This document shows, piece by piece, positions 1 to 64,000 of a DNA stretch of 64,000 nucleotides. How positions within the stretch are numbered: the first letter of the stretch is position 1; each line of letters opens with the position of its first letter. Source of the DNA: Geminocystis sp. NIES-3708 (GTDB lineage Bacteria; Cyanobacteriota; Cyanobacteriia; Cyanobacteriales; Cyanobacteriaceae); contig NZ_AP014815.1 in NCBI RefSeq assembly GCF_001548095.1, positions 991,656 through 1,055,655 of the forward strand, written 5' to 3'. Below the pieces are notes generated by a model. That model was not told where the DNA came from. It was given only the letters and a program-made list of their open reading frames with translations, and ran no database searches. Made by a program: the position numbers and the translations under genes.

Positions 1-2
1 TT

Positions 3-1115
3 AGCGGTACCCTCAATAATGTCAATGCCGCCTTAAAGAACCTCATCTATCAAAGTAATAGTACCTTTAGCGGCTCAGATACAATTAACCTAACAGTCAA
101 CGATAATGGCAATACAGGCTCAGGTGGTGCTAAACAAGATAGTGACTCCATTGCCGTGACGGTTAAAGCCGTAACTCAAACAGCACCTTCTTTATCTACG
201 GATATTTTAGCAGTGAACTCTGTACGCACCACCATCATTGCCGAGTTTAACGGAGACAACTTATCCGACATTGGTTATACAAACTCCCTCAATGCTTTCT
301 ATGTGGCTATCAATAACGGTGCGGGGGGTTATCTTTCTCGTGTCACCTTTCCCACTAATAAAAAACCAGGAGGAGGGGCAGTAACCAACTTGAATGGTCA
401 TGCAGGTCTAGACCTAATTTTACCAAATAAGACAACGAATAATGTCTCAGTATTTCTCAGCAATGGTACAGCCTCACCAACAATCACCACCGTTACCACT
501 GGTACTAATCCTGTGTTTGTGGTGACTGGAGACTTTAACGAAGATAGTAACAAAGATATGGCCGTAGCTAATTATGGTAATAATACCGTTTCCGTTTTCT
601 TAGGCAATGGAGCGGGTGGCTTCTCCTCTCCTACCTCTTTAACCACAGGTTCTAAACCATCGGCCATGGCCGTGGAGGACTTTAACGGAGACGGTAAATC
701 AGATTTAGCCGTAACCAATTATAGTGCCAATACAGTTTCTATCTTCCAGGGAGCAGGTGATGGTACCTTCGGGACAAAGACGGATTATCTGACAGGTACA
801 AGCCCCAACTCCGTTGCCGTTGGCGATTTTGACAAGGACGGGGATTTTGATTTAGTCGTTAATAACAACAAATCGAATACCCTGTCTGTCTTCCTCAACA
901 ACGGCAGTGGTGGGTTTAGTCCAAAAACAGATATCGCCCTCAGTGCTAATTTATCTGCCTACAGTGTAACGGTAGGAGACTTCAATAGCGATAGTAACCT
1001 AGACTTAAGAGTGGCCAATAATTTAACCAATAATGCTGGTATCTTAACAGGGGATGGTCTTGGCAACTTTTCTGCCATCTCAAACCTAACCATGATTCAG
1101 ATTCCATCAGTTTAA
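3..1115 (+). CDS. FG-GAP/VCBS-repeat surface protein, C-terminal part (5' end lies outside the window)
   Basis: The reading frame is open from the first bases of the window, so this is the 3' end of a larger gene; the GTG at 156 lies inside it and is not the start. The first ~50 residues resemble the cadherin/VCBS-type beta modules of large cyanobacterial surface proteins. The rest is a run of FG-GAP/VCBS repeats, each with a calcium-binding-like DFNGDGKSDLAV or DFDKDGDFDLVV loop followed by NTVSVF and a glycine-rich turn, suggesting a beta-propeller. Known members are exported adhesins or surface proteins. I see no RTX nonapeptides and no membrane anchor; the protein stops just after a propeller blade, so the export signal is either upstream or missing. 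The exact function is unknown. Confidence 0.8.
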   Translation, partial: SGTLNNVNAALKNLIYQSNSTFSGSDTINLTVNDNGNTGSGGAKQDSDSIAVTVKAVTQTAPSLSTDILAVNSVRTTIIAEFNGDNLSDIGYTNSLNAFYVAINNGAGGYLSRVTFPTNKKPGGGAVTNLNGHAGLDLILPNKTTNNVSVFLSNGTASPTITTVTTGTNPVFVVTGDFNEDSNKDMAVANYGNNTVSVFLGNGAGGFSSPTSLTTGSKPSAMAVEDFNGDGKSDLAVTNYSANTVSIFQGAGDGTFGTKTDYLTGTSPNSVAVGDFDKDGDFDLVVNNNKSNTLSVFLNNGSGGFSPKTDIALSANLSAYSVTVGDFNSDSNLDLRVANNLTNNAGILTGDGLGNFSAISNLTMIQIPSV

Positions 1116-1204
1116 TTCAGATCATTGAGTCCTCCTAAGAGATTTTCAGTATAAAATACCAGTAAATTAAAAAAGCAATAGGTTATCTAAGGCTAATCAC
1201 TAAC

Positions 1205-1398
1205 CTCAGTTCACCTCAGTGAACCATAAAGAAAATGATGAAGACTAGACAAGTGGACAAGTGGACAAGTGGACAGGGAAAAAAATTGTCAATATTTGAT
1301 GTACTTTTTAGAGAACTTTATTCATTCACCAAAAATATAATCTTCCTGTCTGCCTGTCTTCCAAGTCAGCCTCATCTATTTTTATATCGAACTCGGGT
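1205..1398. repeat. MITE-like intergenic repeat, copy A
   Basis: One of five related intergenic sequences in the window. It starts with CTCAGTTC, carries three tandem copies of the octamer GACAAGTG near 1245, a central AATATTTG block, a CTTCCTGTCTGCCTGTCTTCC block, and ends with TATCGAACTCGGG. The two ends are imperfect inverted repeats. It fills most of the 354-bp spacer before the next gene. The reading frame at 1235-1573 crosses it and is not a gene. No transposase is present, so the element looks non-autonomous. Confidence 0.75.
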
Positions 1399-1469
1399 AA
1401 TGACTGGTACAAATTTTTCTGAAAATCACCTTAGCATTCTATTTCAAAGTATATTAATCAATAAAAATA

Positions 1470-2573
1470 ATGACAAAAATGAAAGTAGATTTAGTGATTG
1501 CGTTAGGGATAACAGGGCTAGGTGTATTTACATCTTCCTCCGTTTCAGCACAACAGACTTACGCCAGTGGTAGTTCCACTATCGTATTGATGAATGGTGC
1601 CAGTCAATCCATCGGTGGGGAAATTTCTGTTCCAAAAGGATTTATTTTTGGCGGGGCAACACCTGGGATAGGAGATGTTAGCGTAAACTTAACGACAATA
1701 GATAGTCTTGACACAAATAGCCCTATTATATTTGACCTAACCGTCAATCCTGGTGCACCTTTAGCAATCCCCAGTTCTAATGCGACTAGTATAGAGACAG
1801 TAGTCGCCGACTTGATTACCAATGCTCCTAGTCTTGCCGATGGAGTTTCCTATACTCGTGCTTGGCGCCGTGGTTATTCGAGTAATAGCAGTTCTTCTAC
1901 CCAAGCCTATGCCAGTGGTAGTTCCACCATCGTGTTGATGAACGGTGCTAGTCAATCCATTGGGGCAGAAATTGGCGCTTCAAAAAGTCTAGTATTTCTT
2001 CAAGGTGTTATTGTAACTCCAGTTCTAGTTGACACAACTCTTAATCTTAGTACAAATGCCCAAGCATTTTTCGGTCTAGCGGTAGATCCTGGTACACCGA
2101 CTCTGCTTTCTGGTGCCAGTCCCAGTGTAGAAGTGGCCGTTGCTGGGAAAATTGATGCAGCAACATCGGCAACTATTGCTGATGGCATTTCTTATATTCG
2201 TGCTTGGCGTAGTGGCAATTCTAGTAAGAACAGTTCTTCTGTTCAAGCCTATGCCAGTGGTAGTTCTAGTTTTGTGTTGATGAATGGTGCTAGTCAATCT
2301 ATCGGGGCAGAAATCGGCCTAGCGGGGGAAATAGCATTTCAGAGTCCTGTTTTGGTAATCCCCACTTACCAAGGAGGAGTACAGTATCTTAGCACTAATA
2401 CAATGATCTTTGAAAATTTGACGGTTAATGGTGGTTTGTTAACTTCGGGATCTCCTCCTCCCAGTGCTAGTGTTGAGGTGGCGGCAGCTACTCAACTTAC
2501 AAATGCGGCTAATCTGTCCGATGCCATTTCCTATATTCGTGCTTGGGCTGGTGAAGGAGGTGGGCTAGAATAA
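1470..2573 (+). CDS. Secreted protein made of three ~115-residue tandem repeats
   Basis: A 367-residue protein of unknown function. Residues 1-27 form a signal peptide ending VSA, with likely cleavage before QQTYAS. The mature part is three tandem modules starting at residues 31, 147 and 261. Each opens with YASGSS and LMNGASQSIG and ends with ISYIRAW or VSYTRAW, with a more variable middle. The DNA repeats with a period of about 342-348 bp, so the modules arose by duplication and are still similar at DNA level. The modules are small-residue and Ser/Ala-rich, have no cysteines, and resemble secreted beta-rich proteins. It follows a surface-protein gene on the same strand, so a cell-surface role is plausible. 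I recognise no named family. Confidence 0.8.
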   Translation: MTKMKVDLVIALGITGLGVFTSSSVSAQQTYASGSSTIVLMNGASQSIGGEISVPKGFIFGGATPGIGDVSVNLTTIDSLDTNSPIIFDLTVNPGAPLAIPSSNATSIETVVADLITNAPSLADGVSYTRAWRRGYSSNSSSSTQAYASGSSTIVLMNGASQSIGAEIGASKSLVFLQGVIVTPVLVDTTLNLSTNAQAFFGLAVDPGTPTLLSGASPSVEVAVAGKIDAATSATIADGISYIRAWRSGNSSKNSSSVQAYASGSSSFVLMNGASQSIGAEIGLAGEIAFQSPVLVIPTYQGGVQYLSTNTMIFENLTVNGGLLTSGSPPPSASVEVAAATQLTNAANLSDAISYIRAWAGEGGGLE

Positions 2574-2630
2574 GCTTTTTGCACTATACATGGTGTAATT
2601 CTAGCATAAGGGAGATCAGCCCCTCAGATA

Positions 2631-2798
2631 CCTGAGTTCGACGTAAAAATAGATGATGACTGACTTGGAAGACAGATAAATGGTATTTCTTGTGAATAAA
2701 TAAAATTATCCCAAAAATGTACAAATATTGAGAATTTTTCTCCCTGTCCACTTGTCCACCTATCCCGTGTTCATCATTTTCCTTCTATCGAACTGGGG
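2631..2798. repeat. MITE-like intergenic repeat, copy C (inverted relative to copy A)
   Basis: Inverted copy of the element at 1205-1398, placed on the other side of the secreted repeat protein. It starts CCTGAGTTCGACG and ends CTATCGAACTGGGG, with the TCCCTGTCCACTTGTCCACC block and AATATTGAG core in reverse orientation. Copies A and C therefore flank 1470-2573 as a large inverted pair. The 326-bp spacer holds this repeat and an AT-rich leader to the next gene; I see no other feature in it. Confidence 0.75.
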
Positions 2799-2899
2799 CC
2801 TAAGATGGACAAGATATTGCTTGGTTTTAGATCTGGTATCATGCCGAATATGGAGTTTTGCCAAGATAAAATTAAAAGAATTAAAATAAATAAATAAAA

Positions 2900-3460
2900 A
2901 TGAGTAAACAAATTGAAGCAGAAAAAATTATCCGTTCTCATGTACTTTGGGCAATGGGTGGGGGGCTTATACCACTACCATTAGTTGATTTTGCCGCCGT
3001 TACTGCTATTCAGCTAGAAATGTTACAGCAATTAGCAAATCTTTACGAAGTAAATTATTCCCAAAATGTGGGTAAAACTTTTGTTTCGGCACTTACCGGC
3101 ACAACTTTAGCCAGTATCGGGGCAAGTATGATCAAAGCTATTCCAGGTATTGGGAGTATTGTGGGGGGGGCTTCTATGTCTGTTATGTCAGGTGCTTCTA
3201 CTTATGCAGTAGGACAAGTTGCCATTAATATCTTTTCTGATTCAGGTTCACTACTTGATTTTAATATCGAAAACGCAAAAAAAGCCTATGAGTCTGCATA
3301 CAAAAAAGGCAAATCTTATGTTTCTGACTTAGAAGATAATCAAGATGAAGTGACTAATGTTTATGAATCTTTAGAAAAATTAGGCAAATTGAGACAGCAA
3401 GGTATCTTGTCTGAAGAAGAATTTGAGGCTAAGAAAAAAGAATTATTAGAACGAATATAG
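2900..3460 (+). CDS. DUF697 (YcjF-type) membrane protein with C-terminal SHOCT domain
   Basis: A 186-residue protein. Residues ~1-120 match the DUF697 pattern: an amphipathic start (EAEKIIRSHVLWAMGGGLIPLPLVD), a helix AIQLEMLQQLANLYEV, then glycine/alanine-rich hydrophobic segments that may insert in the membrane. The last ~30 residues (LEKLGKLRQQGILSEEEF followed by a lysine-rich helix) are a typical SHOCT oligomerisation motif. DUF697 proteins are often linked to small GTPases or membrane stress, but no GTPase is adjacent here. The molecular role is unknown. A group II intron lies about 170 bp downstream and does not interrupt the gene. Confidence 0.8.
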   Translation: MSKQIEAEKIIRSHVLWAMGGGLIPLPLVDFAAVTAIQLEMLQQLANLYEVNYSQNVGKTFVSALTGTTLASIGASMIKAIPGIGSIVGGASMSVMSGASTYAVGQVAINIFSDSGSLLDFNIENAKKAYESAYKKGKSYVSDLEDNQDEVTNVYESLEKLGKLRQQGILSEEEFEAKKKELLERI

Positions 3461-4221
3461 AAAACAATTATCGTACATTTACTGTTACCAATTAACTATA
3501 GTTATTTAAAATAAAAATGAGACAGTTTTCTATTAATAATAATTAATCAAAAATTTGTCTCAATCTTAATTAAAATCACTATATATATGAAATAATATCA
3601 ATTGACATTCACTGGTTACAATCTTTGATGTGCGATTCGTTCTAGCCAAAGTCTAGGCAAAATAGCCAAAACGTAAGCTAGACAAGGTTTATATCTAATG
3701 TACCTTGATAACTTTATATCCTTGTCGGTGAAAATCCTACCCACGATTTGACCGTGTGACAGCATAGCTCACAGTGACCTGAGGTGGTATCTCATACGCT
3801 GAAGCTGGGCTAAACGGCGGTAACTGATAGCCTAAATCGGAATCCCGTCTAGCACACTGACCATGACTACGAAAGGAATCCTTGTCTGAACCATCGTAAT
3901 TGTAAACTAGCCAAATAAGGCTGATAGGCTAGACCAAAATGGTACTGCTCTATTGTACCAGTAGAATATCAAATCTAAACTGGGGTCAAATACACAGAGT
4001 CTGGTGGAAAGAGGAGGTCTAAAGTCAGAAAGAAAAAGGATATAGGGAACGAAGTAACCTCTCGTAACTTCTCTTAGAAAGGTGAAAACTAGGAGTAGTA
4101 ACCAGCGTAAGGTTATGAGGGGAAGGATTGACTAAGAAGCCAATGCCTTTATGTAATGTAAAGGATTTGCTGACGTAGTCACTGTGATAAACAATGTAAA
4201 GTCAACTTTTGTATTAAAATT

Positions 4222-6018
4222 ATGACAACGGTACAACCGATTGATAAAATTAATAAGTGGTCATCTATCAACTGGAAAGTTGTAGAGAAACAAGTATTTC
4301 GGCTACAAAAAAGAATTTACAGAGCGAGTCAAAGAGGCGATGTTAAATTGGTTCATAGTCTGCAAAGATTACTAATCAAATCCTACTATGGTAAACTCTT
4401 GGCAACCAGAAAGGTAACACAAGATAATCAAGGCAAGAAAACAGCAGGTGTTGATGGTATTAAATCACTCACTCAGAAACAACGTGTTGAAATGGTCAAA
4501 AACCTAAAGTTAAAAGGTAAATCAAAACCTACTCGTAGGGTATGGATACCAAAAGCGAATGGAGAAAAAAGACCACTTGGAATACCGTGTATGGAAGATA
4601 GAGTAAAACAATGCCAAGTAAAACTAGCATTAGAACCACAATGGGAAGCCAAATTCGAGCCGAATAGCTATGGTTTTCGACCAGCAAGGTCATGTCATGA
4701 CGCAATAAGAGCTATATTTAATTCAATAAGGCTACAACCGAAATATGTATTAGACGCTGATATTGCTAAATGCTTTGACAAAATCAATCATGAAAAATTA
4801 CTCGCTAAACTGGAAACCTACCCACAATTAAAACGTGAGATAAAATCATGGTTAAAAAGTGGAGTAATGGACAGCAAACAATGGTTTCCTACTAAGGAAG
4901 GCACTCCGCAGGGAGGAGTCATATCTCCACTACTTGCAAATATTGCCCTTCACGGTATGGAACTAGAAATTAAAAAGTTTGCCAGAACATTAAAAGGTGA
5001 CAAGAAAGCAAATGAATCTAGCCTATCTCTTATTCGATATGCAGATGATTTCGTCATTCTTCATAGAGATATAGAGGTTATTTTCCAATGTAAAAGTATC
5101 ATCGAGAACTGGTTAGAAGAAATAGGACTTGAACTTAAACCAAGCAAAACCCAAATATCTCACACTCTTTATGAGTACGAAGAAAAAATAGGGTTTGACT
5201 TCTTAGGATTCAACATCCGACAATATGAAGTAGGTAAAACACACACTAGAATTAACAGTCAAGGTGTACCTCTTGGATTTAAGACCATAATAAAACCATC
5301 AAAGGAAAAAATAAAAACTCACATTAATAAGACTGGAAATATAATCAGAAGTCATAAATCAAGTCCACAAATAGCCCTGATAATGGAACTTAACCCAGTA
5401 ATAAGAGGTTGGGCAAATTACTATAGCTCTGTGTGCAGTAAAGAGACTTACTCTAAATGTGACCACCTGATATATAAACAGTTGAAAAGATGGAGTGAAA
5501 GAAGACACCCCAATAAATCGAAATCATGGGTAGTCAAGAAATATTGGCGTACTTATGGAGAAGATAACTGGACGTTCTCAACCAGAGATGAAGATGGAAT
5601 AAGACTATTAAACCATAGCAAAACAGAAATCAAGCGTCACACTAAAGTTAAAGGAGAGAAATCACCTTACGATGGTGACTGGATTTACTGGACGGCAAGA
5701 ATAGGCAAACATCCTGAAGTTTCTACAAGAATGGCAATATTATTAAAGAAACAAAAAGGAAAATGTAATCACTGCAAACTGAACTTCAAAGCTGGAGACT
5801 TGTTAGAAATCGACCACATTATCCCCAAATCGAAAGGCGGAAAGGATAAATATGACAATCTACAAGCTCTACATAGACATTGCCACGATGATAAGACAAC
5901 CAGAGATGGAAGTCTGAATTGTACCCATGACAAAGGGTTTATTCCAGAGGAGCGGAATGAGGTAAAAGTCTCACGTTCCGTTCTGAAGACAAGGGTAGAT
6001 GGTGACATCTATGCTTAG
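4222..6018 (+). CDS. ltrA: Group II intron-encoded protein: reverse transcriptase/maturase/HNH endonuclease
   Basis: A 598-residue multifunctional protein that helps its intron splice and retrohome. The reverse transcriptase spans roughly residues 60-360 with the catalytic YADD at 273-276 and the upstream GTPQGGVISPLLANI motif. The maturase (X) domain follows, with the typical PVIRGWANYY segment. The C-terminal HNH nuclease has CNHC at 515-518, EIDHIIPKSKGG at 529-540 and HRHCHDDK near 550. All catalytic motifs are intact, so it may be active. The reading frame continues through domain V and into domain VI of the host intron, ending TAG at 6018, so the last ~20 residues are encoded by catalytic RNA. 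This extension also occurs in relatives as I remember them. Confidence 0.95.
   Translation: MTTVQPIDKINKWSSINWKVVEKQVFRLQKRIYRASQRGDVKLVHSLQRLLIKSYYGKLLATRKVTQDNQGKKTAGVDGIKSLTQKQRVEMVKNLKLKGKSKPTRRVWIPKANGEKRPLGIPCMEDRVKQCQVKLALEPQWEAKFEPNSYGFRPARSCHDAIRAIFNSIRLQPKYVLDADIAKCFDKINHEKLLAKLETYPQLKREIKSWLKSGVMDSKQWFPTKEGTPQGGVISPLLANIALHGMELEIKKFARTLKGDKKANESSLSLIRYADDFVILHRDIEVIFQCKSIIENWLEEIGLELKPSKTQISHTLYEYEEKIGFDFLGFNIRQYEVGKTHTRINSQGVPLGFKTIIKPSKEKIKTHINKTGNIIRSHKSSPQIALIMELNPVIRGWANYYSSVCSKETYSKCDHLIYKQLKRWSERRHPNKSKSWVVKKYWRTYGEDNWTFSTRDEDGIRLLNHSKTEIKRHTKVKGEKSPYDGDWIYWTARIGKHPEVSTRMAILLKKQKGKCNHCKLNFKAGDLLEIDHIIPKSKGGKDKYDNLQALHRHCHDDKTTRDGSLNCTHDKGFIPEERNEVKVSRSVLKTRVDGDIYA
5950..5983 (+). 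ncRNA. Group II intron domain V (catalytic hairpin)
   Basis: A 34-nt hairpin. The lower stem pairs GAGCGGAAT (5950-5958) with GTTCCGTTC (5975-5983). It contains the catalytic triad AGC at 5951-5953, with the G of the triad opposite a U. A two-nucleotide AC bulge (5973-5974) comes next, then a three-pair upper stem (GAG/CTC) capped by a GTAAAAGT loop. This is the diagnostic core of group II introns and fixes the strand of the element. Confidence 0.85.
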
Positions 6019-6238
6019 TTTGACTTAAAACCAAAAAATTTTCCACTCCATCAACTATAATTTCTAATAAATTTAATATCTTGAAAATATAAATCAATGA
6101 GTCACAATATCTCTTTGGCATATAATAAAAAGCTATTTTAGTTATGGATTTCACCATTTTATGCTCTGTTTGGGGTACAAGGGTGATATGATTCGAGTAA
6201 ATATCAAGACTTAATTAAAACAAGAATAAACTTTTAAA

Positions 6239-6742
6239 ATGAATTATTTAATAGCTGTATTATCCGATAGAATTCAAGCAGAAGAAGCCTACACTGCCCT
6301 AGAAAAAGTAGGAATTCCTTTGAGTCAATTATCCATCGTGGGAAAAGGATATAAAAATGCGGCGGAATTTGGGTTTCTTGATCCTAGCGAAGAAGGACGT
6401 AAAAATGTGATTAGAATGGCTTATTGGTTGATTCCTTTCGGTTTTTTTGGTGGTTTTACTTTTGATGCTATTACCACTATCGATACTTTTGGTTGGGCTG
6501 GTGAGCCTTTTAATCATATTATTGGTGGTATTTTGGGTGCGATTGGTGGTGCAATGGGCAGTGTTTTTGTGGGTGGTAGCGGTAGTTTAATGGAAAGTAA
6601 AGGAGAGATGATACCTTTTCTCAATCGTTTAAAAGTAGGTAAATATTTATTAATTGTGCAGGGCAATGACAATATTAAAAATCAAGCAAAAGAAATATTA
6701 AACAAATTTGAGCCTGAAAGTTTACAAGGTTATCAACAATAA
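6239..6742 (+). CDS. Conserved cyanobacterial membrane-associated protein of unknown function
   Basis: A 167-residue protein. The N-terminus (MNYLIAVLSDRIQAEEAYTALEK) and C-terminus (GKYLLIVQGNDNIKNQAKEILNKF) look like the two halves of a small alpha/beta, ferredoxin-like domain of the kind seen in general-stress 17M-type proteins. The middle (residues ~60-115) is a glycine-rich hydrophobic insert with GFFGGFTFD and IIGGILGAIGGAMGSVFVGG, probably two membrane-spanning helices. A soluble domain split by a hydrophobic hairpin suggests a membrane sensor or stress protein, but this is inference. It starts 215 bp after the intron and is followed by a secreted-protein gene on the same strand. Confidence 0.7.
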   Translation: MNYLIAVLSDRIQAEEAYTALEKVGIPLSQLSIVGKGYKNAAEFGFLDPSEEGRKNVIRMAYWLIPFGFFGGFTFDAITTIDTFGWAGEPFNHIIGGILGAIGGAMGSVFVGGSGSLMESKGEMIPFLNRLKVGKYLLIVQGNDNIKNQAKEILNKFEPESLQGYQQ

Positions 6743-6793
6743 ATAAAGTGATTGAACTTGTTTTTATAAAAGCTATTTTTTAAAATTATTATC

Positions 6794-7459
6794 ATGAATA
6801 AAACTTTATATATAATTTTAACTGCAACACTGAGTTTACTGATAATAAATGATTCAGCTAAAGCAGATAGCCCATTAACTTCTATAGATTTAGCAACTCC
6901 TTATCAAGACATAGAAATTGTATCAGAAACATTAAATAATAAAAAACTTGACGTAAAAGTATTAAAATTTTTATTGAGTAATGCACCTTTAGATGAAAAA
7001 GCGGCAGTTATCAATGCTTTAGGGTGGAATTTTGACGGACAAAATAATGCTTCTTTATTTTTAATAGCATTAGTCAAATCAAAAAATATCAAATTAAGTA
7101 ATCTTACCTTAAATGACTTGAATGCTTCGGATAAATTTGTCTTAGGCTATTTATTAGCTATGGATGATTATTTTTATTTATCTCCCATTGATAAAAATAT
7201 TAATCAATTTTTAGGAGGAATTACTCCCACAGAATTTTTATCTCAAGCTATTGTAGGATTACCGAATAATTTCACTATTCATTTTATTAACTCTTTAATA
7301 GAAGCACAAAAAAATATGGAATCTTCTTGGTGTAATGTATATCAAATTCCCGAATCAGTCTTAATTAAATTTCCTGAACGTAAACGTAATTTACGACAAA
7401 AAGCCATTGACAATGCTATGGATTATATCAATCTCTATGCTGAATATTGTGATAAATAA
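6794..7459 (+). CDS. Putative exported protein of unknown function
   Basis: A 221-residue protein with a clear signal peptide: MNKT, a hydrophobic stretch of about 17 residues, then a likely cleavage after DSAKA, before DSPLTS. The mature part is rich in short helices (LDVKVLKFLLSNAP, DEKAAVINALGW), a pattern reminiscent of alpha-helical repeats, and has two cysteines (WCNVY near residue 178 and AEYCDK at the end). It lies 51 bp after the preceding gene and 73 bp before the NAGPA-domain gene, all on the plus strand, so co-transcription is possible. I do not recognise a family. Confidence 0.65.
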   Translation: MNKTLYIILTATLSLLIINDSAKADSPLTSIDLATPYQDIEIVSETLNNKKLDVKVLKFLLSNAPLDEKAAVINALGWNFDGQNNASLFLIALVKSKNIKLSNLTLNDLNASDKFVLGYLLAMDDYFYLSPIDKNINQFLGGITPTEFLSQAIVGLPNNFTIHFINSLIEAQKNMESSWCNVYQIPESVLIKFPERKRNLRQKAIDNAMDYINLYAEYCDK

Positions 7460-7532
7460 ATAACTTATTAATTCTCCTTAATCTCATCTAATTTGTTTTG
7501 TTCTTTTTACTATTTTATAATGTAGAAAAACC

Positions 7533-9389
7533 ATGTTGAAAAAATTTTATCAATCTAAATTTTTATTATTGATTTTTTTATCAGTTTTTATAGTTAATTT
7601 TATTGGTAATATTCCTAATATTATTAAAGGTAAATTTTTAAATCCTGTTTTTGCTCAATCTGAATCTTTAACAATCATTGCAAAAGGTAAAGATGTCATA
7701 ATCAATCAAAAAACTGTCAATCTTCCTTGGTTACAGTGGCAAGAAGGAAGTGAAATCCATACAGGAATTGCTGATATGAGTGCAGAAGCCGTCTTAGGCA
7801 TAGAATTAATGAACACAACAAATACAAAAAAACAGCCTATTCATTGGTTTAATTATCATAATACTTTATCGACTCAATTTATAAATCCTTATCGTTATTT
7901 AGATATTACTAATTTAACTAAAACTACTTTCCTTCAAATTAATAACAACAATAATATTTTAGAATTAAATCTTCCTCCCAGTCAAGTTAATAAAGTTTAT
8001 GAAATTCCAGTAACTAACGGTAAAAAAATTATTATTGAATTAGATAAACCTAGTTTTTTCCAAGTAAGTCAAGGAAAAGATCAAGCAATTATTTCCATTA
8101 ATGGTCAACCTAGTAATACATTATTTAATGATACTAAGCCTTTAAAGCCCTTAGATAATTCTGGACTTCAAGAGGAAGAAGGTGATGAAGTTAGGGAAGA
8201 TAAACAAAAGCCTAAAAATTCTTTATTTAATATTAGCAGTAAAGATGATAAAACCATTATTAATATTAACTTACCGACGGGAAATAATCTTAAAGTTACC
8301 TCTGCTAATCCTAATCTTTTATTAGTTGATATAAATCCTTCAGCTCTTACTACAAGAGATATTAGTTGGAATAATGATTTATTTTTGAGTAAGAAGTATA
8401 TCAGCTTAAATAATAATAAAGATTTATTTTTAGTATCTGCTCTAACTTTTAATATTAAGAATTTTAATATAGATTTACAACCAATTTTAGCTAATAATAA
8501 TACTCTTATTGGTACAGCACCTCTTAAGACTACAGCTCAAAACTTAGAAGCAATGGCAGCTATTAATGGGGGGTTTTTTAACCGTAATAATCAGTTGCCT
8601 TTAGGTGCGATAAAAAATCGTGATAATTGGCTATCAAGTCCCATTTTAAATCGTGGTATTATGGCATGGAATGATGTGGGAGAAGTCAATTTTGATCGGA
8701 TAATGCTAGAGGAAGTTGTTACTACCGATAAAGGAAATCGCTTTATAAATAGTTATATCAATAGTGGTTATATTCAAGCAGGAGTTGCTCGTTATACTTC
8801 TAATTGGGGCATCAATTATAAAACTCTTAGTGATAATGAAATTATCTTTGTTGTTGAAAATAATATTGTTAAAGATAAAATTGTCGGCACAAAAGCAGGA
8901 GAGGATTCTATCGCTATTCAACCCAAAAATTATCTTTTGGTATTCAGAAGTGCCAAAACTCTAGCAGAAAAACTAGATATTAATGATCAAATTACTTTAA
9001 ATACGGGTACAATTCCCTCTAATTTTGCTAAATATCCTTATATTATTGGTGCTGGACCTCTTTTACTCTTAAATCGTCAAATTATCTTGAATGGAGAAGG
9101 TGAAAAATTTAGTAAAGCTTTTAATACTCAAAAAGCTTCTCGTAGTGCTATCGCTGTGGATAATCAAGGTAGAATTTTATTAGTCGCAGTACATAATAAG
9201 ATAGGTGGTTTAGGTGCTACTTTATCGGAATTTGCGGAAATTTTACAAAAAATGGGGGCTGTATCAGCGTTGAATTTAGATGGTGGTAGTTCAACACAAA
9301 TGTATTTAGGTGGAGAAATTATTGATCGTTCTCCAGCCACTGCTGCAAGAGTTCATAATGGTATAGGGGTTTTTTATCGTCAAAAATAG
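7533..9389 (+). CDS. Exported phosphodiester glycosidase (NAGPA-domain) family protein
   Basis: A 618-residue protein. The N-terminal ~42 residues form a long hydrophobic leader ending PVFAQS, a signal peptide or anchor. Residues ~45-270 are a low-complexity beta-rich region resembling AMIN-type modules. From ~290 to the end is the NAGPA catalytic-like domain: AAINGGFFN at ~345, a SRSAIAVD strand, and the hallmark LNLDGGSSTQMYLGG near 575, ending VHNGIGVFY. Known members remove GlcNAc from phosphodiesters, and bacterial ones act on envelope glycans. The asparagine, aspartate and glycine residues of the motif are intact, so activity in the periplasm or envelope is likely. The substrate is unknown. 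Confidence 0.88.
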   Translation: MLKKFYQSKFLLLIFLSVFIVNFIGNIPNIIKGKFLNPVFAQSESLTIIAKGKDVIINQKTVNLPWLQWQEGSEIHTGIADMSAEAVLGIELMNTTNTKKQPIHWFNYHNTLSTQFINPYRYLDITNLTKTTFLQINNNNNILELNLPPSQVNKVYEIPVTNGKKIIIELDKPSFFQVSQGKDQAIISINGQPSNTLFNDTKPLKPLDNSGLQEEEGDEVREDKQKPKNSLFNISSKDDKTIININLPTGNNLKVTSANPNLLLVDINPSALTTRDISWNNDLFLSKKYISLNNNKDLFLVSALTFNIKNFNIDLQPILANNNTLIGTAPLKTTAQNLEAMAAINGGFFNRNNQLPLGAIKNRDNWLSSPILNRGIMAWNDVGEVNFDRIMLEEVVTTDKGNRFINSYINSGYIQAGVARYTSNWGINYKTLSDNEIIFVVENNIVKDKIVGTKAGEDSIAIQPKNYLLVFRSAKTLAEKLDINDQITLNTGTIPSNFAKYPYIIGAGPLLLLNRQIILNGEGEKFSKAFNTQKASRSAIAVDNQGRILLVAVHNKIGGLGATLSEFAEILQKMGAVSALNLDGGSSTQMYLGGEIIDRSPATAARVHNGIGVFYRQK

Positions 9390-9465
9390 AAGAAAATTAA
9401 TAGTTAATAATGGAGAATTGAAGAACAAATTTCCAATTTTGATTAGTATTCTCTATTCTTGATTT

Positions 9466-11277
9466 TTATGGGTGAAAATAAGCATAGATAATTTGAGCTA
9501 AATTTTCGCCGATGCCTGATACTTCTTGCAATTGTTTAATGGTAGCTTGTCGGATATAATCAATGGAATTAAAATGGGCTAACAATAGTTTTTGACGTTC
9601 AAATCCTAACCCATTAATCTCATCCAAAATTGATCTTCTACTAGCTTTTAATCTTTGTTGTCGATGAAAAGTAATGGCAAAACGATGAGCTTCATCTCTT
9701 AATCTTCTTAATAACTGTACACCTATTTGTTCAGAATTAGTTGGCAACGGCTGTGATTGATTTGGTAAAAAAATTTCTTCTCTTTTTTTTGCTAAACTAA
9801 TAACATTAATTTTTGATAATAAATTTATTTCTTCTAACACTTCACAAACAGAAGAAAGTTGTCCTTTTCCACCATCTATCATCACTAAATCTGGGAATTC
9901 TTCGCTCTTATAAAACCGTCTTTTAATTACTTCTTGAAGAGAGGCAAAATCATCAGAATGTCCTATTTTTATATCAGGATTCTGTATCTTATAATGACGA
10001 TAATGTTGTTTAGCGGGTAAACCATCAATAAACACAACCTTAGAAGCTACAGCATTTGAGCCTTGTATATGGGAAATATCATAACCTTCGATTCTTCTCG
10101 GTAAGCTAGGTAAATCTAAAAGATTAGCTAAATCTTCCATGGCTTGTAAATTTCCCTGACTGAATTTTTGACTTCTTTCTAACTCAATTTGAGCATTTCT
10201 TTCAACCATAGAAATTAACTCCGCTTTTTGTTGTTTTTGAGGAGTAATAATAGTAATTTTTTTGCCTTTTTTTTCCCTGAGCCAATTCGTAAAAATTTCT
10301 TCATCAGGTAAAGCATATTGAACTAAAATTTCTGAAGGTATTTCCACTGACTCAATATGACTATAATGTTCTTCTAAAACTCTTTCTAAAATCTCACCTT
10401 TTTCATCATTATTATTATTATCAGTAAAAAATCCCAATCTACTTATTAAACGTCCTGCCCGAATCTGAAATAATTGAACACAACTATGACTATCATCTTG
10501 GGCTAAAGCAATAGCATCACGGGAAACAGTATCGTCAGATAATGCTACTTTTTGGCTAGAAAATAATTGTTGCAAACTAAGAATTTGATCTCGATATTTA
10601 GCCGCTTTTTCAAAGTCTAAATTCTCAGCATTTATTTCCATTTGCTTTGTTAAATTTTTAATTAATTCATCTGTTCTTCCCTGAAAAATTAAGGCAATTT
10701 TATTAATAATTTCCCGATAATTTTCAGAAGTAATTAAATTTTGACAGACTCCGGGGCATTTCCCAATATCATAATTTAAACAAGGGCGATTTTTATATAA
10801 AGGCTTTGATCTTTGTCTGAGGGGAAAAGTGCGTTTAATAATCTCAAGAGTTTCTCTTAATTTTCCACTGTCAACATAAGGACCATAATAACGATCTAGT
10901 TTACTATTTAAGCGTCTTTTGCGAGTAATAAAAATTCGAGGATAAGTTTCTGACCAAGTAATACAAACGTAAGGATACTTTTTGTCATCTTTGAGTAGAA
11001 CGTTAAAATGAGGTTGATGTTGTTTAATTAAATTAGCCTCTAAAGCTAAGGCTTCGGCTTCAGTATCGGTGACAATAAACTCAATATCTCGAATTTGTGA
11101 CACCATTAAAGCGATACGATTAGTATGTTTTTGAGAAGATATAAAATAAGATTTAACTCTTTTTTTCAAGTTTTTCGCTTTACCAATATAAATAATATTA
11201 CTTTCTTTATCTTTCATAAAATATACTCCAGAATCAGAAGGCAAGTGTGTTAGTAAAGTTTCTATTTGTCCTATCAT
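9466..11277 (-). CDS. uvrC: UvrABC excinuclease subunit C
   Basis: A 603-residue protein, normal UvrC length. It makes the dual incisions around DNA lesions in nucleotide excision repair with UvrA and UvrB. The GIY-YIG nuclease is at residues 14-95 ([20 protein letters not shown]). A four-cysteine cluster follows near residue 165-178 ([14 protein letters not shown]). The UVR UvrB-binding motif is at ~207-240 ([11 protein letters not shown]). The RNase H-like 3' nuclease domain contains [10 protein letters not shown] and [10 protein letters not shown], and C-terminal helix-hairpin-helix motifs ([16 protein letters not shown]) bind DNA. It is a single gene, convergent with the NAGPA gene. Confidence 0.97.
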
Positions 11278-11393
11278 AAAGTTTGGGTTGATCTTAAATA
11301 TCTTATTAATTAAAATAAATTATAAATTATGTTTCTTCTTGTTCGTATCAAAAATAAATATTAGATTAGCTTCAAATTTTGATTATTACTCAT

Positions 11394-11416
11394 AAAAAAG
11401 GGGACTATTATCCCCT
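11394..11416 (-). terminator. Rho-independent terminator after the DUF1830 gene
   Basis: On the minus strand AGGGGA pairs with TCCCCT around a six-base loop, and the stem is followed directly by a run of six T. It lies about 100 bp downstream of the DUF1830 gene stop and before uvrC, so it should separate the two transcripts. Confidence 0.75.
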
Positions 11417-11513
11417 CATAATTTTATTTTAAATAGTTTTTATAATATAAATTAGCTCAGTTAAAATCTATCAAAATAATCACAATAAACAGATAGTTAT
11501 AATTCAGTTAATT

Positions 11514-11873
11514 TTAAGCAACAATGGCTTCCACATCAGAATTATTATTTCTGTCTTTATTGATATTAACGATGGAATCTTCCTCTCCATTTTCGGTTGA
11601 GACTTTTTGCTCAGTTACACATAAACGTTTACAAGAAATTGTATCTGAGAGAATAGCACTAGCCATCATTCCTGAATGAATTTCTAATAATGCCTCTGGT
11701 AAAGCCTCAAATACTAATCTTTGTCCCGGAAATACCACCCTCTCAAAATACCAATTACTTATATTTGTGATCCTAGCTATTTGAATTTGACTGGTAGCGT
11801 TAACATAACAACATAAAATAGCATCATTTTCATTGTGAGGAATTGCATCTAGTATTTGAGCCATGATGATCAT
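11514..11873 (-). CDS. DUF1830 domain-containing protein
   Basis: A 119-residue cyanobacterial protein of unknown function. The diagnostic DUF1830 core spans residues ~12-80: DAILCCYVNATSQIQIARI, then WYFERVVFPGQRLVFEA and LLEIHSG. The C-terminal ~35 residues are polar and acidic, probably disordered. Two in-frame ATG starts lie nine bases apart (11873 and 11864); the shorter form begins MAQILDAIP as I would expect of relatives. It is monocistronic, with a strong terminator downstream. Confidence 0.85.
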   Translation of the reverse strand: MIIMAQILDAIPHNENDAILCCYVNATSQIQIARITNISNWYFERVVFPGQRLVFEALPEALLEIHSGMMASAILSDTISCKRLCVTEQKVSTENGEEDSIVNINKDRNNNSDVEAIVA

Positions 11874-12107
11874 TAGTTTTTTAAAATTGAATTTATCTTT
11901 ATACTGTATAAGCTAACATTCCTTGATCCCAATTAGTTGTAAAGATGATTACCAATTTAATTGAATTTTCTTTTTAATCTTTTTTTGATGATAATTATAG
12001 ATAATTATTAAAATAATATTAAGTTTTTTTTAAGGTTAAATTAATAGTAACTATTGATTATTCATTCTTATTGTAAAATTGAAAAGCTAACATTCAACTT
12101 TTAAAAA

Positions 12108-12647
12108 ATGGAATTATCCTTAGATTTTGGTAGTTATACGATATGGTCAATCTATACAACCATTGCTTTTTCGATTTTGGCGATTCTGGGTTTTATTTTC
12201 AAATGGGGTTTTCGTTTTCGTTTAGTCGGTGCAACGGGATTTATGGCAGTATTAACTATCGGTTTATTCGCCCTTAGTTTTGGTTTATTTAGTCGCACAG
12301 AAATACCGAATGCTCTTCGATTTAATTTGGTTTATGATACTGGTGCAAATCAAGCTGTCATTACCGTGCCTTCTACTATTACCCCTACTCAATTAGAAGC
12401 CACTTTACAACAAGCCGCAATTGATTTATTCTCCTATGGTAGAACTTCTTCTAATGGAGATAGTCAGCTTACCATTAGGGCTAGAACACAGATTCATCAA
12501 GATCAAGTTACTTATCCTTTATATCTGGGTCAAATTCGACGTTCTTTAGTTCAAAAAGATGATAATAATCCTACTATAACTATTTTTAAAGAGAGCTTTG
12601 CAAAGATGCAAACTCTTACTGATTCTTCGAAAAACAATATTATGTGA
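12108..12647 (+). CDS. ycf51: Ycf51 family protein (DUF2518)
   Basis: A 179-residue membrane protein found in cyanobacteria and some plastid genomes. Two transmembrane helices lie in residues ~12-65 (TIWSIYTTIAFSILAILGF and ATGFMAVLTIGLFALSFGLF). A soluble domain follows: LRFNLVYDTGANQAVITVPS, TPTQLEATLQQAA and the conserved YPLYLGQIRRS. The molecular role is not established. It stands alone with a 234-bp AT-rich leader, and a 60-residue gene follows on the same strand after 86 bp. Confidence 0.85.
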   Translation: MELSLDFGSYTIWSIYTTIAFSILAILGFIFKWGFRFRLVGATGFMAVLTIGLFALSFGLFSRTEIPNALRFNLVYDTGANQAVITVPSTITPTQLEATLQQAAIDLFSYGRTSSNGDSQLTIRARTQIHQDQVTYPLYLGQIRRSLVQKDDNNPTITIFKESFAKMQTLTDSSKNNIM

Positions 12648-12733
12648 TCTTAGTTACAATAGTATGAGCTAGAATTGAGTTATCTTAATTTAAGATCAGC
12701 AATTAAGTCACTCTTACCAAAACGAAAATATTT

Positions 12734-12916
12734 ATGGCTATATCAACTATTTCGAGTAATCTAGGACAAGATCAAGAAATCTGGAACAATCTCAAACAGG
12801 CGATCGCCAAAAGCTCTGGTTTCAAGCGTTGGCAGAAAGAAAATAAATTAGAAATTAATATTGAAGATCAAGTAAAACAGTATTTACGTTCAACCCTTGA
12901 AGCATTGGCTTATTAA
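12734..12916 (+). CDS. Small conserved cyanobacterial protein of unknown function
   Basis: A 60-residue soluble protein: MAISTISSNLGQDQEIWNNL then an AIAKSSGFKRWQKE helix and an EDQVKQYLRSTLEALAY tail. The sequence is mostly helical and charged, with the regular composition of a real protein, and it contains a HIP1 octamer. I recall similar ~60-residue proteins in other cyanobacteria. A good rho-independent terminator lies 23 bp after the stop, which supports a true transcription unit. Confidence 0.72.
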   Translation: MAISTISSNLGQDQEIWNNLKQAIAKSSGFKRWQKENKLEINIEDQVKQYLRSTLEALAY

Positions 12917-12939
12917 AGATTTTTGCAGACAAAATTTAT

Positions 12940-12969
12940 GACACGGAAGTTAAATCTGTGTCTTTTTTT
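12940..12969 (+). terminator. Rho-independent terminator after the 60-residue gene
   Basis: GACACGG pairs with CTGTGTC (one G-T pair) around a nine-base loop, followed by seven T. It is 23 bp downstream of the stop at 12916. Confidence 0.8.
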
Positions 12970-13014
12970 GTCTTATTGATTATGAATTGTTTTTAATATC
13001 GCAATTATTACAAT

Positions 13015-13207
13015 CTCAGTTCGACAGAAGAAAAGTTGTGAAAACAAGACAGGTGGACAAGTGGACAAGGAGACAGGTAGAAAAATTCCTAATATTTGTA
13101 CACGTTAAAATAATTTTATTGATTCATGCAAGATATAATCTCCCTGTCTTCCTGTCTAGCTGTCAATGAGAGTTAATCATCACCGATAATTTTATATCGA
13201 ACTCAGG
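13015..13207. repeat. MITE-like intergenic repeat, copy B
   Basis: Same family and orientation as copy A. It starts CTCAGTTCGACAG, has GACAGGTGGACAAGTGGAC near 13050, an AATATTTG core, then CCCTGTCTTCCTGTC and ends TATATCGAACTCAGG. This copy keeps the clearest ends: CTCAGTTCGA on the left and TCGAACTCAG on the right, inverted repeats of each other. It occupies the spacer between the 60-residue gene and the pdhC stop. The frame at 12987-13169 is a by-product. Confidence 0.8.
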
Positions 13208-13220
13208 TTATCTGCTGTCT

Positions 13221-14483
13221 TTATAGAGTTAAAGATTGAACATCAGTTTCAATTAATTTCGCTAAATCTTGTAAAAATGCTGCCGCATCCGCACCATAAA
13301 TAATTCGGTGATCACAGGTGATATTTACTGACATTTGATTTTTAACACCAAATAACCCGTCACCATTGGCTACAACCGTAGGAGAAGCACCACCGATGGC
13401 GAGAATTGAGCCTAATCCGGGAGGCAAAATGGCGGTGAAATTACTAACACCAAACATACCTAAATTAGATAGGGTAAAAGTGCCCGTGGTATATTCATCT
13501 GGTTGTAACTGTTTTGCACGAGCACGGTTAACCAAATCTTGCCAATTACGTGCTAAGGAATAAATATCAATTTGATCGGCATTTTTAATAACAGGAGTAA
13601 TTAAACCACCATCAGGCATAGCTACGGCTACGGCAATATTAATACTTTCGTTATACTTAATACCTGCTTCACTGAAACTAGCATTAACAACAGGATGTTT
13701 TTGTAAAGTAACAGCTACAGCTTTCGCTAATAAAGCAGTCATTGTTACCCCTTTCGATTTAATTTTACGATAAAGACTATCTAATTGATCGGTGTTAATA
13801 CTATAACTAACTTGAAAGGTGGGTACTTGTAAACTAGCCATCATATTTCGTATGACAGCCTGTTGTAAAGTGTTAAAAGGTATAGTTTGCCCTGCTAAAT
13901 TATTAACTGGAATAGGTGCTGGAGCAATACTGGGTGTAGCAGTAACAGTGGCAATAACAGGACTAACTTTCGGTGTTTGAGGAACTTTTCCAGCTAATTT
14001 TTCCACATCTTCCGCAATAATACGTCCATTAAGACCAGTACCAACAATATTACTTAAATCAACTTTAAATTCTTTAGCTAATTTTTTGGCTCTAGGAGAG
14101 ACGACAATTCTACCATTAGTTTTAGCTGTAGTGTTAACAGTAGCAGTAACAATGGGGTCAGGTTCAGCTTTGACTTCGTTTTGAGGTGCAGGAGTAGCTT
14201 GTTGACCTTGACTAGCTTTTTGTTTGGCTTCTTCTATTTCTGCTTCTGTTTCAGCAATATAAGCGATCGCCTGTCCGACTGGGGCTTCTTCCCCCGCTGG
14301 GACTAAAATAGTAGCTAAATAACCAGAATAAAAGGATTCTACATCCATATCCGCTTTGTCTGATTCCACGACAACAACGGTTTCTCCTTTTTCAATTTTA
14401 TCTCCTGGTGCTTTTTCCCATGAAACGATCTTCCCTTCTGTCATTGTTGAACTAAGGGCAGGCATAAAAATATCGTGAATCAT
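13221..14483 (-). CDS. pdhC: Pyruvate dehydrogenase E2 (dihydrolipoamide acetyltransferase)
   Basis: A 420-residue E2 subunit that transfers acetyl groups from lipoyl-lysine to CoA. Residues 1-75 are the lipoyl domain, with the lipoylated lysine in ESDKADMDVE. An Ala/Pro/Thr-rich linker follows, then the peripheral subunit-binding domain at ~125-165 (VSPRAKKLAKEFKVD, GTGLNGRIIAEDV). A second Ala/Pro linker leads to the acyltransferase domain (~190-420), with the catalytic motif DHRIIYGADAAAF near the C-terminus. Cyanobacteria also lack a classical 2-oxoglutarate dehydrogenase, so pyruvate is the likely substrate. The gene is alone, with no E1 or E3 nearby. Confidence 0.93.
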   Translation of the reverse strand: MIHDIFMPALSSTMTEGKIVSWEKAPGDKIEKGETVVVVESDKADMDVESFYSGYLATILVPAGEEAPVGQAIAYIAETEAEIEEAKQKASQGQQATPAPQNEVKAEPDPIVTATVNTTAKTNGRIVVSPRAKKLAKEFKVDLSNIVGTGLNGRIIAEDVEKLAGKVPQTPKVSPVIATVTATPSIAPAPIPVNNLAGQTIPFNTLQQAVIRNMMASLQVPTFQVSYSINTDQLDSLYRKIKSKGVTMTALLAKAVAVTLQKHPVVNASFSEAGIKYNESINIAVAVAMPDGGLITPVIKNADQIDIYSLARNWQDLVNRARAKQLQPDEYTTGTFTLSNLGMFGVSNFTAILPPGLGSILAIGGASPTVVANGDGLFGVKNQMSVNITCDHRIIYGADAAAFLQDLAKLIETDVQSLTL

Positions 14484-14795
14484 TATAATTTACAATTTAT
14501 TTTTTTTATTCATCAAATGACTAATTATACCTTGATTGGTGGTGAAGGAAAGATTCGTAAAGAACAAAAAATGTTTAATTTTTTCTTTATAACACTAGGT
14601 TAATTAAAGAAAAGAGGAAAATATTGTCAGAGAGAAAAATATATAGTAGAGTGGAACAAAAATCTTATAGGATCGCTATATAAAAGTTTAAAATTTATTG
14701 TTGTTTTCTGGCAATTTAAGTAATAGTCAGTTAACTTAATATTTGTGCTTACACAAGCAAAATTATCTGGAAATCAAACTTAGGAGATATATTCT
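14484..14795. other. 312-bp divergent promoter region between pdhC and the CAAD gene
   Basis: An AT-rich spacer that must hold both divergent promoters. I see no RNA gene or repeat. A small inverted repeat, TTGTG-CTTA-CACAA, is at 14743-14756, about 40 bp before the CAAD start. It could be an operator or an mRNA leader hairpin, but this is not strong evidence. AGGAG ending 11 bp before ATG 14796 serves as the ribosome binding site. Confidence 0.4.
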
Positions 14796-15233
14796 ATGGA
14801 ATCTCAATCTTATGAGCAAGAGACTCAATTTAACGAATCTACTGCACAATTAAATGATGACATCCCCGGTGTCATTACTGCCGCTAAAAGACCTTCTAAC
14901 GATGAACAAGGTTGGCAAGAATGGGTAGATTTAGTGGTGGACTTTTTAGCTAAAGTGCCTGAACAATTAGGTAACTTCTTTTCTGACTATAAACAACCCT
15001 TAACTACCCTCGGTTTAATTCTCACTGCTGGTATTACTGTTTATGTAACTTTGTCAGTATTGGATGCTATCGATAATATTCCTCTTTTATCTTCTATTTT
15101 AGAATTAGTAGGTTTAGGATATTCTGCTTGGTTTGTTACTCGTTATCTATTAAAAGCTTCTACTCGTCAAGAGCTGTTTGCTGAATTTAACGGCTTAAAA
15201 CAACAAGTATTAGGCGGAAAGACTCAAGGTTAA
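14796..15233 (+). CDS. CAAD-domain (CURT1-like) thylakoid membrane protein
   Basis: A 145-residue protein. The polar N-terminus (residues 1-50) is followed by an amphipathic segment (WQEWVDLVVDFLAKVPEQLGNF), two transmembrane helices (TTLGLILTAGITVYVTLSVLDAI and ILELVGLGYSAWFVTRYLL) and a C-terminal helix (RQELFAEFNGLKQQVLGG). This is the CAAD domain also found in cyanobacterial aminoacyl-tRNA synthetases, and the architecture of CURT1 proteins that bend thylakoid membranes at grana margins or biogenesis centres. The stand-alone form here fits the CURT1-like role. A hairpin terminator follows. Confidence 0.88.
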   Translation: MESQSYEQETQFNESTAQLNDDIPGVITAAKRPSNDEQGWQEWVDLVVDFLAKVPEQLGNFFSDYKQPLTTLGLILTAGITVYVTLSVLDAIDNIPLLSSILELVGLGYSAWFVTRYLLKASTRQELFAEFNGLKQQVLGGKTQG

Positions 15234-15256
15234 TCCTTCATTGTTGTCATCATAGT

Positions 15257-15292
15257 ATAGGGGCTACACTATGCCTCTATATGTAGAATTTT
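15257..15292 (+). terminator. Probable terminator after the CAAD gene
   Basis: ATAGGGGC (15257-15264) pairs with GCCTCTAT (15273-15280), with one G-T pair and an eight-base loop, followed after a short gap by five T. The gap before the T run makes it weaker than the canonical form. Confidence 0.5.
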
Positions 15293-15391
15293 TCCTAATA
15301 AATCTTTAATTGACTGTAGTCACAAAAAATTAAACTTTCATTTTGTTTAAGCACTCTACCATAAAAAGACTGGGAGAATTAATTGTTAATT

Positions 15392-16375
15392 ATGTTTCAC
15401 TTTAGTGTCCACAATGAAGGCAATATTCCTCCTTCTCAACAATTAATTGATCAAATTCAATTTGCGATCGCCTCTCGTCAGTATCCCCCCGGTCATCGAT
15501 TACCTAGTACAAGACAACTAGCTACCATTACGGGATTACATCGCAACACAATCAGTAAAGTTTATCGGCAATTAGAAGAAAAAGGGTTAGTAGAATCTCT
15601 TCCGGGCTCTGGAATATACGTTAAACCCCAAGGAAATGAAAGTATCAAAAAATCAGAATCTCATTTGTCACGAGCTTATCTTAGCCTTCAAAAAATTGTC
15701 AAGGAAAATGTTGATGAATTACTATTACAAGGTTGTAATTTAGAACAAATTAAACAATTATTTGTAGCTGAAATTGATAGTCGATTACGCTGTAATGCTT
15801 TAGTTTTCGTTACTGTACCAATGGCGGATATTGGTGCAGGACAATTAATAGTTTTAGAACTAGAACAAGCTTTGTTAATGCCGATACAATTAGTACCGAT
15901 GGAAGAATTACATTTAATTGCAACAGAAGCCATGAGAGCCACTGTCGTTACAAGTCGTTATTTTATTCATCAAGTTTTAGAAATAGTTTCTCCTCAGTTA
16001 ACCAGAGTAATTCCCCTTGATATTTATGACTATAAAGAAGAGTTACAAATCATTAAAAAATTACCCCAAGACTCTTATTTAGGAATTGTAAGTTTAAGTA
16101 CAGGTATTTTGAGAGTAGCAGAAATTTTAGTTCATAGTCTTCGAGGAAAAGATATTACTATTCTTACTGCTCAAACAAATGACCAACAAAAATTAAAAAA
16201 TTTAGTTCGTAGTGCTTATACTATTATCTGCGATCCTAATAGTTATTTAATAGTTAAAAAAACCCTTCAACAAGTACAAGAAGATCTAATACGTCCTCCT
16301 GAAATTATTTGTAGTAATAATTATATTGGTGAAAAATCAATTAATCTTTTAAAAAGAGAATTAGGAATAAATTGA
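15392..16375 (+). CDS. GntR-family transcriptional regulator
   Basis: A DNA-binding regulator of ~327 residues. The winged-helix GntR domain covers residues ~8-75: PPSQQLIDQIQFAIASRQYPPGH, LPSTRQLATITGLHRNTIS and VYRQLEEKGLVESLPGSGIYV. The C-terminal ~240 residues contain no aminotransferase (MocR) signature and resemble effector domains of cyanobacterial GntR-like proteins, so the ligand is unknown. ATG 15392 matches the expected MFHF start. A TTG nine bases upstream is an alternative, and it is better spaced from the GGGAG at 15372, so the true start is uncertain by three residues. A HIP1 octamer is at 15464. Confidence 0.82.
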   Translation: MFHFSVHNEGNIPPSQQLIDQIQFAIASRQYPPGHRLPSTRQLATITGLHRNTISKVYRQLEEKGLVESLPGSGIYVKPQGNESIKKSESHLSRAYLSLQKIVKENVDELLLQGCNLEQIKQLFVAEIDSRLRCNALVFVTVPMADIGAGQLIVLELEQALLMPIQLVPMEELHLIATEAMRATVVTSRYFIHQVLEIVSPQLTRVIPLDIYDYKEELQIIKKLPQDSYLGIVSLSTGILRVAEILVHSLRGKDITILTAQTNDQQKLKNLVRSAYTIICDPNSYLIVKKTLQQVQEDLIRPPEIICSNNYIGEKSINLLKRELGIN

Positions 16376-16451
16376 TCGAAATTTTGTTATAAAATAGATT
16401 TCATCCTTATTATCAATGTTATTTTGTTAAATATTATATGATTGATCTAAA

Positions 16452-16853
16452 ATGTTAGTTAAATTTACTAAAAATCAACAAAAAATTTTACATTTACTAA
16501 AAGATTTAGATAAAGAAATTACAGCTCAAGAATTACATTTCAAAATACGTCAAAAAAACTTAAAAATTGGATTAGCAACAGTATATCGAAACTTAAAAAG
16601 TTTACATTTAAAAGGAATTATTCAAGAAAGAATTAATCCTCATGGAGAGTCTTTATATGAATTAATCAAAGATAATCATAACCATCATTTAAATTGTGTT
16701 AATTGTGGAAAATCTACTATTTTAAAAGGAGAATATTGTCCTATTAATGATAATTTAATTAACGGGTGTTTGACTGAAAATTTTAAGTTATACTATCATA
16801 CTTTAGAATTTTTTGGTTTATGTGAAATCTGTCAAAATCTAGTTAATAGTTAA
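16452..16853 (+). CDS. zur: Fur-family metalloregulator, Zur-type
   Basis: A 133-residue protein of normal Fur length. The winged helix (residues 1-70) contains GLATVYRNLKSLHLKGII, the usual recognition helix, and the following PHGESLYEL is typical. The dimer domain has HNHHLNCVNCGK, in which CVNC (with CEIC near the C-terminus) forms the structural zinc site, and YYHTLEFFGLC. This last motif is shared with cyanobacterial Zur and differs from Fur and PerR, so zinc regulation is the best guess. It lies 76 bp after the GntR gene. It is short of the histidine cluster of classical iron Fur. Confidence 0.8.
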   Translation: MLVKFTKNQQKILHLLKDLDKEITAQELHFKIRQKNLKIGLATVYRNLKSLHLKGIIQERINPHGESLYELIKDNHNHHLNCVNCGKSTILKGEYCPINDNLINGCLTENFKLYYHTLEFFGLCEICQNLVNS

Positions 16854-16874
16854 TAAAAAATAAACTAATCTTTT

Positions 16875-18398
16875 TTATTTTGTAGATTTATATATAGCAG
16901 ATAAAATAGTATTTTTAACAGATTCAAATTGTTTTTTTAGGTTTATTTTACTTAATTCTGGTTGATTTTTTCCTTGCCATGATGAACTTTTAATGATAAA
17001 ATGTTGTAGATGTTGTATCTTTTCTTCACTAATTTTAACTGTTAGTAACTGCTCATATTTTTTTGGTTTATTTATTTCAAATAATATAATATAATATAAA
17101 CTTTTAGAAATTAAATTAGTACTAATTTGATAACCAATTTCTGTTTTTAAATCTAAATAACAAGGTAGCCATTTGGGTTCATGGTGGCGACAGTAAAGTA
17201 AATTTACCCATAAAATCATCGGATGGGGTGCAAGTTGGTACATAAAATGATTAAAACATAAAGTAGATTGGGGTTTAAATATTTGAATATCTTGAGATTC
17301 TAACATTGTCCATAAGCTAGAAAATGACCCTTCTTGTGCTTCGGTTAAACAAGGAAAAACAATTTTTTTCTGAGGTTTATCTTGAGGCCAATTACTTTGC
17401 AAATATATTTGTTGTAGAGGTAAAATTTTATTAATATTTTGTTCCTTTGCAGTGAATAATTGGGAAGATTTTTCTAAGGCATTTTTATTATTATATTCTC
17501 TTTCTAAAGGAGTAATAATTTTTAAAATTTCTCCTATATTTTGGGGACGATCAGCAGGAGATTTAGCAAGACATCTCATAATCATATTTTCTAAGTCTTT
17601 TGGTAACTCCAAATAACTAGGAAGAGATTGAGGTATATTTTCTTGATGAGCTTTATACCATGCCTGAAAATTTCGATACTCCGATGTAATAGGGGTTTTT
17701 TGGGTTAACATCTGATACATTAATACTCCTAAACTATAAATATCGGAAGTAGGATGTAATTCATCTTCTGCCATTTGCTCAGGAGAGCAGTATTCAGGAG
17801 TACCCATGAAACTTTCTTGTGTTTTACCTTGTTCAGGATTACGAATTTGAGCAATTCCAAAGTCTAATATTTTGACGATTATTTCTTTATCAGCAGTTTT
17901 TGCTAAAAATATATTACTAGGTTTAATATCTCGATGAATAATAGGAGCTAATTCTCCATTAACTAAAATACCGTTATGGGCACACTCTAAACCTAGACAA
18001 ATTTGACGAGTTAAAAATAAAAATCGACGAATAGAAATAGATTTTTTTTTCACTAAATGATCTAAATCGTCTCCTTCTAAATATTCCATCACATAAAAAG
18101 GAACTTGATCATTACCTAAACCGTAGTCTTTTACTTTGACAATATGGTTACTTTGCTCTCCCAATAAAGCACTTATTTTGGCTTCTGTTTCAAATCGGTG
18201 ACGCATTTTTTCGTCTAACAATGCCTGAGATAAAAACTTAACGGCAACAATATTATCTCCCGATGATTTATCAATGGCTTTAAAAACTTGTCCCATTGCA
18301 CCTCTACCAATTTGAGTGATTAATTGGTAGCGATTTGCTAATAAATTATCTGAGTCTTTACCAAAAGATTTTACTAGATCTGATAATGGTTTAAACAT
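16875..18398 (-). CDS. Serine/threonine protein kinase (Hanks type)
   Basis: A 507-residue kinase. The kinase domain is at residues ~22-295: GRGAMGQVFKA (P-loop), VAVKFL with the ATP-binding lysine, HRDIKPSNIFL (catalytic loop), ILDFGIAQ (metal-binding), GTPEYCSPEQ and SDIYSLGVLMYQ. All catalytic residues are present. The C-terminal ~210 residues have no transmembrane segment or known sensor domain that I recognise; they contain WPQDKPQKKIVFPCL. It is therefore likely cytoplasmic. It converges with the Zur gene 21 bp away, and no partner is adjacent. Confidence 0.92.
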   Translation of the reverse strand: MFKPLSDLVKSFGKDSDNLLANRYQLITQIGRGAMGQVFKAIDKSSGDNIVAVKFLSQALLDEKMRHRFETEAKISALLGEQSNHIVKVKDYGLGNDQVPFYVMEYLEGDDLDHLVKKKSISIRRFLFLTRQICLGLECAHNGILVNGELAPIIHRDIKPSNIFLAKTADKEIIVKILDFGIAQIRNPEQGKTQESFMGTPEYCSPEQMAEDELHPTSDIYSLGVLMYQMLTQKTPITSEYRNFQAWYKAHQENIPQSLPSYLELPKDLENMIMRCLAKSPADRPQNIGEILKIITPLEREYNNKNALEKSSQLFTAKEQNINKILPLQQIYLQSNWPQDKPQKKIVFPCLTEAQEGSFSSLWTMLESQDIQIFKPQSTLCFNHFMYQLAPHPMILWVNLLYCRHHEPKWLPCYLDLKTEIGYQISTNLISKSLYYIILFEINKPKKYEQLLTVKISEEKIQHLQHFIIKSSSWQGKNQPELSKINLKKQFESVKNTILSAIYKSTK

Positions 18399-18538
18399 TG
18401 ATTTAGTGCCGGGAAAATGATGATCTATGTTTTATAATAATTACATTTATTTTGAGATCAAAAAACGAATTTTTAAAAAATAAGTATATTTGAATTATAA
18501 CATTTTTTAACTTTTATTTTCTCATTTGTAGAATAGCT

Positions 18539-18569
18539 TTAATTGTTAATTATCAACTGTCAACTATCC
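18539..18569. repeat. Heptamer-type short repeats
   Basis: A run of degenerate seven-base units (AATTGTTAATTATCAACTGTCAACTATCC). It is of the STRR type described in cyanobacteria and sits immediately before the second MITE-like element. Confidence 0.45.
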
Positions 18570-18678
18570 AATAAGCTCAAACGCATCTAAGTTGACTGGT
18601 GAAGATAGGCAATGGTAAGAGTTTCCTTGATTTTTTAATAATTTTAAAAGATGTAAGTTAAATGCCTTTTAGCTTATT
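18570..18678. repeat. Second MITE-like element, copy 1, with 17-bp terminal inverted repeats
   Basis: The left end AATAAGCTCAAACGCAT (18570-18586) and the right end ATGCCTTTTAGCTTATT (18662-18678) are inverted repeats matching at 15 of 17 positions. The right 70 bp (AGGCAATGGTAAGAGTTT, then TTAATAATTTTAAAAGAT and GTAAGTTAAATG) recur at 36838-36912. The element is 109 bp long and has no coding capacity. I could not see a target-site duplication. Confidence 0.6.
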
Positions 18679-18722
18679 AACGATCAACTGTTAACCATCG
18701 ACTATTAATTATTAACTGTTCA
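18679..18722. repeat. Heptamer repeat array before the hemE stop
   Basis: Degenerate seven-base units of the form (TTAATTA/CTGTTAA), such as AACTGTTAACC and ACTATTAATTATTAACTG. Similar arrays recur at several gene ends in the window. Together with the two repeats before it, this fills the 324-bp space between the kinase and hemE. Confidence 0.45.
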
Positions 18723-19760
18723 TTAATATCTAACTTGTTTTGCAGTCTCAAAAAATACTCTTACATTTTCTTCAGGTGTTCCTACTAATACACCATGACC
18801 GAGATTAAGAATGTGTCCTCCTTTACCCGCTTTCTTGACAGTATCATGAATTCTGTGTTGAATAAATTCTGGTGAACCAAATAATACACCCGGATCTATA
18901 TTTCCTTGCACTTTCATTTGTTGTCCAAGTCGTTGTCTAGCTTCCGCCATATCTACAGTCCAATCAACGCTAACAATATCAACACCTGATTGTCCCATTC
19001 TTTCTAAAACCCCAGCACTACCGCTAATATAAAGAATTAAAGGAGTATCAGGATGAGTCGCTTTCACTTGATCAACTACTCTTTTTTGATAGGGTAAAGC
19101 AAAAGTTTCATAATCTTGAGGACTTAATTCCCCTGCCCATGAGTCGAACATTTGCACAACTTGCGCACCACAATCAATTTGATAACGCACATAAACGGCG
19201 ATGGCATCAGCAACTTTACCGAGGAATTTATGTAAAATATCGGGTTCAGAAAAAGCCATACTTTTAATGACGGCGTAATTTTTAGAACTTTTACCTTCAA
19301 TGGCATAAGCCGCTAAAGTCCAAGGTGCACCAACAAAACCCAAGACAGTGGATTTATTTCCTACTTCTTGTCGTAAAGTATTAAGAATAGTTTTAATAAA
19401 AGGTAGGGATTTTTCAGGGTTTAAAGGATGTAATTTCTCAACTTGTTCTAAACTACGAATAGGCGGATCAATAATAGGACCTTTACTTTCAATAATATCA
19501 AAGGGAATACCGATACCGGGTAATGGGGTTAAAATATCAGAAAACATAATTACCCCGTCTGGTTGAAATGCCCTCCAAGGCTGTAGAGAAATTTCGATGG
19601 CTAAATCAGCATTTTCAGATCTTTCTCTAAATCCGGGGTATTTATCTCTTAAATCACGATAAACTTTCATATAGCGCCCAGCTTGACGCATCATCCATAC
19701 AGGTGGACGATCTAATATTTCACCACGGGCAACTCGCAATAGGCAAGGTAATTCGCTCAT
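18723..19760 (-). CDS. hemE: Uroporphyrinogen decarboxylase
   Basis: A 345-residue enzyme that decarboxylates uroporphyrinogen III to coproporphyrinogen III in haem, chlorophyll and bilin synthesis. It shows the family hallmarks: [25 protein letters not shown] with the substrate-binding arginines near residue 20-25, the [14 protein letters not shown] segment carrying the catalytic aspartate, [16 protein letters not shown], and [23 protein letters not shown] and [12 protein letters not shown] complete the C-terminal half. Length is normal. It is a single gene. Confidence 0.97.
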
Positions 19761-19862
19761 TATAATTTTTATGTTAAATTTAAGTGCATTTCATAGCTTA
19801 TCACCACACTTATTTAATATCCAAAAAATGTAACGATGTGTGAACAATCAAAACTAGAGAAA

Positions 19863-20017
19863 CCTGAGTTGAATATAAAAATAATGACTGACGTGGAAGA
19901 CTCCGCAGACAAGGAGATTATGTTTTTTGTGAATGAATAAAAATCTCTCAAAAATTTATAAATATTGAGAATTTTCTCCTAGTCTCATCTTCCTCAACAA
20001 ATTTATATCGAACTCAA
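19863..20017. repeat. MITE-like intergenic repeat, copy D (inverted orientation)
   Basis: Fourth member of the family of copies A-C. It starts CCTGAGTTGAATATAAAA and ends TTTATATCGAACTCAAGGG, with TAATGACTGACGTGGAAGAC and the AATATTGAGAATTTTCTCC core shared with copy C. It has lost the Tandem GACAAGTGG block of copies A-C. It lies in the 285-bp spacer between hemE and the ferredoxin gene. Confidence 0.7.
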
Positions 20018-20045
20018 GGGAGGTAACTCTGATGACAGATTGATT

Positions 20046-20342
20046 TTAAGGTTTTGTTTTGATTGTTACATCACCATTCGCAAGAGTTTGACAGGCTAAA
20101 CGATAACTAGCTGGTTTTTTCCGTAATTTTCGTTCTTCAAAGTCGGTTTTAGGGGATAAATTTTCTATGCCGGAGACAATTTCTATCACGCAAGTTGCAC
20201 ATTGTCCATAACCACCGCAATTCATGAGTTTACCCCGAAATTTATAAATATCGATTCCATTTTGTAAGGCTTTTTCTCTCAAATTTGCACCATCAGCAGC
20301 TACTACTTCTTTATTTTCATTGATAAATGTGATTGTCGGCAT
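20046..20342 (-). CDS. 2Fe-2S ferredoxin
   Basis: A 98-residue ferredoxin. Four cysteines bind the cluster: C42, C48, C51 and C84 ([10 protein letters not shown], then RLACQ), with CX5CX2CX32C spacing. The N-terminal [13 protein letters not shown] and the [14 protein letters not shown] segment resemble bacterial-type ferredoxins rather than the dominant photosynthetic ferredoxin, whose first spacing is CX4C. The redox partner is not visible. It starts 111 bp from the divergent DUF4335 gene and its 3' end borders MITE copy D. Confidence 0.88.
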
Positions 20343-20522
20343 TTTCCATTACTCCTGTCTAACTGTTAAGTTTTTTATACTAATATTAAGAAATTATCAC
20401 AAAAAATGCGGACAGACCATAGATCAATATTTGAAATTCTCATGCAATAATGAATGTCTATGCTTTATCATTTGAAGATAGTCTCTAGTTTTTCAATCAA
20501 AAACCGTATCTTGGCATCTAGT

Positions 20523-22007
20523 ATGGTAATTAATACTTCTAATTCATTCCGACGTTATACTCCTCCTACTTGTACTTTAGAAATCTATCATCCTCACGCT
20601 CTTTGGGGTACTTTTGGTGCAAAAAATTTTCCTCAATATTTTAGTTTTCAGTTACATTTTGATGATCCTCGTTTACCTCAAGATGATAGAAGTAGCATAG
20701 TTGGCGATCGCAACTTATTAGAAAGATTAAGAGAAAAAGTAAATGAATATATTAATAACTATTTAAAAATTGATAATATTTCAGATGAATGTTTAGCTTG
20801 TGAATTACCGTCAGAAAACCAAGAAGAATTTATTTCCATTACTAGAGATTCAACCTATCGTCATCGTCTTTTTTATCATTCTCTTTTTCCTAAAGAGGAA
20901 ATTATTGAAATAATTTTGACGAATACTCAACTATTGGATTTTGTGAATGCTTTATCTTCTTATCATTCAGATGCCTCAAGAACAAAAATAGACGATTCTA
21001 TTTCTAGTAATTTAGGATTAAGTATTACCTTAACTGCCTTAGTCTGTTTAATTGGTGGTGGTATTTGGTGGCGTTATGAAAAACAGATGGCAACAAAAAT
21101 ACCTCAAGAGGAATTAACTGATGAGACAATTAAACCTAATATAGAAGGCGTAGTTCCTCCGTCATCATTAGATCCCAATACTTTACCGCCGATAATTGCA
21201 CCAGAAGTACCTGAAAATCTTAAAAATAGAAATCCATTATCACCTCCTTCCACTATCACAGCACCACCACAAGTTAAAGAAAATAATACTCAGGATAATG
21301 GCAATATTACAATTAATAATAATCCTCCCACTCAACAGGCAGAAATGATTATTTCTCCACCACCATTAGCACCATCCATTTCTAATTTACCACCGCCACC
21401 ACCAATGACAGAAACGTCTAATAATTCTAATGTCATCGGTATTCAACCTTCTTTAGCACCAGTCAATCCTTCTTTTCAACCTACTCAACCTCCTGTTATT
21501 TCCACTCCCCAATATCCTTCTCGTCTTTCAAGTTTACCTGTATTGCAATCTAGTAATTCTGAAAAAATCCAAAATCCTTCATCCAACCTATCGAAAAATA
21601 ACTCTAATATCATTCAACCCGGTATTAATACTTTAAATAGTATTTCCCCTTCTGTAATTGAAAATATACCTAATTTTAATCAACAAATAAGCAAATTAGA
21701 TTCATCTTCAAATAATCAAAAATCCGACGGAGTGGTTTCTAAGGAAGTAAAAAAATATTTTCAAAGTAAATGGCAACCACCTGAAAATTTAAAACAAAGT
21801 ATTGAATATCGCTTAAACTTTAACCAAAATGGATCTTTAACAAAAATAACTCCTATCGGACAAGTGGCAATCATTTTTCTAGATCGTACACAAATGCCGT
21901 TATTAGGAGAAAAAATAACATCTTCATTTAGTGACAAAGATCAAGTCACTGTCAGATTAATTTTAAGCCCCGATGGCAAGGTACAAACATTTCATGAGTC
22001 GAAATAA
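20523..22007 (+). CDS. DUF4335 domain-containing membrane protein
   Basis: A ~494-residue cyanobacterial protein. The N-terminal DUF4335 domain begins FRRYTPPTCTLEIYHPH and continues with FQLHFDDPRLPQDD and GDRNLLERLREKV. A transmembrane helix follows (ISITLTALVCLIGGGIWW-like, near residue 180). Next comes a proline/asparagine-rich disordered linker of ~230 residues. The C-terminal ~70 residues form a TonB-like or DUF domain (VKKYFQSKWQPPENL, QSIEYRLNFNQNGSL). I chose ATG 20523, because relatives as I recall them begin just before RRYTPPT; the open frame extends to an ATG at 20454. The domain plan resembles envelope-spanning proteins; the function is unknown. Confidence 0.78.
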   Translation: MVINTSNSFRRYTPPTCTLEIYHPHALWGTFGAKNFPQYFSFQLHFDDPRLPQDDRSSIVGDRNLLERLREKVNEYINNYLKIDNISDECLACELPSENQEEFISITRDSTYRHRLFYHSLFPKEEIIEIILTNTQLLDFVNALSSYHSDASRTKIDDSISSNLGLSITLTALVCLIGGGIWWRYEKQMATKIPQEELTDETIKPNIEGVVPPSSLDPNTLPPIIAPEVPENLKNRNPLSPPSTITAPPQVKENNTQDNGNITINNNPPTQQAEMIISPPPLAPSISNLPPPPPMTETSNNSNVIGIQPSLAPVNPSFQPTQPPVISTPQYPSRLSSLPVLQSSNSEKIQNPSSNLSKNNSNIIQPGINTLNSISPSVIENIPNFNQQISKLDSSSNNQKSDGVVSKEVKKYFQSKWQPPENLKQSIEYRLNFNQNGSLTKITPIGQVAIIFLDRTQMPLLGEKITSSFSDKDQVTVRLILSPDGKVQTFHESK

Positions 22008-22036
22008 GAAGACTTTTAGAAATTTTTGTTTAACAA

Positions 22037-22121
22037 CGGAGAGGGTGGGATTTGAACCCACGGACTATTTCTAGTCACTCGATTTCAAGTCGAGCGCGAT
22101 CGACCACTCTGCCACCTCTCC
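22037..22121 (-). tRNA. tRNA-Ser (anticodon UGA)
   Basis: On the minus strand the acceptor stem GGAGAGG pairs with CCTCTCC, followed by the discriminator G expected for serine. The anticodon arm is CTCGA-CTTGAAA-TCGAG, giving anticodon TGA, which reads UCN codons. A long variable arm (CTAGAAATAG) and a GGTTCAAATCC T-arm are present. CCA is not encoded. Total length is 85 nt including the discriminator. The D-loop region contains the HIP1-like heptamer GCGATCG. Confidence 0.97.
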
Positions 22122-22278
22122 AGATAACAAGCATCTAAGATTATAACAAAAAAAGAACTATTTTTGCCAATTATACCCTCAGCAACTATCAAAATTAGTT
22201 AGAAGAGAAATTTGTAATCGAGAAGAATATTTATTTGTATAATTTATTTTCTGCCTCTTACCATCATAAATATTGATA

Positions 22279-23622
22279 ATGAAAGACTTTACCCCTGATT
22301 TAGCCCCAACCTCTTTACCACCCCAAAATATAGAAGCAGAAGAGATTATTTTAGGTGGAATTTTATTTGATCCTAATGCCATGGGTAAAATTATCGATAT
22401 ATTACCACCAGAAGCATTTTATGTTAATGCCCATCGTCAAATTTATGAGGCGGCTAGAAATTTATATTTTCAAGGACAACCTGTTGATTTAATGACGGTA
22501 ACAACATGGTTAAATGATTATAGTTTATTAGATAAAATCGGTGGTACTCCTAAAATAGTTAGTTTACTTGATCGTACGGTTTCTTCAGCAAATATTGAGC
22601 GTTATGTACCATTAATCACCGAAAAATATATTAGGAGATTATTAATAAGTACAGCTAAAGAAATTAGTGAATTAGGGTATGATACTACTAAAGATTTAGA
22701 TCAAGTATTAGATGAAGCTGAACAGAAAATATTTAAACTTACTCAAGCAAGAATACAACAAGGATTAGTTCCTCTTTCTGATACTTTAATCGATACTTTT
22801 ACCGAAATTCAAAACTTTCAAGAAAAACTTGCTTTACCCGGTATTAGTAGTGATTTTTATGACTTAGATGCTTTGATGGGTGGTGGTTTTCAACGTTCAG
22901 ATTTAGTTATTATTGCTGGTCGTCCTGCCATGGGAAAAACAAGCTTTGCTTTGAATATTGCTTCTAATATTGCTAAAGAACATGATTTAGCAGTAGCCAT
23001 TTTTAGCTTGGAAATGTCAAGAGAACAACTAGCAATGAGATTACTTTCTGCGGAAGGAAAACTAGAGAGTAGTCGATTAAGAGCAGGTAGGGTTACAGAA
23101 CAAGAAATGGAACCTTTAATGACGGCTATGGGCAAATTATCAGAGTTACCAATTTATATTGACGATTCTGGTAATTTAACAGTAATGCAAATGAGATCAG
23201 AAGTACGTCGTTTACAAGCAGAAAAAAAAGGTAAATTAGGGTTAATTTTAATCGATTATTTACAATTAATGCAGGGTAGTAGTGATAATCGTGTACAAGA
23301 ATTATCAAGAATTACACGCTCTTTAAAAAGTTTAGCACGGGAAATCAATGCTCCTATCATTGCATTATCTCAGCTTAGTCGTGCGGTAGAACAAAGAACT
23401 AATAAACGTCCTATGTTATCAGATTTGAGAGAATCAGGTTCAATTGAGCAAGATGCGGATTTAGTGATGATGTTATATCGTGATGAATATTACCATCCTG
23501 ACACTGTAGATCAAGGTGTAGCAGAGATAATTATCGCTAAACATCGAAATGGTCCGACAGGGCAAGTTAAACTAATATTTCGCCCTGAATTAACCCAGTT
23601 TTTAAATATGAAGCGTAGTTAA
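22279..23622 (+). CDS. dnaB: Replicative DNA helicase
   Basis: A 447-residue helicase that unwinds DNA at the replication fork. The N-terminal DnaB domain (PPQNIEAEEIILGGIL, residues ~10-110) is followed by the RecA-like helicase domain. This has Walker A GRPAMGKTSFALNIA, Walker B LILIDYLQLM, and the LSQLSRAVEQR, KRPMLSDLRESGSIEQDAD and KHRNGPTG motifs near the C-terminus. There is no intein, unlike many cyanobacterial DnaB genes. ATG 22279 is preferred over the TTG two codons upstream. The gene lies head-to-tail beyond tRNA-Ser. Confidence 0.96.
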   Translation: MKDFTPDLAPTSLPPQNIEAEEIILGGILFDPNAMGKIIDILPPEAFYVNAHRQIYEAARNLYFQGQPVDLMTVTTWLNDYSLLDKIGGTPKIVSLLDRTVSSANIERYVPLITEKYIRRLLISTAKEISELGYDTTKDLDQVLDEAEQKIFKLTQARIQQGLVPLSDTLIDTFTEIQNFQEKLALPGISSDFYDLDALMGGGFQRSDLVIIAGRPAMGKTSFALNIASNIAKEHDLAVAIFSLEMSREQLAMRLLSAEGKLESSRLRAGRVTEQEMEPLMTAMGKLSELPIYIDDSGNLTVMQMRSEVRRLQAEKKGKLGLILIDYLQLMQGSSDNRVQELSRITRSLKSLAREINAPIIALSQLSRAVEQRTNKRPMLSDLRESGSIEQDADLVMMLYRDEYYHPDTVDQGVAEIIIAKHRNGPTGQVKLIFRPELTQFLNMKRS

Positions 23623-23672
23623 ATATTTTGTAATGGACATCTCCAGAAATTCAATTTTCGGAGACTAAAACT

Positions 23673-23715
23673 ATTGTAGAGGTGTAAAATTTTATGCCCC
23701 TACAATAATTTTTCC
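23673..23715. terminator. Bidirectional hairpin terminator between dnaB and hsp20
   Basis: ATTGTAGAGGTGTAAAA pairs with TTTTATGCCCCTACAAT with one A-C mismatch and two G-T pairs, making a near-perfect 17-bp hairpin with no true loop outside its AT centre. It lies between convergent genes. The plus strand has AATTTTT after the stem and the minus strand AGTTTTAG, so it can serve both. Confidence 0.65.
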
Positions 23716-23753
23716 CAAATGTCTAATAGTCAAATTTAGAGAAAAACTCAAAA

Positions 23754-24227
23754 CTATTGATCATGTTTTGCTTCTAAAGTAGGTTGACCATCCTCAGATA
23801 AACTAACTTTAAATACTTTGTTTTGAGCTTGTTCAATTTTAGGTAAATTTAAAGTTAAGATACCATCTTTGTAATCTGCACTTACTTTTTCATTTTGAAT
23901 GGCTACTGGTAAATTAATAGTTCGTTCAAATTTACCATAATTAAATTCAGAAACATAGTAACCATTATCTTTATTTTCTTTTTGACTACGATATTCCCCG
24001 CTAATTTTTACTGCTTCGCTGGTAACACTAATATCAAGATCTTTTTTATCAATTCCCGGTATTAAAACTCTTAAAGTCAGAGTGTCTTGATTATCTAATA
24101 ATTCTACTGATGGTTTTAACACAGTATTATTAGTATTATCCCAAGAAGTGATTTCATCAAAAAGTCGGTTCATTTGACGATGTAAACTATTAATATCTGA
24201 TAAGGGATAAAAACGAACTAAAGACAT
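23754..24227 (-). CDS. hspA: Small heat shock protein, Hsp20/alpha-crystallin family
   Basis: A 157-residue chaperone that holds unfolding proteins and protects membranes under heat stress. N-terminus MSLVRFYPLSDINSLHRQMNRLFDEI, then the alpha-crystallin domain at ~40-140 with SVELLDNQDTLTLRVLIPG, the SGEYR turn, EFNYGKFERTINLP and DYKDGILTLNLPK. The oligomerising I-x-I/V type tail is replaced by KVSLSEDGQPT. A strong AAGGAGG lies eight bases before the ATG. I found no CIRCE operator and no sequence complementary to the Shine-Dalgarno in the ~80 bases upstream, so a simple RNA thermometer is not evident. Confidence 0.93.
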   Translation of the reverse strand: MSLVRFYPLSDINSLHRQMNRLFDEITSWDNTNNTVLKPSVELLDNQDTLTLRVLIPGIDKKDLDISVTSEAVKISGEYRSQKENKDNGYYVSEFNYGKFERTINLPVAIQNEKVSADYKDGILTLNLPKIEQAQNKVFKVSLSEDGQPTLEAKHDQ

Positions 24228-24595
24228 ACTTTTTTCCTCCTTATAAGTTAATTGATAATGAACTATCGAATTTTTTGTTATCTTTATGGTGTCATAATTT
24301 TATGAGCTTAGTAGAGGGAAAACCGAATTTATTTAGGTAGGGTTTTCTGAAAATCAATCATAAATAATTTGAGATATTTATCTTATATTTGAGTAAACAC
24401 TATGTCTATATAAATCGTATTTACTCCTAAAAATAATTAATTCTTTTTAAACTTTAAATAAAGTGAAGGTTTAAACTGAGATCTTGAATTATCGGTTAAG
24501 GTAGGCAATGGGCAATAGTAGGAAAAATTGACCTTAACTAAAGAGAAATTGATTTTTTTGTCTTTCAGTATAAAAGTACTGATACAAGATCTATA
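24228..24595. other. 368-bp spacer between hsp20 and devA
   Basis: This holds the hsp20 promoter region and the 3' flank of devA. An imperfect hairpin with GAAAACC and GGTTTTC arms is at 24318-24347, and GTTAAGGT and ACCTTAAC arms lie around 24492 and 24530. CAGTA and TACTG arms at 24568-24581 are close to the devA end but lack a T run. None is strong enough to call a named element. No gene or tRNA is visible. Confidence 0.35.
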
Positions 24596-25312
24596 TTAAA
24601 CTAACAATCCATCTTCTAACTCAATAATTCTTTCAGCTACATCTAAAATACGATCATCATGGGTGACAATAAGAATAGTGCAACCTTGCTCTTTAGCTAA
24701 TTTTTGCATAATTTCTACTACATCTCGACCAGATTTACTATCTAAGGCGGCAGTAGGCTCATCCGCTAAAACCAATTGAGGATGAGATACTAAGGCTCTG
24801 GCAATGGCAACTCGTTGTTTTTGTCCACCAGAAAGATTATCAGGATAATAGTCGATTCTATCACCTAATCCCACAGCTGTTAGCATTTCGATGGACTTTT
24901 GTTTCGCTTCTCTGGTAGAAAATTCTGAGTGTAATTCCATAGACATTTGAACATTTTGTCTAGCCGTAAGAGATTTTAACAAATTATGAGCTTGGAAGAT
25001 ATAACCAATATTTCTTCTAGTTTCAATTAATAAATTATTATCAGCATTAACTAATTGTTTACCAAACACTTTTAAACTTCCATGAGTGGCAGTTCTTAAA
25101 GCTCCCATCAAAGTTAATAACGTAGTTTTTCCTGAGCCAGAAGGTCCTTTCATGATAACAACTTCACCTTTTTTTAAGGTTAAATTAATATCAAATAAGG
25201 TTTGTTTTTCAATATGATTATTATGGTAATAAAAATCTAAGTTTTTAATTTCTACAACCGTATCTGTATTTAATCCATCATCTTTAGTGAGATGTTCAGT
25301 TAAAGCAATCAT
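24596..25312 (-). CDS. devA: DevA-family ABC transporter ATP-binding protein
   Basis: A 238-residue ATPase. Walker A is GPSGSGKTT near residue 56, the signature LSGGQKQRVAIARAL near 160, and Walker B LVLADEPTAALDS. The H-loop is IVTHDD. The sequence matches the DevA/MacB class, which drives export of lipids, glycolipids or peptides with a DevC permease and a DevB membrane-fusion protein. Neither partner is adjacent, so this is an orphan ATPase here. The next gene on the minus strand, 38 bp upstream, encodes a small anchored protein. Confidence 0.85.
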   Translation of the reverse strand: MIALTEHLTKDDGLNTDTVVEIKNLDFYYHNNHIEKQTLFDINLTLKKGEVVIMKGPSGSGKTTLLTLMGALRTATHGSLKVFGKQLVNADNNLLIETRRNIGYIFQAHNLLKSLTARQNVQMSMELHSEFSTREAKQKSIEMLTAVGLGDRIDYYPDNLSGGQKQRVAIARALVSHPQLVLADEPTAALDSKSGRDVVEIMQKLAKEQGCTILIVTHDDRILDVAERIIELEDGLLV

Positions 25313-25350
25313 TTTTAATTATTATTTTATTTGATATATTTATTTTCTTT

Positions 25351-25770
25351 CTAAATTTTAGGATTTTCATTAATAAATTTCTGTAAATAATTAAACCATT
25401 TTATCGTTAAATTAATATCAGTAAAAGGTACATTTATGATTTCATTATTTGTTAATAAAAATTGTAAATTTCCTTCTCCATCTTCAGATAAACTATTAAT
25501 GTCTGCTATTTTATCTTTTACCGTTATATCTAGTTTATTGATCTTTGACAAAGAAAAAGTAGTTTCCTGAATAATTCCTTTAGAAGTGGGTTTTCCCCAT
25601 GTTATTAAGTCTCCTTTTTTTCCTAAAACTGAATAAATATCATATTTAGATTGTTCAAATTTTTCAGCCCATACTTTATAAGCTTCAACTTTTTGATATT
25701 CTTTTTTTCCGCTCCATGCTAACCAAATAAAAACTATTAGCAAAGGCAACCATAATAAACCACGTTCCAT
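25351..25770 (-). CDS. Membrane-anchored conserved hypothetical protein
   Basis: A 139-residue protein. Residues ~1-22 (MERGLLWLPLLIVFIWLAWS) form a single membrane anchor, followed by a basic stretch and a soluble domain with alternating beta strands: YDIYSVLGKKGDLITWGKP, TFSLSKINKLDITVKD, EGNLQFLLTNN. The fold pattern is PH-like or a small beta barrel. It probably faces the cytoplasm, because the positive residues follow the helix. It lies 38 bp upstream of devA on the same strand, so a shared transcript is likely. The function is unknown. Confidence 0.65.
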   Translation of the reverse strand: MERGLLWLPLLIVFIWLAWSGKKEYQKVEAYKVWAEKFEQSKYDIYSVLGKKGDLITWGKPTSKGIIQETTFSLSKINKLDITVKDKIADINSLSEDGEGNLQFLLTNNEIINVPFTDINLTIKWFNYLQKFINENPKI

Positions 25771-25855
25771 GTTAAAATTGGCAACTAAAATTAAATAAGA
25801 CTACCATAGAATAAAATTAAATCTATTAAAATATAGATCTACTCAGAATAATTAT

Positions 25856-26551
25856 ATGACTTCTTACACAACTTCCTCCGCTAGAGCCGAAATGAATGAA
25901 TTGAGAAGACTCAAAACTTTACTTCCCCCCGAGTTGCAAAGTTGGGTTATGATAGAAGCCTCTACAGAAGTTAATCCTCCGTTAATACGCACTGAGGAAT
26001 TAGGAAAAGATGAAATCGAGATTCAAATTGATTTGGTTAAGTGGGAAAATCTAGCAATTGATCAACGTAATCTAATGTTTTGGCATGAAGTTGCTCGTAT
26101 TCAAAATGATACTATTCCCCGTGAAGGTTGGGAAATGGCAGCATTGGCCATTGGTTTAGGTGGTGCGGTAGGTGAACTTTGGGTACAAGATGGTTTATTG
26201 TTATTGTTAGCTTTAGGTTTATGTGGTATTTCAGGTTATCGTTTATGGCAAAAAAACAATGGGGAAAAAAATCTCAAGGAAGCCATTGAAGCCGATGAAA
26301 AAGCGATTATTATTGCTACTCGTTTCGGTTATTCCATGAAAAATGCTTATCAAAGTTTAGGTAGTGCATTTAAAACTATTATTGAACAAACTCCTAATCG
26401 CAGTCAACGGAAAAAATATGAAGAGCGTTTACAAGCATTACGTCGTAGTGCCGCTAAAGCAAAACAAAAACAAGATCAACCCATCGAAAATCAGCCTTTA
26501 AAAACCCCTCCGGTGCGTTCGAGAAGTAGTGCTAGAATGAAAAATATTTAA
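25856..26551 (+). CDS. DUF3318 domain-containing protein
   Basis: A 231-residue cyanobacterial protein. The N-terminal DUF3318 region shows EMNELRRLKTLLPPELQSWVM, IQIDLVKWENL and FWHEVARIQNDTIPREGWE. Two hydrophobic segments at ~100-135 (MAALAIGLGGAVGELWVQ and LLLLLALGLCGISGYRLW) could span the membrane. The C-terminal ~90 residues are charged, helical and lysine/arginine-rich (SQRKKYEERLQALRRSAAKA), possibly binding nucleic acid or membrane. No function is known. The gene is divergent from the anchored protein at 25351-25770. Confidence 0.83.
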   Translation: MTSYTTSSARAEMNELRRLKTLLPPELQSWVMIEASTEVNPPLIRTEELGKDEIEIQIDLVKWENLAIDQRNLMFWHEVARIQNDTIPREGWEMAALAIGLGGAVGELWVQDGLLLLLALGLCGISGYRLWQKNNGEKNLKEAIEADEKAIIIATRFGYSMKNAYQSLGSAFKTIIEQTPNRSQRKKYEERLQALRRSAAKAKQKQDQPIENQPLKTPPVRSRSSARMKNI

Positions 26552-26829
26552 AATTTTATAAATAAAAAAGTGATTGATGAGGGTAAAAGAAAAATATATA
26601 TAAAAGGTCTTTGAAAATATTTTTTGAACCCCTGACTTACTTTTTATTTTAAATACTAATCAACAAATTCATAGATTAAAATTACTTTTTGTTATTTTTT
26701 TACTAATTATTAATTATTAATAAATTAGCTAATAATATTGGTTTTATCAATAACTTTCAAGATAAAATAGTGGTATTATTAAATTTAAAATTATTAGAAA
26801 GAAAAGCCACTTAATGAGGTAAATAAAAC

Positions 26830-27423
26830 ATGAGGAGTGCTAGTCATGATCCTTGGGATCAAATTAGAGAAGAGATTATTTTACTATGTATTCAGTGGTA
26901 TGTAACAGAAAGATTAAGCTACTCTCAATTGAAAATGGTAATGCAGCAAAGAGGTTTTAAAATTGATCCTCGTACTATTAATGCTATAATACAAGAATAT
27001 ACTCCTAGAGCGATGAAAAGATTTCGGGAGACAGAAAGAAGAAGAAAAAAGGGTTGGAGAGTAGTACAAATACCTTTTAAATTAAGGGGAAGGAGAAAAT
27101 ATTTATATAGAGCATTGGATGCACAAGGTAATACTTTAGATTTTATTATTACGGGAAAAAGAAATAAAGAAAAAGCAAGAATTTTTTTTGAAAAAACTAT
27201 TTCTAAAAATACAGAAATTACTCCTAGTAAAATATTACCAAAAAGACAAAAAAATAGTCTTAAAAATAATAATGTTCTCCGAAGTGTTTTGAGTATAACG
27301 ATACTTTCTATTATTGGAATTGTAGTATTTAATCAAGTGGCAAAATATACAGAAAAAAATAAAAATTTTAATCTCAATAATAATTCTTCCGAAAGATTAG
27401 TTTTAAACTTTGAAACAGTCTAG
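26830..27423 (+). CDS. IS6-family transposase relic fused to a C-terminal membrane segment
   Basis: A 197-residue protein. Residues ~15-65 resemble the IS6-family HTH domain: ILLCIQWYVTERLSYSQLKMV and GFKIDPRTINAIIQEYTP. Residues 66-125 match the start of the transposase domain (GWR.., KYLYRALDAQGNTLDFIITGKR, then KARIFFEKTI). The first catalytic Asp motif (MDET in IS6 enzymes) is replaced by VVQIP at residues 78-82, and the second and third acidic residues are absent because the domain stops early. A polar linker leads to one transmembrane helix (VLRSVLSITILSIIGIVVF, residues ~149-170). The frame is intact with a GAGG ribosome binding site, suggesting domestication. Confidence 0.68.
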   Translation: MRSASHDPWDQIREEIILLCIQWYVTERLSYSQLKMVMQQRGFKIDPRTINAIIQEYTPRAMKRFRETERRRKKGWRVVQIPFKLRGRRKYLYRALDAQGNTLDFIITGKRNKEKARIFFEKTISKNTEITPSKILPKRQKNSLKNNNVLRSVLSITILSIIGIVVFNQVAKYTEKNKNFNLNNNSSERLVLNFETV

Positions 27424-27452
27424 CAATTGATATTAACGTACACAAAAATATA

Positions 27453-28712
27453 ATGTTTATTAAAACTTATAATGATCCTGAATACACTGATTTAAAACTT
27501 TTATCTCTAAGTATCCTAATCTTACCATTTCAATCTTTTTTAGGAATTCTTGTTTTATTCTTTGTAATTTTAAAATCATGGATAAATAACTACAAAAATA
27601 TTATTAAAAATAATTTAAGTTATAGTTTTATTATTGTAACCGTTTTGATGATAATAGCTTCTATTTTTGCTTATAATTCATCAGAATCTTTTTTAGGATT
27701 AGTTCATTTTGTACCTTTTTTCTTAATGTTTTTAGGTTTGAGAACTTTAATTAGTAATTATAACCAGTTATTTTTTATTATTTTACCCATTATTTTAAAC
27801 TCAGTTATTATAGTTTTACTAGGAATTGGTGAAGTCAAATTAGGTTGGCAAACACCAGATTTATTTTTTAAGCTATCTGGATGGAGATTAATAGCTTATG
27901 GCATACCAGAAGGCAGAATGTCCTCAGTTTTTCCCCATGCTAATCCATTAACTTTATATTTAACAACAGCCTTAACTTTCACTTTGGCATTAATCATTTA
28001 CCGCCGAGAAAAACATAAATTTAATCAAATAGATTTATTGTTAATTTCAACAATTATTCTCAATCTCATTGGCTTAATTTTAACAAGTTCTCGTAACGGT
28101 TGGATCATAACTTTTTTTAGTTTTATCGCTTTTGCTATTTATTCAAATTGGTATGTAATTTTACAATTATTAGCTTTTGGAGGATTTATAGTTAGCTGGG
28201 CTTCTTTTGGTAATTTACCCGGACAAAATTGGACAAGAAAAATTGTTCCTAGTTTTTTATGGCAACGATTATCAGATCAGATGTATCCAGATCGTCCTTT
28301 ACCTACTTTAAGATCTAGTCAGTGGCGTTATTGTTTTGATTTAATTACAGATCGTCCTTTTTTCGGGTGGGGTTTAAGAAATTTTAGTGTATTGTATGAA
28401 GAAAAAACATCAATTTATTTAGGACATCCCCACAACTTATTTTTAATGTTTGGTGCAGAGACAGGATTAATAACTTTAGGTGTAATCATGTTCATCATAG
28501 GGAGAATTTTATGGCAAGGAATTCAAGCATTAAATAGATTAAAATTGCAAAAATCTCAAGGAATTATCTTATTTAGTTATTTAGTCGTATTTAGTAGTTT
28601 TATTATTTTTAACTTATTTGATGTCAGCATTTTTGACTTAAGATTAAATATTTTAGGATGGATAATTTTAGCTTCTATTTCTGGAGTCAGCGAAAATATC
28701 GTCAAAAATTAA
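27453..28712 (+). CDS. O-antigen ligase (WaaL/Wzy)-like membrane protein
   Basis: A 419-residue polytopic membrane protein with ~10-12 hydrophobic segments. The O-antigen ligase/polymerase signature covers residues ~165-330: RMSSVFPHANPLTLYL, LILTSSRNGWIITFF and FGWGLRNFSVLY followed by HPHNLFLMFGAETG. The arginine and histidine in these loops are the usual functional residues. It may ligate or polymerise polysaccharide at the cell surface. No glycosyltransferase cluster surrounds it; it starts 29 bp after the IS6 relic, so the two could be co-transcribed. Confidence 0.82.
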   Translation: MFIKTYNDPEYTDLKLLSLSILILPFQSFLGILVLFFVILKSWINNYKNIIKNNLSYSFIIVTVLMIIASIFAYNSSESFLGLVHFVPFFLMFLGLRTLISNYNQLFFIILPIILNSVIIVLLGIGEVKLGWQTPDLFFKLSGWRLIAYGIPEGRMSSVFPHANPLTLYLTTALTFTLALIIYRREKHKFNQIDLLLISTIILNLIGLILTSSRNGWIITFFSFIAFAIYSNWYVILQLLAFGGFIVSWASFGNLPGQNWTRKIVPSFLWQRLSDQMYPDRPLPTLRSSQWRYCFDLITDRPFFGWGLRNFSVLYEEKTSIYLGHPHNLFLMFGAETGLITLGVIMFIIGRILWQGIQALNRLKLQKSQGIILFSYLVVFSSFIIFNLFDVSIFDLRLNILGWIILASISGVSENIVKN

Positions 28713-29061
28713 TTGATTTTTTATCTATTATTTAGTAGTAAAAAAAGAATCAAAAGATGTTTATATATATAAATCGAAAAATGGCTTGTTAATGCTTTTA
28801 TTTATATAAAATTAAGCATTATTAGAGTAATATTTATAAGACAAAAAAAGAGCATTTTCAAATGGGTATGCTCATGGAATAAAAGAATTAGGAGTAATTC
28901 CATTTAGGTTAACATCTGAAAAGTAAGTTAATACATCAATACCTGTCCATAAAATTACAAACTATCTCTGTCTTTTTTAAAAAAACTAAAGAGTTCATCG
29001 TCAAAAAATGGTATTTTATGAAAGTGTCATTTTTTTGATTTAACTATAGGAATATAAAGTT
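28713..29061. other. 349-bp spacer with a minus-strand terminator and a short hairpin
   Basis: AT-rich DNA between two plus-strand genes. At 28843-28873, GAGCAT and ATGCTC pair around a 12-base loop. On the minus strand the stem is followed by seven T, a terminator for a minus-strand transcript although no minus-strand gene is annotated upstream of it. GAATTA-GGAG-TAATTC at 28884-28899 is a perfect six-pair hairpin. The last 30 bp hold the leader of the next gene. A small minus-strand RNA is possible. Confidence 0.4.
28843..28873 (-). terminator. Minus-strand terminator without an upstream gene
   Basis: Six-pair stem GAGCAT/ATGCTC with seven T immediately after it on the minus strand. No minus-strand reading frame ends near it, so it could terminate a small RNA starting between 28900 and 29060. 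Confidence 0.45.
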
Positions 29062-30099
29062 ATGATAGATACTCCCCCTTCAACTATCGATATTGCTCAG
29101 GCTTTATCGATTCCCGCAGATTTAGATTTTGATTTACCGAATCCTGAAGATGACGGTATTGCGGAGGAGGAGTTTCTGCAACAAGTGGAAAATAGTTGGA
29201 AAGTTTGCGAGCGCTTCGATTTACAAACTGATATTTGGCGTGGTAGGATTTTGCGCACCGTCAGAGATAGAGAAAAGCATGGGGGAGAAGGTAGAGGTAC
29301 AGGTTTTCTTAATTGGCTCAAAAATAGAGAAATTACCAAGAGTCAAGCTTATGCTTTTATTCAGTTAGCTAATAGTGCTGATACTCTATTAGAAGACGGA
29401 AAATTAGATCCTGAAGCGATTAATAATTTTAGTAAACGCGCTTTTGTGGAAACCGCTAAAGCTGATCCAGAAATTCAAAAATTAGTTAGTGAAGCCGCTC
29501 AAAATGGTGATCGTATTACTCGTCGAGAAGTCAAACAATTAACAGATGAATATACAGCGATGAATTCCGATTTATTGCCTGATATTGTTAAAGAAAAAGC
29601 CGTAGATGGATCATTACCCCCTCGACATTTAGCACCTTTGGTAAAAGAATTAGAAAAATTACCTGAAGAACAAATTGCCGAAATTCGTAAAGAAGTAGAG
29701 GAAAATCCAGATGTTGATACCGTTAAACAAATGACTTCCACAGCCAAAAGCTTATCTAAATATTTAGATTCTGCTTCTCAAGTTGAAACCTTAAGAGGTT
29801 CTAGTGTAGATATAGAAAGAGCCTTAGATGAGGCGTTGAGATTAGATTGTTTAAGTATTACCGCAGATTTAGTTAAACAAGCTACAAATTTAGAACAAAC
29901 TGTCGGTAAATTATATACTTTATGGAAAAAACTAGGTAGTGTAGCAGATCGTCTTTATGTAGAAACTGGTGCGAGTAGTCCTAATTTGCGATCGCTATTA
30001 AGTTGTTTAGAAAAACTCACCAGTGAAATGATCGAATTACATTTAGACGATGGAGGAGATAAAATGATTCGCTTAAAAATTATGAGTGATGAAATATAA
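29062..30099 (+). CDS. Conserved cyanobacterial protein of unknown function
   Basis: A 345-residue acidic, mostly helical cytoplasmic protein. It contains SWKVCERFDLQTDIWRGRILR, a tryptophan-rich helix (GFLNWLKNREITKSQAYAFIQLA) that resembles a helix-turn-helix, and a middle region (ITRREVKQLTDEYTAMN, LPPRHLAPLVKELEKLPEEQ) resembling the helices of ParB-like DNA-binding proteins. There is no N-terminal ParB nuclease-like motif. The C-terminal half is helical with few features. I cannot name a family; a chromatin or segregation role is speculative. It converges with atpC, with an 81-bp palindrome between them. Confidence 0.65.
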   Translation: MIDTPPSTIDIAQALSIPADLDFDLPNPEDDGIAEEEFLQQVENSWKVCERFDLQTDIWRGRILRTVRDREKHGGEGRGTGFLNWLKNREITKSQAYAFIQLANSADTLLEDGKLDPEAINNFSKRAFVETAKADPEIQKLVSEAAQNGDRITRREVKQLTDEYTAMNSDLLPDIVKEKAVDGSLPPRHLAPLVKELEKLPEEQIAEIRKEVEENPDVDTVKQMTSTAKSLSKYLDSASQVETLRGSSVDIERALDEALRLDCLSITADLVKQATNLEQTVGKLYTLWKKLGSVADRLYVETGASSPNLRSLLSCLEKLTSEMIELHLDDGGDKMIRLKIMSDEI

Positions 30100-30100
30100 A

Positions 30101-30181
30101 TAGGCTCTGCTGAATCAATCTAAAGTGTTTTAAGTCATAGTTTTTAAAAGAACTTTATTTACACTTTTTCAACAGAGCCTA
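30101..30181. repeat. 81-bp near-palindrome with IS6-like ends
   Basis: The left end TAGGCTCTGCTGAA and right end TTCAACAGAGCCTA are inverted repeats matching 13 of 14 positions. Inside, AAAGTGT and ACACTTT also pair, so the whole 81 bp can fold. GGCTCTGTTG is close to the terminal repeats of IS6/IS26-family elements as I know them, so this may be an IS6-derived MITE. It sits between the convergent 29062 gene and atpC, where it can also act as a two-way terminator. No perfect target duplication was seen. Confidence 0.55.
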
Positions 30182-30192
30182 ATTATTCATTT

Positions 30193-30594
30193 TTAACTAG
30201 CGGCTTGTAATCTGGCTCTAGCTTTTTTTACATTCTGAGTCGCTTTCATTTGCAAACGAATATCACCAGAAGTTGTAGCTTGTTCGAGAGATTTTTGAGC
30301 TTCTGCTAAACCATTCTGAGCTTCTTCTTTATTAATAGAGTCCCCTAATTCAGCACCATTGACCAAAATTTTAACTTCATTTTGTTCCACTTCCGCAAAA
30401 CCACCCATAACAGCAATGGATTTCCATTCTTTATCAGAGCGAACACGAATGACACCAATATCAAGATTAGTTAATAAAGGTGCGTGATCTGTTAAAATGC
30501 CTAATTGTCCACTACTACTTGGTAAAATTACCTCCTGAGCAGTTTGATCCCACACAGTCTTATCTGGGGTAATTACTCTTACTGTTAAAGTCAT
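30193..30594 (-). CDS. atpC: ATP synthase F1 epsilon subunit
   Basis: A 133-residue subunit of the F1 central stalk that couples rotation and inhibits ATP hydrolysis. The N-terminal beta sandwich has [29 protein letters not shown] and the [12 protein letters not shown] motif typical of cyanobacterial and chloroplast epsilon. The C-terminal helices run from [18 protein letters not shown] to the end (ARARLQAA). It lies 147 bp downstream of atpB on the same strand, the usual cyanobacterial atpB-atpE arrangement separate from the main atp cluster. Confidence 0.95.
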
Positions 30595-30699
30595 AATTTA
30601 ATTGTAAATTTAATACTTATAATCTTATGTGAAGCACAATTAAAAATTTATAAGTTAGAATTAAAACCCTTATTGTGAAACAAAGGATCAAAACTCTAA

Positions 30700-30735
30700 C
30701 TATTGATTAATTGTTCATTGTTAATTGTTCATTAA
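30700..30735. repeat. Heptamer-type repeats between atpB and atpC
   Basis: Tandem degenerate seven-base units ATTGATTAATTGTTC and ATTGTTAATTGTTC. Same kind of array as at 18679 and 40163. The array ends just before the atpB stop. Confidence 0.4.
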
Positions 30736-30741
30736 ATGAAA

Positions 30742-32196
<1,455 letters not shown>

Positions 32197-32290
32197 TTAT
32201 TGTTAATTTACTTTCGTAAATATTAATTTATAATAAAATTTGCCACTTTCAAGATTATCATGTACTGGATCAATTTATGATCCCAATTTA

Positions 32291-32366
32291 CCCCAGTTCG
32301 ACAGAAGAAAAATGTTCAAGATAAGGGACACTACAAGACAAGGAGATGAAAAAGATGTTTTACAGG
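32291..32366. repeat. MITE-like intergenic repeat, partial copy E
   Basis: The left half of the family: CCCCAGTTCGACAGAAGAAAAA then AAGATAAGGGACACTACAAGACAAGGAGA. The terminal TATCGAACTGGGG of the other end is missing. It lies upstream of atpB (transcribed away) and chrA (towards), so it may alter promoter spacing. Confidence 0.55.
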
Positions 32367-32419
32367 AAAATTGATCTTTTTAACGATTTTTGTAATATAT
32401 TCAACAGGATTTAATTGTT

Positions 32420-33559
32420 ATGCCTGAGAATAAGAAACAACCATTAACAGAAATTGCTAAAGTCTTTTTAAAGCTAGGTGCGATCGCCTTTGGTGGTCCC
32501 GCCGCCCATGTTGCGATGATGGATGAGGAAATTGTTAATAAACGGCAGTGGATGAGTCGAGAAAAACTGTTGGATTTATTAGGAGTAACAAACTTAATAC
32601 CTGGTCCTAATTCTACAGAGTTAGCTATTCATATCGGCTATGAAAAAGCTGGTTGGAAAGGGTTAATCGTTGCTGGTAGTTGCTTCATTTTTCCTGCTAT
32701 GGCTATCGTCTGGATTTTGGCTATTTTATATGTGCGTTACGAAAATGTACCTTCTGCCGAATGGTTATTGTACGGTATTAAACCTGTTGTTATCGCTATT
32801 ATTATTCAAGCTTTGTGGAAATTGGGTAAAAAAGCCATGAAAAATATTCCTACTACCATAGGAGGTATTTTAGCTACTGTAGGCTTCTTTTTTGGTGGTG
32901 ATGAGGTGATTATTTTATTGGTGGTAGGATTGGGAGTAATGGTATATGAAAATTTTGCTAAAAATAAGATGCAAGGTGCTCTTTTATTGCCATTTTCAGG
33001 ATTATTGGCTCAAAATAGCGTTAATTTAACATTTATTCCCAGTGGATTAAATATATTTTTAGCTTTCCTCAAAATTGGTAGTCTTCTTTACGGTGGCGGT
33101 TATGTTTTATTGGCATTTTTACAGCGAGATTTAGTAGAAAATTATCAATGGTTAACTTCTGAACAACTGTTAGATGCGATCGCCATCGGACAATTAACTC
33201 CTGGACCTATTTTTACAACAGCGACATTTGTTGGTTATTTAGTTGCGGGAAATTTAGGTGCAATTTCTGCTACTGTTGGCATATTTTTACCTTCTTTTCT
33301 TTTGGTTTTATTGGTTAATCCTTGGGTAAATAAAATTCGTAATTCTCAATCGGCGAGTAGTTTTTTAGATGGAGTTAATACTGCTTCTTTAGGCTTAATG
33401 GCAGGAGTTACATTTATTTTAATTCGTACGTCAGTTATCGATTCCTTGACTTTAATTTTAACGATAGTAACAACAATAATAATTTTTTGTTATCAGGTAA
33501 ACTCTGCATGGTTAGTTTTAGGCGGAGGATTATTAGGCTTTATTGTCATGAATAATTAA
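32420..33559 (+). CDS. chrA: Chromate transporter, long (two-domain) ChrA type
   Basis: A 379-residue membrane protein of the CHR superfamily, which exports chromate by proton antiport. The two homologous CHR domains cover residues ~8-185 and ~200-375. The first has LGAIAFGGPAAHVAMM and GVTNLIPGPNSTELAIHIGY; the second has LKIGSLLYGGGYVLLAFLQ and AIGQLTPGPIFTTATFVGYL. The GGP and PGP motifs of both halves are intact. Ten or more hydrophobic helices are visible. It has its own promoter region; no chromate regulator is adjacent. Confidence 0.92.
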   Translation: MPENKKQPLTEIAKVFLKLGAIAFGGPAAHVAMMDEEIVNKRQWMSREKLLDLLGVTNLIPGPNSTELAIHIGYEKAGWKGLIVAGSCFIFPAMAIVWILAILYVRYENVPSAEWLLYGIKPVVIAIIIQALWKLGKKAMKNIPTTIGGILATVGFFFGGDEVIILLVVGLGVMVYENFAKNKMQGALLLPFSGLLAQNSVNLTFIPSGLNIFLAFLKIGSLLYGGGYVLLAFLQRDLVENYQWLTSEQLLDAIAIGQLTPGPIFTTATFVGYLVAGNLGAISATVGIFLPSFLLVLLVNPWVNKIRNSQSASSFLDGVNTASLGLMAGVTFILIRTSVIDSLTLILTIVTTIIIFCYQVNSAWLVLGGGLLGFIVMNN

Positions 33560-33607
33560 ACATTAGTAATTGCTAACAAAAATATTCTTAAAATATATTT
33601 AATAATT

Positions 33608-34447
33608 ATGGAACGAAAAACTTTTATTAAAGATGATAAAATTCAGATTTCTTACTTAGAATGGAATCAAGGAAAAACTCCTTTAATGTTATTACATGGC
33701 ATGGCTGATAACGCTTTTGTATGGACAAGTTTAGGAGAACATTTAAAAGATAACTATCATATTATTGCTCCTGATTTAAGAGGACATGGTGATAGTAGTA
33801 AACCAGAAACAGGATATTTTACTGAAGATATAATTAGCGATTTAGAAGCATTGATTAATTATTTAGGTTGGCAAAAGATTCATATTTTAGCACATTCTTG
33901 GACGGCAAAATTAGTACCTATTTGGGCAACAAAAAATCCTGATTATTTTTTAAGTATGATTTTAGTTGATCCTTTTTATATTAATAAAATACCTGATGTT
34001 TTTAAAATAACTTTTCCGTTTCTTTATCAAGTTTTACCTTTCCTGAAAATGACGGGTAATTTCACCACTTATGAAAAAGCCGAAAATTTAGCAAAAACAT
34101 TAAAACAATATCAAGGATGGACACCACTACAGGAAAAAGTATTTCAAAATAGTATCAAAAAAAATGATGATGGTACATGGTCAAGTAAATTTGTTCTTGA
34201 AGCAAGAAATGAAATTTTTACGGATGTTATGTTACAAGCTGGTTTAACGGAAAAATTAGTAATTCCTACTTTATTTATTCAGCCTGAAAAGGGATTAAAT
34301 CGAACATCATGGCAACTTCAACCTTTTAAAACTTATTTGTCTAATTTAACCATCAAAACTGTGCCTAGTAATCATTGGGCTTTTTTGGTACAACCACAAC
34401 CATTTAATGAAGTTATTGAGGAATTTTTAGAAACACGAAAAAATTAA
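33608..34447 (+). CDS. Alpha/beta hydrolase
   Basis: A 279-residue hydrolase. The oxyanion strand is LLHGMADNAFVW and the next motif DLRGHGDSSKPETGYF, as in haloperoxidase- and epoxide-hydrolase-like enzymes. The nucleophile serine sits in ILAHSWTAKLV, where the glycine after it is replaced by threonine or alanine (GxSxG is HSWTA), an unusual elbow. The acid may be in LVDPFY, and the histidine in NHWAFL. The substrate is unknown. It lies 48 bp after chrA on the same strand. Confidence 0.85.
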   Translation: MERKTFIKDDKIQISYLEWNQGKTPLMLLHGMADNAFVWTSLGEHLKDNYHIIAPDLRGHGDSSKPETGYFTEDIISDLEALINYLGWQKIHILAHSWTAKLVPIWATKNPDYFLSMILVDPFYINKIPDVFKITFPFLYQVLPFLKMTGNFTTYEKAENLAKTLKQYQGWTPLQEKVFQNSIKKNDDGTWSSKFVLEARNEIFTDVMLQAGLTEKLVIPTLFIQPEKGLNRTSWQLQPFKTYLSNLTIKTVPSNHWAFLVQPQPFNEVIEEFLETRKN

Positions 34448-34559
34448 AGTTTATGACTATTAAAAATTAGTAATAATTATCAAACTAATAGTTCAATTCA
34501 TCGGTTTTTTGTCTCAACTTTATTCGTTATAATCAGAAAGAAAATTTTAAACAACTTCA

Positions 34560-36770
34560 ATGACTGATTTAATCGCACTTTTTTCTGCCGCAGCCTTCGG
34601 AGGGTTGTTAGCTTCAATTTTAAAACAACCTGTTATCTTAGGATATTTATTAGCTGGAATTATTGTTGGTCCTTTTGAATTAGGATTAATTCATGATTAT
34701 GAAATTGTAGAAACCATCGCCGAATTAGGTGTAACTTTCTTACTCTTTGCTATCGGTGTAGAATTTTCTTTTGCAGAGTTAAATAAGGTTAGAAATATTA
34801 GCTTAGGAGGTGGAGGTTTACAACTTGCCTTAACCATCGGCATCACTGCTTTTATTTCTTTTACAGTGGGATGGGTAGCATCTATTCCTGAAGGTATTTT
34901 TTTAGGGGAACTTTTATCTCTTTCTTCTACTGCTGTGGTGATTAAAGCTTTGATGGAATCCAATGAAACTGGGACTTCTCATGGTCAAGTTATGCTTGGT
35001 ATCCTCATAGTTCAAGATTTAGCATTAGGTTTAATGTTAGCAGTATTACCTGCTTTAAATCAACCTATTGATGAAATTGGTATTGCTATTGGTGTTGCTT
35101 TACTCAAATTGGCTTTATTTGCTTTAGGTGCGATCGCCGTAGGTAAGTGGTTAATTCCACCATATTTAAAATTATTGGCAAAAACAGAAAGTAAGGAAAT
35201 ATTTTTATTAGGGGTGGTGGCTTTATGTTTATGTATTGCTTTATTAACAGGAGAAATCGGCTTATCAACTGAAATGGGTGCATTCGTAGCAGGTTTAATG
35301 ATTTCTGAAGTGGAATATTCAGATCAAACCCTTGATTATGTTGAGCCTTTACGAGATATTTGTGCGGCGGCATTTTTCGTGTCCATCGGTATTTTAATTG
35401 ATCCTGTATTCCTTTGGAATAATTTAGCTTTAATTTTAGGATTAGTATCCTTAGTATTTGTTGGTAAATCATTAATTATTACTCCTTTAGTTATACTATT
35501 TCGTTATCCTCTTAAAACTGCCTTGATAGCAGGATTCGGATTAGCCCAAATTGGAGAATTTTCTTTTGTTTTAGCCGATAAAGGTAGGGATTTTTCTTTG
35601 ATTTCTAATGATATTTATATGTTAGTCTTAGGAACTACGGCGATGACTTTAGTTGTAACTCCTTTTGTACTCAAATTTTTACCCATTATCTTATCTGAGG
35701 CAGAATCTTCTCCTACTTTTGAAAATTGGTTTGCAACATTAGAAAAACCCATAGAAATTTCTGAAGAATCAACCTTTAAGAATCATGTTATTGTTTGTGG
35801 TTATGGAAGAGTTGGCAAAAATGTCGTTAAACTTTTATTAAATCAAGGACATAAAGTGTTAGTCATTGATCAATCTGAAGAAAAAATCAAAAAACTTAGG
35901 GACAAAAAAATACCTTATCTTTACGGTAGTGCCTCAAGTTTAGTGGTTTTGGAAAAAGCAGAAGTTTGTAGTGCCAAAGCTATGGCGATCGCCTTACCCG
36001 ATTCCATGAGTTCAAGATTATGTGTCAAAAGAGCGTTACAAATTAATCCTGAATTAGATATGGTAGTACGGGCTAACGATGCAGAAGATATTGAAATGCT
36101 GTATCAACTAGGTGCAAAAGAGGTTATACAACCAGAGTTTGAAGCTAGTTTGGAACTTTCAGGACATTTACTAAGAGTATTAGGAGTATCAAAACTTATA
36201 ATTCAACAAAAAATCCAAGAAATCAGGCAATCTCAATATCTTCAACTACAACCTGAACGCTCTGATGAAGAAATTTTAAGAGAACTAGAAGAAGCTGTCA
36301 GTACCATGAATAATAAATGGTACACTTTACCTGCAGAATCATCTTTAATTGGTATGACTCTGGAAAAAGCCCATGTGCGTCGCTTAACTGGAGTAAGTAT
36401 CATTGAAATTAAACGCTCAAACGGCGAAAAATTAGACTACCCTCCTGCACAAACAGTTTTTGAAAAAGATGATAAATTATTGCTAGTAGGTGCACCAGAA
36501 GATTTTGAGGCTTTTGATTATTTAGCGAAAGAAAAAGTCATGTTACCGAAGGAAGGAGAATCCTGTCTTTGGGTATCAATACCTAAAAATAGTGATCTTG
36601 CCAGTCAAAAACTAGAGGAAATCAAACAACAAAAACAGTCTGGAGTTATTATTCAAGGCATTAGACGTAAAAATCAATATATTCGTTTTCCTGATGCGGA
36701 GAAGGATATTAAAGCTGGTGATAATATCTTATTATTCGGTAAATTAGATAAGCTAACTCAAATTAGTTAA
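34560..36770 (+). CDS. Cation:proton antiporter (Kef type) with TrkA_N and TrkA_C domains
   Basis: A 736-residue CPA2-family transporter. Residues 1-~385 are a twelve-helix exchanger with LKQPVILGYLLAGIIVGP, LFAIGVEFSF and SSTAVVIKALM, plus SVGILIDP-type and AQIGEFSFVLADKG motifs. Residues ~410-530 are a TrkA_N (RCK) domain with the nucleotide-binding GYGRVGKNVVKLLLNQGHKVLVID. Residues ~565-735 carry two TrkA_C-like domains. These proteins exchange K+ or Na+ for protons under NAD(H) control. A HIP1 octamer lies at 35130 and one at 35985. It is 113 bp after the hydrolase. Confidence 0.92.
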   Translation: MTDLIALFSAAAFGGLLASILKQPVILGYLLAGIIVGPFELGLIHDYEIVETIAELGVTFLLFAIGVEFSFAELNKVRNISLGGGGLQLALTIGITAFISFTVGWVASIPEGIFLGELLSLSSTAVVIKALMESNETGTSHGQVMLGILIVQDLALGLMLAVLPALNQPIDEIGIAIGVALLKLALFALGAIAVGKWLIPPYLKLLAKTESKEIFLLGVVALCLCIALLTGEIGLSTEMGAFVAGLMISEVEYSDQTLDYVEPLRDICAAAFFVSIGILIDPVFLWNNLALILGLVSLVFVGKSLIITPLVILFRYPLKTALIAGFGLAQIGEFSFVLADKGRDFSLISNDIYMLVLGTTAMTLVVTPFVLKFLPIILSEAESSPTFENWFATLEKPIEISEESTFKNHVIVCGYGRVGKNVVKLLLNQGHKVLVIDQSEEKIKKLRDKKIPYLYGSASSLVVLEKAEVCSAKAMAIALPDSMSSRLCVKRALQINPELDMVVRANDAEDIEMLYQLGAKEVIQPEFEASLELSGHLLRVLGVSKLIIQQKIQEIRQSQYLQLQPERSDEEILRELEEAVSTMNNKWYTLPAESSLIGMTLEKAHVRRLTGVSIIEIKRSNGEKLDYPPAQTVFEKDDKLLLVGAPEDFEAFDYLAKEKVMLPKEGESCLWVSIPKNSDLASQKLEEIKQQKQSGVIIQGIRRKNQYIRFPDAEKDIKAGDNILLFGKLDKLTQIS

Positions 36771-36837
36771 TTAATATAAAATAACAAGATTCTATACCGT
36801 CTCAGAAGACTTTATGGGCTTAGGTGGCGGTAGATAA

Positions 36838-36912
36838 TTAGCAATGGATAAGAGTTTTTTTAATTTTTTACTAATTTTAAAAGATACAAGTTAAATGTGT
36901 TTTAGCGTATAA
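36838..36912. repeat. Second MITE-like element, copy 2 (right part)
   Basis: AGCAATGGATAAGAGTTT followed by TAATTTTTTACTAATTTTAAAAGAT and CAAGTTAAATGTGTTTTAGC match copy 1 at 18607-18675 with few differences. The left terminal repeat is not clear here. It lies in the 161-bp spacer before the small secreted-protein gene. Confidence 0.55.
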
Positions 36913-36931
36913 TTTTTTCAAAATATTAAAA

Positions 36932-37264
36932 ATGTTAAATATGTTTAAAAATCCCGTAATAATAATCATAATAATAATAAGCGTATTCTTTCCTATAAAA
37001 AGTTATAGTCAACAGACACAATCTTTAGGAATACAAGCTAACCGTTGTCGTTATTATTATATTCGTTCCCGTTCTGGAGATCATACTGCGAGAAACTTAT
37101 TAATCTATAGAGAAGGTGACATCATTGATATAACTGGATTAAATAATTGTATTAATGTCATTGACAATTATCTTCAGCAAACTAATGTCACCCCAGAAGA
37201 AAAACAAGTATATGAAAACGTGAAAAATCATTTATCCTCTTGGCGTAATCAAATTAAAAATTAA
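36932..37264 (+). CDS. Small secreted protein of unknown function
   Basis: A 110-residue protein. The N-terminal 26 residues form a clear signal peptide: MLNMFKNP, ten consecutive isoleucines and valines, then KSYSQQ with cleavage likely after SYS. The mature region has RCRYYYIRSRSGDHTARNL, GLNNCINVIDNYL and EEKQVYENVKNHLSSW. The two cysteines, near residue 38 and 71, may form a disulfide. No family is recognised. It may be a periplasmic protein of the YXXR type common in cyanobacteria. It follows copy 2 of the second MITE. Confidence 0.65.
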   Translation: MLNMFKNPVIIIIIIISVFFPIKSYSQQTQSLGIQANRCRYYYIRSRSGDHTARNLLIYREGDIIDITGLNNCINVIDNYLQQTNVTPEEKQVYENVKNHLSSWRNQIKN

Positions 37265-37299
37265 GCCTTTCTTTATTACTTATTACTTATTAATATTAA

Positions 37300-38679
37300 C
37301 TATCTTCCGATGCCTATATAATGAAAACCTGCTTCTTCGATGGCTTTACAATCAAGAAAATTACGCCCGTCAATGATAAGAGGATTTTTAACTAATTTTC
37401 TCATTTTGGATAAGTCAAGTTTTAAAAATTCTTGCCAGTCAGTGACTAACACCAAAGCGTCACAACCATCGGCTAACATCTCAGCATTACTTTCGATAAT
37501 GACACCAGAAAGTCCATGACTTAAGCCTGTTTGGGATACGATAGGATCATAAGCTTTAACTTTAGCACCAAGACGATTTAATTCTTGGATGATATTCAAC
37601 GCTGGTGCATCACGCATATCATCAGTATCAGGTTTAAAGGTTAACCCCAATAATCCCACTACTTTTCCTTTCAAGATTTTTAATTCATGTTGGAGTTTTT
37701 CGATAATAATTACTCTTTGACGCTCATTTACCTTCACTGCGGCATTCATTAATTCGGTTTCGTAGCCATAATCATGGGCAGTATGTATTAATGCTGACAC
37801 ATCTTTAGGAAAACATGATCCCCCCCAACCAATACCAGCTTGTAAAAATTTACTACCAATACGGGAGTCTAAACCAATACCTTGAGCTACCTGTGTCACG
37901 TCTGCTCCTACTCGATCGCAAATATTTGCCACTTCATTGATAAAACTGATTTTTGTGGCTAAGAAGGCATTTGCCGCATATTTAATCATTTCCGCCGAGC
38001 TTAAATCAGTTACAACTAAAGGTACTGGTGGTAAAGTATGATCATAGGAAAAACTACGATTAACTAAAGGCTCATATAATTCCTTCATCATAGCGATAGC
38101 TTTTTCACTACCACTACCTAAAACAATACGATCAGGATTAAAAGTGTCATAAACGGCACTACCTTCTCGCAAAAATTCGGGATTACTAACCACATCAAAT
38201 ATAGGAGTTGATTCTTCCGTCATCACAAAACCGTCTCCTAAAGTTTGGCTTTGTTTTTCTTTGAAACCATCTAAGACGATCATGCGTACCCAATCTCCTG
38301 AGCCAATGGGGACAGTTGATTTATTGACGATTACTTTATAACCACCGTTAAGATTATTACCAATCCCCCGTGCAACAGCTTCTACATAACGGGTATCACT
38401 TTCTCCTGTGGGTAAAGGTGGAGTGCCAACAGCGATAAATAAAATCTCACCATGATTCACTCCTGCACCCAAATCTGTAGTAAAATTTAACTTCCCACTA
38501 TTCATACAAGAGTGCATCAATTCTGACAATCCTGGCTCATATATAGGGGATTGTCCTCGTTTCATTAGTTTTACTTTTTCTTCATTATTATCGACACATA
38601 TTACATCATGACCAATATGAGCTAAACATACTCCTGTAACTAATCCGACATATCCAGTGCCAATGACACAAACACGCAT
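37300..38679 (-). CDS. ugd: UDP-glucose 6-dehydrogenase
   Basis: A 459-residue enzyme that oxidises UDP-glucose to UDP-glucuronate with two NAD+. The N-terminal Rossmann motif is VCVIGTGYVGLVTG, the NAD-binding VGTPPLP follows, and the catalytic cysteine is in GWGGSCFPKDVSAL. The C-terminal domain has LGLTFKPDTDDMRDAP. I chose ATG 38679, because AGGAGA lies five bases upstream (38685-38690); a longer form would begin six codons earlier. It is followed upstream on the strand by uxs, so the pair makes UDP-xylose. Confidence 0.95.
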   Translation of the reverse strand: MRVCVIGTGYVGLVTGVCLAHIGHDVICVDNNEEKVKLMKRGQSPIYEPGLSELMHSCMNSGKLNFTTDLGAGVNHGEILFIAVGTPPLPTGESDTRYVEAVARGIGNNLNGGYKVIVNKSTVPIGSGDWVRMIVLDGFKEKQSQTLGDGFVMTEESTPIFDVVSNPEFLREGSAVYDTFNPDRIVLGSGSEKAIAMMKELYEPLVNRSFSYDHTLPPVPLVVTDLSSAEMIKYAANAFLATKISFINEVANICDRVGADVTQVAQGIGLDSRIGSKFLQAGIGWGGSCFPKDVSALIHTAHDYGYETELMNAAVKVNERQRVIIIEKLQHELKILKGKVVGLLGLTFKPDTDDMRDAPALNIIQELNRLGAKVKAYDPIVSQTGLSHGLSGVIIESNAEMLADGCDALVLVTDWQEFLKLDLSKMRKLVKNPLIIDGRNFLDCKAIEEAGFHYIGIGR

Positions 38680-38732
38680 AACTTTCTCCTTAATCAATAA
38701 TTTTGTTAATAATCTAAATTAGTTAATTCTCT

Positions 38733-38751
38733 GGGTGAATGACATTCACCC
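38733..38751. other. Perfect hairpin between uxs and ugd
   Basis: GGGTGAATG and CATTCACCC are perfect inverted repeats around a single A, so a nine-pair stem (or seven pairs with a five-base loop) can form. It is 12 bp below the uxs stop and lacks a T run, so it is likely an mRNA processing or stabilising hairpin of the two-gene transcript rather than a terminator. Confidence 0.5.
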
Positions 38752-38762
38752 CTAAAAATTGT

Positions 38763-39695
38763 CTAATTATTTTCAATACGACGACGAAAATCATCGATGG
38801 TGATTTTTAAACCCTCCACTAGAGGAATAGTAGGTTGCCAGTCTAAATAATGTTTTGCTTTGGTAATATCAGGCTGACGTTGTTTAGGATCGTCTTCTGG
38901 TAAAGGTTTGTAAACCAATTCAATGTCAGGATTTACCATTTCTTGGATAGTTTGTGCCAATTGTAAAATAGTATATTCCCCCGGATTTCCTAGGTTTATA
39001 GGACCAACATAATCATTATTCATTAAACGCATCAATCCTTCAACTAAGTCGGAAACATAGCAAAAACTACGGGTTTGTGAACCATCACCATATACTGTTA
39101 AGGGAATACCTCGAATAGCCTGAGCAATAAAATTACTAACAACACGTCCGTCTTTTTCTAGCATTCTAGCGCCATAAGTATTAAAAATTCTTGCTACTCG
39201 AATCTCTACTTTATGCTCACGATAATAGTCAAAAGTAAGAGTTTCTGCGACTCTTTTACCTTCATCATAACAACTACGAATCCCTATACAATTTACATTT
39301 CCTCTATATTCTTCAGGTTGAGGATGTACATCAGGATCTCCATAAACTTCAGATGTGGAGGCTAATAAAAATCTAGCTTTAACTCGTTTAGCTAACCCTA
39401 ACATATTTAAAGTTCCCATTACGTTAACTTTTGTTGTTTTGACGGGATTAAATTGGTAATGAATGGGAGAAGCTGGACAAGCTAAATGATAAATTTGATC
39501 TACTTCTAACCTAATGGGTTCTGTAATATCATGACGAATTAGTTCAAAACGTGGGTTATTAAACCATTGCTCGATATTGCTTTTATTGCCTGTATAAAAG
39601 TTATCTAAACATAATACTTCATGACCTTGATTCATAAGACGATCAACAAGATGAGATCCTACAAATCCCGCACCACCTGTAACTAAAATTCTCAT
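38763..39695 (-). CDS. uxs: UDP-glucuronate decarboxylase (UDP-xylose synthase)
   Basis: A 310-residue extended SDR enzyme. It converts UDP-glucuronate to UDP-xylose. Motifs are [14 protein letters not shown] for NAD binding, [16 protein letters not shown] with the active-site residues, [12 protein letters not shown] with the catalytic Tyr/Lys pair, and [10 protein letters not shown]. The [13 protein letters not shown] segment is typical of the family. The plant/bacterial UXS features RVARIFN and GNPGEYTI are present. It lies 83 bp upstream of ugd on the same strand; the products act in sequence for exopolysaccharide or glycan sugars. Confidence 0.93.
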
Positions 39696-39795
39696 ATAAC
39701 CTAATCCAAGAATCTAAAATTAATCTATAAATTACCTTGTATAGGTTACTTTAGGCAAATTTTTTTGTGATTTTATCAAAAATTATTTTTGGTGG

Positions 39796-40086
39796 TTAAA
39801 CGGAAGGAGAAATTAAAACAAAAGGTTGGACAATGATTGTATTGAATTGATAATCAGGTTTACTATTCCATAAACTTAATTGTTGAGTAGTCGGTTTTTG
39901 AATCAACTGCTCACTAATCCAATTTTCGACTAAATTTGTTTTATCTTCGGCGATGGCATAACCCACTTCAATTAAATCTAAATTTTGATCAACTACAATT
40001 AAAGCATCTCTTTGAGCATGAGGAATTAAATCTTTCCAATCCATTTGTGCTATTTGTTGTTGTAATTGTGTTTTTAAATTTGACAT
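39796..40086 (-). CDS. DUF2288 domain-containing protein
   Basis: A 96-residue soluble protein. The DUF2288 motif is clear: QQQIAQMDWKDLIPHAQRDALIVVD, LDLIEVGYAIAEDKTNLVENWI and a short KPTTQQLSLW tail. ATG 40086 is used; a TTG two codons upstream extends the frame and is less likely. The role of the family is unknown. It lies between uxs and petJ on the minus strand, separated from each by over 100 bp. Confidence 0.85.
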   Translation of the reverse strand: MSNLKTQLQQQIAQMDWKDLIPHAQRDALIVVDQNLDLIEVGYAIAEDKTNLVENWISEQLIQKPTTQQLSLWNSKPDYQFNTIIVQPFVLISPSV

Positions 40087-40162
40087 GAACAAACTTTGAT
40101 TTTATTTGACCTTAAAATATTGTATCGAATATATCCCAAAGGTCATCAACTATTTTTTCTGA

Positions 40163-40217
40163 GTTGTTAATTGTTAATTGTTAATCGTTGATTATTAATT
40201 GTTAATTATTAATTATT
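40163..40217. repeat. Heptamer STRR-type array between petJ and the DUF2288 gene
   Basis: At least seven degenerate units of TTGTTAA or TTATTAA in a row (GTTGTTAATTGTTAATTGT... ). These arrays are typical of cyanobacterial spacers. The last units overlap the petJ stop region. No coding function. Confidence 0.55.
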
Positions 40218-40545
40218 TCCAACCATTATCAGCTTGAGAAAGAACATAAGTTGCTACATCTTCAATTTGTTCTGCTGTTAAACGTCCACTAAAAGAAGGC
40301 ATTGCACCTTTACCTTTAGTTACTTGAGTTTTAATACTTTCTAAGCTATACATTTCGTATTTTTCTAAATCAGCTTTTTGTAGAGTTTTAGCTGCATTAA
40401 CGACATTTTTACCACCCATGTGACAAGAAGCACAATTAGCACTAAAAATGGCAGCCCCATTAGCCGCATCAGCTAATGCTGGTGAACTAAAACTGAAAGT
40501 TGCAACGGTGATTAATAACAATATTAAACTAATAATTTTTTTCAT
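40213..40545 (-). CDS. petJ: Cytochrome c6
   Basis: A 110-residue precursor of the lumenal electron carrier that moves electrons from cytochrome b6f to photosystem I (and to the terminal oxidase). Signal peptide: [20 protein letters not shown], cleaved after SPALA, before DAANGAAIF. The haem site is CASCH near residue 38, and the axial methionine is in [11 protein letters not shown]. The mature protein of ~85 residues is normal. ATG 40545 is preferred over the TTG eight codons upstream. A cluster of TGTCA half-sites lies just upstream (see the operator entry). Confidence 0.96.
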
Positions 40546-40607
40546 TTTTAAGGTTTGAATAGTTTTCAATGATTCTCGTTTCTGATCTTCCTCAATTTGT
40601 TTTTTAT

Positions 40608-40627
40608 TGTCAAATGACAGCCTGTCA
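40608..40627. promoter_or_regulatory. TGTCA half-site cluster upstream of petJ (candidate operator)
   Basis: Three alternating half-sites: TGTCA (40608), TGACA (40615) and TGTCA (40623). TGTCA-AA-TGACA and TGACAG-C-CTGTCA are each perfect inverted repeats, and both share the middle half. The spacing fits GACN5GTC, the motif I recall for the copper-responsive BlaI-type repressor PetR that controls petJ. The sites overlap TTGACA-like -35 elements of petJ, 63-82 bp before its start codon. Binding is inferred. Confidence 0.55.
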
Positions 40628-40765
40628 AAGTTGGTTACATTTCTTAATATTTAAGTTAATAAATTACAAAAATAATAGACAAATAAAAATTGAAAAGTAA
40701 AATCTGTTAATTATAAAAAATTTGAGCTACATTTAATAAATAAGTAAGTTGACAGGAAAAAAATT

Positions 40766-41014
40766 ATGTGTATTTGTGTTAACTGTTTATATGTAGATCG
40801 TTGTCATGCTTATTTTGCGGTAGAAGAGCAACATCAACAACCCCATCTAAACGAAAATCCTGATTTTGAGCCACTACAACCTTCTATTAATGTCAATATC
40901 CGTACTAAAGATAATTATATTGAGACTGAGTGGGATGTGGTTGGCTGTGAAAGTTTTATAGAAGAAATAGGTAAATGGGCAAAATTACGCCCCGGAGAAG
41001 CTATTCCGACTTAA
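40766..41014 (+). CDS. ycf34: Ycf34 family protein
   Basis: An 82-residue protein of cyanobacteria and plastids. It has the family signature MCICVNCLYVDRC, then HAYFAVEEQH and DVVGCESFIEEIGKWAKL. The four cysteines in the first 13 residues (C2, C4, C7 and C13) probably bind an Fe-S cluster, as reported for Ycf34 in Synechocystis. It may act in photosynthetic electron transfer. It is divergent from petJ, with about 200 bp of shared promoter region. Confidence 0.92.
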   Translation: MCICVNCLYVDRCHAYFAVEEQHQQPHLNENPDFEPLQPSINVNIRTKDNYIETEWDVVGCESFIEEIGKWAKLRPGEAIPT

Positions 41015-41048
41015 AGTTGTGGGAAAGAAGAAAAATATGGATAATCCC

Positions 41049-41567
41049 TCAAAAGAAAAAATCAGCCACAGCAGGAGATTGTAAACCAATAGCATTAAGA
41101 AGAAACTCTTGTTGGGTGAGCATTTTTCTGAGAGAATCATCATCAGGATGATCCCAACCTAAAAGATGTAAAAAACCATGACTAGCTAACCATGCTAATT
41201 CCGTTTTGAGAGAATGCTGTTGTAATTGAGCTTGTTTTTGGGCAGTTTCCACCGACATAATAATATCCCCAAGGGTAACAGAATCCATCAAATCATGATC
41301 GGGAAAATCTGCTTCTAGGGCTGCAAAAGTTAATACATCAGTAGGTTGATTTTTATGGCGAAATTGAGTATTTAAACTTTGAATTTCTTTATCATCAGTT
41401 AGTAAAAGACTTATTTCATAAATTTTATCTTCATCGAAATCAATATCAACAAGATTTAACCATTTTTCAAACCATTTTTGCCACTGAGATTCACTTATTG
41501 GTGATTTTTGATCATTATCAGGAAAAAATAAATCTTCTACGTACAGTTCGAGTTCATATTTTGTCAT
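41049..41567 (-). CDS. ybeY: Endoribonuclease YbeY (rRNA maturation factor)
   Basis: A 172-residue zinc-dependent endoribonuclease that matures 16S rRNA and helps ribosome quality control. The zinc motif is HGFLHLLGWDHPDD. The strand TLGDIIMSVETAQKQA and the QFRHKNQPTDVLTFA motif are the typical YbeY features. The N-terminal LYVEDLFFPDND is cyanobacterial in character. Length is normal. It stands alone, convergent with ycf34. Confidence 0.94.
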   Translation of the reverse strand: MTKYELELYVEDLFFPDNDQKSPISESQWQKWFEKWLNLVDIDFDEDKIYEISLLLTDDKEIQSLNTQFRHKNQPTDVLTFAALEADFPDHDLMDSVTLGDIIMSVETAQKQAQLQQHSLKTELAWLASHGFLHLLGWDHPDDDSLRKMLTQQEFLLNAIGLQSPAVADFFF

Positions 41568-41605
41568 AATTTTATTTATCCCAGAATTTTATCATTGCTA
41601 ATTGT

Positions 41606-42865
41606 TTAAATTTCTCCGTCGCCAACAACAATTTGTTTAAGGGTAGTGAAGGTTTCAAGACTAATTAATCCTCGTCGATTTCCTTTTTGATTAGATACAC
41701 CTAAAAAAATGGAATTACTACCTTGTAAATAACGATAAAAACGAGGAGAAGTATTAATATAAATCAATGCACTATCTATTTCCATCGCAAAAATTCGCCC
41801 TTCTTGATAAGATTCTGTAACTAAACAATCAGCATGACCACTACTATATTCATTAATCCAAGCAATGGCATCATTTAAGTTATCCACAAAACGAAAAGCA
41901 ATGGTTTTATTAAGAAAAGGTTGATTCCATTGATTTGGTTTAATTAAAGTTAGATATTCAGGAAATTCTTTAACTAAAGATTCATCGGCGACAAGGTTAA
42001 ATTTTTGTTCTTTAAGATGGTTAAATAATCTGATAATAGAATTAGGTTTTTGTTGTTTATTGATTAAAACCTTTTCAATGGCATTAACTTGATCAGGTAT
42101 TGTGTTGTAACTATCAACAATTACATGGCGAACTAAATCTAAATCATGACATAATGACCAATATAAAGAACAATTACCCATAGCAGATTTTAACACTGGT
42201 GCGGTTGCTATATGAGTGACTTTATGAATTAAACTTGGTCGTCCATAGGGAATAATTAAGTTGAGATATTGATCTTGAGTGACTAGTTCTTCCATAGAAT
42301 ATCCTTCTTCTGGCGGCAAAAATTGTACACACGACGGTGGGAAATTAGCCTCTTCTAAGGCAACTTGTAAAACTTGAACAATAATAGAATTAGTATTACT
42401 AGCTTCACTACTACCTTTTAAAATTAAACTGTTGCCCGTTTTGATGGTTAATCCTGCGATAATTATTGCTAATTCTGGTAAGGCTTCGTAAATAAAAGCA
42501 ATAACTCCTAAAGGCATCAACTGCGAGTAATTCTGACAGTAAGTAACTTGATAAGGAGAATTGATAACTTTTTGAAAAGGATCTGGTAAATCTGCTAGAG
42601 TTTTAAGTATTTCTAAAGTCGATTTCAGTCTTTGAGGAGTCAACTTCAACCATTCTAAGATTAGATTGGGCACTGCCATTTCTTTGCTGATTTCTAAATC
42701 CAAAGTATTAGCCTGTAAAATATCATCAAAGCATTCTTCAAGTTTTTGCACCATTCGTAATACAGCTTGAGAGCGTTCAATTCCTTTGATACTACTCATT
42801 TGTAAAAATGCTTGATGGGCTTGATATAGGATTTGAGAAATAGATTGTATAGAATTTTGACTCAT
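41606..42865 (-). CDS. ProA-like (gamma-glutamyl phosphate reductase family) protein lacking the catalytic cysteine
   Basis: A 419-residue protein, normal ProA length, with PLGVIAFIYEALPE, LTIKTGNSLILKGSSEA, and NLIIPYGRPSLIHKV. ProA of E. coli has RPSTCNTVETLLV with the catalytic cysteine; the aligned segment here is IPDQVNAIEKVLI, so the cysteine is valine. The IPRGG motif is IPYGR, and the C-terminal GLGAEVA-like motif is IFLGVSN. These losses mean it is unlikely to make glutamate semialdehyde and may be a paralogue with a different role. It lies 10 bp after the zinc-ribbon gene on the same strand. The E. coli sequence was compared from memory. Confidence 0.78.
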   Translation of the reverse strand: MSQNSIQSISQILYQAHQAFLQMSSIKGIERSQAVLRMVQKLEECFDDILQANTLDLEISKEMAVPNLILEWLKLTPQRLKSTLEILKTLADLPDPFQKVINSPYQVTYCQNYSQLMPLGVIAFIYEALPELAIIIAGLTIKTGNSLILKGSSEASNTNSIIVQVLQVALEEANFPPSCVQFLPPEEGYSMEELVTQDQYLNLIIPYGRPSLIHKVTHIATAPVLKSAMGNCSLYWSLCHDLDLVRHVIVDSYNTIPDQVNAIEKVLINKQQKPNSIIRLFNHLKEQKFNLVADESLVKEFPEYLTLIKPNQWNQPFLNKTIAFRFVDNLNDAIAWINEYSSGHADCLVTESYQEGRIFAMEIDSALIYINTSPRFYRYLQGSNSIFLGVSNQKGNRRGLISLETFTTLKQIVVGDGEI

Positions 42866-42875
42866 ATTGTTGATG

Positions 42876-43280
42876 TTAACGACGAAAGGCGAACCAAATA
42901 GACAAAGATAGTAATATCAAGATTAAACTTATAATGGTAACAAAAATTAAGTTTATTCCTATATTTAAAGTCATTAATATGGGAGTGGATATCAAAATAA
43001 AAAAACTTAAACAAATAACACCCCATAAAAAATAGTTTTCTTGCCACGGCTTTTTTGTCGAAATCCAGCGTTTTCCATTCCAACGCCATCTTTTTTTATA
43101 AGGATAAGTGGGGTTTAATTGCTCTATATATCCATCTTTTTCAGCTACTACAAAAATTTGTTGACAACGATCGCAACCCATAGCTTCGGTTAATATAATA
43201 GGTAACAATATTCCTTTGCGACGACAAGGGCAAGGATATTGACAGTTTAAATCAATGGGATGGTTTTTTCCTAAGGGCAC
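42876..43280 (-). CDS. Zinc-ribbon, two-helix membrane protein of unknown function
   Basis: A 134-residue protein. The N-terminus has four zinc-ribbon-like cysteines, CPC (C17 and C19) and CDRC (C36 and C39), in LNCQYPCPCRRKG and GCDRCQQIF. A basic segment (YKKRWRWNGKRW) precedes two transmembrane helices (residues ~81-131: FLWGVICLSFFILISTPIL and LIFVTIISLILILLSLSIW). Its stop is 10 bp before the ProA-like start, so the two are likely translated from one mRNA. It probably binds metal at the membrane surface. I know no assigned function. Confidence 0.68.
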   Translation of the reverse strand: MPLGKNHPIDLNCQYPCPCRRKGILLPIILTEAMGCDRCQQIFVVAEKDGYIEQLNPTYPYKKRWRWNGKRWISTKKPWQENYFLWGVICLSFFILISTPILMTLNIGINLIFVTIISLILILLSLSIWFAFRR

Positions 43281-43344
43281 AATAACAAGTAAAAGAAACT
43301 GAATATTAACTACATTATAAGCAGTTGAGAGTTAATCATAGTCG

Positions 43345-43374
43345 CAGTTGACAGTTGACAGTTGACAGTTGACA
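43345..43374. repeat. Four tandem copies of a heptamer
   Basis: CAGTTGA repeats exactly four times before the aroK leader, ending CA. It is an example of the heptameric STRR class and a likely site of copy-number change. Confidence 0.7.
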
Positions 43375-43410
43375 ATAATCAAATATCAAAGATTAATAAA
43401 TTCATTATAG

Positions 43411-43965
43411 ATGAAAAATATTTTAAGAGGTTTAAACGTTTATTTAATTGGTATGATGGGATCAGGTAAAAGCACCATCGGAAAAATATTAGCAGAAAGA
43501 TTACATTATCGTTTTTTAGACACTGATGAGATGATCGAAAAAATAAGTCATAAAACGATTAATCAAATTTTTGCAGAAGAAGGTGAAGCCAGTTTTCGTA
43601 AATTAGAAAGTGCTATTTTACAAGAGATTTCTGCTTATATTCGCACTGTTATCGCTACGGGAGGTGGAATTATTTTATGTCAAGACAACTGGAGTCACTT
43701 AAGAGATGGTATGGTTATTTGGTTAGATGCACCAATCAACCTTTTAGTCGAAAGATTAGCGGATGATAATACTCGTCCTTTATTACATCAAGAAGATTTA
43801 ACTATAAAATTGACGAAATTACGACAACAAAGAGAATCTTTATATCAACAAGCGGATATTATTCTTCCCATCACTGATAATGACACCCCTGAAGATATTG
43901 TCGAAAAATTGCTTCAAGAAATTCCTCTCCATGTTAAACCAGAGTTTAATCCCGAATTAAATTAA
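43411..43965 (+). CDS. aroK: Shikimate kinase
   Basis: A 184-residue kinase that phosphorylates shikimate on the path to chorismate. The P-loop is GMMGSGKSTIGK. Substrate-binding residues follow in FLDTDEMIE (shikimate aspartate), SFRKLE (arginine), TGGGIILC (glycine loop) and the lid DNTRPLL with its arginine. The final HVKPEFNPE is typical of the cyanobacterial protein. The first residues, MKNILRGLNVYLIG, are slightly longer than E. coli. The 43345 heptamers lie ~40 bp upstream. Confidence 0.95.
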   Translation: MKNILRGLNVYLIGMMGSGKSTIGKILAERLHYRFLDTDEMIEKISHKTINQIFAEEGEASFRKLESAILQEISAYIRTVIATGGGIILCQDNWSHLRDGMVIWLDAPINLLVERLADDNTRPLLHQEDLTIKLTKLRQQRESLYQQADIILPITDNDTPEDIVEKLLQEIPLHVKPEFNPELN

Positions 43966-44007
43966 AGATTATTAATTGATAATCACTGAATATTTTTCAA
44001 ATCTTGG

Positions 44008-44703
44008 TTAATCTGTTAAACCATGCTTCAAAGCAAATCTGACTAATTCAGTACGACTGTTTGTACCAGTTTTGCTGAAAAGACGACTAACATATTTTTC
44101 GACATTTCTGACACTGGTTTCCAGAGTTTTAGCAATTTCTTTATTCATCAAGCCTTGTGCTACTAAGTCTAATACACTTTGTTCTCTTGGTGTTAAATCA
44201 ATAGCCATCGGTAATTCTGTAATGGTAAACTTAGAACTATTTTCTAATTTATCTTTGATGTCTTTCACATCTTTGACTAATTCCTCTAATTGCATATTAC
44301 CTTCTACATTCTCCTGCTGACTTCTTTTTTTCTCTAGTAAATTTCTAACAATTGCTTCTAATTCATCAGCATCAAATGGTTTTGGTAAATACGCATCACA
44401 TCCTGCGGTATATCCTTCTATTCGATCAGTTGTCATTCCTTTTGCAGTCAGAAAAACTACAGGCACAGAGCGAAAGCGAATATCTTCTTTTAATTGTGCT
44501 AAAAATTGTAAGCCGTTAACTTCTGGCATCATAATATCAGAAATAATTAAATCAGGAGTGTTTAGTTCTAATTTTTGCCACGCTTCCTTGGCGTTACTAG
44601 CAACATCTACTTCCCAATTTTCGTTATAATTTAAGTATGCTTGTACTGATTCTCTGATTCCTGGCTCATCATCCACTAATAATATTTTTTCTATTTCTGA
44701 CAT
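44008..44703 (-). CDS. LuxR-family response regulator (Ycf29-like)
   Basis: A 231-residue response regulator. The receiver domain (residues ~5-125) has the acidic pocket D11/D12, phosphorylated Asp in ISDIMMPE at D56, the T/S in FLTAKG, and lysine in PKPFDADEL. A short linker leads to the LuxR HTH domain (~165-231): LTPREQSVLDLVAQGLMNKEIA, and VEKYVSRLFSKTGTNSRTELVRFA. The sequence resembles Ycf29 (TctD) of plastids and cyanobacteria. No kinase is adjacent. Confidence 0.88.
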   Translation of the reverse strand: MSEIEKILLVDDEPGIRESVQAYLNYNENWEVDVASNAKEAWQKLELNTPDLIISDIMMPEVNGLQFLAQLKEDIRFRSVPVVFLTAKGMTTDRIEGYTAGCDAYLPKPFDADELEAIVRNLLEKKRSQQENVEGNMQLEELVKDVKDIKDKLENSSKFTITELPMAIDLTPREQSVLDLVAQGLMNKEIAKTLETSVRNVEKYVSRLFSKTGTNSRTELVRFALKHGLTD

Positions 44704-44759
44704 AAGGATTATTAATAGTAAGTTTATATAAAATTATCTAATTTTCAGTATATTGCTTT

Positions 44760-45518
44760 ATGACATCACATTGGCACTTATCCCAGAATCATTTAAACAT
44801 CTTAGAAACTTGTCCACCCATATTTCAAAAAATTTATTTACAACAATTAAAAAGTCCTTTTAATGTTATTCAAGAAGAAAAAACCCAATGGGGAAAGCAA
44901 TTTCATCTGTTAATGCAGCAACATAATTTAGGTTTATCTATCGAGGAAATTCACACAGATAATGAAGAGTTAAAAATTTCGGTTAAGGCTTTAATTAATG
45001 CCACGGCAAATATTTGGAATTCTGAGGATATTTTTGAAAAAAGAGCTGAATTTCAGGTTAATCACACCATCAAAAACTTTTTATTTACTTCGGTATATGA
45101 TTTATTGATTTTGTATAAGAATAAAGCGGTAATTTTTGATTGGAAAACTTACTTAAAACCGCAAAACGAACAAACATTAATTAATAATTGGCAAACAAAA
45201 TTATATTTATATATCTTAGCAGAAAAACTTAACTATAAACCTCATCAAATTTCTTTTACTTACTGGTTTGTAAAGATACCTAATGAGCCTCAAAAATACA
45301 CAATTAAATATAATAAAACTAAACATGAGCAAACAAAAAAAGAATTACATATTTTATTAGAAAAATTAGATTATCTAACCAGAGAATATGTAGAAAATAA
45401 AGTTAATTTTCCTCACCATCAAAACTGTAATAATTGTCCTTATCGTCATAATTTTCCTAATTTATTAACAGAATTAGAATTAGCTCAAAATTTACCAACT
45501 TCTCTTGATGAAATATAG
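44760..45518 (+). CDS. PD-(D/E)XK nuclease family protein (Cas4/RecB-like)
   Basis: A 252-residue protein. The N-terminal LNILETCPPIFQKIYLQQL and the later RAEFQVN, VYDLLILYKN and AVIFDWKTYLK give the glutamate, aspartate and DxK motif of the PD-(D/E)XK superfamily (DWKT near residue 128). The motif IV-like NWQTKLYLYIL follows. The C-terminus has a cysteine cluster (NCNNCPYR) typical of iron-sulfur nucleases of the Cas4/AddB type. No CRISPR array or cas1 is in the window, so it is likely a RecB-type housekeeping nuclease. Confidence 0.86.
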   Translation: MTSHWHLSQNHLNILETCPPIFQKIYLQQLKSPFNVIQEEKTQWGKQFHLLMQQHNLGLSIEEIHTDNEELKISVKALINATANIWNSEDIFEKRAEFQVNHTIKNFLFTSVYDLLILYKNKAVIFDWKTYLKPQNEQTLINNWQTKLYLYILAEKLNYKPHQISFTYWFVKIPNEPQKYTIKYNKTKHEQTKKELHILLEKLDYLTREYVENKVNFPHHQNCNNCPYRHNFPNLLTELELAQNLPTSLDEI

Positions 45519-45622
45519 TCAAGGGCAAAGTGCAAAATAAAATATAAAGTATAAAAAAGGTGAGCATTTACCCACCCGTAATTCATAATTTATGATTCTT
45601 AATTCCTAATTCCTCATTATTT

Positions 45623-47416
45623 TTAGCGTTTAGCTAATTTTTTACTAGGCAATTTTCGTAAGCGGATAGATTCAGGAGTAATTTCTACTAATTCATCAGA
45701 GCCAATGTATTCTAATGCTCTTTCCAAACTCATTTCAATAGGTGCTTGTAGTTGTACTAACTCATCACCAGTTGCAGAACGATGGTTTGTTAGCTGTTTG
45801 GTTTTACAAACATTAATTTCTACATCCTGTGCACGATTACTTTCACCGATAATCATACCCTTATAAACTTTTGTACCCGGATGAATAAAGAAAACACCTC
45901 TGTCTTCAGCATTTTTCATGGCGTAGAAAGTAGAAACTCCTTCTTCAAAAGAAGTTAGTACACCATTATAACGAGTTTCCAAATCACCAACTAAGGGGCG
46001 ATATTCATGAAAACTATGATTCATAATACCTTCACCTTTGGTTATACGAATAAAGTCACCACGAAAACCAATTAAACCTCGTGCAGGTACAATAAATTCT
46101 AATTGAGTACGTCCATTACCGCTAGATTGCATATCCTGCATTTCTGCTTTACGTTGCCCTAAACGCTCAATACAAGCACCTTGGGCTTCTTCTGGTACGT
46201 CTAAAACGAGGTATTCAAAAGGTTCGTAAGGTTGTCCGTTGACTTCACGATAGATTACTTGAGGTTGAGATACTTGAAACTCGAATCCTTCCCGACGCAT
46301 ATTCTCAATGAGAATCCCTAAATGTAATTCACCACGTCCAGAAACTACAAATTGTTCTGCTGACTCACCATCTTCAACTCTCAAGGCTACATTAGTTTGA
46401 AGCTCTTTATCAAGACGATCACGAATTTGACGAGATGTTACAAATTTACCTTCTTGACCTGCAAAAGGAGAATTATTTACAGAAAATGTCATACGTAAGG
46501 TCGGTTCATCGACTTTAATCAATGGTAACGCTTGAGGTTCAGTAGGACAAGTTATGGTCTCACCGATATTCGCATCGGCAAAACCTGCTACGGCTACGAT
46601 AAAACCAGCACTAGCTTCTTGTAATTCTACTCGTTGTAAGCCTTCAAAACCTAGCAATTTACTGATACGAGCTTTAACAATACTACCATCTTCTTTAATT
46701 AAAGCAGCTTGTTGTCCTGCCTGAATTGTTCCATTATGAATTTTGCCGATTACAATACGTCCTAAATATTCGGAATAGTCAAGGGTAGTAACTTGTAATT
46801 GTAAAGGTTTAGTAGGATCACCTGCTGGGGGTGGAACATGACCTAAAATAGCTTCAAATAAGGGTTGCATATCGACACCCTCATCTTCAATGTTATTTTT
46901 GGCATAGCCACTAATACCCGATGCGTAAAGGGTAGTAAAATCACACTGATCATCATCTGCACCTAGTTCTACAAATAAGTCAAATACTTTATCTACTGCC
47001 TTATCTGGCTCGGAACGGGGACGATCTATTTTATTAACTACAACAATGGGACGTAAACCTTTTTCGAGAGCTTTTTTTAGTACAAAACGGGTTTGAGGCA
47101 TCGGTCCTTCGTTGGCATCTACGATTAAAATACAACCGTCAACCATTCCTAAAACTCGTTCAACTTCACCGCCAAAGTCAGCGTGTCCGGGGGTATCAAC
47201 TATATTAATTAATGTTTCTTTATAACGTACTGCTGTATTTTTTGAAAGAATGGTAATTCCTCTTTCTCTTTCAATATCATTGGAGTCCATTACACAGGTA
47301 GGCACTTCTTCACCTTCTCGGAAGATACCAGACTGTTTTAATAGTGCATCAACGAGGGTTGTTTTGCCGTGATCAACGTGGGCAATAATCGCAAGATTGC
47401 GAATGGGGAGAGACAT
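45623..47416 (-). CDS. typA: Ribosome-binding translational GTPase TypA/BipA
   Basis: A 597-residue GTPase that joins the 70S ribosome and aids subunit assembly and stress adaptation. The G motifs are [12 protein letters not shown] (G1), ERGITI (G2), [16 protein letters not shown] (G3) and NKIDRP (G4). Domain II ([21 protein letters not shown]), EF-G-like domains III and V ([20 protein letters not shown]) and the TypA-specific C-terminal domain with [12 protein letters not shown] are in order. Length is typical. It converges with the nuclease gene. Confidence 0.97.
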
Positions 47417-47567
47417 AAATCTGTTAATTTAATGTAATGATTATTTATAGTTCCCTTAATTCTAACTGATTATTGTTATTTTTTATTAATTTTTGTTTTT
47501 ATTTCTTGATTTTTGAGCTAAATTCATGTAATTCTTCTTAGTGCTTAGTAAAAAATTAACATTAATC

Positions 47568-48479
47568 TTATTCATAGCTAATTTGCGGGGATTGATACTC
47601 TAAAGGTTCGACATGAATTAAGATTCTGACAGGGGCAAATTTAGCTTCTAATTTAGCTTCTACTTCTTCAGTTATATCATGGGCAGTTTTTACATTTTCA
47701 CTATCCACAATTAAGTGCATTTCTATAAATACTTGTCTGCCTAATAATCCTCTCGATGCTATATTATGACAGTTAACTACTCCGGGTACTTCTATCACTA
47801 TTTGATGAATTAATTCGGGAGCGATAGCCATTTCATCTACTAACCATGGTAAGTTACTTTTCAAAACTTGCCAACCACTTTTTAATACTAGAAAAGCCAC
47901 AGGAAATGCTAGTAAATAATCAAGAGATTTTAACATCGGTAAATTCCAATTTTCTGCTTGCCAAGCAGCTATTAAACCTAATAATACAGATATTGTTACC
48001 CAAATATCACTCATGGTATGAGTTGCATCAGCAATTAAAATATTACTGCCTATTTTTTCTCCCACACTACGCTCATAAAAAGCTACGAAAATATTGATAC
48101 CTAAAATAAGAATTAAAACCCATAATTCACTTCCTGCAATATTAACAGGATCACCACCAAAAAAAATTCTATTTAATGCCGAAGTTACAATCTCAAAACA
48201 GGCAATACCTAAAAATGCAGCGATACCCAAAGCACCAATAGCTTCAAATTTATGATGCCCATATGGATGATCTCGATCAGGAATTGGGGAAGAAAGTTGA
48301 TTCGTCACTAAACCTAAAACATTATTAGCACTATCGGTTACACTATGTAAAGCATCTGCTTGTAAACTTAATGAACCAGTCATGACACCAACCACTGCTT
48401 TTAATGCTAAAACCACAAGATTTAAAATTAAAGTAATTATTAATACTTGACGAACTTTTTGACGCTTATCTTGAGCCAT
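47568..48479 (-). CDS. Cation diffusion facilitator (CDF) metal transporter
   Basis: A 303-residue CDF family efflux protein exporting divalent metal ions (probably zinc or cobalt) in exchange for protons. Transmembrane helices are in residues ~10-215. The metal-binding TM2 motif is DALHSVTDSANNVLG and the TM5 motif DATHTMSDIWVTISV, each with the HxxxD pattern. The cytoplasmic C-terminal domain (~215-303) shows IEVPGVVNCHNIASRGLLG. The HDHDHDH loop of zinc exporters is absent, which leaves metal selectivity open. It is a single gene. Confidence 0.9.
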   Translation of the reverse strand: MAQDKRQKVRQVLIITLILNLVVLALKAVVGVMTGSLSLQADALHSVTDSANNVLGLVTNQLSSPIPDRDHPYGHHKFEAIGALGIAAFLGIACFEIVTSALNRIFFGGDPVNIAGSELWVLILILGINIFVAFYERSVGEKIGSNILIADATHTMSDIWVTISVLLGLIAAWQAENWNLPMLKSLDYLLAFPVAFLVLKSGWQVLKSNLPWLVDEMAIAPELIHQIVIEVPGVVNCHNIASRGLLGRQVFIEMHLIVDSENVKTAHDITEEVEAKLEAKFAPVRILIHVEPLEYQSPQISYE

Positions 48480-48658
48480 AATGGATAATAATTAATTAAC
48501 AATTGATAATTAATAATGAGAATTAGTAACTAAAATTTTATTATAAATCTTTTTAATTTTAAACACTATTAATTTTTGTAAATTTAGAAAAAATAATATT
48601 TACATTTAACTTGAATATTTTATTTTAAAAGAATCACTAATTATTGAGAATAAATACT

Positions 48659-48838
48659 ATGATTAATCATAATTATTATAATTTAGATAAAATTACTGAA
48701 CCTATCGCTCAAGCTAAACCTCAAATAAAAGCCATCGTAGAAGAAGTGTTACAATTAGAAAAAGATCGATTATCTCAAAAAAATATCCGCTATATTAATG
48801 ATGATGTGTTGAAAATAATTAAGCAATATATTCAATGA
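48659..48838 (+). CDS. Small protein translationally coupled to a DndD-like ATPase
   Basis: A 59-residue helical protein, MINHNYYNLDKITEPIAQAK with a charged amphipathic helix (KAIVEEVLQLEKDRLSQK) and an isoleucine-rich C-terminus. An in-frame TTG at 48644 could add five residues, but ATG 48659 is preferred. Its stop codon overlaps the start codon of the next gene as ATGA, so the two are translationally coupled and probably work as a complex. No family is recognised. Such small proteins often regulate or bind a toxin or SMC protein. Confidence 0.7.
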   Translation: MINHNYYNLDKITEPIAQAKPQIKAIVEEVLQLEKDRLSQKNIRYINDDVLKIIKQYIQ

Positions 48839-50898
48839 AAATTATTAGTTTACAATTATTGAATTTTCGCCAATTTTACGGTAAAACTCCAGTTATTTAC
48901 TTTGCTCATGGTGAAAAAAATACCACGATTATTCATGGTAATAATGGAGCAGGAAAAACCACTATATTAAATGCTTTTACTTGGGTATTTTATGAGAAAT
49001 TTTCTGCCGCTTTTGCTTCTCCTGATTTATTAGTAAATAAAAAGGCAATTAATGAAGTAGAATTCGGTACTGCGATAGAATGTTTTGTAGAAATAATTTT
49101 TGATCATGATTATAAAACTTATCAGTTAAAAAGAAAGTGTTTTGCTCATCGAAATAAAGAAAATAAAATTGTCATTAATCAACCACAATTATTCATGATG
49201 ATAGCTGGAGATGATGGAAAATGGCAACATCCCTTAGAACAACCAATGGATATAATTGAAAGAATTTTACCTAAAAGTTTACATCAATATTTTTTCTTTG
49301 ATGGTGAACATATTGATCATCTTTTTCGCATAGAAGAAAGACATAAAATTGCTGAAGATACAAAGGAATTAATAGGGGTAAAAGTTTTAGAAAGGGCAGT
49401 CAGTCACTTAAAAAATGCTCAAAAAATCTTAAAAGATGAGTTAAATTCTATAGGCGATATAACAATTACAACGTTGATTAAACAACAAAAAGATCAAGAA
49501 ATTTTCAAAATAAAATTAGAAAAAGATAATAACTTACTTATCACTAGATTAGAACAATTACTTTTAGATAAGCAAAGTATTTCTGCACAAATGTTAGCTA
49601 TGGGTGGTATTGAAAATTTACAAGTCTTAAAGCAAAAATTATTAACCGATGAAAAAGAAGTTAGAAAGAATTTAATTAACACTCAACAAGCTATAAAAAA
49701 AGAAATTTCTACCAGAGGTTATTTAACTTTTTTATCTTCAACCATAGCGGAATTTAATCTGATTATTAAAGACTTAAGACATAAAGGAGAATTACCTAGT
49801 GGCATTAAGAAGCAATTTATAGAACAATTATTACATGAAAAAAAATGTATTTGTGGAACAGAATTATATCCTGAAACAAAGCCTTATTCACAAGTAAAAA
49901 ATTGGATTAATCTTGCGGGAAGTACTGAGATAGAAGAAGCTGTTATTAGATTAGAAACTCAAGTCAATAATATTGAGTCTTTAAAAAATAATTTTTGGAT
50001 AGAAATAAATAAATATCAAGAAAATATTAATAATTGGCGAATTCAGTTAAGCACTATTGAAGAAGAATTAGATAAAATAAATGAACAATTAAGACAATAC
50101 CCTGATCATAATATTCAAGAAAAACAAAGACAATTAGATAATATTGAACAGCATATTCGCGAAATTACTTTAAATCAAGGAGAAAATAATTTACAATTAG
50201 AAAATATTAAAGAAGAGTTAATAAATTTAGAAAAACAGTTAAAAAAACAAGAAGTAAAACAAGAAAAACATTCTCTAATTATTAGAAGAATTCAAGGGGC
50301 AGATGATTCTATAAAATGTATTCTTGAAGTGCAAAAAAGACTGGAAAATCAATTTAGATTAGCCTTAGAAAAAAAAGTTCAAGAAATTTTTAACTCGATC
50401 TCTTTTACCCCTTATCAACCTCATTTAAATGAAAATTATGAGTTAAATTTAATTGAAAATACATCAGGAATTGATTTGGCAGTGGCGGCATCAACAGGAG
50501 AAAATCAAATCTTAAGTTTATCTTTTATCGGTGCTATTATTGATATGGTAAGAGAATGGTCAAAACAAAGTAATTTAGTCGGCTTAGATTCTAGTAAATT
50601 TCCCATAATTATGGATTCACCCTTCGGCAGTTTAGATGAAATTTATCGCCGTCAAGTGGGTAAATCTATCCCTAAATTAGCTAATCAATTAGTAGTTTTA
50701 GTCACAAAAACTCAATGGCGAAATGAAGTGGAAACGGAGATGAATCCTTATATCAATAAACAATATATTTTAGTATATCGATCGCCAAAAGAAGATTGTC
50801 AAGAAGATTTTATTATTCTTAATGGTGAAGAATATCCGTTGGTTAAAAAAAGCGATAATCAGTTTGAATATACAGAAATTATAGAAGTTAATATTTAA
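48835..50898 (+). CDS. DndD-like SMC/Rad50-type AAA ATPase
   Basis: A 687-residue ATPase of the SMC class. Walker A is GNNGAGKTT at residues 35-43. The FFFDGEHID motif near 160 is characteristic of DndD, the ATPase of the DNA phosphorothioation system. Two coiled-coil arms enclose a zinc-hook-like CxC (C338 and C340, in KKCICGTELYP). The ABC signature is STGENQILSLSFIGA at 553, and Walker B is PIIMDSPFGSLDE at 594. There are no other Dnd genes (DndB, C, E) nearby. It is likely a genome-defence or DNA-repair ATPase whose partner is the coupled small protein. Confidence 0.85.
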   Translation: MKIISLQLLNFRQFYGKTPVIYFAHGEKNTTIIHGNNGAGKTTILNAFTWVFYEKFSAAFASPDLLVNKKAINEVEFGTAIECFVEIIFDHDYKTYQLKRKCFAHRNKENKIVINQPQLFMMIAGDDGKWQHPLEQPMDIIERILPKSLHQYFFFDGEHIDHLFRIEERHKIAEDTKELIGVKVLERAVSHLKNAQKILKDELNSIGDITITTLIKQQKDQEIFKIKLEKDNNLLITRLEQLLLDKQSISAQMLAMGGIENLQVLKQKLLTDEKEVRKNLINTQQAIKKEISTRGYLTFLSSTIAEFNLIIKDLRHKGELPSGIKKQFIEQLLHEKKCICGTELYPETKPYSQVKNWINLAGSTEIEEAVIRLETQVNNIESLKNNFWIEINKYQENINNWRIQLSTIEEELDKINEQLRQYPDHNIQEKQRQLDNIEQHIREITLNQGENNLQLENIKEELINLEKQLKKQEVKQEKHSLIIRRIQGADDSIKCILEVQKRLENQFRLALEKKVQEIFNSISFTPYQPHLNENYELNLIENTSGIDLAVAASTGENQILSLSFIGAIIDMVREWSKQSNLVGLDSSKFPIIMDSPFGSLDEIYRRQVGKSIPKLANQLVVLVTKTQWRNEVETEMNPYINKQYILVYRSPKEDCQEDFIILNGEEYPLVKKSDNQFEYTEIIEVNI

Positions 50899-50900
50899 GT

Positions 50901-51674
50901 TTAAGAGGGTAAATTTTCAAATTTAAGGAAAGTATCATAAAGATATTGTAAGAATTTTAGATTCCGAAATTTACTAGAAAAATTATGCCAATTATTATTA
51001 CTATTTTTACTTTTATCCCAACTAAAAACTTGAATACCATTCCAAAAAGTTGAATAACAATTTTGGGGAGTAGGAAAATCTAATATTAATTCACAATGAG
51101 GCTGTAAGGCTAAAAAATCGAAATTTGCTTGTTGGGCTGAAATAAAGTTACTATCATCAACTACAATTAACGCCTTATCTGCCAAAAAAGGTATTACCAT
51201 TAATAATCCCATTAATTGTGAGCGATAATCGTGGGCACCATCATAAAAATAAACGCCAATTTTTTCCTCTATTTGATATTCTCTAAAGTCAAAAAAGAAT
51301 TCTTCAAAGTCTTGATTACAGAAATTTACTTGTTCTTCTAAGTTAAAATAAGATAAATTATTCTCTAATTGATTCATATTTTTACCTTCAAAATCAAATT
51401 CTGAAAAGTCATCCACTGCATAGGCAGTTTTGTCATGATTATTTATTAAAGCACCAATTAAAGTTGAACCTTTGTATGTACCAATTTCGCAGTAAATTTC
51501 ATCTTTTTCCATACATTCAACTGCCCAATTTAATAACTGTAAAATATTAGTAGTTGTCATGCCATCAATATGATTTAATATCGAACTAAAAATAGAGTCT
51601 TTTGGAGTAATTAAATCAGTGCTATAATTATGATATTTGTTAGATAACTCTTGAATAAATTTTTGATAATCCAT
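50901..51674 (-). CDS. Class I SAM-dependent methyltransferase
   Basis: A 257-residue protein of the Methyltransf_24 type. The SAM-binding strand is EIYCEIGTYKGSTLIGALI, followed by YAVDDFSEFDFEG, FCNQDFEEFFFD and GVYFYDGAHDYRSQLMGLL, then ALIVVDDSN. The DGAHDY motif is common in this group, which often acts on sugars or small molecules. The substrate is unknown. Its stop is 2 bp from that of the DndD-like gene, so the two genes overlap in transcription but not in sequence. It is divergent from recJ. Confidence 0.82.
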   Translation of the reverse strand: MDYQKFIQELSNKYHNYSTDLITPKDSIFSSILNHIDGMTTTNILQLLNWAVECMEKDEIYCEIGTYKGSTLIGALINNHDKTAYAVDDFSEFDFEGKNMNQLENNLSYFNLEEQVNFCNQDFEEFFFDFREYQIEEKIGVYFYDGAHDYRSQLMGLLMVIPFLADKALIVVDDSNFISAQQANFDFLALQPHCELILDFPTPQNCYSTFWNGIQVFSWDKSKNSNNNWHNFSSKFRNLKFLQYLYDTFLKFENLPS

Positions 51675-51756
51675 AATTGTTAAATTAATCTTTTTTTCTC
51701 GTTATAATTTTAAGTTGACCTTTAAAATACCAGAAACTTTAATAATAATATCAGTT

Positions 51757-53496
51757 ATGACGACAGAATATAATTTGCCTCGTCAACGTTGGAAATTTTA
51801 TCCTCAAAATCCCAGTTTAGTTAATAATTTAATCTCTTATTTAGGTTTATCTCCTATCATTACCCAAGTGATTTTAAATCGTGGTATCGTTGATATAAAA
51901 GAAGCTCAAGGTTATGTTAATCCTGAAATTATTGATTTGCCTTCTCCTTTAACAGAATTTCTTGATTTAGATAAAAGTATTGAAATATTAAAAAACGCCA
52001 TCGCTTCTAGGCAAAAAATAGCAATATGTGGTGACTATGACGCTGATGGTATGACTAGTACGGCTTTATTGTTGAGAGGTTTAAGACATTTAGGGGCACA
52101 GGTGGATTATGCTATTCCCAGTCGCATGACAGATGGTTATGGTATTAATCGTCGTATTGTGGAAGAATTCAAGCAAGAAGGGGTAAGCCTGATTTTAACT
52201 GTAGATAATGGTATTTCTGCTTATGATGCGATCGCAAGGGCTAAAGAGTTAGACTTAAAAGTAATTATCACGGATCATCATGATTTACCACCAAAGTTGC
52301 CCCCTGCTGATGCCATTTTAAATCCAAAATTATTGCCTGAAGATTCTCCTTATCGTAGTTTAGCAGGAGTTGGAGTTGCTTATATTTTGGCGGTGACTTT
52401 AGCACAAAATTTGAATCAATTACAAGGTTTAACAAAGCCATTATTAGAATTATACACCGTTGGGACGATCGCCGATCTTGCACCCTTAACAGGAGTAAAT
52501 CGCCGTTGGTTAAAAAGAGGTTTAAAATTATTGTCAAATTCTGATATTTTGGGAATAAGATCATTGATTAAATTAGCAGAAGTTGATGGACAAAAAAAAC
52601 TTTTAAATTCTGATGATATAGGCTTTAAAATTGGTCCGAGAATTAACGCTATTGGGCGAATAGATGATCCTCAAATTGTCATTGAATTATTGACGACAGA
52701 AGATGAAGAAATTGCTATAACTAGAGCAATGCAATGTAATTTAAGTAATCAAACTCGTCAAAATTTATGTAAACAAATTGAACAAGAAGCTATTAAAATT
52801 ATTGAAGAAACTCCTTTAAATTGGCAAGAAGATCGAGTTTTATTAATCATTCATGAAAATTGGCATCATGGCGTAATTGGAATCGTTGCTTCTCGTTTAT
52901 TAGAAAGATATGGTGTACCTGTTTTTATCGGCACTTACGACGAAGAAAAAACAGATATAATAAGAGGCTCGGCTAGAGGAATTGAAGAATATAATGTTTT
53001 TTTAGCTTTACAATATTGCGATGATTTACTAGATAAATATGGAGGGCATAAAGCCGCAGGAGGATTTAGTTTTTCTCGTCAAAATTTATCATTAATTCAT
53101 GAGCGTTTAAAAGATTTTTCTCATAAGTGTTTAATTCCAGAATATTTGAAGCCTTTAATAAAAATAGATGCACAAATAAACTTTTCACAAATAAACTTTA
53201 AATTACTAAAAGAAATAGACAGTTTATACCCTTGGGGAATTGAAAATAAAGCCCCAACTTTTTGTACATCTAAAGTAAAAGTTATTAGCCAAAAGTTGAC
53301 AAAAACAGGAGAACATTTACAATTAACTCTAATAGATCAAGCCCAACAATTAAAAGGAATAGCATGGGGTTGGCATCATTATTATCCTTTACCGCCAGTA
53401 GTTGATATAGCCTATCGACTCAAAGAAAATGAGTGGAATGGAGACAAATCAATTCAACTAGAAATTATTGGTGCAAGAGAATCGGATAAAGTATAA
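51757..53496 (+). CDS. recJ: Single-stranded-DNA-specific exonuclease RecJ
   Basis: A 579-residue 5'-3' exonuclease used in recombination, mismatch and base-excision repair. The DHH-domain motifs are IAICGDYDADGMTSTALLLRGL, TVDNGIS, ITDHHDLPPKLPPADAILNPK and VGTIADLAPL. The DHHA1 part has HENWHHGVIGIVASRL and GSARGIEEYNVFLALQYC with GGHKAAGGFS, and the C-terminal OB fold follows. I chose ATG 51757 (MTTEYNLPRQRW); a TTG at 51715 extends the frame by 14 residues and is unlikely. Length is normal. Confidence 0.93.
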   Translation: MTTEYNLPRQRWKFYPQNPSLVNNLISYLGLSPIITQVILNRGIVDIKEAQGYVNPEIIDLPSPLTEFLDLDKSIEILKNAIASRQKIAICGDYDADGMTSTALLLRGLRHLGAQVDYAIPSRMTDGYGINRRIVEEFKQEGVSLILTVDNGISAYDAIARAKELDLKVIITDHHDLPPKLPPADAILNPKLLPEDSPYRSLAGVGVAYILAVTLAQNLNQLQGLTKPLLELYTVGTIADLAPLTGVNRRWLKRGLKLLSNSDILGIRSLIKLAEVDGQKKLLNSDDIGFKIGPRINAIGRIDDPQIVIELLTTEDEEIAITRAMQCNLSNQTRQNLCKQIEQEAIKIIEETPLNWQEDRVLLIIHENWHHGVIGIVASRLLERYGVPVFIGTYDEEKTDIIRGSARGIEEYNVFLALQYCDDLLDKYGGHKAAGGFSFSRQNLSLIHERLKDFSHKCLIPEYLKPLIKIDAQINFSQINFKLLKEIDSLYPWGIENKAPTFCTSKVKVISQKLTKTGEHLQLTLIDQAQQLKGIAWGWHHYYPLPPVVDIAYRLKENEWNGDKSIQLEIIGARESDKV

Positions 53497-53619
53497 ACTA
53501 TTTGTTTTCAATAGTAAGTCGATTTTTGATTCTTTATTTTTAATTCTTAATTCTTCTATTGTTCATTTTTGATATTTCTGGTATATATGTTAATAGAGAA
53601 CAAAATGTAGAGAATTTTT

Positions 53620-54372
53620 ATGTTGTCTCTGGAATTACCCAGTACTGCCGTCCGTGAAAAAATACAATTATCAAGTCGTATTTTATTGATTGAAGATGAA
53701 GAATTGATCAGGAATATAATTGCTTTAAACCTTGAAGAAGAGGGATATGAAGTAATTAAAGCCTGTAACGGTAGGGAAGCCCTAAATATCCTTGAACGTC
53801 AACATTTGCAAAGTTCAGGAGATAATATTGATATGGTTATCTTAGATTTAATGTTACCTGAAGTTAATGGATTAGATGTTTGTCGCTTACTTCGTCATCG
53901 TGGTAATATGATTCCTATTTTAATATTAAGTGCTAAAGCCGCTGAAACAGACCGAGTTTTGGGTTTAGAAGTTGGGGCTGATGATTATTTGACTAAACCT
54001 TTTAGTATGAAAGAATTAGTCGCTCGTTGTCGTGCCTTATTACGTCGAAATTCAGTAAATACGACATCATCTACTTCCATTCGCCAATTTAAAGATATAA
54101 CCATGCTTTCTAATGAATGTAGAGTTATGGTAAGACAAGAAGAAGTTAACCTTTCTCCAAAAGAATATCGTTTATTAGAGTTATTTATGACTTATCCTAA
54201 AAGGGTATGGGATAGAGAACAACTAATAGAAAATATTTGGGGGGCAGATTTTTTAGGGGATACAAAAACCGTAGATGTACATATTCGTTGGTTAAGAGAA
54301 AAATTAGAGAAAGACCCAAGTAATCCTGAGTACTTAATAACTGTTCGTGGATTTGGTTATAGATTTGGCTGA
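53620..54372 (+). CDS. sphR: Phosphate-starvation response regulator SphR (PhoB-like)
   Basis: A 250-residue OmpR/PhoB-type response regulator. The receiver domain (~18-130) has the acidic pair E25/D26, phosphoacceptor D76 in ILDLMLPE, ILSAKA and LTKPFSMKEL. The winged-helix DNA-binding domain follows (~150-250): LSPKEYRLLELFMTYPKRVWDREQLIENIWG, DVHIRWLREKLE and VRGFGYRFG. It belongs to the SphR group and lies next to a SphS-like kinase, so it controls genes of the phosphate regulon (such as alkaline phosphatase and pst) in cyanobacteria. Confidence 0.9.
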   Translation: MLSLELPSTAVREKIQLSSRILLIEDEELIRNIIALNLEEEGYEVIKACNGREALNILERQHLQSSGDNIDMVILDLMLPEVNGLDVCRLLRHRGNMIPILILSAKAAETDRVLGLEVGADDYLTKPFSMKELVARCRALLRRNSVNTTSSTSIRQFKDITMLSNECRVMVRQEEVNLSPKEYRLLELFMTYPKRVWDREQLIENIWGADFLGDTKTVDVHIRWLREKLEKDPSNPEYLITVRGFGYRFG

Positions 54373-54407
54373 TAAATTGATAATTAATAGTTGATATAGC
54401 GTTTTTC

Positions 54408-54453
54408 ATTATTAATTATTAATTATTAATTATTAATTATTGATTGTTAATGA
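54408..54453. repeat. Heptamer STRR array between sphR and sphS
   Basis: At least five tandem copies of a seven-base unit (ATTATTA/ATTAATT type), ATTATTAATTATTAATTATT, occupy most of the 81-bp spacer and end at the sphS ATG. Its copy number may change the spacing and translation of the kinase gene. Confidence 0.65.
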
Positions 54454-55722
54454 ATGTTTTATTTTTTATGTGGTTTAACCCTTGGCTTAATTATTTATTT
54501 TTGGAAGAAATATCAAATTGATACCGAATTAACAGATATTTTACACTCCCTATCACAATTTGAATTCGTCCATTCTCTTTCAAAAATAGCCCAAGTTAGG
54601 CGAAATGTTAACTTACTCAATAATCATTTTTATTATACTCAATTAGAATTAGATCTTCATCGTCATTTAATCAATAAAATTCCTCTAGGTTACTTAAGAA
54701 TAAATGAAGAAAATTGTTTAATAGAATGTAATGAACAAGCAAAAACTTTGTTAAATATTCAGCGTTGGAATTCTGAAATATTAAGATTATTTTTGGAATT
54801 AGTGCGTTCTTATGAACTAGATCAATTAATTCAACAAACTCGAAAAACGCAACAAAATTTAATCATTGAATGGGAATTTTTTCCTACTACTAACTATGTT
54901 TTAGAAAATGAATCTAATCTCGAAATAGAAAGCTATAAATCTCTTTTTCTTAAAGCTTATAGTTATCCTTTACCAGCAGAACACGTTAGTATTTTTATCG
55001 AAAATAAACAAATAATTAAAGAGTTATCAGCAAGACGAGATGAGGCTTATTCTGATTTAAGTCATGAATTACGAACACCCTTAACATCTCTTTCGTTATT
55101 AACAGAAACCTTACTCAAATATAGCGATGAGAAAAGTAAAATTTGGGTACAGCAAATGTATCAAGAAATTAACCGTTTAATTAATTTAGTTCAAAATTGG
55201 CTAGAAATTTCGAGCTTAGAAAAAAATCCTTATCAAACCCTAAAAATTCAACATTTAGACTTAAAACAATTAATATTATCTGCATGGGAATCATTAAAAA
55301 TATTAGCAGATAAAGAACAAATATCATTAGAATATCAAGGAGAAGAAAAATTAATTATTGAAGCAGATCTTAACCGTTTAACTCAAGTTTTTGTTAACTT
55401 ATTTGATAATAGTATTAAACATAGTTCTTTTGGTGGTTTAATTACTGTTAAAATTGATATTAAAAGTTATGATGAAAATCATCAATTTTTAGAAATTAAC
55501 TTAATTGATTCAGGGACAGGTTTTAATACGGCTGATTTACCTTATATTTTTGAGCGACTCTATAGAGGAGATAAATCAAGAGCAAGAAATTCAACAGGCG
55601 GTACTGGCTTAGGATTAAGTATTGTTAAACAAATTATTGAAGCACATCAAGGTTCAATAATAGCTAATAATCATCCTCAAACTAAAGGTGCATGGTTTAA
55701 AATTATTTTTCCTTTTAAATAA
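54454..55722 (+). CDS. sphS: Phosphate-sensing histidine kinase SphS (PhoR-like)
   Basis: A 422-residue sensor kinase. The N-terminal hydrophobic segment (MFYFLCGLTLGLIIYFW) anchors the protein in the membrane, as is required for SphS. A PAS-like region follows (~75-170: LGYLRINEENCLIECNEQA). The HisKA domain has phosphoacceptor H204 in SHELRTPLTSLSLL. The ATPase domain has DLNRLTQVFVNLFDNSIKHS (N box), DSGTGF (G1), LPYIFERLYRG (F box) and GTGLGLSIVKQI (G2). All catalytic motifs are intact. It is the partner of SphR upstream. Confidence 0.9.
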   Translation: MFYFLCGLTLGLIIYFWKKYQIDTELTDILHSLSQFEFVHSLSKIAQVRRNVNLLNNHFYYTQLELDLHRHLINKIPLGYLRINEENCLIECNEQAKTLLNIQRWNSEILRLFLELVRSYELDQLIQQTRKTQQNLIIEWEFFPTTNYVLENESNLEIESYKSLFLKAYSYPLPAEHVSIFIENKQIIKELSARRDEAYSDLSHELRTPLTSLSLLTETLLKYSDEKSKIWVQQMYQEINRLINLVQNWLEISSLEKNPYQTLKIQHLDLKQLILSAWESLKILADKEQISLEYQGEEKLIIEADLNRLTQVFVNLFDNSIKHSSFGGLITVKIDIKSYDENHQFLEINLIDSGTGFNTADLPYIFERLYRGDKSRARNSTGGTGLGLSIVKQIIEAHQGSIIANNHPQTKGAWFKIIFPFK

Positions 55723-56221
55723 AGGGTTGAAAAAATACTTAATTAACAAAAAAGTCTCAGATTTTGGCTAATTTTATTCCAAAAAACTAACATTTTCAAT
55801 CCCATTCTATACAATTAAGTATTTTTTATATTTAATTATAATATTGACATCGACATCTTTATCTATAAGTATTTCTCTTAACCTCTATCTACTACCCTCA
55901 CAAAAACACTTTTTCAACAACCTCTAATTATTGATAAATTATTGTTGTATAAGATTTTTTTTCAAAAAATAAAATAAATTATTTAAAAATTATTCATGAG
56001 TACAAATACTTTATATACGTATAAATACTGAATTTTATGATTAACTTTAAATAAATCCATGAATAAAACTTTAACTAAGTTTTGTAAAAAATAAGACATT
56101 TAAAAAATAAATCTAGTTATAATTTAAGAAAAAGCAATATAAATTAACAAGATAAAATTTTTCATCATAAAAAAATATCATCTTAAATTTAGACTTTAAT
56201 CTTAACTGTAGAGGGGAAAAA
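55723..56221. other. 499-bp AT-rich spacer without a gene
   Basis: No reading frame, tRNA or conserved RNA motif is visible here. It contains a perfect AAAACTT-taact-AAGTTTT hairpin near 56065, and the last 10 bp carry the ribosome binding site (AGAGGGG) of the next gene. No MITE or heptamer array was recognised. The region looks like simple low-complexity sequence and leader DNA. Confidence 0.3.
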
Positions 56222-57058
56222 ATGATTAGAAATACTGCAACCATTGACATCCAAACTCAATATAATCAAGGAGAAAGAGATTTTCCAAAATTGCAATTAA
56301 GAAGAATAGATTTAAGAAATAATAAACTTAGAGGAATTAATTTAGCAGGATCAGATTTAAGTTATGCTGACTTAAGAGATGTTGATTTAACCAATGCTAA
56401 TCTCAGTAATTGCTATTTGAATGAGGCTAATTTAAGTGGTGCTAATTTGAGTGGTGCGAACTTGAAAGGAGCATATTTAATTAAAGCATATTTAACTAGA
56501 GTATCTTTCAAAAAAGCTATCCTTAAAGAAACATATTTAACAGGTAGTTTTCTTACTAAAGCAGATTTAAGTCAAGCAGATTTATGTGGTGCATTTTTAA
56601 ATGGAGCTCATCTTAATGGTGCTAATTTTAGAGAAGCAGTTTATGATAACAGCACTCGTTTTGATAAATCTTTCGAGCCTAATTCTTTGGGTATGAAAAT
56701 TAGTTCCTCTTTTCAACAAACCGCTGCAAGAAAAGTTAGTATTGGTGATATAACTAGTAATTTTGAAAGCATCGCTAGCATAACAAGTCATTACTTAGGG
56801 GGTACAATTACCGCCAAAAATTTTGAAGATTCTCGCCCTGATGTAGAATGGTTACAACAATTTTGTATGGATAAAAAAGGGAAAATTTCTTTTACGGGCA
56901 CAATGAGTAATCAAGCCACGATGATGCAATTAAAATGGTTTGAAAAATGGACAAATGCTTTTATCAAAAAATCTTCCATCATTATTCAAGACTTACCAAA
57001 TATTATTGAAGAAAAACATCTCACTGTTGAGTATTTAATCAAAAATAATGTCGCTTAA
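56222..57058 (+). CDS. Pentapeptide-repeat protein with a conserved C-terminal domain
   Basis: A 278-residue protein. Residues ~20-145 are pentapeptide repeats (A(D/N)LXX): DLSYADLRDVDLTNANLSN, ANLSGANLSGANLKGAYL, and so on, forming a right-handed beta helix. A shorter link (DLSQADLCGAFLNGAHLNGANF) ends the repeats at 145. The C-terminal ~110 residues (AARKVSIGDITSNFESIASI, MQLKWFEKWTNAFIKKSSI) are a separate helical domain. Such proteins often bind protein partners or the thylakoid membrane. It is 264 bp upstream of a PAP-type operon on the same strand. A functional link is possible but not shown. Confidence 0.82.
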   Translation: MIRNTATIDIQTQYNQGERDFPKLQLRRIDLRNNKLRGINLAGSDLSYADLRDVDLTNANLSNCYLNEANLSGANLSGANLKGAYLIKAYLTRVSFKKAILKETYLTGSFLTKADLSQADLCGAFLNGAHLNGANFREAVYDNSTRFDKSFEPNSLGMKISSSFQQTAARKVSIGDITSNFESIASITSHYLGGTITAKNFEDSRPDVEWLQQFCMDKKGKISFTGTMSNQATMMQLKWFEKWTNAFIKKSSIIIQDLPNIIEEKHLTVEYLIKNNVA

Positions 57059-57173
57059 TTGTTAATAAAACTTATTTTTTTGTTTATTTCTTCATAATTT
57101 ATATTTGTATTCTCATCTTTATCATTTACTATGATTAATAAATTTAAAAATAGGTATAAATGCTAATTATTAA

Positions 57174-57185
57174 GCGAAATTTCGC
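57174..57185. promoter_or_regulatory. 12-bp perfect palindrome upstream of the PAP-type operon
   Basis: GCGAAATTTCGC is a perfect palindrome 138 bp before the first PAP-type gene, in the 264-bp promoter region between the pentapeptide gene and the operon. It may bind a dimeric regulator. No known consensus is recognised. Confidence 0.35.
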
Positions 57186-57322
57186 AATTGTATAGAAATG
57201 TTTAAAAAGAAGATTCAAAAATAAAAATTTAGTTAAAATAAGTGCAGAAGGTAAATTAATTTACGACTAATTTAATAATTGAAGAACCATTACATTATAA
57301 GTATAAGAGGATTGAAAATCAG

Positions 57323-58039
57323 ATGACTTTTACACCTACAAAATCAAGTCGTACTGTAGAAACAATTTCCAAGAATCTATGGAAAAATAAATACCCTAAA
57401 AAACATGATCATTATACCTTAGAAGACTTTTTTCATTTTGACACTCAAAATGGGGACATTACTGATTGGAATGAATCTCGAAATGTTCTTGTAACTGAAG
57501 ATTTTATCGTGGGATTAATCGAAGGTTTAGAAGAAGAAGTAGGTTCTGCTTCTAGTGTGGTTATGTATAATATCGGTAAAGCGTGGGGTATTAGAGACGC
57601 TGAATTTTTTGAACAATGGTTTCAAAAAGAATATGAGTATCCCAAAAATAGTAAAGATATGAATTTATTATATGTTCTTGAAGCGTGGTGGTGGCCTTTC
57701 ACGACTCAAGGATGGGGCAACTGGGATGTTGATTTAAGTGAACAAAAAAATGGTTTTATGTTTGTTAATATCTTTGATTCCGCCGTTGCTCGTACTTTAG
57801 GAGATGTTGGTAAACCAGTATGTCATATTTATGCAGGTTTAATGGCTGGTTTTTTCAGTCGTTTTATCAACAAACAACTTAACTGCATTGAAATTCAGTG
57901 CTACTCTATGGGTGAAACCTATTGTAAATTTTTGTTAGGAAAACAAGATCGAATTGATGCCGCTACTTTCTGGCAAAATGAGGGTGCTGGTGCAAAAGAT
58001 ATTCAGAAAAAATTAGTGAATGGAGAATATCTCAAATGA
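57323..58039 (+). CDS. V4R-domain protein, Slr0144-like (PAP operon, PSII assembly)
   Basis: A 238-residue protein with a V4R (4-vinyl reductase) domain at ~60-215: IVGLIEGLEEEVGSASSVVMY, WGIRDAEFFEQWF, a WWWPFTTQGWGNWDVD tryptophan cluster, GFMFVNIFDSAVARTLG, the GLMAGFFSRFINKQLNCIEIQC strand and SMGETYCKFLLG. The order of genes matches slr0144-slr0149 and slr0151 of Synechocystis, a group linked to photosystem II assembly. V4R domains bind small ligands or chlorophyll-like pigments. Its stop overlaps the next start by four bases (ATGA). Confidence 0.86.
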   Translation: MTFTPTKSSRTVETISKNLWKNKYPKKHDHYTLEDFFHFDTQNGDITDWNESRNVLVTEDFIVGLIEGLEEEVGSASSVVMYNIGKAWGIRDAEFFEQWFQKEYEYPKNSKDMNLLYVLEAWWWPFTTQGWGNWDVDLSEQKNGFMFVNIFDSAVARTLGDVGKPVCHIYAGLMAGFFSRFINKQLNCIEIQCYSMGETYCKFLLGKQDRIDAATFWQNEGAGAKDIQKKLVNGEYLK

Positions 58040-58461
58040 TACCCTTAACCTGTGTTACAGTCGAAAAATTTTTTCAGGAAGCTAATTGGCAAGGTTTTAA
58101 ACTCATTCATGACAATAAAACTCCTTCAACGGAGAAGATACTAACCGAAGAGACAACCCCTATTGCTCATTTTGGTTTAACAGTGGAAAGTTTTTTCTCT
58201 TTACATAATTGGCAGGGTATTTTCAAAACTTATCAACATCAAACAGAAACTGTTGAAAAAGAAGAAGAATTATTGGTAACAAAACAACCATCTTACCCCC
58301 TGACGATGTCAGTAGGAGAATTTTTCCAGCGTATGGCTTGGCAAGGACAAAATTATAAAATGTACAAGAAAACTAATATCGCCTCCATGCCAAAGATGTC
58401 TGATGTTATCAATCTTAAACCTCAAGTATTGAATGTCAAAGATTTATCTGATTTACTTTAA
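58036..58461 (+). CDS. WQG-repeat protein, Slr0145-like (PAP operon)
   Basis: A 141-residue protein with three related modules: TVEKFFQEANWQGF (residues 8-21), TVESFFSLHNWQGI (49-62) and SVGEFFQRMAWQGQ (92-105). Each repeat is VxxFFxxxxWQG, spaced 41-43 residues, joined by acidic or polar linkers. Similar motifs occur in the Slr0145 family. No enzymatic domain is visible; the regular FF/WQG motif suggests three docking sites, perhaps for a photosystem protein. It starts within the ATGA overlap of the V4R gene. Confidence 0.8.
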   Translation: MIPLTCVTVEKFFQEANWQGFKLIHDNKTPSTEKILTEETTPIAHFGLTVESFFSLHNWQGIFKTYQHQTETVEKEEELLVTKQPSYPLTMSVGEFFQRMAWQGQNYKMYKKTNIASMPKMSDVINLKPQVLNVKDLSDLL

Positions 58462-58470
58462 GGAAAAATT

Positions 58471-58947
58471 ATGTATCCAGAATTACAAGCATTAATTCAC
58501 GAAGCCGAATTTCAGTATCTTAATCAAGAAAACTTAAATCAATTCTCTCAAGAAATCTCCACTCTTAAAAATAGAATTGCGGCTTATAAACTTCTGCGAG
58601 ATGAAGAAATAAGTATTTTTCAAGAAATTGCCGATGATGTAGTTATTAAATTTCCCAAAGAAAATCCTAAGAAAATTGAAACTGCTATCCGTCATTGGTT
58701 ATTAATTACAAGATATTCTGCCATGGCGATGATGTTAAATAACCACGAATTTCTCGAACATCGTTTATTAGAATGGTTGACAGATATAGTTCAAGCTCAT
58801 CAATCTGAAGCTATTTTTTCGACTATTTATTCATTATTAATTGCTAAATTAACTGAGGTTTTTTCTAATGATGAATTAAATCATCTTCAGCCATTTTTAG
58901 CCCAAGCCAATGATTATTTAATGAATACTTCTGTTTTAGCTAATTAA
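58471..58947 (+). CDS. Phycobilisome-like protein without a bilin cysteine, Slr0146-like (PAP operon)
   Basis: A 158-residue helical protein with the globin-like plan of phycobiliproteins. The segment AIRHWLLITRYSAMAMML at residues 72-89 corresponds to the CxRD..RM helix, but alanine replaces the chromophore cysteine, and histidine replaces the aspartate. It is similar to the gene at 60349. The N-terminus (MYPELQALIHEAEF) and C-terminus (HLQPFLAQANDYLMN) are helical. It follows the WQG gene by 9 bp with an AAGGAAAA ribosome binding site. It probably acts in assembly rather than light harvesting. Confidence 0.74.
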   Translation: MYPELQALIHEAEFQYLNQENLNQFSQEISTLKNRIAAYKLLRDEEISIFQEIADDVVIKFPKENPKKIETAIRHWLLITRYSAMAMMLNNHEFLEHRLLEWLTDIVQAHQSEAIFSTIYSLLIAKLTEVFSNDELNHLQPFLAQANDYLMNTSVLAN

Positions 58948-58984
58948 AGCATCAAAAATCGATCAAAAATAAGAGGAAAAATCA

Positions 58985-59659
58985 ATGATTTCCGTTGCGG
59001 ATTTAGTTCAAGAAAAAGCCTTAAAAGGTAATTATTTTGCCCCTTCTGCCTATGTGCAAGGAGATTTTGAGTTAGGATTATTAGAAACAAGACTAGGCTC
59101 AAGATTAATCGCTTTACCTGAAGTTCTTTTACAAGGTATTTACGCTGGTTTAGAAGAAGAAATTGGTCAAGCGACAGGGATAGTTCTTTATAATTGTGGA
59201 CGTTGGTGGGGCAAAAGTTTTTATCGCCGTTTTATCCAAGAAGTCAGCGAATATTATGAGATGCCATTAGCACAAATGGAGATGGCTCAATTTTTGAGTT
59301 GTTTAAAACAATGTTGGAAAACTCACGGTTGGGGGGTGATTAATTTTAATTTCGATTACTATTCTCAAGGTTTTATCGTGGCAAATACAGTTAACTCTCC
59401 TTTTGCCCAAGCCGCACCTCAAGGAAAAGGTTTTGCTTGTCAGCCAGAATCTGGAATTTTAACTTCTTTTTTCAGTCAATTGACGGGAGAAAATCTTGAT
59501 TGTATTCAACTTAGTTGTGAATCGATGGGTGCGAAATCTAACTATTTTGTTATCGGCTTAGATGAAAGGGTGAAGTTAGCCAAAACTTTATCGGAGGAAG
59601 GTCATGATCATTCTACCATTCTTGATCGTTTATTAGAAAGTAATTCTGCTGATAACTAA
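58985..59659 (+). CDS. Second V4R-domain protein, Slr0147-like (PAP operon)
   Basis: A 224-residue V4R protein. The domain spans ~45-205: LLQGIYAGLEEEIGQATGIVLY, GRWWGKSFYRRFIQEV, HGWGVINFNFDYYSQGFIVANTVN, SGILTSFFSQLTGENLDCIQLSC and SMGAKSNYFVIGLDERVKLA. It is a paralogue of the V4R gene at 57323, with the same CIxxxC and SMGxxxxxFxxG pattern. It starts 37 bp after the phycobilisome-like gene with GAGGAAAA before the ATG. The two V4R proteins may form a heterodimer. Confidence 0.84.
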   Translation: MISVADLVQEKALKGNYFAPSAYVQGDFELGLLETRLGSRLIALPEVLLQGIYAGLEEEIGQATGIVLYNCGRWWGKSFYRRFIQEVSEYYEMPLAQMEMAQFLSCLKQCWKTHGWGVINFNFDYYSQGFIVANTVNSPFAQAAPQGKGFACQPESGILTSFFSQLTGENLDCIQLSCESMGAKSNYFVIGLDERVKLAKTLSEEGHDHSTILDRLLESNSADN

Positions 59660-59712
59660 AGATAACTTCAAGAAATATCTCAAAAATTAACTTTTAATTT
59701 ACATACAAATAA

Positions 59713-59756
59713 TAGTTAATAGCTAATTGTTAACTGTTAATTATTAATTGTTTAAC
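59713..59756. repeat. Heptamer-type repeats in the PAP operon spacer
   Basis: Degenerate seven-base units (TAATAGTTAATAGCTAATTG, then TTAACTGTTAATTATTAATTG) in the 167-bp spacer before the ferredoxin gene. The spacer may also hold an internal promoter. Confidence 0.45.
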
Positions 59757-59826
59757 TATCTTTAATTTTCACTAAAACATAAGCTAATCTTAAATTATAC
59801 CCTTTATAAATTTAGATAAGAAGATA

Positions 59827-60312
59827 GTGGCAAAATCCATCAGACTAGATCCTTTAGGTACAGATACAGCAATTAAAACTAATGATAACCTCTTATCAGG
59901 ATTATTGAAAAGTCAATTAAATGTCCTGCAGGAATGCGGTGGCAGAGGAATGTGTTCTACTTGTCATGTTTATATCAAAGAAGGCATGGAAAGTTTATCA
60001 CCTCTGAATCGCAGAGAAAAAAGAACTTTAGAAGTAATTACCACTTGTAAACTTAATTCTCGTCTGGCTTGTCAAGCTAGGGTTATCGGTGAAGGAGTAG
60101 TAGTTGAATTGCCTTCAGGGATGTATTTAAGTCAGATTGATGACGTTGAATCCTTAATTGGTAGAAGAGCACAACAAAATATTCTTCATCCTATCTCTGG
60201 GAAGATTTTGGTAGAGGAAGGAAAGTTAATTACTCGCTCAATGATTAGTCAATTAGAGAATACAAAAGGAGAAGTTACCCAATATTTAGCCAATACCAGT
60301 GATGCAGTTTAA
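59827..60312 (+). CDS. 2Fe-2S ferredoxin-type protein, Slr0148-like (PAP operon)
   Basis: A 161-residue protein starting with GTG. The ferredoxin domain (~1-95) has C37, C43, C46 and C82 (CGGRGMCSTC, later RLACQ), a CX5CX2C pattern, with an additional C74. The C-terminal ~65 residues (MYLSQIDDVESLIGRRAQ, ILHPISGKILVEEGKLITRSM) are an extension not seen in short ferredoxins. It is likely to pass electrons in a PSII assembly or repair step. Synechocystis has a ferredoxin Slr0148 in the same position. Confidence 0.86.
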   Translation: MAKSIRLDPLGTDTAIKTNDNLLSGLLKSQLNVLQECGGRGMCSTCHVYIKEGMESLSPLNRREKRTLEVITTCKLNSRLACQARVIGEGVVVELPSGMYLSQIDDVESLIGRRAQQNILHPISGKILVEEGKLITRSMISQLENTKGEVTQYLANTSDAV

Positions 60313-60348
60313 CATCATTTTATTAATTTTTACTAGGAGTATTCAACA

Positions 60349-60801
60349 ATGTTAAAACAATTTGCGGATTTAACCATCGAAGCTGATGGACGTTACGCTG
60401 AAGATTATGAGTTAAAATTTTTAGAGGATTATTTAGAATCTCAAGATTTAAGAATGAGTGCTTATATTAAAATTCGAGATAATGCTGATGCTATCGTAGA
60501 AGCGGTAAGAGTAGGTAAAAATAAGCGTAATCCTGAATTTAAAGATTATTATGCCACTTGTAAACGGGATTTTATCGATTTAATTCGTTATAGTGCGGCG
60601 GCGTTATTATTTGATGATTTAGAACGGTTACGTACTAATATGTTGTTATGGTTTCAAACCATTGCTAAATCTTGGACTTTTGAAGATGATAATAACGATA
60701 CTTATGATGTATTGTTACAAGTAATTCCACAATTTTTAACCCCAGAAGAAGCTAAACTTGCTCTTCCGATTTTTGAGCTTAATTGTGCAGTTTTAGTTTA
60801 A
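60349..60801 (+). CDS. Phycobilisome-like protein retaining a bilin-type cysteine, Slr0149-like (PAP operon)
   Basis: A 150-residue protein with the phycobiliprotein fold pattern. ADGRYAEDYELKFLEDYLES is close to the helix opening of allophycocyanin. The segment CKRDFIDLIRYSAAALLF at C71-F88 aligns with KCARDIGYYLRM of allophycocyanin, with Cys71, Arg73 and Asp74 kept where bilin attaches. The C-terminal half follows the globin plan (PQFLTPEEAKLALPIFELNC). It is a paralogue of the gene at 58471, which lacks the cysteine. Bilin binding is possible but not shown. AGGAG lies 12 bp before ATG. Confidence 0.74.
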   Translation: MLKQFADLTIEADGRYAEDYELKFLEDYLESQDLRMSAYIKIRDNADAIVEAVRVGKNKRNPEFKDYYATCKRDFIDLIRYSAAALLFDDLERLRTNMLLWFQTIAKSWTFEDDNNDTYDVLLQVIPQFLTPEEAKLALPIFELNCAVLV

Positions 60802-60839
60802 TTTTTTTATGTTCGGTATTTTGGAGTATTTTAATTAAA

Positions 60840-61613
60840 ATGATAGAAAAAAAACAAGATATAATCGGTTTTACAGGTTTAGGGGTTTCCGTAGTAGGAG
60901 TAATTGCTTCTGTAGCACTAAACAATCCTCTTTTAGCTTCTATTCCTTTAACTATTGGGGTTGGTTGTAACCTTGCTAGTCGTAAACAGTTTAATGATAC
61001 TTTAGTGGAAGCCTATAATACTCAACAACAAACAATTAATGAGTTGATGAATAAATTAGAGGTTAATCATGGAGAATTAACTGAAAAACTCACCAATAAT
61101 CAAACAGATTTAGCTAATCGAGTGGAAAAATTACAGTTATCTATGCAAGATAATTTAGCTAAACAAAAACAAGATATTAACAGTGAAATTAAAAGGCTCG
61201 AATTACAACATCAAGACTTAAATAATATTGTTAGTAATATTAAAGAAGTAGAAACTTTTTCTCAGGAATTACGCTCTCAACCTGACTCCGCCGACTTCTT
61301 TTATCAAAGAGGATTAAGTTACGAAAAATTAGGTAATTATCATGGAGCGATCGAAGACTATACTGAAGCTATTAAGAAAAACTCTAGCCTTGCTAAAGCC
61401 TACCATAAAAGAGGAGTTCTTTACCTCGATGATGGTGCAAAACAAAAAGCTGTAGATGACTTACGGAAAGCAGCTTTACTGTATTTTGAGCAAGGAGACA
61501 TCGAAAGTTACCATCAAGCTAGAGAAATGAGTCGTAATATTCACGAATTACGCACAGACAGTAATGGTAATGTTTCAGAAATGGTTGTTGGTACAAAATT
61601 ATTTGGAGAATAA
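60840..61613 (+). CDS. TPR protein, Slr0151-like (PSII repair)
   Basis: A 257-residue protein. A hydrophobic N-terminal segment (IIGFTGLGVSVVGVIASVALNNPLLASIPLTIG, ~7-42) anchors it to the membrane. A coiled coil follows at ~60-135 (ELMNKLEVNHGELTEKLTNN). A tandem TPR pair at ~150-225 has DFFYQRGLSYEKLGNYHGAIEDYTEAI and AYHKRGVLYLDDGAKQKAVDDL. It matches Slr0151, reported to act in PSII assembly and repair. The start at 60840 follows GGAG; a TTG at 60783 that overlaps the previous gene is not used. Confidence 0.87.
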   Translation: MIEKKQDIIGFTGLGVSVVGVIASVALNNPLLASIPLTIGVGCNLASRKQFNDTLVEAYNTQQQTINELMNKLEVNHGELTEKLTNNQTDLANRVEKLQLSMQDNLAKQKQDINSEIKRLELQHQDLNNIVSNIKEVETFSQELRSQPDSADFFYQRGLSYEKLGNYHGAIEDYTEAIKKNSSLAKAYHKRGVLYLDDGAKQKAVDDLRKAALLYFEQGDIESYHQAREMSRNIHELRTDSNGNVSEMVVGTKLFGE

Positions 61614-61630
61614 TCAAAGAAATTAATTTA

Positions 61631-61651
61631 GGGGTTAATGGTATTAACCCT
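61631..61651 (+). terminator. Hairpin downstream of the PAP-type operon
   Basis: GGGTTAAT (61632-61639) pairs with ATTAACCC (61643-61650) around GGT, with G-T at the base. This follows the TPR gene by ~20 bp and could end the operon. There is no T run directly after it, so it may be an attenuating or stabilising hairpin instead. Confidence 0.4.
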
Positions 61652-61741
61652 CCATAAAATCAATTTAACTATTTGTAGGGATAAATATTTGTCCTTTTTT
61701 TTGTGACTAATTAGGGTTAGCTTGATGAATTAAGAAATTAT

Positions 61742-63856
61742 ATGAAAAGTTTAATTATTGATAATTATGATTCTTTTACGTACAATATTTACCAATTATT
61801 GGCAGAAGTTAATCAAAAAAAGCCGATAGTTATTACAAATAATGAATTATCTTGGCAGGAAATAAAAGAGCTTAATATTGATAATATTATTATATCTCCA
61901 GGACCTGGTCATCCTGAAAATATCAATGATTTTGGTGTCTGTGGTGAAGTATTATTAAAAGCAAATATTCCCGTTTTAGGTATTTGTTTGGGGCATCAAG
62001 GTTTAGGCTATTTTTATGGTGCTAAAATTAATAAATCTCCTCAACCTTTTCATGGTAGAATCAGTAAAATTTATCATCACCAACACACTATTTTTCAAAG
62101 TATTCCTTCTCCTTTTTCGGTGATGCGTTACCATTCTTTAATTATTGAGAATTCTTTATCTGATGATTTAGAAGTTATTGCTAAAACCGATGATAATTTA
62201 GTTATGGGAATTAAACATAAATATAAACCTCTTTGGGGTGTACAATTTCATCCTGAATCCATCGCTTCTGAATATGGCAAAGAGTTATTAATTAATTTTC
62301 ATAATCTAACAAAAAGCTATTATAAATCTGTAAATAAAATTGATTATTTATCATCTTCTCTACAAAATAAAAGTAATAATAAACAATACGAAATAAATGA
62401 AAAAAATCAACTAAATAATTTAAAAATAAGTAATAATAATTATCAAGTTTATAGTAGAAAAATAGACATATTTATAGATTCTGCTCTAGTTTTTGAAAAA
62501 ATTTACAGTCAATCTAATCATAGTTTTTGGTTAGATAGTAGTATGATAGCCCAAGGTTTATCAAGGTTTTCTTATATGGGAGACAGTGAAGGTGATAATA
62601 GTTTTTTAGTTGAATATAATGTTAATAATCAACAAATAAAAATTACTCAAAATAATAACATAGATATTTTTACTGTTGATATTTTTAAATTTTTACAAGA
62701 TACTTTAGATATTTACAGTTTTGATAACCCAGATTTACCCTTTAATTTTAATGGTGGTTTTATTGGTTATTTTGGTTATGAATTAAAAGGATTATTAGGT
62801 AATAAAAATAAACATCAATCCTTCTTACCAGATGCTAATTTTATATTTTGTGATCGACTAATTATATTTGATCATATTTGTCAGGAAATTTACTTAATAT
62901 TTGTCGATAAAGTTAATCAAGAAAACAAAGCAGGTCAATGGTTTAAAGAAACAGAAAATAAACTTAAACTAATTAGTAAAAATAAAGATATAATTCATGG
63001 GAATAAAATACCCAATAATCAAAACAATAAAAAACAAAAATACTCTTATAAATTAAGTCGAGATAAAAGAGAATATTTAGATAATATAAACACTTGTTTA
63101 GAGAAAATAAAACAAGGAGAAAGTTACGAAATTTGTTTAACAAATCATCTTTATTTACCGACTATATCAGAGCCTTTAAATTTTTACTTAAAACTAAGAA
63201 AAGAAAATCCCGCTCCTTATAGTGCTTTTTTAAAATTCGATAAGATAGCTATTATTTGCTCATCTCCTGAAAGATTTTTATTATTAGAAAAAGATGGTAA
63301 TTTAGAATCAAAACCAATTAAAGGCACAGTAAAAAGAGGTAATAATAAAGAAGAAGATATACACCTAAAAAATAGTTTAAAAAAGTCCGAAAAAGAGAAA
63401 GCCGAAAACTTAATGATTGTAGATTTATTGCGTAACGATTTAGGTAGAGTTTGCGAAATTGCTACAGTAACAGTCCCTAAATTAATGGCTATTGAAACTT
63501 ATGCAACTTTACATCAAATGGTATCTACGGTCAAAGGCAAAATTCGGGAAGAAGTAAAACCTGTTGATTGTATTAAGGCTTGTTTCCCCGGTGGTTCAAT
63601 GACAGGGACACCAAAAAAGAGGACACTAGAAATAATTGATGAATTAGAAACTGAATCAAGGGGTATTTACTCAGGCAGTATCGGATTTTTAGCCCTCAAT
63701 GGTACGATGGACTTAAATATAGTAATTCGTACCGCCATTATAACTCCAGAGCAAACTTCGATTGGCGTTGGTGGTGCAATAACAATCTTATCACAGCCAG
63801 ACAAAGAATTTGAAGAAATAATACTTAAAGCTAAAGCCTTGATTGATAGTCTTTAA
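61742..63856 (+). CDS. pabB: Fused aminodeoxychorismate synthase (PabA-PabB)
   Basis: A 704-residue fusion that makes 4-amino-4-deoxychorismate from chorismate and glutamine for folate synthesis. Residues 1-~195 are a class I glutamine amidotransferase with C82 in GICLGHQGLG and the H170-E172 pair in HPES, complete for glutaminase activity. After a low-complexity linker, the chorismate-binding domain spans ~300-704: PIKGTVKRG at 525-533, whose lysine (K527) marks PabB rather than TrpE, then LMIVDLLRNDLGRVCE, GGSMTGTPKKRTLEII and the C-terminal GVGGAITILSQP. The fusion is typical of cyanobacteria, plants and actinomycetes. Confidence 0.9.
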   Translation: MKSLIIDNYDSFTYNIYQLLAEVNQKKPIVITNNELSWQEIKELNIDNIIISPGPGHPENINDFGVCGEVLLKANIPVLGICLGHQGLGYFYGAKINKSPQPFHGRISKIYHHQHTIFQSIPSPFSVMRYHSLIIENSLSDDLEVIAKTDDNLVMGIKHKYKPLWGVQFHPESIASEYGKELLINFHNLTKSYYKSVNKIDYLSSSLQNKSNNKQYEINEKNQLNNLKISNNNYQVYSRKIDIFIDSALVFEKIYSQSNHSFWLDSSMIAQGLSRFSYMGDSEGDNSFLVEYNVNNQQIKITQNNNIDIFTVDIFKFLQDTLDIYSFDNPDLPFNFNGGFIGYFGYELKGLLGNKNKHQSFLPDANFIFCDRLIIFDHICQEIYLIFVDKVNQENKAGQWFKETENKLKLISKNKDIIHGNKIPNNQNNKKQKYSYKLSRDKREYLDNINTCLEKIKQGESYEICLTNHLYLPTISEPLNFYLKLRKENPAPYSAFLKFDKIAIICSSPERFLLLEKDGNLESKPIKGTVKRGNNKEEDIHLKNSLKKSEKEKAENLMIVDLLRNDLGRVCEIATVTVPKLMAIETYATLHQMVSTVKGKIREEVKPVDCIKACFPGGSMTGTPKKRTLEIIDELETESRGIYSGSIGFLALNGTMDLNIVIRTAIITPEQTSIGVGGAITILSQPDKEFEEIILKAKALIDSL

Positions 63857-63949
63857 AATTATTTTTTCACAATTTTATTAAGCACCTAAAAGTGAAGACA
63901 ATTTGAGTTAATATTCATCGGTTTTTTTTGAATCAATGAGGTATGGATC

Positions 63950-64000
63950 GTGTTATCGTTTTTACTGGTAGCTATTGTTACCAGCTTAATCTTGATTCTC
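63950..64000 (+). CDS. Start of a membrane protein, cut by the window end
   Basis: From GTG 63950 the frame reads MLSFLLVAIVTSLILIL, a hydrophobic start, and continues past the last base. GAGG lies eight bases upstream, a good ribosome binding site. An overlapping ATG at 63943 would give a non-hydrophobic frame and has poor spacing. The family cannot be told from 17 residues. Confidence 0.45.
   Translation, partial: MLSFLLVAIVTSLILIL

Follow-up and report, generated by a model that had tools for sequence, protein, structure and literature searches.

The window, by which we mean the whole 64-kb stretch of DNA analysed, contains two overlapping genes on one strand, which encode a 59-residue protein and a 687-residue ATPase (Table 1). 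The preliminary description had reported both reading frames and their overlap by ATGA, as well as Walker A, FFFDGE, C-x-C, signature and Walker B motifs in the ATPase, and all of these are present; the ATGA common to the two genes occupies positions 48835-48838. A TTG at 48644 provides an alternative start for the small gene, which would give a product of 64 residues. Alignment of 35 homologues reveals that the key residues of the motifs are conserved: G35, N37, G38, G40, K41, T42, F153-F155, G157, E158, C338, C340, S553-E556, Q558 and D594 are invariant, and N36, D156 and N557 are nearly so. A39 and T43 of Walker A belong to neither class. In the AlphaFold model, which is of low confidence (three sequences, mean pLDDT 55), long helices formed by residues 169-318 and 364-521 flank the C-x-C hook. 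Codon-by-codon comparison of five close pairs, aligned without gaps, yields dN/dS values of 0.07-0.15 for pbeB and 0.045-0.175 for pbeC, values that suggest purifying selection on both.

Table 1. Features of the gene pair (positions in the window) and of the Pbe and Dnd genes of the same chromosome (positions on contig C1 of the source assembly, 3.88 Mb).
Feature	Position	Strand	Remarks
pbeB	48659..48838	+	ATG-start ORF, 59 aa; stop shares ATGA with pbeC start
pbeC	48835..50898	+	ATG-start ORF, 687 aa; CxC-hook ABC/SMC-like ATPase
Walker A of PbeC, GNNGAGKTT, residues 35-43	48937..48963	+	sequence and conserved columns
FFFDGE motif of PbeC, residues 153-158	49291..49308	+	homologue alignment
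C338-x-C340 hook motif of PbeC	49846..49854	+	invariant in 35 homologues
ABC signature of PbeC, STGENQ, residues 553-558	50491..50508	+	homologue alignment
Walker B region of PbeC, FPIIMDSPFG, D594	50599..50628	+	homologue alignment
dndC	C1 13,169-14,773	-	534 aa
dndE	C1 679,427-679,831	-	134 aa; 125.7 bits; Pfam DndE
pbeB-pbeC	C1 from 1,040,314	+	
dndD	C1 1,507,723-1,509,705	+	660 aa; 610 bits
pbeA	C1 1,740,348-1,741,793	+	481 aa; TIGR04095 623 bits, cut-off 600
pbeD	C1 2,129,383-2,129,862	+	159 aa; TIGR04062 171.6 bits, cut-off 74.25

The PbeC model of PADLOC (PDLC02753) matches residues 1-648 of the ATPase with 885 bits, and the DndD models of PADLOC reach up to 129 bits. From this match the protein is assigned as PbeC, the CxC-hook ATPase of PbeABCD, which has been classed as a zinc-hooked ABC ATPase of the CxC type (PMC10853773). 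An ancient duplication has been proposed there as the source of PbeC and DndD, the CxC ATPases being the sister group of DndD. Both proteins are SMC-like ATPases that can be aligned over their full length and carry an FxFDGE motif, which reads FLFDGE at the aligned place in DndD of the source genome. This likeness is the case for taking the ATPase as DndD of the phosphorothioation core, with the small gene as a DndE-like subunit: a DndD profile aligns over the entire ATPase, and hhalign against DndD of the source genome returns a probability of 99.2%. The score of the DndD model TIGR03185, however, is 111.2 bits against a cut-off of 245.85, which contradicts such an assignment; PbeC has the C-x-C hook, and the genome holds a distinct DndD and a DndE of its own elsewhere. 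We therefore reject DndD as the identity of the ATPase and give this reading practically no weight, and the earlier view that the pair is not a canonical Dnd core stands, with dndCDE encoded separately. A search of solved structures returned weak matches only, to SMC proteins, a retron ATPase and PtuA (E 0.01 to 0.57).

The 59-residue protein is identified as PbeB from its place, since the gene lies directly before pbeC, as pbeB does in PbeABCD, where PbeB has 66 and PbeD 152 residues (PMC6459918). Scans of Pfam, NCBIfam and PADLOC gave no useful name and no PADLOC PbeB match for this protein, the one weak NCBIfam match being to a lipoprotein family (15.8 bits against 130). In 75 of 78 loci a profile search finds pbeB upstream of pbeC in the same orientation and within 783 bp, and the exact ATGA overlap is present in 67 of the 78, so the pairing is not due to chance; the loci come from 78 of the 83 pbeC-bearing relatives (G047, G051, G072, G077 and G080 are outside the set, and G051 was inspected separately). 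The proposal that the small protein is a conserved partner of the ATPase with an overlapping frame is thus borne out, and the case in which it would have fallen, a small protein that is not conserved beside the ATPase in other genomes, was checked and is not what the genomes show. In the three exceptional loci and in G051, pbeB is separated from pbeC and comes right after pbeA. Among 20 genomes chosen for a direct search, pbeB was found in all eight that have the system and in none of the 12 good genomes that lack it.

A PbeB profile built from 33 cyanobacterial small proteins was run on all 2804 frames, read from stop to stop and 30 codons or longer, of 11 loci, eight on plasmids and three from relatives. 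Each of the seven best matches is a small ORF before a pbeC. The E values are 6e-23 for Pseudanabaena, 5e-10 for Natrinema, 3e-5 for both Halorhabdus and the second operon of G064, and 8e-5 for Arthrobacter, whose record is unannotated; the matches in Halococcus (E 0.012), where a transposase gene separates the small ORF from pbeC, and Ruegeria (E 0.07) are weak. The profile thus extends to haloarchaeal and actinobacterial loci and, weakly, to an alphaproteobacterial one. It finds no match before pbeC in loci L097 and L098, nor in the Rhizobium and Lactiplantibacillus loci despite an annotated small gene in both. The mean column identity of PbeB is 57% (34 rows), and the protein is modelled by AlphaFold as three helices with modest confidence (pLDDT 64.5). 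The CxC ABC-ATPase-DndE systems likewise combine a C-x-C hook ATPase with a small protein, which is described as fast-evolving and largely disordered (Nucleic Acids Res. 2024, PMC10853773), in contrast to the conserved cyanobacterial PbeB with its predicted helices.

The source genome also contains dndCDE for phosphorothioation, PbeA, an SF2 helicase for which Pfam detects the helicase domains ResIII and Helicase_C only, and PbeD. The frames of these five genes are open, and each is present in one copy over its family cut-off. Successive Pbe and Dnd places on the chromosome are at least ~230 kb apart, and each gene, judged by eye, is surrounded by unrelated genes; the contiguity of pbeA, pbeB, pbeC and pbeD is therefore absent from this genome. 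That the remainder of the Dnd system is missing, as the preliminary description states, is true of the 64-kb window and fails genome-wide. Its broader proposal of a stand-alone two-gene defence or DNA-maintenance module draws on the window, where the pair has no further Dnd or Pbe gene beside it, and on 13 loci of the source genome's family, in which none of the Pbe and Dnd genes searched, pbeB excepted, lies within ~4 kb of pbeC. We nevertheless reject a self-sufficient pair, which is very unlikely: its partners are found elsewhere on the chromosome and mostly co-occur with it in relatives, with few exceptions genomes have pbeA and pbeD together with pbeC or lack all three, pbeB adjoins pbeA and not pbeC in the four genomes mentioned above, and the four pbe genes stand in A-B-C-D order in other genomes.

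Some relatives do carry damaged genes, which would suit a relic made of the remnants of a broken-up system. In G075, dndC and dndD are missing and pbeA is fragmented and interrupted by a stop, dndC of G013 is split into two frames, an early stop in pbeC of G093 ends the frame after 72 residues, and stops also occur in G005, which is 67% complete. All seven genes are nevertheless open at full length in the source genome, and dN/dS of pbeB and pbeC lies well under 1 in close pairs; decay is accordingly a highly improbable account of the locus.

The distribution of the genes was examined in 100 related genomes, where pbeC, pbeD and dndE are each present in 83 and pbeA, dndC and dndD each in 81 (pbeC at E 1e-10, the other five over their family cut-offs). 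All six searched genes occur in 74 genomes, none in 12, and 14 are mixed, with partial genes counted as present: three partial pbeA, one partial dndD, the split dndC of G013 and a pbeC split by a prophage in G002. The comparison was also restricted to the 92 good assemblies, defined by a completeness of 90% or more and a contamination of no more than 5%. pbeC and pbeD are both present in 80 and both absent in 12 of these, with no mixed case. The corresponding numbers (both, neither, mixed) are 79, 12 and 1 for pbeA, 79, 10 and 3 for dndD, 78, 10 and 4 for dndE, and 77, 9 and 6 for dndC, all of these counts ignoring shared ancestry. Dnd and Pbe are strongly though not absolutely tied, since G071 and G083 have dndCDE without Pbe, and five of the 80 good pbeC genomes (G016, G018, G032, G062 and G075) miss at least one of dndC, dndD and dndE. 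For G041 and G082 a core dndC is uncertain, as the gene that entered the count is close to a second and more divergent PbeC-like gene.

Five families account for the twelve good genomes that lack pbeC. Two of these families, f19 and f31, also hold pbeC genomes, and members of a third, f8, have pbeD within a wider sample. G058, an f19 genome in one contig, carries pbeA, pbeC and pbeD at widely separated places; provided that loss is the correct interpretation, the joint loss of unlinked genes in its family member G079 would indicate that they share a function. In a sample of the phylum, 59 of the 70 genomes from this order have pbeD, as do 3 of the remaining 144, a split that assumes that the genomes are sorted by kinship and in which 132 genomes without a match are not itemised; the set looks rare outside the order. 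The family TIGR04096 was dropped from the comparison as unspecific, since 86 of the 100 relatives exceed its cut-off, including 7 of the 12 good genomes without pbeC. TIGR03238, one DndFGH-type family, has no match at E 1e-20 in the 100 relatives and none in 14 control genomes either.

The neighbours of pbeB-pbeC in the window encode a cation transporter, TypA, a methyltransferase and RecJ, as judged from their translations and, for the methyltransferase, from Pfam. The preliminary description had raised a setting in defence islands; these neighbours do not look like one, and a mobile defence island is rejected, as they are unrelated genes. The cation transporter recurs in 8 of 76 loci, every one of them in the source genome's family. 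With linkage defined as 20 kb, the six genes form one cluster in 15 of the 74 full-set genomes and are all apart in 17, of which 13 belong to the source genome's family and constitute every full-set member there. Draft contigs inflate scattering, and 22 assemblies of at most 10 contigs were hence counted separately: the genes occupy six places in eight of them and one place in four. Clustering of pbeA, pbeC and pbeD is observed in relatives such as G059 and G070.

The A-B-C-D order is found with nothing between the genes on Natrinema and Ruegeria plasmids, and with inserted genes in Halorhabdus, where a transposase gene separates the helicase from pbeB, and in Pseudanabaena, where other genes lie between pbeC and pbeD. 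In all four the helicase is 5' of the pair, and a TIGR04062-type or similarly placed gene is 3'. A TIGR04062 family member follows pbeC on the Ruegeria plasmid; the protein at the PbeD position of Natrinema scores 41 bits with TIGR04062, under the cut-off of 74.25. PADLOC PbeD gave no match for the three TIGR04062-type proteins scanned.

PbeA differs in length from the protein of the original Haloterrigena study, which has a PLD-like domain (PMC6459918). The open frames of pbeA span 451-551 residues in the 81 relatives over the cut-off. When the PADLOC PbeA models were run on the Pseudanabaena and Ruegeria proteins, the Pseudanabaena PbeA aligned to the best model only from position 242 of 682. 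As judged from the frame lengths and this alignment, cyanobacterial PbeA is without the N-terminal region of long PbeA, where the PLD-like domain sits. Short PbeA is also present in Natrinema and Halorhabdus. The long PbeA of Ruegeria gave no Pfam match to a PLD domain, and a search for the motif HxKx4D found none in any PbeA, the long ones included, and is thus uninformative on the active site.

Inheritance was assessed in 15 genomes with TypA as marker (5 of 20 genomes were left out, with one of the six genes missing, broken or too short), splits with support of at least 0.9 being taken as well supported. The trees of PbeC and TypA have 8 of 12 splits in common, and no well-supported TypA split contradicts any of the nine well-supported PbeC splits. 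For PbeA and TypA the overlap is 7 of 12 splits, and none of the seven well-supported TypA splits is in conflict; the respective values are 4 of 12 and 1 of 7 for PbeD, 5 of 12 and 2 of 7 for DndC, and 3 of 12 and 3 of 7 for DndD. Of the nine well-supported PbeC splits, five are in conflict with DndC, five with DndD and two with PbeD. PbeC and PbeA look vertically inherited, and DndC and DndD appear to have partly other histories. We also note that the tree signal of PbeD is ambiguous and that PbeD is short. The distance correlation in the 15 genomes is 0.83 for PbeC and DndD and 0.67 for PbeC and DndC; for DndCD and PbeAC across prokaryotes, Xiong et al. found little correlation of similarity (0.107) by a different measure (PMC6459918).

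Taken together, the pair is probably pbeB-pbeC of a PbeABCD system that works with DndCDE, its seven genes being scattered round the chromosome. DndCDE and a host cysteine desulfurase would put phosphorothioate marks on self DNA. PbeC would act as an ATP-driven, zinc-hooked clamp that scans DNA. The small, helical PbeB would be a regulatory or bridging subunit of this clamp, and the ATGA overlap would keep its synthesis in step with that of PbeC. PbeD may be a DndE-like subunit that contacts DNA, as we read PMC10853773, and PbeA, the SF2 helicase, may be the motor. Assembled into a complex, as we infer, PbeABCD would block the replication of incoming DNA without marks. This mechanism is drawn from homology with the Haloterrigena system, in which PbeABCD blocks virus replication in a phosphorothioation-dependent manner and pbeB, pbeC and pbeD are all needed (Xiong et al. 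2019, PMC6459918).

A near-core and scattered gene set is unusual for a defence system, and this counts against the explanation just given. It is in line with domestication of the same genes, such that the marks and a Pbe complex with short PbeA would help to maintain the chromosome or control its replication instead of defending against viruses; the presence of pbeC in 83 of 100 relatives in the order, the congruence of the PbeC and PbeA trees with the marker, the position of the genes amid unrelated ones and the shortness of PbeA all point the same way. On the other side, good genomes of five families are without the set, which is hence dispensable in the order, the prophage of G002, a genome of the same genus, sits inside pbeC while the other five searched genes are kept, and the studied relative of PbeABCD is antiviral. 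The wide presence and the several complete absences fit a defence or a domesticated housekeeping role alike. On balance domestication is a serious though unlikely alternative to the defence role of PbeABCD with DndCDE.

Comparison with the DndCDEA-PbeABCD of Haloterrigena jeotgali A29 (PMC6459918) reveals the same components: a PbeC ATPase with a small PbeB before it, a TIGR04062-type PbeD, an SF2 helicase PbeA and phosphorothioation genes in the same genome. PbeABCD of Haloterrigena forms one cassette, whereas the cyanobacterial genes are scattered over the chromosome, and the cyanobacterial PbeA of ~480 residues is without the PLD-bearing N-terminal region. The cyanobacterial set is very common in one order, in contrast to the extensive gene transfer reported by Xiong et al., whose partner search was limited to 10-20 kb.

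The phosphorothioation genes themselves are well documented in the phylum. dndC-D-E were described in Microcystis and other cyanobacteria (PMC2442094), and Jian et al. proposed vertical inheritance of dnd genes in Cyanobacteriales, the order concerned here, with disordered gene order and an antioxidant origin (2021, PMC8569181). The same paper states that restriction components, by which DndFGH is meant, are absent in Cyanobacteria; the letters 'pbe' do not appear in its main text, nor 'cyano' in that of PMC10853773. One component has been noticed before, as a phosphorothioation-type restriction enzyme is reported near the dnd genes of a Microcoleus dndBCDE locus (PMC8546630), in an article whose relevant passages do not name PbeB, PbeC or PbeD. 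A report of scattered, co-inherited cyanobacterial PbeABCD was not found in searches of open-access papers. Fig. 6 of PMC6459918 or a supplementary table, for example, may contain prior notice of it.

Hydrococcus rivularis is a cyanobacterium. PbeC was likened to an 'SMC protein' of this organism with 24% identity (PMC6459918), and the parts of that article consulted contain no follow-up of the likeness.

As a candidate, PbeABCD could supply the restriction partner that both the 2021 paper and a 2025 review consider to be missing for the phosphorothioation genes of cyanobacteria, and such a partner makes the idea of an antioxidant origin testable. More tentatively, and at somewhat less than an even chance, the order may carry DndCDE-PbeABCD as a near-core, largely vertical and often disassembled system, in which phosphorothioation genes taken to be solo and antioxidant would have had a discriminating partner from the start and a Pbe complex without the PLD-like region would serve as a constitutive check on the replication of unmarked DNA. 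Neighbour-based discovery of defence systems misses a full set of this kind because its genes are scattered, and it is their presence and absence across genomes that ties them together. The observation bears as well on the 'solitary' PbeAC loci, which Xiong et al. counted within 10 kb.

A prophage of ~45 kb interrupts pbeC, the gene of the CxC-hook ATPase, directly 3' of the Walker A codons in G002, a genome of the same genus as that of the window. The prophage encodes a serine-type integrase (phrog_95), a tail sheath, a tape measure and a head maturation protease; the insertion is a temperate phage residing in a defence-type gene. Signs of decay are present in two other relatives: pbeA is fragmented and dndC and dndD are both missing in G075 (locus L177), and dndC is spread over two frames in G013 (locus L223).

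The genome G064 possesses, alongside the core set, an additional and more distant Pbe operon (contig C576, locus L172), which comprises a pbeA frame of 730 aa, pbeB, a pbeC that is 30% identical, and a pbeD scoring 100 bits. PbeC-like genes of 21-25% identity closely neighbour dndC in G041 and G082, and these loci look like accessory Dnd-Pbe clusters. Clusters of dndCDE with no Pbe genes are found in G071 (contig C26) and G083 (contig C9). The remaining sampled members of their two genera lack the entire set, with the exception of G042, which has a partial dndC only; the dndCDE genes of G071 and G083 are perhaps a recent acquisition.

The window further encodes a protein in which an A(D/N)LxxA motif is repeated.

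Locations of the features discussed
Feature	Locus	Position	Basis
Pentapeptide-repeat-like protein		window 56222-57058	translation, by-eye call
PbeC-like gene	L097	G041 contig C145	
PbeC-like gene	L098	G082 contig C240	
Prophage-split pbeC	L173-L175	G002 contig C1, about 2626562-2671651
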